DNA of 35,931 bases from Candidatus Naiadarchaeum limnaeum. GTDB taxonomy: Archaea; Undinarchaeota; Undinarchaeia; Undinarchaeales; Naiadarchaeaceae. The notes beneath the pieces are model-generated. The model was not told the origin of the DNA. It was given only the letters and a program-made list of their open reading frames with translations, and searched no databases. Positions 1 through 35,931 of the stretch are shown here, in pieces. The stretch spans positions 1 through 35,931 of the forward strand of contig DVAB01000016.1 of the NCBI GenBank assembly GCA_014189685.1. The letters run 5' to 3'. The position numbers were made by a program, and so were the translations under genes. Each line of letters starts with the position of its first letter. Position 1 is the first letter of the stretch.

Positions 1-206
1 AAATGCTTTATGAAATGTTATACCCCCCCCCCCCAGACCCGCTCATAAAAGGAATACCCGCCATAACCCTGGTTTCTAGTTCCGTCAAAATATTCTTTAC
101 AAAACTTCTTTGCAATTCTTACATCTTCCTCGGTCTTTTGTGCGACTCTTTCATCAAGATTTCTCTTTGTTCTGGGATATTTTTCCAGTAAATTTATTTC
201 AGCCAT
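1..206 (-). pseudogene. SAM-dependent methyltransferase, 5' fragment interrupted at a poly-G tract
   Basis: The first roughly 55 residues (MAEINLLEKYPRTKRN..., then KTEEDVRIAKKF and GTRNQGYGGYSF) resemble the conserved N-terminus of a class I SAM-dependent methyltransferase family found in polysaccharide clusters. This family normally runs to about 220 residues or more. The frame ends at a TAA immediately after a run of 12 G (positions 34-23 on the minus strand). Removing two G or adding one restores a frame open to the window edge. The gene is therefore frameshifted, phase-variable, or affected by a homopolymer error. It is the last visible gene of the minus-strand sugar operon, with its start 23 bases after the transketolase C-half stop. 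The SAM-binding motif would lie beyond the window, so the family call rests on the N-terminus only. Confidence 0.5.
23..34. repeat. C12/G12 homopolymer tract
   Basis: Twelve consecutive C on the plus strand (G on the minus strand) lie inside the coding frame of the methyltransferase fragment. Nothing else like it occurs in this AT-rich window. Its length sets whether the downstream frame stays open. Confidence 0.9.
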
Positions 207-229
207 TTAATTTAATTGACAATTAGTTT

Positions 230-1168
230 TTATTTTTTTCTTCTAAAATCTGTTTTTACTTTTTTTACAATCCCTTCAGCAGTTAATCCAAGTGCCTTAC
301 AATGATCTTCATAACCGCCATACCCTCTTAAGAAGTCTGCAGGAATTGCAATAGGTGAAACTTTTACACCTGGAATTTCCTTTACTGCTTCTAAAACATC
401 GGCATAAAGTCCGCCAATAATACTGTGTTCCTCCATTGTGATAATTTTTTTGGTTTTTTCTGCGCTTGAAGTAATAAGTTTTGTATCTAAGGGCTTCAGG
501 GTATGTATATAGATTATTTCAGGGTCGTAATCCATTTTTTTTAAAGTTTCAGCAGATTCAACTGCGGATTTTAATTGGCTCCCTGTTGCAACAATGGTGA
601 TATCCTCGCCATCCTTGATTTTAATCCCGGTTCCAACTTTAATTTTATTTTTATCTATACTAACACCATGCTCAGTTTGTGGAAGTCTGAAGTATGTTAA
701 AAAATCATTGTTGTATGTTTGTCTGAAAAGCAAATCAAACTCTTGCGGTGCTGCTGGGTAGATTAATTGTGTTTTTGGAAGGGTCTTGAGCGTTGCATAA
801 TCTGTATAAGTGTGATGGGTGGCCCCAAGAAATGAATAATCAAAAGAACTTCCTGCTGATACCAGATTTCCAGGGAATTCATTGTAAGAAAAATCAAGTT
901 TTATAAATTCGAATGAACGCTCAACCATAAATGGAGCGATTAAGTGAACAACAGGAATAAGTCCAACTGCAGAAAGACCAGCACCCAGACCTATTGTAGC
1001 AGCCTCAGTAACGCCAGTATTATAATAGCGACCTGGACATGCTTTTGCAAAAGGTTGCATAGCCCAGTGGCAAAGATCCCCAACAACTACAACTAGTTTC
1101 GGGTTTACCTGGCCCACCTCATACATAGTTCTTGCAAATTGATTTTTCATTTCAAACATATATCTCAT
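230..1168 (-). CDS. Transketolase C-terminal half (pyrimidine-binding and C-terminal domains)
   Basis: This 312-residue protein matches the second half of a split transketolase. The N-terminal part is the TPP pyrimidine-binding domain, with VVVVGDLCHW and a conserved acidic NTGVTEAATIGLGAGLS segment that would supply the glutamate contacting the TPP aminopyrimidine. The C-terminal part is the transketolase C domain, with DGEDITIVATGSQ and a TMEEHSIIGGLYADVL segment. It should pair with the N-half encoded 12 bases upstream to form the active enzyme. ATG 1168 is chosen because GAGGTTAAC precedes it at ribosome-binding distance. Split transketolases are common in archaea, where they serve pentose or sugar-phosphate supply. 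The position in a sugar-nucleotide cluster suggests that this pair makes or rearranges a ketose precursor (inference). Confidence 0.85.
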   Translation of the reverse strand: MRYMFEMKNQFARTMYEVGQVNPKLVVVVGDLCHWAMQPFAKACPGRYYNTGVTEAATIGLGAGLSAVGLIPVVHLIAPFMVERSFEFIKLDFSYNEFPGNLVSAGSSFDYSFLGATHHTYTDYATLKTLPKTQLIYPAAPQEFDLLFRQTYNNDFLTYFRLPQTEHGVSIDKNKIKVGTGIKIKDGEDITIVATGSQLKSAVESAETLKKMDYDPEIIYIHTLKPLDTKLITSSAEKTKKIITMEEHSIIGGLYADVLEAVKEIPGVKVSPIAIPADFLRGYGGYEDHCKALGLTAEGIVKKVKTDFRRKK

Positions 1169-1180
1169 TTTTGTTAACCT

Positions 1181-1957
1181 CTAATCTTCTAGCTGTTCCA
1201 TAATTTGGGCATATTCCTCTGTATTTGGTGCCTTGCTGTGCCATACCCCGTGGCCTTCTAACATTTTTGCACCTTTTCCTTTTATTGTGTGCGCAATAAT
1301 TGCAGTGGGTTTCCCGTAAGCTTCATTTGGAAGTTTTTTGAATACGTCCAACAAAGCTTCTTCGTTATGCCCGTCAACATCATAAGCATTCCACCCAAAT
1401 GCCCTGAATTTCTCAGAGATGCTCCCCATCTCTAGAATCTGACTTGAGGATTTGTTATCATCTACAATACAGTAGAGTCTGCCAAGTCTGTGATGCGCAG
1501 CGAGTAGCACAGTTTCCCATACCGCGCCTTCATTGCATTCTGCGTCTCCTATTAAAACAAAAACCCGATTAGACTTGCCTTGTATTCTTAAGCCTAATGA
1601 CATTCCTAACGAAACAGGAAAGCCGTGACCCAGAGAGCCGCCAGCAGCTTCAACGCCAGGAACCTTTGTCCTATCAGCTAGCCCACCCAATTTACTGTCG
1701 TATTTAGTAAAGGTATCAAGGTCTTTTTGAGTCAAAAACCCGTATTTTTCAAGAATTACATAGAAACCATCACTACCATGGCCCTTACTCAAAATAAAAT
1801 AATCCCTGCCTTCCCATTTTGGATTTTTAGGGTCGTATTTTAAAATATCCCTGTACAATACATTTAAAATTTCTACGATACAGAGCCCACTAGGTATGTG
1901 GCCATCACCTGCCTTGTATACCATATCAATTATTTTTTTTCTAATTTCCTTGTTCAC
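1181..1957 (-). CDS. Transketolase N-terminal half (TPP pyrophosphate-binding domain)
   Basis: This 258-residue protein is the pyrophosphate-binding half of a split transketolase. The TPP/Mg motif is visible as GDAECNEG (about residues 137-144) followed by DDN (166-168). AGDGHIPSGLCIVEIL near residue 16 carries the N-terminal His of the transketolase active site, and ILSKGHGSDGFY follows near 55. Translation starts at GTG 1957, which overlaps the TGA of the upstream methyltransferase (GTGA), so the two are probably translationally coupled. The C-half follows 12 bases downstream. Together they would form one enzyme moving two-carbon ketol units between sugar phosphates. Whether this is a central-metabolism transketolase or one devoted to the polysaccharide cannot be told from the sequence alone. 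Confidence 0.87.
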   Translation of the reverse strand: MNKEIRKKIIDMVYKAGDGHIPSGLCIVEILNVLYRDILKYDPKNPKWEGRDYFILSKGHGSDGFYVILEKYGFLTQKDLDTFTKYDSKLGGLADRTKVPGVEAAGGSLGHGFPVSLGMSLGLRIQGKSNRVFVLIGDAECNEGAVWETVLLAAHHRLGRLYCIVDDNKSSSQILEMGSISEKFRAFGWNAYDVDGHNEEALLDVFKKLPNEAYGKPTAIIAHTIKGKGAKMLEGHGVWHSKAPNTEEYAQIMEQLED

Positions 1958-2628
1958 TTTAATCCAACACCAACTCCAAAAAGATAGTGTGCCATTGGAT
2001 AAAAGCCGGTGTGAACAACCTCATCATTCATAGAAAATATAAATACGTTCCTAAAATAGCGGCTTAGCAGTTTTCGTAGAGTTGTGTGGCTCTTTAAATT
2101 TATGTGCTGGACACTGCTTCGATGGGTTGCGTATTTCTCTGCAGTAATGTTTGGGGTGCCAATTATACAAACACCATCATCAGTTAATGATTTGCAGCTA
2201 TTTTGCATAAACTTCTTTTCCACTTTTGGATCAAGATGCTCGATTACGTCGATTGAAAAAATTCCGGCAAATTTCTTGTTTAGAACTTTTTCAGTAATAT
2301 CAAGTGTGTGAAATTCTATATTTTTTATGTTTGAAAGGCGCCCCATATTATTTTTGATTAGACGCTCATCCCAATCTATGCAATAGAGGCTCTTGACAGA
2401 TTGCGCTACAATTGGGGCCCCAAGACCGTCTCCACATCCAATTTCTAAAACCGACCTCTTGCCCTCCAGCATTTTAGCACAAAATTTGTATCTTGAAAGT
2501 ACAAAACACATATGTTTGGGGTCGTGTAGTAGGCTATATGAAGACCAGGGTCCAAGTTGAATAATCTCCGACTCAAATTGATAGTCAGTTCCGCTGTGAT
2601 GAAGTTTTTCTTGTTTTTTTGTAACCAT
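1954..2628 (-). CDS. Class I SAM-dependent methyltransferase
   Basis: This 224-residue protein has a Rossmann-type SAM-binding motif I, VLEIGCGDGLG, at about residues 60-70. An acidic strand end, YCIDWDERL, follows near 82, and a motif resembling post-motif II, FSIDVIEHLDP, near 124. These are typical of small-molecule or sugar methyltransferases. The N-terminus (residues 1-45) is unassigned. The ATG at 2628 is preceded by a GGTGG ribosome-binding sequence and sits about 40 bases downstream of a TATATATATA promoter, so it begins the second transcription unit of the cluster. Its stop overlaps the GTG start of the transketolase N-half. The likely substrate is a cluster sugar or nucleotide sugar, inferred from neighbours only. 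Confidence 0.75.
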   Translation of the reverse strand: MVTKKQEKLHHSGTDYQFESEIIQLGPWSSYSLLHDPKHMCFVLSRYKFCAKMLEGKRSVLEIGCGDGLGAPIVAQSVKSLYCIDWDERLIKNNMGRLSNIKNIEFHTLDITEKVLNKKFAGIFSIDVIEHLDPKVEKKFMQNSCKSLTDDGVCIIGTPNITAEKYATHRSSVQHINLKSHTTLRKLLSRYFRNVFIFSMNDEVVHTGFYPMAHYLFGVGVGLK

Positions 2629-2663
2629 TCAAACCACCCAATTTACATCACATACAGTGTTAA

Positions 2664-2677
2664 TTTATATATATATG
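2664..2677 (-). promoter_or_regulatory. Archaeal TATA box for the distal half of the sugar cluster
   Basis: An alternating TATATATATA run lies in the only sizeable gap (70 bases) of the minus-strand cluster. A start site about 26 bases downstream would leave a leader of about 16 bases before ATG 2628, with GGTGG in it. It would drive the methyltransferase and transketolase genes independently of the upstream promoter. Confidence 0.55.
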
Positions 2678-2698
2678 CTATAGATACTGTTTTTTAAT

Positions 2699-3535
2699 TT
2701 AAAAAAGATAATCGTTCTTGAATCTTCTCAGTTTATACATATTAGGGTCTGATTTCAATTCTTTTGCTAATTTTCTGCTTTTTCTGCCACTCCATACGTC
2801 ATGAACCACTGAAAAGTTACGCCCGCTTGCCACTTTTTTACCCCTTTTCCTCAACCACTGTATGCAACTGTAAATATCATCAATACTTACCCCATTTCTA
2901 CTTTTAATAAATTCTAATGTTCTGAAGTAATTGTCTTCTGCTTCTTTTTTATGGGCCAAAGTTTGTTTAAGCAGCTTTGTCTTTACCCACCCTGGCCCAA
3001 GAATAAAAACATTTAGGTCATTGTTCTCATCATCTAAAAATTCACACATTTTTATTAGCATTATTTTTGAAATTGTGTATGCGGAATAATTTTTGACAGG
3101 ATTGTTTACGCCGCCGCCAGCAAAGAAAGCCACATCTGCCATCCTGCCTTTCTTTCTGTAAGGATAGAGTGCATGCAAAACTCTTAATTGCTCAACTGAG
3201 TTGACATGAACAGAATTACTCCATGCGCCAAAATTGCAGTTAAAAAATTTGCCTATTGGTTCGAGTACACCAACACAGGATAGAAAGCAGTCCCATTTCA
3301 GGCCAATTTTTTTATATTTATTTGCGAATTTTGCAATACTTTCTTTTTTGCTGATATCACAATAAAACAATTGTGTGTTGGGTAGAGAGGAAATCTCTTT
3401 GGGCAACTGCTTTGTCCTATAGGTTCCAACAATATTATAGCCAGCTCTGGAATATCTCTCTGCCAATCCCTTGCCAATATCACTGGTAATTGAAATTATA
3501 ACAACAGTTTTATTGTTTTTGGTTTTAGTTTTCAT
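2699..3535 (-). CDS. SDR-family NAD(P)-dependent oxidoreductase with altered catalytic Ser region
   Basis: This 278-residue short-chain dehydrogenase has a dinucleotide-binding segment SITSDIGKGLA (about 15-25). The catalytic Tyr-Lys pair is present as YTISK (Tyr153, Lys157). The segment where the active-site serine normally lies, 13-14 residues before the Tyr, reads FFAGGGVNNP, so the canonical serine is replaced by Gly or Ala. Related SDRs in polysaccharide clusters often carry FSGGG here, which would make this an S-to-A change. It follows the dehydratase by only 8 bases and is the last gene of the first transcription unit. A role in reducing or epimerising a keto-sugar is plausible, but activity is uncertain given the serine change. 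Confidence 0.75.
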   Translation of the reverse strand: MKTKTKNNKTVVIISITSDIGKGLAERYSRAGYNIVGTYRTKQLPKEISSLPNTQLFYCDISKKESIAKFANKYKKIGLKWDCFLSCVGVLEPIGKFFNCNFGAWSNSVHVNSVEQLRVLHALYPYRKKGRMADVAFFAGGGVNNPVKNYSAYTISKIMLIKMCEFLDDENNDLNVFILGPGWVKTKLLKQTLAHKKEAEDNYFRTLEFIKSRNGVSIDDIYSCIQWLRKRGKKVASGRNFSVVHDVWSGRKSRKLAKELKSDPNMYKLRRFKNDYLF

Positions 3536-3543
3536 TTCAGAGT

Positions 3544-4551
3544 CTATTCTTTATGTATGTATTCCAGGGGTTGTTTTTTTATTTCGTTCCAGTTATCATT
3601 AATCCAAGCAATAACATCGTCCAGTCCTTGATCAATTGTAATTTTTGGCATCCAGCCAAGCTCTTTTCGCGCCTTTGAAGAATCTATTTCATATTTTGCA
3701 TCCTGCCCGAGTCTTTCCCCAACAATCTCAACAACGTCTTTAAAGTTTTTCCCCATTTTTTCACAAATTCTTTCAACAATGTTTCTGACCGTATACCCTG
3801 ATTTGGGGGAGAAGTGATAAATTTCTCCTTTTTTGCCTTTTTCGATTATTTTTAGAGTGCCATCGCAAATGTCACGAATGTGTATGTATGACTTAACAGC
3901 TTTTCCGCCGCCATGCAGCGGAATTTTTTTCCCTTGCTTGATGTAAATAATCGTTCGGGGGATTATCTTAAAGAGCTGTTGGTAGGGACCATAGACATTT
4001 GTTGAACGGGTCATAATGAGGGGCAGAAGAGAATTTTTAGATAAAACATGAAGGAACATATCCCCTGCTGCCTTTGATGCGGCGTACGGGGTGCTAGGAT
4101 TGTAAGGCGCATTTTCTTTCACAATTCCTTTGCAAGTACCATAGACTTCAGGGGATGAGATATGCACATACTGCTCCAGATATTTTTTAGTCTTTAATTT
4201 GCTTGCAAGATTTACGATGCCCAAGCAATTTGTCCTGAACCAGTGCTCTGGATTTTCCCAGCTTGGGCCAACTTCGCTTTGCGCAGCAAAATTAACAATC
4301 ACCTCTGGCTTTTCACCATCAAACAAGTTCATCATTTTGTCAATGTCATTGTTCAAATCCATCTGGAAAAAACTGAACTTGGAAGTATCCTGTTTTTTGT
4401 AGGGCAGAAAAAGCGCGCTTTTTTCAGGAGATCTGCTTATACCAATAACATCTGCATTTGTTTTTTCCAGAAGAAAGCTGATAAAGTGGCTTCCTGAAAA
4501 TGAATTGCTCCCTATTACTGCAATTTTATTTATATCAAAAGATTTTTTCAT
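3544..4551 (-). CDS. NAD-dependent epimerase/dehydratase (GDP-mannose 4,6-dehydratase-like)
   Basis: This 335-residue extended SDR resembles nucleotide-sugar 4,6-dehydratases. The N-terminal nucleotide-binding region reads AVIGSNSFSGSHFI (about 11-24). The segment HISSPEVYG (130-138) supplies the Ser/Thr region and YAASK (Tyr156, Lys160) the catalytic pair. RSTNVYGPYQ near 190 and the late IDQGLDDVIAWI segment are typical of the family, as is the length. The start ATG overlaps the stop of the E1 beta gene by one base, showing operon organisation. The expected reaction is formation of a 4-keto-6-deoxy nucleotide sugar, although an epimerase acting on a similar substrate cannot be ruled out. 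Confidence 0.8.
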   Translation of the reverse strand: MKKSFDINKIAVIGSNSFSGSHFISFLLEKTNADVIGISRSPEKSALFLPYKKQDTSKFSFFQMDLNNDIDKMMNLFDGEKPEVIVNFAAQSEVGPSWENPEHWFRTNCLGIVNLASKLKTKKYLEQYVHISSPEVYGTCKGIVKENAPYNPSTPYAASKAAGDMFLHVLSKNSLLPLIMTRSTNVYGPYQQLFKIIPRTIIYIKQGKKIPLHGGGKAVKSYIHIRDICDGTLKIIEKGKKGEIYHFSPKSGYTVRNIVERICEKMGKNFKDVVEIVGERLGQDAKYEIDSSKARKELGWMPKITIDQGLDDVIAWINDNWNEIKKQPLEYIHKE

Positions 4552-5621
4552 TAGAATGGGCCTGTAAAAGATTTGTCAGGGACATCAAGGGGGGCATCCT
4601 CTTTTTCTGCCACCAATAAATCTTCGAGTTTCTTTTCATCTTTTCCGAGCATTCTAACTGCTTTTCTTGCAATATCAACATATCTTGGGTAGTAATATTT
4701 TGTGAGCCCTTGCGTTGTTGGAGTTGGGTAATCCGGGAGTGTTATTTTTTGAGGACTTTGCTTCAAGGAGTGAAATGCTTTTTCTGCAACTCTTGATATA
4801 ATCTCACTTGCAAAACCCACTGAGCCCCACCCCAAATCAGCAGCTAATAATCTGCCTGTTTTTTCTACAGATTTAACAATCAAATTATCATTCAATGGTT
4901 TTAAAGTACGCATGTCTATTACCTCAGCGTTTATTCCAAGTTTGCCAAGAATTTCAACTGCCCTCAGTGTTTCAATTGTCATATATGAACTTGATACTAT
5001 TGTGAGATCATTTCCGTCTTTTACTATCTTTGGCTCCCCAATTGGGACCCTGTAGATACCATTAGGAACTTCTCCATAAATATTATGAAGCCAGCGGTGC
5101 TCGATAAATATAACCGGATTGTTATCCTCGATGCTTGATATTAAAAGCCCTTTTGCATCATAAGGAGTCGAAGGCATTACAACTTTAAGGCCAGGTATGT
5201 GAGCAAAAATTGCTTGAAGACTCTGTGAATGCTGTGCACCCTGACCCCAGCCTTTCCCAATCATCATACGAATTACGAGTGGAACATTCGATTGACCCCC
5301 AAACATATAGTGCCACTTTGCAGCATTGTTAATTATTTGATCAAAAGCTAATAATGAAAAATCAACCCTTTGGTGTGTCATTATGGGGCGCATCTTGGTA
5401 AGTGCTGCCCCAATACAGACTCCGGTAATAGCATTTTCAGATAAGGGAGAATCCAAAACCCGTTCTGGGCCGTATTTTTCTTTCAGCCCTTTTGTTGTCC
5501 AAAAAATTCCTTTGGGATCTGGAACCCCCTCCCCTATAATAAACACAGATGGGTCTTTTTTCATACAGAGGTCTAGTGCCTCGTTTATTGCCTGTGCATA
5601 TGTCAGTTGTCTTTTTTCCAT
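4551..5621 (-). CDS. TPP-dependent dehydrogenase-type E1 component, beta subunit
   Basis: This 356-residue protein is homologous to 2-oxoacid dehydrogenase E1 beta. The glutamate that activates TPP is kept in SPLSENAITGVCIGAAL (Glu62). The active-site histidine segment GQGAQHSQSLQAIFAH (about 126-141) and a C-terminal transketolase-like domain (GNDLTIVSSSYM onward) are intact. It follows the alpha subunit by 13 bases, so the pair should form an alpha2beta2 enzyme. No E2 acyltransferase, lipoyl domain or E3 gene is in the window. The setting among sugar-nucleotide genes suggests a synthase-type role rather than a standard pyruvate or branched-chain dehydrogenase (inference). Confidence 0.82.
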   Translation of the reverse strand: MEKRQLTYAQAINEALDLCMKKDPSVFIIGEGVPDPKGIFWTTKGLKEKYGPERVLDSPLSENAITGVCIGAALTKMRPIMTHQRVDFSLLAFDQIINNAAKWHYMFGGQSNVPLVIRMMIGKGWGQGAQHSQSLQAIFAHIPGLKVVMPSTPYDAKGLLISSIEDNNPVIFIEHRWLHNIYGEVPNGIYRVPIGEPKIVKDGNDLTIVSSSYMTIETLRAVEILGKLGINAEVIDMRTLKPLNDNLIVKSVEKTGRLLAADLGWGSVGFASEIISRVAEKAFHSLKQSPQKITLPDYPTPTTQGLTKYYYPRYVDIARKAVRMLGKDEKKLEDLLVAEKEDAPLDVPDKSFTGPF

Positions 5622-5634
5622 TGAATTTGAGTGA

Positions 5635-6603
5635 TTACACCGAATAAACGTATTTTTCTAACTCTTCTTTTTTGGGAAATGGGCTTTCTTTTGCAAATTT
5701 TACTGCTGCCTCTACTTTGCTTCTTACTTCATTCTCAATTTTTTCAAATTCGGCTTGTAAAATTGTTTTGCTTTTTAACAATTTGTTTTTTAAAGATTCT
5801 AAGGGATCTTTTCTCTTCCATTTTTCTAACTCTTCCACACTTCTATAGCCAAGATCATTGTCATAATTTGGGCCGCAGTGTTCGCGCCATCTATAAGTTA
5901 AAAACTCTAAAAACACTGGACCTTTTCCAGACCTTATTTTATCAACTGCCTTCTTTGTTATTTCATAAACTTTTATGGCGTCGTTGCCATCTGCCTGGTA
6001 TGATTCAATTCCATGCCCTTTAGCAAGCTCGTATATTTTGCGGTTTCCTGGCTGCCTTTCAGAAAGTGGGGTATAGACACTGTAAAAATTGTTCTCGCAC
6101 ACAAAAAGTACTGGAAGCTTTTTCAATGCAGAAAAATTAACGCTTTCGTGGAATACGCCCTCTTCCACTGCAGCGTCGCCTATAAAAATTACTACAATAT
6201 TGTCCTCTTTGCGCATATGTGTGCTCAATGCGGCCCCAACTGCAATAGGGATTGTGCCGCCAACCAAGGGGGTTGATCCCAAAAAATTGACTGATAGATC
6301 TATTAGATGCATTGAACCACCCCTGCCCTTTGAGCATCCTGTTGCTTTTCCATAAAATTCAGCAAACATTGCTTTTAGATTTCCGCCTTTTGCAATATAA
6401 TGTCCATGCGACCTGTGATTGCTGAATATTATATCATCCTTTCTTAGTGCTTCACAAACGCCTGCTGCAACTGCCTCTTGCCCTATTGACAGATGGGTTG
6501 GGCACCTAATTTCCTGTTCTGGGTAGAGCTCAACTATTTTTTCTTCAGCTCTTCTAATCAAGAGAATTTTGTGCAAAAGCGATAACGATGTTTTGTTTTC
6601 CAT
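5635..6603 (-). CDS. TPP-dependent dehydrogenase-type E1 component, alpha subunit
   Basis: This 322-residue protein is an E1 alpha homologue. The TPP/Mg-binding motif is visible as IGDAAVEEGVFHES (about 141-154) ending in CENN (169-172). The early active-site histidine segments FSNHRSHGHYIAKG (60-73) and GRGGSMHL (93-100) are conserved. It is at the short end of the family range. The start lies only 3 bases after the upstream epimerase stop, and the beta subunit follows, so both are co-translated. Its substrate is unknown. The absence of a lipoyl partner nearby makes a ketol or acyl transfer to a sugar intermediate a reasonable hypothesis, while recruitment of E2/E3 from elsewhere in the genome remains possible. 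Confidence 0.83.
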   Translation of the reverse strand: MENKTSLSLLHKILLIRRAEEKIVELYPEQEIRCPTHLSIGQEAVAAGVCEALRKDDIIFSNHRSHGHYIAKGGNLKAMFAEFYGKATGCSKGRGGSMHLIDLSVNFLGSTPLVGGTIPIAVGAALSTHMRKEDNIVVIFIGDAAVEEGVFHESVNFSALKKLPVLFVCENNFYSVYTPLSERQPGNRKIYELAKGHGIESYQADGNDAIKVYEITKKAVDKIRSGKGPVFLEFLTYRWREHCGPNYDNDLGYRSVEELEKWKRKDPLESLKNKLLKSKTILQAEFEKIENEVRSKVEAAVKFAKESPFPKKEELEKYVYSV

Positions 6604-6606
6604 ATG

Positions 6607-7620
6607 TTATTTTAAATTTATTTTTTGCATCAACTTAATGTTGTGATATATTGGATTATTTAATCCATCGTTGATGTGGCCTTCATTATAAGCATTTACT
6701 ATACTCTGAATGGCACCCTCAATTGTATACTTGGGAGTAAATTCCAATACTTTTTTTATTTTATCAGAATTAATATGATACGATCTTGTATCTTCAGTAG
6801 GCACATATTCAAAAGTAATTGATTCACCCCCTATAACATTCTTAACTATGTACGCAATTTCTTCAACGGTTTTATTCTGATAGCCAACATTAAAAATTTC
6901 GCGATTAATTTTGTTTCTAGGAGCTGATAAAAATATCTCGTAAGCTCTTACGACATCCTGTATATTTATATTCGGTCTTAGCTGCTTTCCGCCAAAAATT
7001 TTTATCACTTTGTTAATAAGTGCATTTATTGTCAAAATATTTACGGTTAAATCAAACCGCATCCTTGGCGCATAGCCGCAAACAGTTGCAGATCTTAATA
7101 TTGTTCGTTCCATCCCATTGATTTCTCTACCGAGCAAAACTTTTTCGCACTCAAGCTTGTACTTTGAGTAATCGGTTAGGGGCTCTGGAACTGTTTTTTC
7201 AGTTATGTCTTTTTCTTTTTTAACACCATAAACGCTTGAGGTGCTTGCATAAATAAAGCGTTTTACATCATTTTTTTCAGCAGCCTCAAGAATATTAAAA
7301 AAGGCGTCATAATTTATTGACTTGCTTAAAGCAGGATTCAATTCATAACTTGGGTCATTGGAAATGCAGGCAAGGTGTATGATTGCATCGACATTTTTTG
7401 AGGCTTCAAACAGTTTTTTCTTGTCCCTGATATCAGCTTTTATCTCAGTCAAATTTTTCTTGTTCTTTAGGTTTGAGAAAACATCTCCATATAGATACAA
7501 ATCATAAACAGTCACATTGTAGTCTTTTTTCAATAAGCTTGGGACTAGAGCGCTTCCCACATAACCAGCGCCTCCTATCACTAGGACATTTTTAAATTTT
7601 GAGCCAGGCATTTGAATCAC
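6607..7620 (-). CDS. NAD-dependent nucleotide-sugar epimerase
   Basis: This 337-residue extended SDR has a classic Rossmann glycine motif VIGGAGYVGSALV (about 14-26). It also has HLACISNDPSYELN near 82, a YASTSSVYG serine segment (124-132) and a YSKYK catalytic pair (Tyr151, Lys155). It is similar to UDP-glucose 4-epimerase-type enzymes, in particular the subgroup with ISNDP. Two starts are possible: GTG 7620, which overlaps the TGA of the upstream kinase fusion as GTGA, and ATG 7611. The overlap favours coupled initiation at or near GTG. It is expected to epimerise or reduce a nucleotide-activated sugar for the surface polysaccharide. Confidence 0.8.
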   Translation of the reverse strand: MIQMPGSKFKNVLVIGGAGYVGSALVPSLLKKDYNVTVYDLYLYGDVFSNLKNKKNLTEIKADIRDKKKLFEASKNVDAIIHLACISNDPSYELNPALSKSINYDAFFNILEAAEKNDVKRFIYASTSSVYGVKKEKDITEKTVPEPLTDYSKYKLECEKVLLGREINGMERTILRSATVCGYAPRMRFDLTVNILTINALINKVIKIFGGKQLRPNINIQDVVRAYEIFLSAPRNKINREIFNVGYQNKTVEEIAYIVKNVIGGESITFEYVPTEDTRSYHINSDKIKKVLEFTPKYTIEGAIQSIVNAYNEGHINDGLNNPIYHNIKLMQKINLK

Positions 7621-9137
7621 GCCATTAAGGAGGTTATGTATTTGTAGAGAGCAACTTTGTCTATCGGCTCCTTGTTTCCTATTATCTTAACTTTCAATGC
7701 ACCAACTGCATTTCCAACAAAACCAATTATTTCCATTGGGACACCAGTTGCTACTAATGGGGCCGTAATTGATAGGAATGCATCGCCAGCGCCCATTGTA
7801 TCGATAACTATTTCAGAGAAGGCAGGTATTTTTACAAGCCCATTAGAGGAAAAAATTATACAGCCTAGTGGGCCAGTCGTTGTTATTATTTTGCCGCAGG
7901 AAATTTTTTTGGAAAGATTTTTAATTAAAGCTTCCAGTGCACTGTTCTTGTCAAGGCTTGCCAAGCGAATTTCGCGCTCATCGGTGCAGACATAATCAAT
8001 TCTTGGGTATTTTGTAATTATATTGTACCCCATATTTCCTGCATTTGACTGTGTATTAACTGCAAGAAACTTTGCTTTTCTTGAGATAAGATTTATTAAA
8101 TCTTTGTTCAGCATCCCATGCCCAAAATCTGCAACAATTACCAGATCGTATTCGTGCAGGATTTTTTCCAAATGCCCACAAAGCTCGCGCGCCTGGGCTG
8201 GCTCCAGTTCCATGTCATCAAAAACATAGAACTCAAGGAGTTTTTTAAGCGGAGCAGCTTCAAGGAACCTTCTTTTAATTATTGTTGGAGCGTTTTTCTT
8301 GTAGTGGAAATATTTCTTCACTTTTTTGTTCAAATGTTTGTTTATGAAATCCGCTTGGGAATCTTTTTCACCCAATAAAGTAAAAAGTCCAACATTATCG
8401 CAGAAATTTGCAAGATGATTTGCTATTGCAAGTGTTCCGCCCGCAAATCTCTCTGTTTCAATATACTTTAAGGCAACTATCGGCTCCTTTCCTGCTTTTC
8501 CGATTGTCTGCCCGTATTGATACTCATCTATAATCGCCTCCCCGATTACGAGAATTTTTAAATTCTTGATTTTTTCAAGATAATCAATAACTTGCTTTGA
8601 AGTGAATTTTTTTGAAAACTCATCCAAATAATCCTCCGTTTCTTTCGGGAATACGTGCAAATGCTTGTTAATTAGATTGGATGAGCTGAAAGTGATTTCA
8701 TCTGTGAATTTTATCTCCCCACCAACTGCTTTGATTGCTTTTTCTTCCGCAGTTATGCCTTTTGAAAAGTCCTCATCTGCATTGCTGTAATCACTTCCCT
8801 TTACATAGACATTCGGCTTCAGCAATTTGATTGTTTCAACTGCTGTTTGCCATTTGTTAACTGCAACATAATCAACAACACCCAGAGAGGCTAAAACCTC
8901 TGCCCTTAGTTTTTCTGGGAAAGCTGGCCTGTGCGGTCCCTTGTTCACGTATTTGTCTGGAGTTACAGTCACAATTAAAACATCCCCGAATTTTCTTGCT
9001 GCCTTGAAATGCCTTATGTGCCCAACGTGCAACAAGTCAAATACCCCATGGCACTGGACAATTTTCTTTCCATCTGACTTCAAGTCAGAAACTATTTTCT
9101 GCAGCTCTTCCAGTCCAACAAGTTTTTCGTTCTTCAT
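7617..9137 (-). CDS. Cytidylyltransferase-PfkB sugar kinase fusion (HldE/RfaE-like, domains reversed)
   Basis: This 506-residue two-domain enzyme begins with a nucleotidyltransferase of the cytidylyltransferase superfamily. GVFDLLHVGHIRHF gives the HxGH motif at about 37-40, and NVYVKGSDY follows. It continues as a PfkB/ribokinase-type kinase whose signature DTMGAGDAF lies near residue 446. Bacterial HldE has the same two activities in the opposite order, kinase first. Known HldE enzymes phosphorylate heptose 7-phosphate at C1 and then transfer a nucleotide. Start ATG 9137 is preferred over ATG 9149 because it forms an ATGA overlap with the stop of the epimerase remnant upstream. No GmhA isomerase or GmhB phosphatase is in the window, so the sugar may be heptose or something else. 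Confidence 0.8.
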   Translation of the reverse strand: MKNEKLVGLEELQKIVSDLKSDGKKIVQCHGVFDLLHVGHIRHFKAARKFGDVLIVTVTPDKYVNKGPHRPAFPEKLRAEVLASLGVVDYVAVNKWQTAVETIKLLKPNVYVKGSDYSNADEDFSKGITAEEKAIKAVGGEIKFTDEITFSSSNLINKHLHVFPKETEDYLDEFSKKFTSKQVIDYLEKIKNLKILVIGEAIIDEYQYGQTIGKAGKEPIVALKYIETERFAGGTLAIANHLANFCDNVGLFTLLGEKDSQADFINKHLNKKVKKYFHYKKNAPTIIKRRFLEAAPLKKLLEFYVFDDMELEPAQARELCGHLEKILHEYDLVIVADFGHGMLNKDLINLISRKAKFLAVNTQSNAGNMGYNIITKYPRIDYVCTDEREIRLASLDKNSALEALIKNLSKKISCGKIITTTGPLGCIIFSSNGLVKIPAFSEIVIDTMGAGDAFLSITAPLVATGVPMEIIGFVGNAVGALKVKIIGNKEPIDKVALYKYITSLMA

Positions 9138-9259
9138 TTTTCCCAGCAACCCAATAATTCTATAAGCGTATTAATATTGTGCCAATCTTTTAATAGTCTG
9201 CCCAAGTACGAGCCGATAAATCTGGCTCCGCCAGTAACAATTACTTTTAGGCCTCCCAT
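9134..9259 (-). pseudogene. N-terminal remnant of a nucleotide-sugar epimerase
   Basis: This 41-codon frame is not in the ORF track. It reads MGGLKVIVTGGARFIGSYLG and then degenerates to a TGA that overlaps the next start (ATGA). The first 25 residues are the characteristic NAD-binding beta-alpha unit of extended SDR epimerases (normally near 300 residues). The protein therefore lost its remainder, probably by a deletion that joined its start to the kinase fusion. It sits about 30 bases below the cluster's TATA box, so it may now act as a translated leader coupled to the downstream gene. Confidence 0.6.
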
Positions 9260-9290
9260 ATGCTTGCTCCTAGTCGATGGAGAGATTCTT

Positions 9291-9298
9291 TTTATAAA
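9291..9298 (-). promoter_or_regulatory. TATA box of the sugar cluster operon
   Basis: TTTATAAA lies 32-39 bases upstream of ATG 9259, the spacing expected for a short-leader archaeal transcript. A second AT-rich candidate (TTTAAATA) lies about 15 bases further upstream. It would drive all minus-strand genes down to about 2,699. Confidence 0.55.
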
Positions 9299-9323
9299 AT
9301 TTAGTGTATTTAAAGCTTCTGAA

Positions 9324-9668
9324 TTACAAATAAGGATTGTCAGATTTCTTCTCTTCTTTCTTTTCAGGGGCTAAATATGGATTTACTGGAGGAGCTGTTG
9401 GTGCAGGAGTAACAGGTTTTGGAGCTGCTGGCTGCACTGGAGCAAGGAAATAAGAAGCGGTTTTTTCCCCTGCCTTGCGAATAACTTTTCTTTCGTTTTG
9501 CAAAGTCTGCAAAATTGATGCAACTAATTGCTTGTCAGCGTATCTTGGGCCTTTTGAGCGGGTCTTTCCAGTAATCAATTCAACATTTCTTGCAGTGTTT
9601 CCATCTTTTGCCCCCAAATCGCGCAAAGCGTCGAGAACAATTTTTTTGTCGTTTTCACTGATAGCCAT
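9324..9668 (-). CDS. Small winged-helix-like protein with Pro-rich tail
   Basis: The family is not recognised. The 114-residue product has a charged helical N-terminal region (residues 1-75) with the rhythm of a winged-helix or nucleic-acid-binding domain: KKIVLDALRDLGAKDGNTA, then LVASILQTLQNERKVIRKA. It is followed by a Pro/Ala-rich linker (about 77-95) and a short charged tail in which NPYL occurs twice, once at the very C-terminus. Start ATG 9668 is supported by AGGGGT five bases upstream and a TATA-like ATTTAAATA near 9,730. It is a single-gene unit between the Lhr/phosphoesterase pair and the sugar cluster. The function is unknown. The repeated tail motif may be a docking peptide (inference). 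Confidence 0.65.
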   Translation of the reverse strand: MAISENDKKIVLDALRDLGAKDGNTARNVELITGKTRSKGPRYADKQLVASILQTLQNERKVIRKAGEKTASYFLAPVQPAAPKPVTPAPTAPPVNPYLAPEKKEEKKSDNPYL

Positions 9669-9728
9669 TTTTACCCCTAAAAGTTAAATTTTGACTCTAA
9701 ACGAGTGCAGTAAGAATGTGCAAAGGGG

Positions 9729-9740
9729 TATTTAAATATT
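9729..9740 (-). promoter_or_regulatory. TATA-like element upstream of the 114-aa gene
   Basis: AATATTTAAATA on the minus strand lies about 60-70 bases before ATG 9668. That would give a leader of about 40 bases ending in an AGGGGT ribosome-binding sequence at 9673-9678. Confidence 0.4.
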
Positions 9741-9761
9741 TATTTTTATATCTTATAGCCG

Positions 9762-10505
9762 CTATTTTTGCGGCTTTTCTAAGTTCTTAATCTTTCCAAA
9801 ATACTTAATTTCGTCTGGTGCAGCAACCACAAATACTTCAAAGTTTTTTAGATTTAAGTCTTCTAAAAATTCAGAAATAACTTCTTCACGCAAAATATCT
9901 GTGCCCTCTGTTACTAAACAAAAAGAGGGCTGCACAATTAGGTTTTTTCGTTTCCAACTTCCTTTTAAAAAACATTTGTATTTTTCTGTTATTATTCCAT
10001 CTGTTAGGCTAACTGCAGGATGCTCGTTTCCAATAATAATTGTTTTTGCGTCTGAAAGGCGTTTATCCTTTTTTGGAATTATATGACCGTGAGTTATGAA
10101 AATATTTTTGCTTGGAGAAAATCCTATTTTTTCAAATTGAACATTTCTTTTATTTGTTATTCTGTCTAAAATTATATCGTGATTGCCTTTTATTACAATA
10201 ATTTTTTCACAGTGAATTGAGAGAATATCAATTAGTTCTAAAATTTCATCCCATTCTTGATTTGAAATCCTTCCGAATTCGTGCTTTAGGTCGCCGTTTA
10301 TTACAATATACTTAAAAGTTGGATATTCCTGAAAAATTCTTTCAAGCCTTGCTTTTATTTCATTAAATTGGAATGGTGGAACTAAAATTCCGCGCATATG
10401 CAGTTCTTTTTCATAGCCGAGATGGAGGTCGCTGATTATAAAGGTGTTTTCTTTTTGTAAATAGATTCCCAAATCCAATGCTTCAACTTCAGGCAGCAAT
10501 TTCAT
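9762..10505 (-). CDS. Metallophosphoesterase, COG1407 (archaeal ICC-like)
   Basis: This roughly 247-residue calcineurin-fold phosphoesterase carries metal-binding motifs in order: [34 protein letters not shown]. The [18 protein letters not shown] opening is typical of the COG1407 group. This group is often encoded next to Lhr helicases in archaea, as here. The ORF track start at 10556 lies within the helicase gene. ATG 10505 ([14 protein letters not shown]) matches the family start and overlaps the helicase stop by 17 bases, implying translational coupling. The partner helicase suggests a role in nucleic-acid repair or processing. The substrate is unproven. Confidence 0.8.
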
Positions 10506-13092
10506 ACGGCTCAATCTGCTTAAGTATCGCTTTATGCATTCTTCTAACAAACTCAAGCTTGTCCTCCATTTTTAGTATATCCAAATAACCGCGCGCAATT
10601 AAATTAAGCGCAAATGGGCTTGGAATTTCTGTTGCGATTACATGTATCTTAATTTTTCCAGACTTAATTTCAGAAAGAACTTTTTCAGTTCTCTTTATGT
10701 CCATTAAGTCCTCAAGAACTTCGCGCCGGGCTTCTTCTAGAATCGGAAACTTGTCACTTATCCTTTTAACTGAGGACAATAAAATTTGCGCACCCATTTG
10801 CTGGCGGCCAACAGATTTTCTATGGCCTTTATAACTGCGGAGAATCATAAGAGATCGCATAGCACAGTGCCTGAACCTGCGCTTTAAAATTTCTGTTTGA
10901 TCTATTGCGCGCTTTAAAAGTTCGCGGAGATGTTCGGGCTTTAGACTTTGAAAAGCGCGAAGGACTTGCATCTTTTGGCTTTCAGAGGTTAAGTAGAAAC
11001 CATTATCAGTTAAAGCAATTGCAACATTTTTATTCCTAGATATTCTGGAGATCTCATAAGCAATTGCACGCGAAAGAGCATCGTTTACTCTGCGGCCATA
11101 CAAACTATGAAATATTATGAATTTCTTTTCTCCAAAACCTTTGTAAAATTCAACTACAAGTTTTTTATCATTTGGAATTTCTGCAAACAGGAATTGCTCG
11201 CGGAAATATTCGTAGATTGAGTTAGCAGAGTTTTCATCAACATAGAGATATTCATGAATAAACTTTACAATTTCAGCCTTTGAACGCTTTTCTTTAAAAA
11301 GCTCCTCTAGTTTTCTTCTGAATTTTTGGATTTCAATTGCAACATCAAAATTTAATGGAAGCATTTCTGAGAACCAGCTCGGAACAGTTGGAAGGGTGTG
11401 CGGCATCGGAGTAACTTGCACAGTCATCCCGCGCGCAAAGTTAAAGCGGTAAGTTTTTCCACCTAGAACAAATATATCTCCTTTTTTTAAGCGCTCCAAA
11501 AAACCTTCATCAAGCATTCCTATGCGCTCTTCTCCAAATTTTACTTCTAAATAGGATTCCTCAGGAATTGTTCCAATATTAGTGCTATAAATTACACGGG
11601 CAATTTTTGAGCGGCGACCAAGCATTTTTGTTACAGGATCATACCAGATTTTTGCATAAACAGAGCGCTGCTCTAGGCTAACATATTCGCCTGCAAGATA
11701 TTTCAGAACAGATTCAAATTGTTCCCAGGAGAGGTCTTTGTAACAATAGCTGCGGCGAATTAAATCAAGAGCAGTTTCAGCGTGCTGCTTGTTTTCAATA
11801 GCAAGGCCATAGATGTGCTGAACAATTACATCAAGGCAGTTTTGCGGGATGTCAATATTGTCAATTTTATTTTCATATGCGTTTTTCAGCATAACTGCGC
11901 ACTCAACTAAGTCATCTCTATCCAAAACAATAAATCTGCCTTTAATTTTATCATGGAGTTTGTGTCCGGAGCGGCCGCATCTCTGCAAAGCACGAGCTGT
12001 TGATTTTGGGCTTCCTAATAGAATAACCAGATCAATATATCCTATGTCAATTCCAAGCTCAAGGGAAGTAGAGCAGACAACAACTTTAAGCTCGCCTTTT
12101 CTCAGTTTGTTTTCAAGATCAAGCCTGTGCTCTCTTGAAAGTGAAGAATGGTGCGCGCCAATGTTTTCCAGGTATTTTTTTGGATATTTGGTTTTCAAGT
12201 GATGAACAACTCGCTCAGTAGCTGAGCGGGTATTTGTAAAAATAAGAGTTGTTTTATGCTCTTGGATTAGATCGTCCAGAAGTTTGTATAATGAATTGTG
12301 CAGCTCTTCTTGAGTAGCATTAATTATGCTTGGAACTGGGCACAAAACTTTTAGATCAAATTCTTTAATAAGTTGGACATCAACAATTTTACAATCTCTT
12401 GGGGAACCATTTTGAAAGCCAACTAAGAATTTTGCAACCTCTTCAAGAGGCGCAACAGTTGCGCTCAAGCCTATCCTAGTAAAAGGGCCAGAAACATTTT
12501 GCAATCTTTCTAGAGAAACCGAAAGGTGAACCCCGCGCTTGTTTGGAGCTAATGCGTGCACTTCATCAATAATAACCCATTGCACATCTGTTAAGAGTTT
12601 TTTAAATTTTGGAGCAACTAAAACTATTCCAAGGCTTTCAGGAGTTGTAATTAAGATATGTGGCGGCTTTACAAGCATTTTTTGCCTTTCAGAAGTTGTT
12701 GTGTCTCCTGTACGCACTGCAACTCTAATTCCAAGATCTTTTCCTGCAAGTTTTTCAATTTCCTCAAGAGGATTTTTTAAATTAACCTCAATATCCCTAG
12801 AGAGTGCCCTGAGTGGAGAAATATAAACACAATAAGTTTTGTCTTCCAGTTTTCCCTGTTTTGAAAGAGAGACAAGCTCGCTAATTATAGATAGAAAAGC
12901 AGAAAGTGTTTTCCCAGAGCCTGTGGGCGCTGAGATAAGTGTATTCTCTTTTTTGTGAATAGAAATAACAGAATATTTTTGCGGCGGGGCGAAAGTTTTG
13001 AATTTTTGCTTAAACCATTTTACAATTAGACTGTCCAGTACCTCGAAGATACTCTCGTCTGCATATTCCTTAGTAAGATACTGTATTGTCAC
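10489..13092 (-). CDS. lhr: Lhr-family superfamily 2 ATP-dependent helicase
   Basis: This 867-residue DEAD/DEAH helicase has Walker [10 protein letters not shown] (about 54-62), motif [10 protein letters not shown] (174-181) and the Lhr-specific [14 protein letters not shown] after it. Motif III SAT appears in GLSATVAP and motif VI in [13 protein letters not shown]. The long C-terminal part corresponds to the winged-helix and Lhr-core domains. The length fits archaeal Lhr-core proteins. Characterised Lhr enzymes translocate 3'-5' on single-stranded DNA and unwind RNA:DNA hybrids. Translation starts at GTG 13092. It is divergent from corA with an 88-base shared promoter region and co-transcribed with the overlapping phosphoesterase. 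Confidence 0.9.
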
Positions 13093-13141
13093 TAGGATAG
13101 TGCTAGCTACAATTCTATGCGAATTGAAAACCAGCGATTAG

Positions 13142-13150
13142 CTTTATAAC
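13142..13150. promoter_or_regulatory. Shared TATA region between lhr and corA
   Basis: CTTTATAAC reads as a TATA box on the plus strand, about 35 bases before corA ATG 13181, and as GTTATAAAG on the minus strand, about 50 bases before lhr GTG 13092. A second AT-rich stretch ATTATATATTTTT (13158-13170) may instead serve corA. The choice cannot be made by eye. Confidence 0.35.
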
Positions 13151-13180
13151 CAGGAGAATTATATATTTTTCGAGGCTGGG

Positions 13181-14107
13181 ATGGATATTTATACACATAA
13201 GAAAGGAATTGGCTTTGTAAAATCAAAAAAGATAAGCCCGCGCTCTGAAAATTGGGTTGATCTAGTTAGCCCAACTGAAACAGAATTGAAGGAAATATCG
13301 AAAAAATTTAAAATACCACTCTTTTTATTAAAAAGAGAAAAAAGACCGCATAGGCCAAAGTTTGAGAATTTTAAAAAGTTTGTTGCGTTTAATTTTAAGA
13401 AGGTAAAATTTAATAAGGAGATTTCAACGCAGCATGTGACATTTATTTTTGCAGAAAGGTATCTGATAACAATACACTCTGGACTTCAAGAATTGTCTGA
13501 ATTAAAGAAAAAAATAAATAAAAAGGATTTTGAAGTAAGACATGTAACAGATAGCGATTATTTGCTCTATTTAATGCTTGAGGATTTAATTGAGAGTTTT
13601 TTCCCAATACTTGAGAAAATTGATGCAAAAATAGAAAAGCTACAGAGAGTGGTTTTTGATGAAGTTGGCCAAGCTGTGCTCGAGGAAATTTTTGAGCTGC
13701 GGCAAATTGTTTTTGAGCTGCATAAAATTCTGGCAGCTGAGAGAGAAGTTTTATTGTTCCTGCATGAGGGGGTGCCTGGGATAAAAGACAAAAATGTTAT
13801 GTATTTTAAGGATTTGTACAACCATCTTTTGCAGATCACTGATGAGGAGGAAATAGCGCGCGAGGTTTTGGGAAATACTGCTGAAACTTATGTTTCAGTG
13901 ACTAATAACAGAATACAAGATGCCACGAAAGTTCTCACTGTTATTGCAACAATTCTTCTTCCTATGACTGTTATAACTGGAATATATGGAATGAATGTAA
14001 GTTTCCCTGAGGCAAAAGTTCCTGGATTTTATTATGCGATTCTTGGAATTCTTGCAATGAGTGGGTTAGGTACTTATCTATATTTCAAAAGAAAGGGTTG
14101 GGCTTAA
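13181..14107 (+). CDS. corA: CorA-like divalent cation transporter
   Basis: This 308-residue protein ends in two transmembrane segments. The CorA signature GMN (in GIYGMNVSFPE, near 270) comes directly after the first of them. The N-terminal 230 residues form the charged cytoplasmic domain, with the long helix ending in ATKVLTVIATILLPMTVITG. CorA proteins are pentameric channels for Mg2+ (also Co2+ or Ni2+). The acidic/polar loop after GMN (VSFPEAKVPG) is shorter and less acidic than in classic CorA, so the cation preference is open. It is monocistronic by appearance, since a likely non-coding stretch follows. Confidence 0.88.
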   Translation: MDIYTHKKGIGFVKSKKISPRSENWVDLVSPTETELKEISKKFKIPLFLLKREKRPHRPKFENFKKFVAFNFKKVKFNKEISTQHVTFIFAERYLITIHSGLQELSELKKKINKKDFEVRHVTDSDYLLYLMLEDLIESFFPILEKIDAKIEKLQRVVFDEVGQAVLEEIFELRQIVFELHKILAAEREVLLFLHEGVPGIKDKNVMYFKDLYNHLLQITDEEEIAREVLGNTAETYVSVTNNRIQDATKVLTVIATILLPMTVITGIYGMNVSFPEAKVPGFYYAILGILAMSGLGTYLYFKRKGWA

Positions 14108-14115
14108 AACTAATT

Positions 14116-14213
14116 CTTGGCACCCTAGAGATGGCCGTAGGCCTATTTAGGGATTGCGAGTTCACAAATTTTCAAATAGACGAGCAATCCCTAATGTAGT
14201 CCCATGGTGCCAG
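14116..14213 (+). ncRNA. Candidate structured RNA in the corA-UPF0200 intergenic region
   Basis: No frame of note covers this stretch. The sequence closes with an outer stem TTGGCACC (14117-14124) pairing with GGTGCCAG (14206-14213). Inside it are a small GGCC-GTA-GGCC hairpin (14133-14143) and an 11-bp perfect stem TTAGGGATTGC / GCAATCCCTAA (14147-14157 with 14184-14194) with a 26-nt loop, giving a three-way junction. The downstream gene has its own TATA box at about 14,390, so this is not its leader. It is either an independent small RNA (a weak TATA-like CTATATTTC lies near 14,078) or the 3' region of the corA mRNA. It does not match SRP RNA, RNase P RNA, tRNA or a riboswitch that I know. 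Confidence 0.4.
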
Positions 14214-14228
14214 CTGACATTTAAAAGG

Positions 14229-14300
14229 TTGGCACAAATAAGAAAAAACTTCAGCTGTGAAAGGGAAAAAACCGGCCAAAAGAACAATGGCCGGCCACCT
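14229..14300 (+). other. Second pairing partner and GC hairpin following the candidate RNA
   Basis: TTGGCAC recurs at 14229-14235 and could compete with 14117-14124 for pairing with GTGCCAG (14207-14213). A strong hairpin CCGGCCA-9 nt-TGGCCGG occupies 14272-14294. The rest of the 315-base gene-free stretch (14301-14387) holds only an inverted repeat GTAAAT-GA-ATTTAC (14332-14345) and the AT-rich promoter. Confidence 0.45.
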
Positions 14301-14387
14301 CCCAAAGAATATTATAGATAGTTTTAAATGTGTAAATGAATTTACTTCTCCACGCCCCCTTTATTAAATTTGAATTAGGAAAACTCA

Positions 14388-14398
14388 TATTTATATAT
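14388..14398 (+). promoter_or_regulatory. TATA box for the UPF0200 gene
   Basis: ATTTATATATT lies 25-35 bases upstream of ATG 14423, which places transcription initiation at or very near the start codon, so the mRNA is probably leaderless or nearly so. Confidence 0.6.
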
Positions 14399-14422
14399 TG
14401 CGCAACACATCAAAATTGAAGA

Positions 14423-14983
14423 ATGAAAATTGTTGCTTTTGTCGGAATGCCAGGCAGTGGAAAAACAGTTGCTGCAGATGTGGCGCGAAAATTAAAATTT
14501 CCTGTTATGCGATTGGGGGATTTAACAGATGAGGAATTAAAAGCGCGCGGATTAGAGAGAAATGAGATAAATGAAAGAATTGTGCGCGAGGCTCTGCGCG
14601 CGCAGTATGGAATGGATGTTTATGCAAAAAAGGCCGCAGAAAAAATCGAACCTGTGAATTTTGGAAAAAATTTGGTTGTTTTGGATGGGGTAAAAAGTTT
14701 TGAGGAATATTTATTTCTTAAAAGTAAGTTTGGAAAAGGTTTTGTTGCCGTTTGTATTATCGTTTCGCCTGAAACAAGGCACTCAAGATTGATGAAAAGA
14801 AAAATTCGGCCTTTAAAAAAGCAAGATTGCGTGAGCAGGGATCGGTCTGAATTGGAAAATCTGAATGAGGGAGCAACAATTGCGATGTCAGATGTGTTTA
14901 TTTCAAATGAGGGACTAACAAAAAATGAGTTTCAGACAAAAATTGATGGCTTGCTTAAAAAATCTAGTAGAGAAAAGACTTAA
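14423..14983 (+). CDS. UPF0200-family P-loop nucleotide kinase-like protein
   Basis: This 186-residue protein opens with a P-loop, VGMPGSGKT (residues 7-15), and continues with VMRLGDLTDEELKARGLE (about 30-46), the hallmark of the archaeal UPF0200 group related to adenylate and dephospho-CoA kinases. The C-terminal half contains the lid-type basic segment MKRKIRPLKKQDCVSRD (about 120-136) and an NEG motif near the end. The length is normal for the family. The substrate is not established; a nucleotide or cofactor kinase is the usual guess. It is followed, 79 bases later, by a separately promoted PRC-barrel gene. Confidence 0.82.
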   Translation: MKIVAFVGMPGSGKTVAADVARKLKFPVMRLGDLTDEELKARGLERNEINERIVREALRAQYGMDVYAKKAAEKIEPVNFGKNLVVLDGVKSFEEYLFLKSKFGKGFVAVCIIVSPETRHSRLMKRKIRPLKKQDCVSRDRSELENLNEGATIAMSDVFISNEGLTKNEFQTKIDGLLKKSSREKT

Positions 14984-15005
14984 ATACTATGCATTTTTAT
15001 AAAAA

Positions 15006-15055
15006 TTAGCGGTTTCGGATATAGATTTGAAACGATAAGCTAAAACTTAGAGGTG
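15006..15055 (+). promoter_or_regulatory. Leader of the PRC-barrel gene with nested stem and Shine-Dalgarno site
   Basis: Upstream TATA candidates are TTTTTATAAAAATT (14994-15007) and TTAAATAC (14980-14987). The leader can fold as TTAGC (15006-15010) with GCTAA (15039-15043), enclosing GTTTC (15012-15016) with GAAAC (15029-15033). GAGGTG at 15050-15055 is a strong ribosome-binding site seven bases before ATG 15063. Confidence 0.4.
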
Positions 15056-15062
15056 TCTAAAA

Positions 15063-15320
15063 ATGGCGCGCGTTCCTTTCAAGGAAATTCAAGGAAAAAC
15101 TGTTGTTTCTGAAGGCGGCCGAATGTTCGGCAAGGTTTTGGATGCAACAGCTGATGTCTCAACTGGCGAGCTCATCAACATGATTGTTGAGCCAACAAAA
15201 TACATAACTGCGCATTTTGAGGATTTGGTTAAAGACAAGCAGGGAAGAATTTTACTCCCGTTCAGTGCAGTGAGCGCAGTTGGGGATTTTGTACTTGTAA
15301 ATGAGGCTGATGTTTTATAA
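15063..15320 (+). CDS. PRC-barrel domain protein
   Basis: This 85-residue protein is a single PRC-barrel. FKEIQGKTVVSEGGRMFGKVLDATAD and a late LPFSAVSAVGDFVLV segment match the beta-barrel pattern of photosynthetic-reaction-centre-H/RimM-type domains. Stand-alone PRC-barrel proteins of this size are abundant in archaea; some have been linked to RNA processing or cell division, but no function can be assigned here. A strong ribosome-binding site, its own leader and a hairpin terminator directly after the stop indicate a well-expressed monocistronic gene. Confidence 0.85.
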   Translation: MARVPFKEIQGKTVVSEGGRMFGKVLDATADVSTGELINMIVEPTKYITAHFEDLVKDKQGRILLPFSAVSAVGDFVLVNEADVL

Positions 15321-15360
15321 GCGGCGTAAAATTTAAAAGAGACGCCGCATTTTTATTTTT
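15321..15360 (+). terminator. Hairpin and T-rich terminator after the PRC-barrel gene
   Basis: GCGGCGT (15321-15327) pairs perfectly with ACGCCGC (15342-15348) and is followed by ATTTTTATTTTT. The hairpin begins at the base after the stop codon. The T-rich tail alone could terminate archaeal RNA polymerase. Confidence 0.7.
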
Positions 15361-15365
15361 ATGTC

Positions 15366-15752
15366 ATGAAGATCAGCGTTAGTTCTAGGTCAAGAGTTGA
15401 TTTGATTGATGTTACAGGGGAAGTTGAAAAAAATCTAAAAATTAAAGAGGGAATAGTTGTTGTTTACACTCCACACACAACCTGCGGGCTTTTTATAAAT
15501 GAATATGATTCTGGATTGAAAAAGGATATCGTAAAACTTTTGGAAAAATTAGTTCCGCAAGGAGCAGGATGGGCACACGATCCTGAGGAAGGAAATGCTG
15601 ATTCGCATATGCGCTCGATTTTATTGGGACATTCAGTAGTTGTTCCAGTTGATAATGGAAAACTGCAATTAGGAACTTGGCAATCAATATTTTTTGCAGA
15701 GCTTTTTGGGCCGCGCACTAGGGAAGTTATTATAAAAGAGATAAAAGGCTAG
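15366..15752 (+). CDS. YjbQ family (UPF0047) protein
   Basis: This 128-residue protein is a full-length YjbQ/UPF0047 member. The signature is seen in VVYTPHTTCGLFINE (about 32-46), AHDPEEGNADSHMRSILLGHSVVVPV (about 75-100, with the conserved His residues) and the terminal GTWQSIFFAELFGPRTREV. Members have thiamine-phosphate-synthase side activity when overexpressed in E. coli, but the physiological role is unresolved. ATG 15366 follows the upstream terminator tail closely, so the transcript is probably leaderless. Its stop overlaps the end of the convergent thioredoxin gene by four bases. Confidence 0.88.
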   Translation: MKISVSSRSRVDLIDVTGEVEKNLKIKEGIVVVYTPHTTCGLFINEYDSGLKKDIVKLLEKLVPQGAGWAHDPEEGNADSHMRSILLGHSVVVPVDNGKLQLGTWQSIFFAELFGPRTREVIIKEIKG

Positions 15753-16132
15753 AACCCAAAAGCCTCATCTATTCTTTGCTTTAAAGTTTCTTTTGGAACT
15801 GCTCCGATTGAATTCCCAGCAACAACTCCATCTTTGAAAAATATCAAGTTTGGAATTGACATGACTCCATAACTTGCTGCAAGTTCTTCTCTTTTTTGGG
15901 TTTCAGGATCTTCTCCGCCTAATTCATCCAGTTGGACTTTTACAAATTTTACTTCCCCAGAGTATTCTTTTGCAAGATCTTCCAAAGTTGGAGCAATCAT
16001 TGTACAGGGCCCGCACCAGCTTGCCCAGAAATCAACAACAACTGGAATTTTTGAATTGATAACTTCTTTATCAAAATCTGAGCTCCCTATGTGCAATGGA
16101 TGCGTTCCTGTTGTTTGCTTCTTTTCTACCAT
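15749..16132 (-). CDS. trxA: Thioredoxin
   Basis: This 127-residue thioredoxin-fold protein has the active site WCGPC (Cys40, Cys43) in VDFWASWCGPCTMIAP. It also has the cis-Pro region MSIPNLIFFKDG (about 92-103) and the terminal KETLKQRIDEAF helix. An N-terminal extension of about 20 residues (KKQTTGTHPLHIGSSDF) precedes the domain. It should act as a cytoplasmic dithiol reductant. It is transcribed convergently to yjbQ and divergently from the ThpR-like gene. Confidence 0.92.
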   Translation of the reverse strand: MVEKKQTTGTHPLHIGSSDFDKEVINSKIPVVVDFWASWCGPCTMIAPTLEDLAKEYSGEVKFVKVQLDELGGEDPETQKREELAASYGVMSIPNLIFFKDGVVAGNSIGAVPKETLKQRIDEAFGF

Positions 16133-16187
16133 AGCTCTGAATTATCATATAGCATACTTTTTAAAGTTTATGCCTATAGTTAAGACT

Positions 16188-16739
16188 ATGCGCACGTTTA
16201 TTGCAGTTGAATTGAGTGAGGAACAAAAAAATAAGTTATTAGAGCTCCAGCAAGCCATAAAAAAGGTGGGAATGCAGGCAAAATTTGTAGAAAAAGAAAA
16301 CATACACATAACTTTAAAGTTTTTGGGCGAGATAGAACAAAAAGATTTGGATATTATAAAAGATAGCATTGAAGAGGCTGTTCAGGGAATAAAAAGTTTT
16401 CAAATTTCAATTAAAGGCGTCGGGGCTTTCCCCAGCTTGGCAAGACCTCGAGTTATATGGGCAGATGTTGAAGATGGAAAAGATGAGTTAATTGAATTAG
16501 CAAACAGAATTGATGAAAAAGTTGTCCTGCGCGAATTTGATAAAAAGCCGTTTTCTCCCCACATAACAGTTGCGCGATTAAAAACTCCAAAGCACATAGC
16601 TGCGCTTGCTGAAATTGAGCGCGATTATGAGGAGTTTGAATTTGGAAAAATAACTGTAAGCGAAGTTAAAATTAAAGAAAGTGAATTAACTCCAAAGGGG
16701 CCGATTTATAGAGATTTAATTTTCTTTGGATTAGAGTAA
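16188..16739 (+). CDS. thpR: RNA 2',3'-cyclic phosphodiesterase (2H family, ThpR/LigT-like)
   Basis: This 183-residue 2H phosphoesterase has both HxT motifs: IHITLKFLGE and FSPHITVARLK. MRTFIAVELSEEQKNKL is the typical start. The ORF track begins at 16056, but the first 44 residues are unlike the family and lie antisense to thioredoxin, so ATG 16188 is chosen (ATG 16170 is possible). TTTTTAAAG near 16,160 gives a TATA box at leaderless spacing. The family opens 2',3'-cyclic phosphates on RNA and has weak 2'-5' ligase activity. It is likely an RNA-repair or tRNA-processing enzyme. Confidence 0.88.
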   Translation: MRTFIAVELSEEQKNKLLELQQAIKKVGMQAKFVEKENIHITLKFLGEIEQKDLDIIKDSIEEAVQGIKSFQISIKGVGAFPSLARPRVIWADVEDGKDELIELANRIDEKVVLREFDKKPFSPHITVARLKTPKHIAALAEIERDYEEFEFGKITVSEVKIKESELTPKGPIYRDLIFFGLE

Positions 16740-16772
16740 AAGTTTATTAAGTAAAGAGTAGACAGAAAAGAT

Positions 16773-17201
16773 ATGGCATTTGGTCCTAGTAAAAAAGGGG
16801 GCGTAGATAGAATAGCGGATTTAACGAAAGGGGTGAGTGACTATTTTTACGCTAGTATAAAAGATAAAGATCACGGAAAATTGGATGGTGCTATAAGAAC
16901 TTCGGTAATTTTGAAAGGCGAGTACGTTGAATTGTTACAAAAGGAATCAGAGGTTAAAACAATTGCTGGCAAAGCACTTGCGGCAAGCTTACGGGCTGCT
17001 ATAACTGATATCAGCCTAAAAATAGAAGCGCTAAAAGCATTGAGAGAAAACGATCGATTGAATAATTTTGCGATAGCTGCGGAAGAGAGCACAAACGTTC
17101 ATGCATTTGCATTTAGAGCAGAAAATATTCTAGGAAATAAAGAGTGGGGAGAAAAATTAGCAGAATGGTATATGGGAATGCCAACTACGCTTCAAAAGTA
17201 A
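16773..17201 (+). CDS. Unrecognised helical protein, 142 aa
   Basis: I do not recognise this family. The product is soluble, almost entirely helical in appearance, and rich in Ala, Glu and Lys (for example AGKALAASLRAAITDISLKI and IEALKALRENDRLNNFAIAA). It has no cysteines, no transmembrane segment and no signal peptide. It starts 33 bases after the ThpR-like gene and may be co-transcribed with it. Its stop abuts the stop of the convergent AbrB-PhoU gene. The codon use and uninterrupted frame suggest a real gene. Confidence 0.55.
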   Translation: MAFGPSKKGGVDRIADLTKGVSDYFYASIKDKDHGKLDGAIRTSVILKGEYVELLQKESEVKTIAGKALAASLRAAITDISLKIEALKALRENDRLNNFAIAAEESTNVHAFAFRAENILGNKEWGEKLAEWYMGMPTTLQK

Positions 17202-18122
17202 TTATTCACAAACAACAATATCTGCCAAATCCTGCCCAAAATCTGCTACTTTTGTAAGATTGTTTATAATCTCAACAGAGCTTGCTTTTGTGCGAACAAT
17301 TTTAAGATTTTGCCTTAATTCGCGCGCTGACATCGCTAAAGACTCATCTTTCTTGAGCAAAGCCTCAAATGCTCTTTTATGTATTTCAAAAGTTTCCTGT
17401 GCGAACTTTTTTAGGTCAGAGAATTTTACGTTTTTTATTTCAATCAACTTTTTTGCGGTGTAAGTCAAATTATCTCCAATTGCTTCGATTATCTTTACAA
17501 CTAATCTGTAATCAACACAATCCAAACTAGTTATTCCCTCCCTGTCCAAAATAGATGGGTTTTGAATTCCGGTTCTAATCTGCCGTACTAAAAGAAAATA
17601 AAGCCGGTTAACTTCGGTATCCCTTTGAATTACATCGCGCAACAAGTGCTTATCTCCTGTTTCTAAGGCAGTTATCAAGTCTTTGTGCATTACAGAAACT
17701 ATCGTGTACATTCTGCGCAAAGTTTTAAGTATTGAAACCTCTTCAGGATCGAGCAAATAATGGACTGTTATTGAATCAGAGGTTTCTTCCATAATTTCAA
17801 GGCCGACTAAACGATTTAGATTTCTCTTAATTTCTGCCTTTTCTTTTTCCTTGAATTTCGTTTTAGATTTTATGCGCAAAATATCGTATCCAAGCAAATA
17901 TTTTTCAATCAAATGTCTGAGCAAACTCTGATCTGCAGTTATCTGGATTTCTCTTGTGCCATCTTCTTTTCTTGAGCCAGGAGTTATTGATATTGAGCCA
18001 TCTTTTTGCTCTTTAATAGTAACAAAGCTCCCTCGGTCTAATCGTTCTCGCTCAATCCATTTTTTAGGCAGACTAACAACATAGGTTGAGCCGCCTGTTT
18101 TTTGTAATTTGCGAAGTTCCAT
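17202..18122 (-). CDS. AbrB-PhoU type phosphate-uptake regulator
   Basis: This 306-residue protein starts with a SpoVT/AbrB-like swapped-hairpin DNA-binding domain (MELRKLQKTGGSTYVVSLPKKW, ending near residue 50 at SISITPG). It continues with two PhoU-like helical bundles from about residue 90 onward. This fusion is widespread in archaea as a PhoU-type regulator of phosphate transport. ATG 18122 is chosen: the 17 extra residues in the ORF track are translated from a palindromic leader hairpin and do not belong to the domain. No Pst transporter lies nearby, so the regulated genes are elsewhere. The leader carries four hairpins, the last covering the start codon. Confidence 0.85.
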   Translation of the reverse strand: MELRKLQKTGGSTYVVSLPKKWIERERLDRGSFVTIKEQKDGSISITPGSRKEDGTREIQITADQSLLRHLIEKYLLGYDILRIKSKTKFKEKEKAEIKRNLNRLVGLEIMEETSDSITVHYLLDPEEVSILKTLRRMYTIVSVMHKDLITALETGDKHLLRDVIQRDTEVNRLYFLLVRQIRTGIQNPSILDREGITSLDCVDYRLVVKIIEAIGDNLTYTAKKLIEIKNVKFSDLKKFAQETFEIHKRAFEALLKKDESLAMSARELRQNLKIVRTKASSVEIINNLTKVADFGQDLADIVVCE

Positions 18123-18210
18123 CTTGAGTGAAACGAAAGATGGGAGGACAATGCGAAACCTAAGGTTTCGCATGCGTAAAGGAACTTTGTTCCTTTACGA
18201 GCATTTGCTC
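18119..18210 (-). promoter_or_regulatory. Tandem-hairpin leader of the AbrB-PhoU gene
   Basis: From start codon outward: CCATCTT (18119-18125) pairs with AAGATGG (18137-18143), where one arm includes the start codon. ATGCGAAACCT pairs with AGGTTTCGCAT (18151-18173). CGTAAAGGAAC pairs with GTTCCTTTACG across TTT (18175-18199). GAGC pairs with GCTC across ATTT (18199-18210). These are close to perfect and fill most of a leader of about 100 bases that would start near 18,225. They may control translation or be small palindromic elements. Confidence 0.6.
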
Positions 18211-18246
18211 CCGAACCATCTCTCCTACCCTATGCTTTTTATTTAA

Positions 18247-18264
18247 CTATATAGAACTATATAC
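18247..18264 (-). promoter_or_regulatory. TATA/palindrome promoter region of the AbrB-PhoU gene
   Basis: CTATATAG (18247-18254) followed by CTATATAC (18257-18264) gives a TATA-rich core that would initiate about 100 bases upstream of ATG 18122. The ACTATATAGA core also appears in the 22-bp repeat at 34707 and 35358. Confidence 0.45.
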
Positions 18265-18311
18265 TTTTCGTTTTCTGAATAAACTGCTCAAAGTATTAGA
18301 GAGTTAGAAAA

Positions 18312-18321
18312 ATTTTATATG
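18312..18321 (+). promoter_or_regulatory. TATA box for the TctA-like membrane gene
   Basis: ATTTTATATG lies 23-32 bases before ATG 18344, so the mRNA should be leaderless or nearly leaderless. Confidence 0.5.
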
Positions 18322-18343
18322 CATTTTTTAAGGTTGAGTCTTC

Positions 18344-19552
18344 ATGGACATATTGGAAATTGTTGTGTTCACATTGATCGGAATTGCGCTTGGAATAGTT
18401 AGCGGGTTACTTCCAGGAATACATGTTAATACAATAAGCGCTTTTATTCTGGCAATTCTTCCTACACTAAGCGGCTTTAGTACTATCTCAATAGTTATTG
18501 CAATTGTTTCAATGGCGGTTGTGAATTCTTTTCTATCATTTATCCCTTCAATTTTATTCGGGGCCCCGGACAGTGAAACTGTTCTTTCGGTTTTGCCAGG
18601 GCATAGAATGCTTTTAAACGGAGAGGCAATAGAAGCAATTAAACTCACAGCGATTGGAGGATTAATTTCATTAATAGTTGTGCTATCAACATTTTATGTC
18701 TCAATAATTTCTATTCCAACTTTACATTTGTTCTTGAGAGGAAGCATGCACTATTTGTTAATTTTTGTTTCATTAATAGGGGTTCTTTTAGAGGAAAAAC
18801 CAATAAGTGCGGCTGCAATTTTTTTGCTATCAGGAATTTTTGGAATTATTACACTGAATAATTTTGGCAATGAGGTTGTTTTTCCTGCGCTCTCTGGAAT
18901 GTTTGGAATAAGCACACTTTTATTGAGCTTGAATCCAAGTATAAACATTCCAATACAAAATAAAATTGCAATAACTTTGGATAGGCTGAGTATAATTAAA
19001 AACTCATTATTGGGAAGTTTTGCAGGTGTTATAGTTGGATTTTTGCCAGGGATAGGGTCTGCGCAGGCAACTTTTTTAGTTCAACAATTAAATGCTAAGC
19101 AAACAGAAAAAGAGTTTTTAGTATCTAATTCGGCTGTTAGCGTTGGAAATACACTTTTTCCATTATTTGTTTTATATGCAATTGGAAAAACGAGATCTGG
19201 AGTTGCAATAGCAACAAAGGAACTTTTAGGAGGGATAAATTTTGATTTGCTCATTTTGATTTTAATAGTAGCTCTTATTGCTGGAATTGCTTCTTATTTT
19301 TTGCATATAAAAATTGGAAGTTTTTTAACCAATATTCTGATTAATAGAAAGCCGGAAAATTATAAAAAAATTTCAATAGCCGTTATTATATTCTTGATTG
19401 TTCTTTCGCTTATATTGACGGGATTTATTGGACTGCTAATTTTGCTCATAGGAACTTTAATTGGACTTTTGCCACAGCTTTTGGGGGTTAGAAGAGCAGA
19501 GTGCATGGGATTTTTTGTTCTGACAACAATTATTTATTATGCAAATTTCTGA
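18344..19552 (+). CDS. TctA/DUF112-like polytopic membrane protein
   Basis: This 402-residue, very hydrophobic protein has about ten predicted transmembrane stretches. It has two related loop motifs, SGLLPGIHVNT near residue 20 and VGFLPGIGSAQAT near residue 235, showing internal duplication. This is the pattern of the TctA (PF01970) transporter fold, where each half contributes a glycine/proline re-entrant loop. Archaeal members of this length occur without the TctB or TctC partners, and none is seen here. The substrate is unknown; a carboxylate or other anion is possible by family. It is divergent from the AbrB-PhoU gene and precedes the ATPase operon by 57 bases, with a separate promoter. 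Confidence 0.75.
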   Translation: MDILEIVVFTLIGIALGIVSGLLPGIHVNTISAFILAILPTLSGFSTISIVIAIVSMAVVNSFLSFIPSILFGAPDSETVLSVLPGHRMLLNGEAIEAIKLTAIGGLISLIVVLSTFYVSIISIPTLHLFLRGSMHYLLIFVSLIGVLLEEKPISAAAIFLLSGIFGIITLNNFGNEVVFPALSGMFGISTLLLSLNPSINIPIQNKIAITLDRLSIIKNSLLGSFAGVIVGFLPGIGSAQATFLVQQLNAKQTEKEFLVSNSAVSVGNTLFPLFVLYAIGKTRSGVAIATKELLGGINFDLLILILIVALIAGIASYFLHIKIGSFLTNILINRKPENYKKISIAVIIFLIVLSLILTGFIGLLILLIGTLIGLLPQLLGVRRAECMGFFVLTTIIYYANF

Positions 19553-19563
19553 AGATATTTATA

Positions 19564-19573
19564 CTTTATATAC
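19564..19573 (+). promoter_or_regulatory. TATA box of the ATPase operon
   Basis: CTTTATATAC lies 37-46 bases before ATG 19610, with the alternative ATATTTATAC just upstream. GCGGGAGAG close to the start may serve as ribosome-binding site. It is expected to transcribe the H-I part and perhaps the whole operon. Confidence 0.5.
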
Positions 19574-19609
19574 GATAATCATTTAACTTAAGCGCGGGAG
19601 AGTAAAGTT

Positions 19610-19936
19610 ATGGATGCAGATGAGACAATCGAGAGAATTAAGAAAGTAGAGGAACGGGGAAAAAGGCAGATTGAAAAAGCAGAGCAGGAGAGCACTGATA
19701 TTGTAAAAAAAGCAAGAGAGGATGCAGTTGTTTTAGTCGAGGAGTTCGAAAAAACAAGGGAGACAGAGGTACAGCAAAAATTGTCAGAGGCTGGGAAAGA
19801 TGCCAAAAAAAGCGCACAGAAGATATTATCAAAAGCTGAGAAAGAGGCTGAGGAAATAAGAAAGAAAACATCAGGCAAAATTACAGAAGTTGCGAATAGA
19901 ATGTTTGAGAATTTTAAAAAGAGCCTATCAAAATGA
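19610..19936 (+). CDS. ahaH: A-type ATPase subunit H (peripheral stalk)
   Basis: This 108-residue, highly charged coiled-coil protein (KKVEERGKRQIEKAEQ..., AEKEAEEIRKKTSGKI) has the composition and length of archaeal ATPase subunit H. With subunit E this subunit forms the peripheral stalks connecting the catalytic head to subunit I. It is the first gene of the canonical H-I-K-E-C-F-A-B-D order, and its stop overlaps the start of subunit I by four bases (ATGA). The coiled coil alone would be weak evidence; the position makes the assignment firm. Confidence 0.85.
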   Translation: MDADETIERIKKVEERGKRQIEKAEQESTDIVKKAREDAVVLVEEFEKTRETEVQQKLSEAGKDAKKSAQKILSKAEKEAEEIRKKTSGKITEVANRMFENFKKSLSK

Positions 19937-21816
19937 TTGAGCCAGTCAGGATGTATAGAGTTAGAATTGTTGGATCGAAAAGAGTTTTAGATGATTCAAT
20001 ACAAACCCTGCACTCTTTAGGGGTCGTGCATATAGATGAATACCAGCCAGGAAAATACAAAATAGAAGAGGGTTATTTTGATATTGGGAGTCCTTTTGAG
20101 CGCGCATCAAAATTTTCAGAGCATTTAGTCAGAGTTCGCTCTTTAATAGCAGCATTGAGAATAGATCCAAAAAAAATTGAGCAAAAAAATAAGATAAATG
20201 AAACGCAGGAAGAGCGCTTAAGGCAGATTGAAAAAAATTATCAAGCTATTTCTAATAGGTTGAAAAACCAAGAAGCAAAGCTTGCTGAAATAAGAAGCCA
20301 AGAAGAAATTTTGGAATTTTTAGAAAGATTAAAAATAAGGTCAAAATTATTTGAGCCAATAGAAGAAATTTCTATATTTAGTGGAATAACTGAAGAGGAT
20401 TTTGAACAAAATTTGAAGGGAATAACAGATAAATATAAAATTTTTAAAGCTGTTTTTGGAAAAAAGATTATGTTTGCGCTTTTTGTGCAAAAAACTTTTG
20501 AAAGCGCTGTACTAAATTTGCTTTCAAAGTACAAATACAGAGAGATAAGAATTCCTGAAAAAATAGATTTTAAAAATTTGGCAGATTTACTTGCAAAGAA
20601 GAAAAAGATCGGGCTTTATATGCAGAACTTAAACCTAAAATTGGAGCAACTGAAAGTAAAAAGTGCTGCTTTTCTAGTAAGCTATGAGCATTATTTAAAA
20701 AGAGAAAACGAAAAGGCAGAGGCGCCGCTCAGATTTGCAACAACTTCGAATTCGTTCTTCATTGATGGGTATGTTCCAGTTACGAATTACGCAAAATTGG
20801 ATGAAACTTTTGGAAAAAATCTTGGGACAAAAATACATATTGAGCGCTCGACAGAGGAAATTGATTTCGCGCCGACAGAACTGCAAAATCCAAAACTGAT
20901 TGATGCTTTTGAATTTTTCTTAAACTTATATTCGCTTCCTTTTTACAGGGAATTGGATCCAACTTTTCTAATCTTTCTCACTTTCCCATTTTTCTTTGGA
21001 TTTATGCTAGGGGATGTAGGATATGGAATAGTTACTGCGGTAATTTTCCTGATTGTAAAGCTAAAAACAAAGTCCACTGTTTTAAAGGGATTGATGAATG
21101 CAATGATTCTTGCTTCGGTTTCAAGCATATTGTTCGGATTTGTATTCGGAGAATTTTTTGGGGGAGCACATATTGGCAATTATTATGAATTAACTCCAAT
21201 TATTAGCAGAGAACACGCTCTTGGGCAGGGGATAGAGGCAACACATGTTATAAATCAGATGCTTTTAATCACAATTTTAGTTGGGGTCATTCATGTTAAT
21301 ATTGGATTTATAATGGGATTTCTTAATGTAAAGAGAATGCACGGATTAAAACATGCGATTTTGGAAAAATTTAGCTGGATTGTGCTTGAAACTGGCGCAT
21401 TTTTAATGTTATTTCAGATGTACAATTTCTTCTTTTACTCACTGCCGTATCAGCTCTATATTGGATCGGGAATTGTTTTAATTGGACTCATAATGCTCTT
21501 TAAGGGGCATGGGGCTTTTGGACTGATAGAAGTACCCTCTGTTGCGAGCAACGTACTTTCATATGCACGTTTATTCGCTATTGGGCTTTCTTCAGTGGCT
21601 TTGGCTGTTATAATAAATGAGTTTGCGACAGTTTTTATTGAGATGGGTGGTATTATGTTTATCCCAGCAATACTAATTCTTGTAATGGGACATGGGATAA
21701 ATATCGCAATTGGGGTTATTGGTGGATTTTTGCAGTCTCTTAGACTTCACTATGTGGAGTTTTTCACAAAGTTTTATAGGGGCGGCGGAAAGAGATACGA
21801 GCCTTTTGGGAGGTAG
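19933..21816 (+). CDS. atpI: A-type ATPase subunit I (membrane a-type subunit)
   Basis: This 627-residue subunit has an N-terminal cytoplasmic half (residues 1-330, two alpha/beta lobes with a long coiled coil near 75-130 and 225-260). Its membrane C-terminal half has about seven or eight transmembrane helices, beginning at FLIFLTFPFFFGFMLGDVGYG. The essential arginine of the ion half-channel is present in LSYARLFAIGLSSVALA. Subunit I couples ion flow to rotation of the K ring and anchors the EH stalks. Its length is slightly short for the family. Confidence 0.93.
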   Translation: MIEPVRMYRVRIVGSKRVLDDSIQTLHSLGVVHIDEYQPGKYKIEEGYFDIGSPFERASKFSEHLVRVRSLIAALRIDPKKIEQKNKINETQEERLRQIEKNYQAISNRLKNQEAKLAEIRSQEEILEFLERLKIRSKLFEPIEEISIFSGITEEDFEQNLKGITDKYKIFKAVFGKKIMFALFVQKTFESAVLNLLSKYKYREIRIPEKIDFKNLADLLAKKKKIGLYMQNLNLKLEQLKVKSAAFLVSYEHYLKRENEKAEAPLRFATTSNSFFIDGYVPVTNYAKLDETFGKNLGTKIHIERSTEEIDFAPTELQNPKLIDAFEFFLNLYSLPFYRELDPTFLIFLTFPFFFGFMLGDVGYGIVTAVIFLIVKLKTKSTVLKGLMNAMILASVSSILFGFVFGEFFGGAHIGNYYELTPIISREHALGQGIEATHVINQMLLITILVGVIHVNIGFIMGFLNVKRMHGLKHAILEKFSWIVLETGAFLMLFQMYNFFFYSLPYQLYIGSGIVLIGLIMLFKGHGAFGLIEVPSVASNVLSYARLFAIGLSSVALAVIINEFATVFIEMGGIMFIPAILILVMGHGINIAIGVIGGFLQSLRLHYVEFFTKFYRGGGKRYEPFGR

Positions 21817-21820
21817 TCTA

Positions 21821-21875
21821 TAATTTATATATTAAATCATAATAAAGGAATAATGAGATTAAGGATAGGGAGGTG
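21821..21875 (+). promoter_or_regulatory. Internal promoter and strong ribosome-binding site for subunit K
   Basis: TAATTTATATATTA (21821-21834) is a TATA-like element in the 69-base I-K gap. GGGAGGTG at 21868-21875 is the strongest Shine-Dalgarno match in the operon, 10 bases before ATG 21886. Both fit the need to make many K copies per complex. Confidence 0.55.
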
Positions 21876-21885
21876 CAAATAAAAA

Positions 21886-22116
21886 ATGGTTAGCGATTTA
21901 GGAATGGTGGCATTGAGCGCATCAATAACAATGGCAGCTGCAGCCCTTGCAACTGCGTGGGCAGAGCAAGCAATTGGGGCTGCTGCGGTAGGAGCAATTG
22001 CTGAAAAGGAGGAAACCTTCAGCAAAGTGTTGATATTGACCGTCATCCCTGAAACAATTGTCATATTTGGATTAGTAGTTGCAATACTAATTCTCGGAAA
22101 GGCTGGCGGCGCTTAA
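21886..22116 (+). CDS. atpK: A-type ATPase subunit K (proteolipid c-type subunit)
   Basis: This 76-residue hairpin of two transmembrane helices is a single-hairpin proteolipid forming the rotor ring. The ion-carrying glutamate lies in the second helix in VIPETIVIFG (Glu56). Connecting residues GAAAVGAIAEK match the family. In helix 1 the usual glycine-rich packing motif with a central Gln is changed to ATAWAEQAIG, putting a second acidic residue (Glu27) at the Gln position. Helix 2 looks normal. Ion specificity (H+ or Na+) cannot be read safely from this. Confidence 0.92.
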   Translation: MVSDLGMVALSASITMAAAALATAWAEQAIGAAAVGAIAEKEETFSKVLILTVIPETIVIFGLVVAILILGKAGGA

Positions 22117-22154
22117 AGCAGATTTTTTAAGGGCGCTACTCAGCGGGAGCTTAT

Positions 22155-22727
22155 ATGGGACTGGAAGAAGTAGAGCTAGATATTAAAAAAAGGATTGAAT
22201 CAAAGGTTGATGCTATCAAAAATGCGGCTGAAAAAGAGGCTGCTCAAATTTTAGATAATTCTAAAACTCGGGTTCGAGAGTTAAAACAGCAGCGAGATTT
22301 GGAGATACAGAAACTTGAGGCAGAGTTAAAAAATAGGGAAACAGCTGCTGCAAATCTTTCTGCAAGAAAATTAAAAATGGATGCCAAAAAAGAGGCTATA
22401 GAAAGTGTATATTTGCGTATAAAAGAAAAACTTACGGCCCTCGAACAAAATAAAAGGGAAGGGATTTTAAGCGCTTTAATAGGGGAGGCTGTTCATGAAT
22501 TACATGGGGCGAAACATGTTTTTTGTAACTCTTCTGACAGAGATTTGGCTGAAAAAATTGCAAAAAAAAACGGATTACTAATTAGTGGTACAATTGATTG
22601 CGAAGGCGGAGTTGTTGTTGAGAATTCTGATCATACAGTGAGAGTTGATTATACTTACGAAATGCTCTTGGAAATATTTAGAAAAGAAAGTTTAAAGGAT
22701 ATTTCAGAGCAATTGTTTGGGAAATAA
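22155..22727 (+). CDS. atpE: A-type ATPase subunit E (peripheral stalk)
   Basis: This 190-residue protein has a long N-terminal coiled coil (residues 5-100, rich in Lys, Glu and Ala) and a globular C-terminal half ending with GTIDCEGGVVVENSDHTVRVDYTYEMLLEIF. This matches the conserved C-terminal domain of subunit E, which binds the top of the catalytic head. It pairs with H in the peripheral stalk. It lies 38 bases after K and one base before the C start. Length is typical. Confidence 0.92.
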   Translation: MGLEEVELDIKKRIESKVDAIKNAAEKEAAQILDNSKTRVRELKQQRDLEIQKLEAELKNRETAAANLSARKLKMDAKKEAIESVYLRIKEKLTALEQNKREGILSALIGEAVHELHGAKHVFCNSSDRDLAEKIAKKNGLLISGTIDCEGGVVVENSDHTVRVDYTYEMLLEIFRKESLKDISEQLFGK

Positions 22728-22728
22728 T

Positions 22729-23769
22729 ATGAGATTTTATAAAAAAACAGGGGAAAGGCTTTCCTACCTTGGAAAAAAAGATCGAGCTAGCTATGCGTAC
22801 GCAGCCACAAGAGCACGAGCAATGGCTTCAAAACTTATAAGAGATGATGACTATGCAAAATTTTTAAAAATGGATATAAATGAGGTCATACTTTTTTTAG
22901 AGGAGCGCGAATACAAAAAAGAGATCGATGCTATCGGAGCAAAAGCTTCGAAAATTTATTATCTTGAGCTGGTTTTGAACGAAAATTTTTCAAATTCAGT
23001 TAATAGTATGATTTCTTTCACCCCGCAGAATTCACCAGTAAGAACTTATTTGATGAGGTATGATATTGCAAATATAAAAACAATAATGCGGGGAAAAAGA
23101 TCGAAGAGATCAAAATCCGAGATAAAGCTAAGTTTGGTGCCTATTGGGACTTTAAGCAAAAAAACTCTGGAAAGATTAATTGAGAAGGAAAATGAGCGCG
23201 GGGTTATAGAAGGGTTGGAAAAAACTATTTATTATAATGTTTTGAAAGCGAGCGAGAAAAAAAATTTGGAAGAAGTGGAAGATGCTTTAGACCGGTTTTA
23301 TTTTAATAAAGTTTTAGAGGTAGCAAAAGGGCACAAAAGTTTAGAAAATTTGATAAGAACAGAAATCGATGTAAAAAATATTCTTATCATCCTGCGACTT
23401 CGAGATTTAAAAACAGTAAAATTGGGGGGATTTTTAATAAAAAATGGAAAAATTAAAGTTGAAAAATTATTAGAGTTGAGCAAGTTAGATATTTTTGAAA
23501 TGATAAAACTGCTTAAGAGAGAAAGTTTTTGGAAATATGCCCCAACCAATACAAAAGAGCTCGATAAGATAGAGGCAGGATTTAGAAAGTATCTTATTTT
23601 GGAGGGTTTCAAACTATTAAGGAGTTACATCCCTTCATTCGATACATTATTAGGATATGTAATTGCAAAAGAGCGTGAAATAAATAATATTCGAATACTC
23701 GCGCGCTCAAAAATTTCAAAAAATCCGGAGGACGCCTTAAATATAAGGGCAAAAATATACCTGGGGTAA
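22729..23769 (+). CDS. atpC: A-type ATPase subunit C (central stalk, d-type)
   Basis: This 346-residue helical protein corresponds to the funnel-shaped subunit joining the central shaft to the K ring. The start SYAYAATRARAMASKL, PVRTYLMRYDIANIKTIMRGK and REINNIRILARSK segments are conserved features. The ORF track begins at 22717 within subunit E; ATG 22729 follows the E stop by one base and gives the natural MRFYKKTG start. It precedes subunit F by one base. Confidence 0.9.
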   Translation: MRFYKKTGERLSYLGKKDRASYAYAATRARAMASKLIRDDDYAKFLKMDINEVILFLEEREYKKEIDAIGAKASKIYYLELVLNENFSNSVNSMISFTPQNSPVRTYLMRYDIANIKTIMRGKRSKRSKSEIKLSLVPIGTLSKKTLERLIEKENERGVIEGLEKTIYYNVLKASEKKNLEEVEDALDRFYFNKVLEVAKGHKSLENLIRTEIDVKNILIILRLRDLKTVKLGGFLIKNGKIKVEKLLELSKLDIFEMIKLLKRESFWKYAPTNTKELDKIEAGFRKYLILEGFKLLRSYIPSFDTLLGYVIAKEREINNIRILARSKISKNPEDALNIRAKIYLG

Positions 23770-23770
23770 A

Positions 23771-24076
23771 ATGGACATTGCTGTCATTGGGGATAGGGAT
23801 TTCATAGTTGGATTTGAGCTTTCAGGAGTTAAGAAAATATATGAAATTGGCGAGAGTGATTATCTAGAGAGATTCGAGGAATGTTTCACAAAAGAGAATG
23901 TTGGAATTATAATAATGGACGATAAATATTTTAAAAAGCTCCCCGCACGTTTGAAGAAAAAAATAGAAAAGAGCGTTAGCCCTGTTGTTGTTTCAATTTC
24001 AGAGAGCGACATTGGGGCAACAGATATCTCTGCTCTAATAAAAAGAAGCCTTGGAGTTGACTTATGGAAAAGTTAA
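23771..24076 (+). CDS. atpF: A-type ATPase subunit F
   Basis: This 101-residue protein has the Rossmann-like fold pattern of subunit F. DIAVIGDRDFIVGFELSGVKKIYEI at the start and VGIIIMDDKYFKKLP in the middle are typical. It forms part of the central rotor shaft with D and can regulate ATP hydrolysis. Length and position (C-F-A) are canonical. Confidence 0.9.
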   Translation: MDIAVIGDRDFIVGFELSGVKKIYEIGESDYLERFEECFTKENVGIIIMDDKYFKKLPARLKKKIEKSVSPVVVSISESDIGATDISALIKRSLGVDLWKS

Positions 24077-24116
24077 AGAAGGATACTATTTTAAAAATAA
24101 ATAGGAGATTGGAGAG

Positions 24117-25880
24117 ATGAGCAAGGCAACAATCTATCGTGTTAGCGGTCCTGTTGTGACTGTTGAAAATTTAGATGCAAGAATGTATGATCTTGTCAGG
24201 ATTGGGGAGGAGAAATTAGTTGGGGAGGTAATTAAAATTTTTGGGAATAAAACAGTTGTTCAGGTTTACGAGGAGACTTATGGAATTAAACCAGGGGAGC
24301 CTGTTGAGAACACAGGAAATCCATTATCAGTTAATCTCGGGCCAGGACTGCTAAAATCGATATACGATGGAACGCAGAGGCCACTTCCTGAATTACAGAA
24401 AATGCTCGGAGATTTTATTGAAAGAGGAGCAACTGCAAGTTCTTTGGATGAGAAAAAGAAATGGAAATTTTCCCCAAGCGTAAAAAAGGGTGACTCTGTT
24501 TCAGAGGGAGATATCATTGGGGTTGTTCAGGAAACAGAGACAATAAAACATAAAGTTTTAGTTCCTCCGAGAATTAAAGGGAAAGTAAATGAGATTTCTG
24601 AAGGCTCTTACACGATTAATGAATATATCTGTGAGTTGGATAGTGAGGAAAAAATTAAATTATCGCATAAATGGCCTGTTAGAAAAGCTAGACCGTATTT
24701 AAAAAAATTAAGGCCAGAAATTCCTCTTATAACTGGGCAGAGAATTCTTGATACTTTTTTCCCAATCGCAAAAGGCGGGACAGCTGCAATTCCAGGCGGA
24801 TTTGGAACAGGAAAAACTGTTACACAACATCAGTTGTCAAGATGGGCAGATGCAGATGTAATTTTATTTATCGGATGTGGGGAGCGAGGAAACGAAATGA
24901 CAGAGGTTCTTGAGGATTTTCCTAAATTAATTGACCCGAGAACAGGGAAGCCGCTAATGGAGAGGACTGTTTTAATTGCCAATACGAGCAACATGCCTGT
25001 TGCTGCGAGAGAGGCTTCTGTTTATACAGGGATGACGATTGCGGAATATTTCAGAGATATGGGATACGATGTTTCTTTAATGGCTGATTCAACTTCCAGA
25101 TGGGCTGAGGCAATGCGAGAAATTTCTTCCCGTTTAGAAGAGATGCCAGGGGAAGAAGGATATCCTGCTTATCTTGCTGCGCGTTTAAGCCAGTTTTATG
25201 AGCGTGCGGGAAGGGTTGTTTGTTTAGGCAAGGATCAAAGAATTGGATCTGTGAGCGCAATTGGAGCAGTTTCTCCTCCTGGTGGAGATTTTTCAGAGCC
25301 TGTTACTCAAAACACATTGCGAGTTGTGAAAGTTTTCTGGGCGCTTGATACAAGATTGGCAAACAGAAGGCATTTTCCAAGCATAAACTGGTTGAACTCA
25401 TATTCACTTTATTTGAAAACATTGGAAGAGTGGTTCGCAAAAAATGTTGGAGGAAATTTTGGGGCTTATGTTGAAAGGGCGATGGCATTGTTGCAAAAGG
25501 AGGCTCAGTTGCAGGAAATTGTTCAGCTTGTCGGAAGCGATGCCCTGCCAGAAAAAGACCGCATGATATTAGAAGTGGCAAGAATCTTAAGAGAGGGCTA
25601 TTTGCAGCAGAATGCTTATCATGATATTGATACTTATTGCAGCCTGAAAAAGCAGTTTGGAATGCTCAGAACTTTGCTGGAGTTTTATGATTTGTCCATG
25701 GCAGCTCTTGACAATGAAATTGCAATAGAGGATGTTGTTGATCTGAAAAGCAAGACAAAGATAATCCAGCTCCGCTATTCAAAAGAGGATGATTTTGAAA
25801 AAGACTTGAAAAAGGTTATTGATGAGATGCGGGATGAATTTAAAAATTTGGCAAAGAGGACAAAAGAGGTGGCTATCTAG
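24117..25880 (+). CDS. atpA: A-type ATPase catalytic subunit A
   Basis: This 587-residue catalytic subunit has the non-homologous region typical of A subunits (about 110-190) and a P-loop GGFGTGKT (227-234) where most archaeal A subunits have GPFGSGKT. The catalytic glutamate segment [13 protein letters not shown] and the [18 protein letters not shown] segment are intact. ATP hydrolysis or synthesis occurs at the A-B interfaces. There is no intein. It is preceded by GGAGATTGGAGAG as ribosome-binding region and its stop overlaps the GTG start of subunit B by one base. Confidence 0.95.
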
Positions 25881-27280
25881 TGAAAGAGTATAAAACAATA
25901 AATCAAATTGCCGGACCGCTTATATTTGTTGAGAAAACTGAGCCGGTTGGGTATGGGGAGCTTGTAGATGTTATACTTTCTAATAATGAGATTAGAAAAG
26001 GGCAGGTTTTGGATACTTCAAAAGATATTGTTGTTGTCCAGATTTTCGGGGAGACTGTTGGAATAGATAGAAATGCGAGAGTTAGATTTACCGGGGAGAC
26101 AATCAAACTAAAAGTTTCAAGTGAAATGCTCGGCCGAGTTTTTTCTGGATTAGGCGCTCCGATAGATGGCGGACCAGAGGTAATTCCTGAGGATGTTGTG
26201 GATGTTTCAGGGGCTGCTATTAATCCATACTCAAGATCGCATCCTGAGGACTTTATTCAGACCGGAATCTCATCTATTGATGGAATGAATACTCTTGTGC
26301 GCGGGCAAAAATTGCCAATATTTAGTGGAAGTGGATTGCCGCACAATGATATGGCTCTGCAAGTTGCAAGGCAGGCAGTTGTTCCTGGGAAAGAGGAAGC
26401 ATTTGCAGTTGTTTTTGCTGCAATGGGAATTACAAATGAGGAGGCGCAGCATTTTATTGCAGATTTTGAAAAAACAGGCGCGCTTGAGAGAGCAGTTGTT
26501 TTTCTAAATCTTGCAAACGATCCTGCTGTTGAGCGTTTGATTACTCCGAGAATGGCTCTAACAGCTGCTGAGTTTCTGGCATATAAGCAAGGAATGCACG
26601 TTCTTGTAATTTTGACAGATATGACAAATTACTGCGAGGCTTTGAGAGAGATTGGAGCTGCGCGAGAGGATATTCCTGGAAGACGGGGTTATCCTGGATA
26701 TATGTATACAGATCTTGCAACTATTTACGAGCGCGCCGGAATTATACGTGGAAAAAAAGGAAGTGTCACACAGATGCCAATTCTTACAATGCCAGGAGAT
26801 GATATAACACACCCAATTCCTGATTTAACAGGATATATCACAGAGGGGCAAATTGTTCTTGGGAGAGGATTTCATATGCAGGGAATTTATCCTTCCGTGG
26901 ATGTTCTTCCTTGTTTGAGCAGATTAATGAATAGTGGAATTGGAAAAGGAAAGACGAGAGAAGATCACAAAGCTGTTTCAAATCAATTGTATGCGAGCTA
27001 TGCTGAGGGCAGGGATTTGAGGGGATTAGTGGCTATTGTTGGAGAGGAAGCTTTGAGTGAGCGTGATAGAATGTTCTTAAAATTAGCTGAGGGCTTTGAG
27101 CAAAAATTTGTAAAACAGGGAAAATATGAAAACAGAACTATAGAACAAACACTTGATTTTGGGTGGGATTTGTTAGGAGCCTTGCCTGAGGAGGAATTAA
27201 CAAGAATTGAAGCTGAGATGATTCAAAAATACGGGCGCAAAAAGCCAAGGGAAGCAAAGGCTGTAGAGGTTAGGAAGTAA
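25880..27280 (+). CDS. atpB: A-type ATPase regulatory subunit B
   Basis: This 466-residue non-catalytic nucleotide-binding subunit begins at GTG 25880, overlapping the subunit A stop. As expected for B, it lacks an intact Walker A lysine motif: the region reads [23 protein letters not shown]. Landmarks are [14 protein letters not shown], the [15 protein letters not shown] segment and the arginine-finger neighbourhood [16 protein letters not shown]. It alternates with A in the A3B3 head. Its length is normal and subunit D follows one base later. Confidence 0.95.
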
Positions 27281-27281
27281 G

Positions 27282-27914
27282 ATGGCAGATATCAAACCAA
27301 CAAGATCTGAGCTGATTAATCTAAAGAAAAAAATTAAGCTAGCACAGGTGGGACACGATCTTTTAAAAAGAAAGAAAGACGGTTTGGTTCAGGAGTTTTT
27401 TAGAATTCTTGATCTTGTAAAGGAGCAGAGAAAAACTTTAGTTAGGAATTACAGGGCTTCTGTGAGCAAATTGGAAATAGCAAGAGCTCTTGAAGGAACT
27501 GCCTCAATTGAATCAATTGCTTTTGCTTTGAAGGATGAACCAGAGGTTATTATTCATGGAAAGAGTATTATGGGTGTTAAAGTTCCACAAATAACAACAA
27601 AATTTGTCAAAAGACCATTGTTGGAAAGGGGCTATGGGCTAATAGGAACAAGTTCTTACACAGATGAACTTGTTGAGAGCTGGGAAAATTTGCTTGAGAT
27701 GGTTGTGAGAAGTGTTGAGACGGAAACGACTTTAAAAAGAATTTTGCTTGAAATTGAAAAAACAAAGCGCAGGGTTTCGGCATTGGAGTATGTTGTTATC
27801 CCAAATATGGAAGGTGCAGCAAGTTTTATACGTTTGAGATTGGAGGAAATGGAAAGAGAAAATCTTTTTAGGTTAAAGAGAATTAAAAAGAAACACGAAA
27901 AAATTGCGAGTTAG
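27282..27914 (+). CDS. atpD: A-type ATPase subunit D (central rotor shaft)
   Basis: This 210-residue protein consists mainly of two long helices forming the coiled-coil shaft. The start PTRSELINLKKKIKLAQVGHDLLKRKKDGLV and the C-terminal RVSALEYVVIPNMEGAASFI are strongly conserved. It penetrates the A3B3 head and transmits rotation to F, C and K. It is the last ATPase gene; no AhaG homologue is seen. A small zinc-ribbon gene follows by four bases. Confidence 0.93.
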   Translation: MADIKPTRSELINLKKKIKLAQVGHDLLKRKKDGLVQEFFRILDLVKEQRKTLVRNYRASVSKLEIARALEGTASIESIAFALKDEPEVIIHGKSIMGVKVPQITTKFVKRPLLERGYGLIGTSSYTDELVESWENLLEMVVRSVETETTLKRILLEIEKTKRRVSALEYVVIPNMEGAASFIRLRLEEMERENLFRLKRIKKKHEKIAS

Positions 27915-27918
27915 AAAA

Positions 27919-28077
27919 ATGGCAGATAATTGTTCTGTTTGCGGGGAAGAATTTAAAACAGGTTTGGACGGAGTGATAAAATGCAGGAATGGGCATGAGA
28001 AAAAGAAACAGCTTTCACATTACACCTATCCATTGGATGAGCCGGGCGGATCTTATTACAAAAAAAGGCCTTATTAG
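27919..28077 (+). CDS. Small zinc-ribbon protein, 52 aa
   Basis: This gene is not in the ORF track. The frame from ATG 27919 to TAG 28077 encodes 52 residues starting MADNCSVCGEEFKTG. It has a CxxC pair (Cys5, Cys8) and a CRNGH segment (Cys22, His26) that can complete a zinc site. The tail is basic and Tyr-rich (HYTYPLD, YYKKRPY). It begins four bases after subunit D and is probably the last gene of the ATPase transcript. The role is unknown. It overlaps the end of the convergent small membrane gene by four bases. Confidence 0.6.
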   Translation: MADNCSVCGEEFKTGLDGVIKCRNGHEKKKQLSHYTYPLDEPGGSYYKKRPY

Positions 28078-28217
28078 AAAAGCTTCCCCTGCGAGAAAAG
28101 AATTGCAAAAACTATTGTTAAAACAATAATTACAATTATTGCAAAAGCAACTGTTTTGCTTCCACTGCCTTCTTTTGGTTCTTTTTCATGTTCTGTTGGT
28201 TTTGCATGTTCTACCAT
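28074..28217 (-). CDS. Small single-pass membrane protein, 47 aa
   Basis: This gene is not in the ORF track. From ATG 28217, which overlaps the DP2 stop region, to TAA 28074 it encodes 47 residues. The N-terminal part is charged (EHAKPTEHEKEPKEGSGSK) and is followed by one transmembrane helix, VAFAIIVIIVLTIVFAILF, and a short SQGKLF tail. The layout (soluble N-terminus, C-terminal anchor) resembles tail-anchored proteins such as Sec61-beta, but the residues expected for that family are not evident. It is the final gene of the cdc6-PolD transcript. Confidence 0.5.
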   Translation of the reverse strand: MVEHAKPTEHEKEPKEGSGSKTVAFAIIVIIVLTIVFAILFSQGKLF

Positions 28218-31200
28218 TTTACTAGTTTCTGTTGTTTTTCTTTTCCAAATATTGAAGTTATGCTTTTATCCAGCAGCTCTATTTGTTGTTTAAGGTAATC
28301 AGAGGTTTTATACTTTTCAACCATTTCTTTAGAAATATTTAGATATTTTTTAATTGTCCCTGGGTGGACTGTTAAAGTTAAGTTTCCCCCGCATTTAGTG
28401 CAAACTCCGCTCAAAGGAGGTCTTCTGCATTTAGAATTGCACTTTGTGCAACGGATTTTTTGTCTTGAAAATGTACGGAGATTTCCTTTTATATCTGGAA
28501 TAAAGTGAGTGTTGATTATGCGCGCTGCAACATCGCTGGCATCAACCGCTCTTATCTTTTCAGCGAGATCCAATTGTTTTTTTAATTTATCCAGCATCTC
28601 GCCCTCCGTGTAAATATTTGATAATGGGGCGTTGTTAATGTCAATAACATCATGTGTATAGAGCCAGCCATTAAATGGATCTGAGGTGTTTACAATATCG
28701 CCAAATGTTTTTATCTGAACTTTTGCCGGATCGGATTTTTGTTCAGTCAATTCATAAAATTCCAAAGGATATTGGGAAACAATATCAACGTCATAAACCT
28801 CGCGATCAATTTCAAGCGGATTCAGAGTTGTTGTTATAACAAGCGGAGCATCCATTCTTCCTCCGCGCTTGTCTGGGATAAAACTTTTTGAAAAATTCAA
28901 AAAAGCATCGAGCAATAGCATAACTGAATCTTCATCTCCATCGCAATCCCTTCGTTTTGCATCATGAAATGCTGGGTTTGCAAAGCAAACTTTTGCTTTT
29001 GTGAATCCTATAATCCTGCCAATTATTCCGGTTGAGGTGTGCGGTGCAAGAGCAACAACCAAATGCCCAAGCAGTTCTTCCTTTCTTTTTACATTATAGA
29101 ATCTTGGGTATTTGTAAAATTTTTCTAATAGGTCATCAATAAATTTAGTTGCTGAAACTAGATAAGACGTACCGCTCTCATCTCCGTAGTCGCTAATTAG
29201 TATGTCCTGCGGCTTTAACTCGAGGATCTGGTTTTCGTCTGTCAGTTTTTTTCCATCTATATCAGATGAGTATCCAAGAACTTTGAGTTTTTCAACAGAA
29301 ACCCCAATTTCAATTGGTTTAAAATGAGATAACGGAGCGTTTGTTGCATCAAAGCGGACTGTCCCGTCCTTAAAGACGCAAACATGATTTTTTGCACGCA
29401 AAATTCCTTTTTCAATTGGCTCTGGAATTTTGTATTTAGAAGTCATTCCTATTACTCCAACTAGTTTGTTCAATTTTTTTTCATTGATGTTTTTGAATGC
29501 CCTATCGACAAGCTCCTTTAGGTTTATCTCCCTCCGATCAAAGGATTTTGTTTCAATTCCACAGCTTGGGCATTTGTCTTTTGTTGTTTCGCGCCTGCAG
29601 TTTGGGCAGAAATTAATTAGTTTTGTGCGGCTTGAGCAGTTTTGGCAGTATGGAAATATTGTTTTTGAATTGCAGTTATCACATTTAAATATAGCAATCT
29701 CTGTTTTCTGGGTAACAACCGCAGTTGCTGCTTTTATCAGATCTCGAATTCTGCCTTTTGTAATTCCTGTTGGAAAAAGAACGTTTGGGGGTGGCACCAT
29801 TTTTCTTGGCTTTGCTTTCTCTGGGCGCCCCATTCTTGCACCGATATAAGTTGGGGTGCGCTTTTTTATTTTAAAGGGGGCTATTTTATTCAAGATTTCA
29901 ACAACATCTTTGCTACTGTTCTTTTCTTTTATTATTGAGAGGATTTTTTCAGCGCCTCTTTCATTTAATGAAAGAGAATATAAAAGTGCTTTTGTGTTGT
30001 TTGGACTGAGGATTACTTTCTTTCCATTAACCCCATGAAAAACGCAAAGTGCTTCAAGAATTTCTTTTAAATCTTTTGAATAAGTAAGTTCGTTCTTTTC
30101 AGAAAAGTTTTTTTCGCTCAGATAATTTACAAGGCGCTCAAGCTGTGATTTTGTTATGTCATGCCAGAAAAAAGTATACTTTGGATGCATTGGAATGTTA
30201 TAAGTTCTTGAGATCTCAACTGCTTTTTCAAAAGATGGGGCAGGATATGGTTTTTCTGTATACTCAGCAATTCGGGCGTCCTTTATTTTTCGCTCAGAGG
30301 CGGCTTTCTTAACCTCCTGTGCCCACCATTCTTCACAATACGTGCTTGGAAGAAGTTTGTGATTGTTTTCAATAAAATCGCCTGCAGAGATTAAAATATC
30401 GCCAAGATTAAGAATTTTTTTAATGGTTTTGCGATGTTTTTCTGCCTCTTCAACAGTATTTATCTGTAAAACTTCCCCATCGTCCAGAACAACAGTTGGA
30501 CCGTTTATTGTTTCACAAGGAGTTACTATTCCTGCTTTCCCAGGCAACTCGAGGCGAAGTTGAGTTCCAATTGCAATAAATTCTCCGAGAACATACATTG
30601 TTGCGGGATTTACCGCAACAGCAGAGTATCCTGTTGCCCGTGTACGCCCATATCTTAGATTAAACCCACCTCTTCTAGATGGGTGAGAAAAAACAGGTCT
30701 GCCCGCGGGTATTTCCTGCATATATTTGTCACTTCCTTCAATTTCGCTGGCCGGCTCCTCAGTTATCTCATCTATGAACTCCCCAGCTTCTTTTGTCACG
30801 TCTACAAATTTTCCTAACGCGGAAACGTCCTCGATCTCAATTTCTTGAAGCCAGGGATATTCTTCTGTAGGCGCGGATTCTATAATTGCCTCTAAGCGCT
30901 CGTGTGCATATGGAACTTCTTTGGCAACGCGCTTTACTAATAATCCTTCCAGCCATCTCCAATCCAGCCCATATTTTTCTTCAAGTGGTTTTAATTTTTT
31001 AACAAGCTTTGGGGCTTTTTGTGCAATTCCTTCTGCAACAACAAGGCACATTCCTCCGCGAACGCGGTTTGTTTCAACTCGGCCTAAGTCTCTGTAAGTA
31101 ATTACTTCAAATTCCTCTGTTGGCTCGCCATCAATGCAAACAGGAACGTTTCTTACTATAGTTTCAATCTCTTCCTGCGTTGGCATATATTGCAAGTGAA

Positions 31201-31768
31201 CGTTTCTTTTATACCAAAGTATTTCTTCCCCGTATCTTCCGATTTCCTGGAGAGTTGGCTTGTACTTTCCTAGGCCAAGAGATTTTCTCACATAGTCTGC
31301 AACAATAATTGAAAGCGCTTCTGCTGTTCCACCTGCAGCCCTTATCGGGCCGGAGTAATAGACAGAAAGATATTCAGTTCCGTCTGGGTTTTTCTTTATA
31401 CGGACTTTTGCAATTCCTTCAATCGGGGCCGAAACTGCACCCTGGGTTAAGTAGGCTAATCCTGCTCTAATCGCAAGCTCTGAAGCAGTTTCTCTATCAC
31501 TTGTCTCAGAGAGATTTTTTGATATTATATAGTCGGCAAGTTTAAACGCGACTTCTTCATCAGTCTTGTATTGCTTTTGCAGCTGCCTAATAATATCGGC
31601 TATTCCTTTTAACTCAATTAGCCCCTCTACTTTATCTGCAATATCTTTCGCGATATAAATCTCAGGAACAAGTGCATAATCGAACCCTCTTGAGCGTGCT
31701 TGCTTAGCTATTTCAAATTCTTGAAAGACTCTTTTTTCTATTTGTTCTTGGTATTCTCTAGTATTCAT
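28211..31768 (-). CDS. polC: DNA polymerase D large subunit DP2
   Basis: This roughly 1185-residue protein is the catalytic subunit of the archaeal replicative polymerase PolD. The active-site motif RDCDGDEDS is at about 939-947, in the double-psi beta-barrel core. Two zinc-binding regions are visible: CDNCNSKTIF...CPNCRRETTKDKCPSCG near 680-730 and CTKCNSKCRRPPLSGVCTKCGG near the C-terminus. No intein interrupts the gene, unlike many euryarchaeal copies. ATG 31768 (MNTREYQEQIEKR) is chosen over the ORF track start at 31792, which lies inside a palindrome. It is downstream of DP1 with a 47-base gap containing that hairpin. Confidence 0.96.
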   Translation of the reverse strand: MNTREYQEQIEKRVFQEFEIAKQARSRGFDYALVPEIYIAKDIADKVEGLIELKGIADIIRQLQKQYKTDEEVAFKLADYIISKNLSETSDRETASELAIRAGLAYLTQGAVSAPIEGIAKVRIKKNPDGTEYLSVYYSGPIRAAGGTAEALSIIVADYVRKSLGLGKYKPTLQEIGRYGEEILWYKRNVHLQYMPTQEEIETIVRNVPVCIDGEPTEEFEVITYRDLGRVETNRVRGGMCLVVAEGIAQKAPKLVKKLKPLEEKYGLDWRWLEGLLVKRVAKEVPYAHERLEAIIESAPTEEYPWLQEIEIEDVSALGKFVDVTKEAGEFIDEITEEPASEIEGSDKYMQEIPAGRPVFSHPSRRGGFNLRYGRTRATGYSAVAVNPATMYVLGEFIAIGTQLRLELPGKAGIVTPCETINGPTVVLDDGEVLQINTVEEAEKHRKTIKKILNLGDILISAGDFIENNHKLLPSTYCEEWWAQEVKKAASERKIKDARIAEYTEKPYPAPSFEKAVEISRTYNIPMHPKYTFFWHDITKSQLERLVNYLSEKNFSEKNELTYSKDLKEILEALCVFHGVNGKKVILSPNNTKALLYSLSLNERGAEKILSIIKEKNSSKDVVEILNKIAPFKIKKRTPTYIGARMGRPEKAKPRKMVPPPNVLFPTGITKGRIRDLIKAATAVVTQKTEIAIFKCDNCNSKTIFPYCQNCSSRTKLINFCPNCRRETTKDKCPSCGIETKSFDRREINLKELVDRAFKNINEKKLNKLVGVIGMTSKYKIPEPIEKGILRAKNHVCVFKDGTVRFDATNAPLSHFKPIEIGVSVEKLKVLGYSSDIDGKKLTDENQILELKPQDILISDYGDESGTSYLVSATKFIDDLLEKFYKYPRFYNVKRKEELLGHLVVALAPHTSTGIIGRIIGFTKAKVCFANPAFHDAKRRDCDGDEDSVMLLLDAFLNFSKSFIPDKRGGRMDAPLVITTTLNPLEIDREVYDVDIVSQYPLEFYELTEQKSDPAKVQIKTFGDIVNTSDPFNGWLYTHDVIDINNAPLSNIYTEGEMLDKLKKQLDLAEKIRAVDASDVAARIINTHFIPDIKGNLRTFSRQKIRCTKCNSKCRRPPLSGVCTKCGGNLTLTVHPGTIKKYLNISKEMVEKYKTSDYLKQQIELLDKSITSIFGKEKQQKLVKW

Positions 31769-31791
31769 TTTCGAACTCCTGTGAGACAGCA

Positions 31792-31808
31792 CGGAAACTT
31801 TGTTTCCG
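31792..31808 (-). promoter_or_regulatory. Hairpin in the DP1-DP2 gap
   Basis: CGGAAAC-TTT-GTTTCCG is a perfect 7-bp inverted repeat with a 3-base loop in the only real gap of the cdc6-DP1-DP2 operon, 24 bases upstream of the DP2 start. It shares its GGAA..CTTTG..TTCC core with the leader hairpin at 18175-18199. Confidence 0.6.
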
Positions 31809-31815
31809 AATCATT

Positions 31816-33315
31816 TTAAAATTCTAATAATCTTATTTGCCTTGTTTTTAAATTTAGGAGGGGCACCCTAGCGGGAGTTGGCTCGTGGCCGAGGAATTTT
31901 TGAAAATCTGTTACGTCCTGCCATGTTCCTGAGTTTATCAAAGTCACCCCCCTGTAATTAACAGCTCCGTTTGAATGAACGTGGCCAGTATGTATAATAT
32001 CTATATCCTCAGGAATTGCGAGGGGGTCTGATTCAAATTCTGCAGTCACTATTCCGCTTTCATATTGTGGGCTAAGATGTCTTTTTTTAAGCAGAGTTAG
32101 CATAACTTTCTCAGGATGTTTATAACCATCTTTTAAATTTGGATTCTGTGGGACTATAGTATCAATTGAGGTTCCATGATACAGTAAAACATTCAGCCCG
32201 TTGTTTTCCTGCGGGCGAATTTTAACAATGCCTGGGCTTGAAATTAATGTTGTGTTAGGCAGTTCGTATAAATCAGGAGCAACGTCTTTTTCAATTGGTG
32301 GTTGGGGTTGGGCTAATCGAACATAATCGTGGTTTCCTGGGCACATGATTATCTGAATGCTTTCCGGGATTTTTTCAAAAAATTTTGCGGTTTCTTTATA
32401 CTGGGCAAAAATGTCCCTAATATTGAGCTCTTTTTCCTGCCCAGGATAGACTCCGATTCCGTCAACAATATCACCTGCAACAAAAATATATTTTAAATTA
32501 TCAATTAATTCTGCCTGTTCTTCCCAGATAAGCGCCCCTGTTTCTTTTCCATTAATAAAAGCGAGCATGTTTTCAAATTTGTCAGAGAGGAATTTTTTAC
32601 TTCCAACATGGACGTCGCTTAAAAAAGCCGCGTAAACAGTATTTTCTAAAGTTTTTAACTCTTTTTTTATGGGCAAGTCTGGGACTGTTATTTCTTCAAC
32701 AAAAATCACGCCTTTGTTTATTGTTCCTGTTATCCCTATCACTTCATCAAAAAGCATTTCCTCTGCCTGAGGTATGAGCTCTTTATTGGTTATGATTGCG
32801 GTTGTTTCTCCAGATAAGTCCTCGAGTTTAAGTATAATGTTCCCACGGTGTGTTTTTCTTCTATCTGAGATAATTCCAATAACACTAACTTTTTCATTAT
32901 TAATTTTTTTCAGGTTAGAAATGGACTGAACATTTTTAAGTCTGTTTTGTAAGTATCGTTTGTACTGATTAAAACGCATTGCAAAATATTTAGAAATGTC
33001 CTTTATACTTTCAAGGGGTTTTGTGCTTGCATAGTTAGCGACGATCTCAACTCGTTCCCTGGTGGTTTTTTGTTTTGCTTCTTTTAAAGGTTGGGCTTGG
33101 GCAAGGTGTTTTGGGAGTATCAGAAACTCATCGGATTCTTTTAACTGTAAAATGAGTTGCTCTACCCTCTCGTTTGGGTTCGGGTGTTGTGCTAAAAGCT
33201 CAAGTGCGTTTTTTGCTATCTGCAGCCTGCTGGCTAGAATTCTTTTCAAAAGCTCGTGCTTTAATTCGCCTGTCTGGGTTTTTGGGGAATCAAATCCACC
33301 AAGTGTTAAGCTCAT
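31816..33315 (-). CDS. polB: DNA polymerase D small subunit DP1 (exonuclease)
   Basis: This 499-residue protein has an OB-fold region (about 141-210: VSVIGIISDRR, LKLEDLSGETTAIIT) and a calcineurin-like phosphoesterase domain. Metal motifs are FLSDVHVG (232-238), AGDIVDG (280-286), CPGNHDY (325-331) and HTGHVH (442-447), so the 3'-5' proofreading exonuclease should be active. The N-terminal 130 residues are a helical region. Its ATG overlaps the cdc6 stop (ATGA), coupling it to the initiator. Confidence 0.94.
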   Translation of the reverse strand: MSLTLGGFDSPKTQTGELKHELLKRILASRLQIAKNALELLAQHPNPNERVEQLILQLKESDEFLILPKHLAQAQPLKEAKQKTTRERVEIVANYASTKPLESIKDISKYFAMRFNQYKRYLQNRLKNVQSISNLKKINNEKVSVIGIISDRRKTHRGNIILKLEDLSGETTAIITNKELIPQAEEMLFDEVIGITGTINKGVIFVEEITVPDLPIKKELKTLENTVYAAFLSDVHVGSKKFLSDKFENMLAFINGKETGALIWEEQAELIDNLKYIFVAGDIVDGIGVYPGQEKELNIRDIFAQYKETAKFFEKIPESIQIIMCPGNHDYVRLAQPQPPIEKDVAPDLYELPNTTLISSPGIVKIRPQENNGLNVLLYHGTSIDTIVPQNPNLKDGYKHPEKVMLTLLKKRHLSPQYESGIVTAEFESDPLAIPEDIDIIHTGHVHSNGAVNYRGVTLINSGTWQDVTDFQKFLGHEPTPARVPLLNLKTRQIRLLEF

Positions 33316-34505
33316 GCGAGCTCATATTTGAGAATTTCGCGGCCTTTCTCAAGGGCAGTTCCAACAACGTCCAAAGATATTGTTCTTGTTCTACCATATC
33401 TTCCTTTAGATATAATGTTTGCTCCTATCAAGCCGAGCATCTCAAGTTCTGAGATAAGATCAGAAACGCGCCTTTGAGTAAGGGGGGTTAAATTATATTT
33501 TTTGCAAAGTTTCCCATATATTTCAAAAATATCCCCTGTTGAGATATCTCCTTTTTCCAAATCCTTTAAATAGATTATACTGTACAAAACAAGTTGTGAC
33601 TGGCGCGGTTGGGTTTTGATTATTTCAACAACGCGATCTGTGTCTATTTTTTTCTGCGCAGTATCAACATGATTAATAGTAACGCTAGGTTCTCCGTTGC
33701 GCTCAGCAAGCTCAACTGCTACTCTTAAAAGATCCAAAGCACGGCGAGCGTCTCCGTGCTCCTGCGCGGCAAGAGCGGCGCATTTCTCTATTACCCCCTC
33801 TTCTAAAACCCCTGGGCGCAACGCTATCTCTGCTCTTTTGAAAAGAATGTCTTTTAATTGGGGGGCATTATAAGGGGGAAAAACAAGCTCTTCTTCAGAG
33901 AGCGAGGACCTAATACGGGGGTCGAGGTTGTTGGTAAACCCCGAGCTGTTTGAAATCCCTATGAGGCTTACCCTCGAATTTTGAAGTTGTGTGTTTACCC
34001 TTGTTAGATTATAAAGTGTGCTTGTGTCTGTTAGAGAGTCAATCTCATCAAGAATTAATATGAAGGTACTTTTGTTTTTATCAAGTGTTTGGATGAATTT
34101 TCGATATACTTCTTCAGTAGGTAGCCCGGTAACCGGAACTTGCTCCCCTAACTGATAAAGAATGTGGGCAAAGAGTCGGTAGGGGGTGTTTATTTTGTCT
34201 ATTTTGCAATTTAAATAAAGAGCGATTAAATTTAATCCATGTGTTTTTGCCCTTTTCCCAATCTCACCACAAATAAATTTGCTAACAAGGGTTTTGCCTG
34301 TTCCTGTTTTCCCATAGATAAATATATTTGAGGGTTTTTCACCACGCAGTGTATGGACAAGTATTGTAGCAAGTTGTTTTACCTGCTCCTCACGGTGTGG
34401 AACGTTTTCTGGTGTGTGTGTTTCTTGGAGTGCCTCTTTTTTAATAAATAGTGGTTGTTGGTTTAGGAAAATATCAAATAAGTCTTGTAATGATTTCTGC
34501 GCCAT
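33312..34505 (-). CDS. cdc6: Orc1/Cdc6 replication initiator
   Basis: This roughly 397-residue AAA+ protein has Walker A GKTGTGKT (65-72), Walker B ILILDEIDSL (149-158), a sensor segment LIGISNSSGF and a C-terminal winged helix (from about residue 300, with QRRVSDLISELEMLGLIGA). It binds origin recognition boxes and recruits MCM. The ORF track start at 34517 is a TTG; ATG 34505 is chosen because GGTGGG lies directly upstream. It is the first gene of the operon with PolD subunits and is transcribed away from the candidate origin, an arrangement also known from Pyrococcus. Confidence 0.94.
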   Translation of the reverse strand: MAQKSLQDLFDIFLNQQPLFIKKEALQETHTPENVPHREEQVKQLATILVHTLRGEKPSNIFIYGKTGTGKTLVSKFICGEIGKRAKTHGLNLIALYLNCKIDKINTPYRLFAHILYQLGEQVPVTGLPTEEVYRKFIQTLDKNKSTFILILDEIDSLTDTSTLYNLTRVNTQLQNSRVSLIGISNSSGFTNNLDPRIRSSLSEEELVFPPYNAPQLKDILFKRAEIALRPGVLEEGVIEKCAALAAQEHGDARRALDLLRVAVELAERNGEPSVTINHVDTAQKKIDTDRVVEIIKTQPRQSQLVLYSIIYLKDLEKGDISTGDIFEIYGKLCKKYNLTPLTQRRVSDLISELEMLGLIGANIISKGRYGRTRTISLDVVGTALEKGREILKYELA

Positions 34506-34570
34506 TTGTCCCACCAATAAATTTTTAAATTCTCCTCTTGAAAAAGAGGTACGTCTGCATATGAAATATA

Positions 34571-34580
34571 GGTATATAAA
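34571..34580 (-). promoter_or_regulatory. TATA box of the cdc6-PolD operon
   Basis: TTTATATACC on the minus strand, preceded by AAAACC, lies 66-75 bases before ATG 34505. A transcript starting near 34,550 would begin with the hairpin CCTCTT-TTTC-AAGAGG (34534-34549) and carry GGTGGG before the start. Confidence 0.55.
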
Positions 34581-34617
34581 GGTTTTTATTTTAAAATGTT
34601 TGTTTGTTTATGGTGTG

Positions 34618-34638
34618 ACCCCTTTGCTTCCTTTGGAA
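34618..34638 (-). other. ORB-like origin recognition box (left)
   Basis: On the minus strand the site reads TTCCA-AAG-GAAGC-AAA-GGGGT. The known archaeal ORB/mini-ORB pattern is TTCCAGTGGAAAC followed by a G-string, so the dyad half-sites and G-string are kept with changes in the spacer and one arm base. It lies between the cdc6 promoter and the AT-rich stretch. Confidence 0.6.
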
Positions 34639-34706
34639 CTTTTAATTTTTATTTTTGTTTTAGAGTAGAAATTGTGGGATTGGTTTTGTGTGTTTTTATA
34701 TTTTAT

Positions 34707-34728
34707 TTATTTACTATATAGATAATAA
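34707..34728. repeat. 22-bp palindromic element, copy 1 (inside candidate origin)
   Basis: The core ATTTACTATATAGATAAT is a near-palindrome centred on CTATATAG. A TATAAATAA follows 30 bases from the element start. The same 22 bases occur at 35358-35379, with TATAAATAA at 29 bases. No gene start lies at promoter distance from this copy. Confidence 0.8.
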
Positions 34729-34762
34729 ATAATAATTATAAATAATAACAAACAAAACAACA

Positions 34763-34783
34763 TTCCATGAGAAACAATGGGGT
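34763..34783 (+). other. ORB-like origin recognition box (right)
   Basis: The plus strand reads TTCCA-TGA-GAAAC-AAT-GGGGT, matching the archaeal ORB pattern TTCCA-nnn-GAAAC with a GGGGT string. It differs from consensus mainly in the 3-base spacers. It ends six bases before the stop of the neighbouring minus-strand gene. Confidence 0.65.
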
Positions 34784-34788
34784 AGGAC

Positions 34789-35337
34789 TCAATTGGTTAA
34801 AAATCGTTCTATCTCTAAATGTAAAGAGTCAAGTTCTTTAACCTCTATTTTTTTCCCTCTAAACCAACCAACCGCTGATATAATTTTTTTATCCAAACCC
34901 TCAAGCATGTTTAAATTTGGTTTTTTTGTTTTTGTAATAACAACAAACTCCTGTCTCCACTGCTGTGCTTTTTCTTTTAAAAATTTTACCCAATCAACAT
35001 AATCTTTTGGCTCCCGATACCCAAGGCCCAGTGTTTTAACAATTATATGCAAATCATCATTCGCTTTTTCCTCTGCGGCAGGCCCGAGAACATAGTATCG
35101 CCTCAGACTAAAATCACCCCAAGTGAAGGCGCCTTTTTCCTCCTTCATTCCAACAAGCGCAAACTCATCCAATTCAACCCCCTTTCTTAAATGATAATAC
35201 ATACTTCTCAAATCAATTGGAGAAAAGGCGCCCTCATAGACTTTGTAAATCTCATAACCATAACTAACCCCCAGTGCATCAACTATTTGTTGCATTCTCT
35301 CCCGAATTAAAGACTTTATAGGTCTCCCGCGCGCCAC
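34789..35337 (-). CDS. Conserved wHTH-like protein beside the origin
   Basis: This roughly 182-residue protein has an N-terminal region (ARGRPIKSLIRERMQQIVDALG, then YGYEIYKVYEGAF and SMYYHLRKGVELDEFALV). Its rhythm of helices and a strand resembles a winged helix, with YGYEIYK reminiscent of PadR-type regulators. The C-terminal half (residues 90-180) is unassigned. The ORF track start is TTG 35349; GTG 35337 is preferred because GGGGGGA precedes it and it yields the basic ARGRP start. Its upstream promoter is the second copy of the palindromic repeat. A DNA-binding role is inferred. Confidence 0.6.
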   Translation of the reverse strand: MARGRPIKSLIRERMQQIVDALGVSYGYEIYKVYEGAFSPIDLRSMYYHLRKGVELDEFALVGMKEEKGAFTWGDFSLRRYYVLGPAAEEKANDDLHIIVKTLGLGYREPKDYVDWVKFLKEKAQQWRQEFVVITKTKKPNLNMLEGLDKKIISAVGWFRGKKIEVKELDSLHLEIERFLTN

Positions 35338-35357
35338 ATTTCCCCCCAAAATCCCAA

Positions 35358-35379
35358 TTATTTACTATATAGATAATAA
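35358..35379 (-). promoter_or_regulatory. 22-bp palindromic element, copy 2 (promoter of the wHTH-like gene)
   Basis: It is identical over 22 bases to 34707-34728. The CTATATAG centre lies about 29 bases before GTG 35337, so it can be the TATA box of a near-leaderless transcript and, being palindromic, an operator. Confidence 0.6.
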
Positions 35380-35446
35380 TTCCTACTATAAATAACCTCC
35401 TCCCAACTACCTAAATAAATTAACAAAAACCACCTCGAACTAAGTT

Positions 35447-35931
35447 TTATGGCCTTCCCTCTAGCGCCCGATTTACAGAAATTCCTTGAACGACCTTTCT
35501 TTTAATTTCCTCAATTCGATTATCCAAACCCAACTCATTTAATTGCCTTTCAATCTGCCTAAACTTATTCTCATATTTGTTATAACAAACAATTGCAGCC
35601 GCGAGCGCAGAAACCTCATGGAAATCTTCTGTTGTTTTCTTATATCTATCTAAAAAAACAGAAACAAGCTCGCTCTTTCCGCGCCGTCCAAGGTTTTTTT
35701 GCGGCGCTTCAACTCTTGTATTAAATGCGGCCGCAAGCTTTTCAGTTGTTGCCGGAACCTTTACCACATCAACAGAAAACAATAAGGGTTGTCCAAAAAT
35801 TTGTATATAGCTCTGCTGCTCGCTCTGAGAGAAATTTTTCTTGCTAACCAACCCCAACAAACCGCCGCGTAAGTCAAGAACAGCAACAGCTGTTGTAGTT
35901 CCAGCGTCTATGCCAACTATTAACCCCCGTA
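35447..35931 (-). CDS. DUF460 (COG2433) RNase H-fold protein, partial at window edge
   Basis: The frame is open to the window end and reads GLIVGIDAGTTTAVAVLDLRG, then IFGQPLLFSVDVVKVPATTEKLAAAF, which matches the RuvC/YqgF-like domain of archaeal DUF460 proteins. The ORF track entry starts at an internal TTG (35860); the real start is beyond the window, probably only a few codons away. The protein ends soon after the RNase H domain, so it is a short form lacking the long coiled-coil C-terminus of many homologues. Near the C-terminal catalytic position where the family usually has HERDAL, this copy reads HEVSAL, so the last acidic residue appears to be Ser. Confidence 0.7.
   Translation of the reverse strand, partial: RGLIVGIDAGTTTAVAVLDLRGGLLGLVSKKNFSQSEQQSYIQIFGQPLLFSVDVVKVPATTEKLAAAFNTRVEAPQKNLGRRGKSELVSVFLDRYKKTTEDFHEVSALAAAIVCYNKYENKFRQIERQLNELGLDNRIEEIKRKVVQGISVNRALEGRP

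What the first reader, a model, noticed from the sequence alone, without database searches (positions are those of the whole stretch)
14116..14300. Candidate new structured RNA with alternative pairing
A gene-free 315-base region folds into an outer 8-bp stem, an inner 11-bp perfect stem and a small GGCC hairpin. A second TTGGCAC downstream can compete for the outer stem, and a strong CCGGCCA/TGGCCGG hairpin follows. The next gene is transcribed from its own promoter downstream, so this is not a simple leader. It matches no RNA class I know.
Basis: partly seen in the sequence, partly recalled or inferred. Interest (0 to 1): 0.55.

Follow-up and report, generated by a model that had tools for sequence, protein, structure and literature searches.

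The report
Dispersed, tRNA-hugging hairpin repeat in archaeon
The folded stretch is real, but it is one of about sixteen scattered copies of a small hairpin-forming repeat, found only in this archaeon's genome and often touching or interrupting tRNA genes, so it is more likely a tiny mobile DNA element than a new stand-alone regulatory RNA.

Summary
The hairpins described are present and fold better than chance (z = -4.4). No Rfam family matches. The decisive result is that the region is not unique. A covariance model of its core (14138-14204) finds 11 strong copies in the 984-kb host genome. Five more divergent or partial copies were found by weak hits and inspection. None was found in the five other genomes of the phylum or in 191 other archaeal genomes. 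Among 10 copies, 9 of 20 stem pairs show changes on both sides and 98% of cells stay paired. An internal tandem G.A motif and a U.G/U-A pair favour the window's + strand as the folding strand.

Eight of the 11 strong copies touch, flank or interrupt tRNA genes, in both orientations. One lies inside a tRNA-Trp intron, and one is flanked by a duplicated tRNA-Thr 5' end. Two copies carry a second dispersed double-hairpin repeat nested inside them.

The best reading is a lineage-specific, non-autonomous mobile structured repeat (like ERIC, REP or double-hairpin elements), here in the corA 3' region. The 'alternative pairing' and the GGCC hairpin occur in this copy only. A dispersed functional sRNA family remains possible.

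The parts
14108..14422 (.). Intergenic region between a CorA-family transporter gene (13181-14107 +) and a P-loop nucleoside-kinase-like gene (14423-14983 +)
14138..14204 (+). Conserved core hairpin H1 of the dispersed repeat (covariance model R1, 83.8 bits)
14147..14194 (+). Inner 11-bp stem of H1 (14147-14157 with 14184-14194); the most covarying part among the copies
14158..14183 (+). Tandem G.A motif (G14158.A14183, A14159.G14182) closed by G14160-C14181; UGCGAGC/GCGAGCA in most copies; A/U-rich loop
   Evidence: and direct reading
14117..14213 (+). Outer stem TTGGCACC (14117-14124) with GGTGCCAG (14206-14213); equivalent pairing perfect in one other copy (C17:4756), imperfect in C37, C46 and C17:~52.1k
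14133..14143 (+).
14211..14257 (+). Second hairpin H2: CAGCTGA 14211-14217 with TCAGCTG 14251-14257; other copies have CAGCCGA...TCGGCTG or close variants (C-G to U-A compensatory change in the window copy)
14229..14235 (+). Second TTGGCAC, inside the H2 loop; seen in the window copy only; can compete for the outer stem
14272..14294 (.). CCGGCCA...TGGCCGG hairpin with an A6 run 14266-14271, i.e. terminator-like on the minus strand; not part of the repeat
18149..18199 (.). Copy of a second dispersed double-hairpin repeat (ATGCGAAACCTAAGGTTTCGCAT-GCGTAAAGGAACTTTGTTCCTTTACG); the same repeat is nested inside two other copies of the H1 element

Best explanation
The window segment (about 14116-14257) is one copy of a lineage-specific, dispersed, structured intergenic repeat of roughly 130-150 bp. 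It consists of a long imperfect hairpin (H1) with internal bulges and a tandem G.A motif, a second hairpin (H2) downstream, and sometimes an outer stem. The best reading is a small non-autonomous mobile element. It spreads as DNA, or through an RNA or single-stranded intermediate. It inserts preferentially at tRNA genes and other intergenic sites. It is maintained because its hairpin must be recognised for mobility or is tolerated or useful in transcripts. In the window it lies just after the corA stop codon, so if transcribed it would form a stable structured 3' end or spacer on that mRNA. Shown here: repetition, structural covariation, tRNA association in both orientations, nested and partial copies, and absence from related genomes. 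Inferred: actual transposition, the mobilising enzyme, and transcription of this copy.
For: (1) 11 strong genomic copies by CM (E 6e-19 to 6e-5) plus 5 divergent or partial ones. None at E<=1e-3 in 196 other archaeal genomes, including the 5 others of the phylum. No match in phage or plasmid records. (2) Stem covariation: 9/20 pairs changed on both sides, 98.4% of cells paired, 0/500 shuffles as high, register-slide controls 35-48% paired. (3) tRNA association: 8 of 11 strong copies flank or interrupt tRNA genes. These are tRNA-Leu, tRNA-Pro, tRNA-Thr(GGT), tRNA-Cys plus an orphan tRNA 3' half, a tRNA at C25, the intron of tRNA-Trp(CCA), and the intron and upstream side of a CAT-anticodon tRNA. 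With an assumed 12% tRNA-adjacent share of intergenic DNA, even 7/11 or 8/14 has p of about 7e-5. (4) Orientation to the tRNA is mixed: sense at C7, C8, C17, C21a and C46; antisense at C25, C41, C44 and C21b. (5) C44 copy: a duplicated 16-nt tRNA-Thr 5' end on the far side of the element. A tRNA-Thr(GGU) 5' fragment left by a mobile element is documented in Caldiarchaeum (PMC3293823). (6) Nested insertion: the C41 copy holds a second dispersed double-hairpin repeat, and removing it leaves GAGCA|TGTCCC as in an uninterrupted copy. A second copy at C17 ~52.1 kb is interrupted by the same repeat. C17:51633 is a 5'-half copy.
Against: No terminal inverted repeats or consistent target-site duplications could be defined. 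No Y1 (IS200/IS605-type) transposase was found in the genome, and other transposase families were not searched. No empty site in a close relative could be shown, because the genus and family contain only this genome. Strong structural constraint on H1 across diverged copies, an RNA-like tandem G.A motif, and sense placement right after stop codons in several copies (window, C37, C24, C21a, C8:4085) also fit a selected RNA element.
Confidence: 0.6

Rival explanations
1. A dispersed multicopy family of functional noncoding RNAs (sRNA genes). Each copy is transcribed and bound by a protein through the bulged hairpin with tandem G.A, and spread by gene duplication near tRNA genes.
For: Strong compensatory evolution, a conserved tandem G.A motif and U.G to U-A exchange that make sense on the + strand, z -4.4. 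Some copies sit directly upstream of tRNAs (C7, C46), where RNase P cleavage would release them as leaders.
Against: Copies occur antisense inside tRNA introns, as a half copy, and disrupted by nested repeats. No conserved promoter or terminator was recognised around the window copy (and reading). H2 and the flanks vary freely. No Rfam relative.
Confidence: 0.2
2. A cis-acting element in mRNA or tRNA transcripts (3' UTR stabiliser or processing hairpin, or leader), carried along as a repeat.
For: Sense orientation shortly after stop codons of corA, the C37 upstream gene, rpsO (C24), an MgtE-like gene (C21a) and an aminotransferase (C8:4085); upstream of rps3ae, an M24 peptidase gene and tRNAs (gene names from reading the translations).
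Against: Antisense copies at C25, C41, C44 and C17:4756. Associated genes share no pathway. Repeats commonly accumulate in 3' regions without function (e.g. QMITE2, PMC10969869).
Confidence: 0.12
3. Part of tRNA splitting or intron machinery: the element is an intron core, or a leader/trailer that pairs tRNA halves in trans.
For: Two copies lie within tRNA introns, and one copy directly precedes an orphan tRNA 3' half at C8.
Against: A matching 5' half (GCGGAGGT...) was not found; the only pattern hit is coding. The window, C37 and C24 copies have no tRNA nearby. Orientation within tRNA transcripts is antisense in the introns.
Confidence: 0.05
4. A remnant of a group I intron.
For: The 23S rRNA gene of this genome carries a true group I intron, and the P7-like AGACTA/TAGTC strings look similar.
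Against: A group I model search of the whole genome finds only the 23S intron, and none of the copies. H1 is one continuous stem with no P3-P7 pseudoknot.
Confidence: 0.01

Closest known systems
ERIC and other small intergenic palindromic MITEs (PMC10969869)
   Same: About 130 bp, intergenic, multicopy, folds into a long hairpin, often at the 3' side of genes, no coding capacity.
   Different: Archaeal, strongly tRNA-associated, no terminal inverted repeats defined, far fewer copies, no sequence relation shown.
REP / GTAG-tagged palindromes moved by RAYT Y1 transposases (PMC3733652)
   Same: Palindromic hairpins with alternative complementary stem bases, bulges and G.T pairs; found downstream of genes and plausibly transcribed.
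   Different: REPs are 20-40 bp with a terminal GTAG tag. Here GTAG is internal, the unit is larger, and no Y1 transposase was found in the genome.
Double-hairpin elements and GC clusters of fungal mitochondrial DNA (Paquin et al. 2000 and Yin et al. 1981, cited in PMC4478555)
   Same: Two-hairpin mobile units constrained by structure, merging with one another; palindromes flanking tRNA genes in Neurospora mitochondria.
   Different: Different domain of life; H1 carries conserved internal loops; no sequence homology.
tRNA-disrupting mobile element of Caldiarchaeum tRNA-Thr(GGU) (PMC3293823)
   Same: A 5' tRNA-Thr fragment separated from the full tRNA-Thr gene by an inserted element; tRNA intron gain linked to mobile DNA.
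   Different: There 1.8 kb with a recombinase gene; here under 200 bp and non-coding.

Membership tests
Known Rfam RNA family | Match at or above the family's gathering score | tested here: not met
   No match in the whole window at gathering; best local hits of the region at E up to 10 are far below cut-off
Group I intron (RF00028) | Covariance-model match with P3-P7 core | tested here: not met
   Only the 23S rRNA intron scores in the genome
IS200/IS605 (Y1) or RAYT-mobilised REP | Y1 transposase (PF01797) in the genome | tested here: not met
   0 matches in G000; control genomes ring
MITE | Multiple dispersed short non-coding copies | tested here: met
   11 strong plus 5 weaker copies
MITE | Terminal inverted repeats and target-site duplication | tested here: inconclusive
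   Ends abrupt but no shared TIR; a 16-nt tRNA-Thr repeat at C44 only
MITE | Presence/absence variation between close strains | not testable with these tools
   Only one genome in the genus and family
Functional structured RNA | Compensatory base changes | tested here: met
   9 of 20 pairs, 0/500 shuffles
Functional structured RNA | Discrete transcript | not testable with these tools
   No expression data
Riboswitch-like switch (alternative pairing) | Both alternative pairings conserved | tested here: not met
   Second TTGGCAC only in the window copy; pairing probability 0.54 versus 0.23 there
Archaeal H/ACA or C/D sRNA | K-turn or K-loop with ACA box, or C/D boxes | tested here: not met
   By inspection only: the tandem G.A is symmetric within a helix, and no conserved ACA or C/D boxes

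The most novel reading that the evidence does not exclude
A mobile structured RNA element that targets tRNA genes in a deep DPANN-like archaeal lineage. It moves without a recognisable transposase of its own (perhaps via its RNA released next to tRNAs) and drives tRNA intron gain and tRNA splitting.
Probability: 0.1. Interest if true: 0.75.

Novelty: new variant of a known kind. Interest (0 to 1): 0.42.

Why it matters
Small structured repeats that crowd around and inside tRNA genes could explain how archaeal tRNAs gain introns and become split, a question debated for years. This genome shows several steps side by side: a tRNA-flanking repeat, an intron-embedded repeat, a duplicated tRNA 5' end, an orphan tRNA 3' half, and repeats nested within repeats. 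It also warns that a conserved fold with compensatory changes is not by itself proof of a stand-alone regulatory RNA.

Tried and rejected
- Rfam at gathering score and at permissive E-values: nothing.
- Group I intron remnant: only the true 23S intron scores.
- IS200/IS605 mobilisation through PF01797: absent.
- Trans-spliced tRNA halves: the 5'-half pattern hit only a coding repeat.
- Homologues outside the genome: exact patterns in genome contigs and viral contigs gave none; six 18-mer hits in viral contigs lack the rest of the element and look like chance; nothing in phages or plasmids, other archaeal genomes or the valS neighbourhoods of better-matching archaea.
- Empty-site test at the tRNA-valS locus: synteny not conserved in the relatives fetched.
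- Switch-like alternative pairing: not conserved.

Full report
WHAT WAS CHECKED. The 99-nt region 14116-14214 folds to -36.2 kcal/mol (z -4.37, no shuffle as good). Of 1,434 99-nt windows of the contig, only one is as stable; it overlaps another palindromic repeat at 18151-18199. Rfam gives nothing.

IT IS A DISPERSED REPEAT. Searching the host genome (G000, 984 kb, 98% complete) with the window sequence returned many partial copies. An alignment of six copies gave a 67-position covariance model with 20 pairs. It finds 11 copies at E<1e-4: C50:14138 (the window), C21:7440, C17:15482, C24:17870, C37:36556, C25:4361, C21:7629, C7:80412, C44:14817, C8:2344 and C41:296. Weak or shortened relatives are at C17:4756, C8:4085, C46 about 304-354, C17 about 52.1-52.3 kb, and a 5' half at C17:51633. 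The rest of the phylum (5 genomes) and 191 further archaeal genomes have none. The genus and family contain only this genome. The nearest valS proteins in named genomes, at about 55% identity, mostly belong to records labelled Woesearchaeota, Nanoarchaeota or archaeon, which suggests a DPANN-type archaeon. This is not a formal placement.

THE FOLD IS UNDER SELECTION. Among 10 copies, 98.4% of paired cells are standard pairs and 9 of 20 pairs show changes on both sides. No shuffle of 500 reaches the observed score, and sliding the partner by 1-3 columns drops pairing to 35-48%. The six-copy seed alignment gives the same picture. H1 has, from its base: GG/CC, a C.U mismatch, CUAU/GUAG with a U.G or U-A pair, a bulged U, an 8-bp variable stem, usually a second bulged U, 3-5 bp, a tandem G.A and a short closing stem. 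The tandem G.A and the U.G to U-A exchange fit the window's + strand as the folding strand. This is inference; fold energies favour that strand in 7 of 10 copies. Seven copies continue into a second hairpin, GCGCCAGCCGA...CGGCTG in most; the window has CAGCTGA...TCAGCTG, a compensatory change. Other copies carry a different downstream hairpin, and most of those share an upstream AAATAGAAGYAGAAG box.

CONTEXT. Eight of the 11 strong copies adjoin or interrupt tRNA genes. C41 is inside a 215-nt intron of tRNA-Trp(CCA). C21:7629 is inside the intron of a tRNA I read by hand as CAT-anticodon (ARAGORN calls it Ser), and C21:7440 lies upstream of the same gene. C7 ends one base before tRNA-Pro. C44 lies next to tRNA-Thr(GGT), with a second copy of the first 16 nt of that tRNA on its far side. 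C25 abuts a tRNA 3' end. C17:15482 follows tRNA-Leu. C8 lies between tRNA-Cys and an orphan tRNA 3' half. A ninth, divergent copy (C46) ends at tRNA-Thr(CGT), but it was found only because that tRNA locus had been fetched. Orientation is mixed. The assumed background rates for enrichment are given. The window, C37 and C24 copies lie in intergenic gaps after stop codons in the sense direction.

SIGNS OF MOBILITY. A second double-hairpin repeat (ATGCGAAACC.AAGGTTTCGCAT-GC.T...AGGAACTT.GTTCCT...) occurs at 18149-18199 of the window and elsewhere. It is nested in the C41 copy, where its removal leaves GAGCA|TGTCCC, the arrangement of uninterrupted copies, and in the C17 ~52.1-kb copy. A third palindrome (ACAGCGAAAT...ATTTCGCTG) sits in the H2 loop of C7 and in T-loop introns of tRNAs. 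With the half copy and the lineage restriction, this points to small mobile structured DNA. Missing are defined ends, target duplications and a mobilising enzyme; Y1 transposases are absent.

CONCLUSION. The fold is real and conserved, but it is a repeat family rather than a single new RNA. I rate a mobile structured repeat at 0.60, a dispersed functional sRNA family at 0.20, and a cis-acting transcript element at 0.12. The alternative-pairing idea rests on a second TTGGCAC seen only in this copy and is not supported. Comparable known kinds are ERIC-like MITEs, REPs and double-hairpin elements. The Caldiarchaeum tRNA-Thr disruption (PMC3293823) is the nearest archaeal precedent for a tRNA fragment separated from its gene by an inserted element.

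Noticed in passing
window 18149-18199; L006 rc (C41); L008 about 2040 (C17); L058 3058-3083 (C27): A second family of short double-hairpin repeats with compensatory stem changes between copies; nested inside two copies of the H1 element and present in the window at the start of the PhoU/MazE-domain gene.
   Followed up: partly
L075 (C6:2168), L074 (C7:69415), L073 (C21:5051), L050 about 2160-2250 (C25): tRNA genes read by hand as Ala(GGC), Arg(TCG), Lys(CTT) and one more appear to carry introns within the T-loop that share GCTCTCGC and sometimes an ACAGCGAAAT...ATTTCGCTG palindrome, suggesting a spreading family of T-loop introns.
   Followed up: partly
L031/L076 (C8 about 2300-2420, minus strand): Orphan tRNA 3' half of Leu/Ser type directly after a copy of the element; no 5' half found by pattern.
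   Followed up: partly
L021 1501-1787 (C34:1723-2009): Group I intron (RF00028, 88 bits) inside the 23S rRNA gene; a likely RNase P RNA lies just downstream (62 bits, below the gathering score of 84).
   Followed up: no
L030 (C44 about 14780-14930): A 16-nt duplicate of the tRNA-Thr(GGT) 5' end lies on the far side of the inserted element, as in the Caldiarchaeum tRNA-Thr case.
   Followed up: partly
window 14266-14294, minus strand: Strong GC hairpin followed by TTTTTT on the minus strand, facing away from the only nearby genes; purpose unclear.
   Followed up: no
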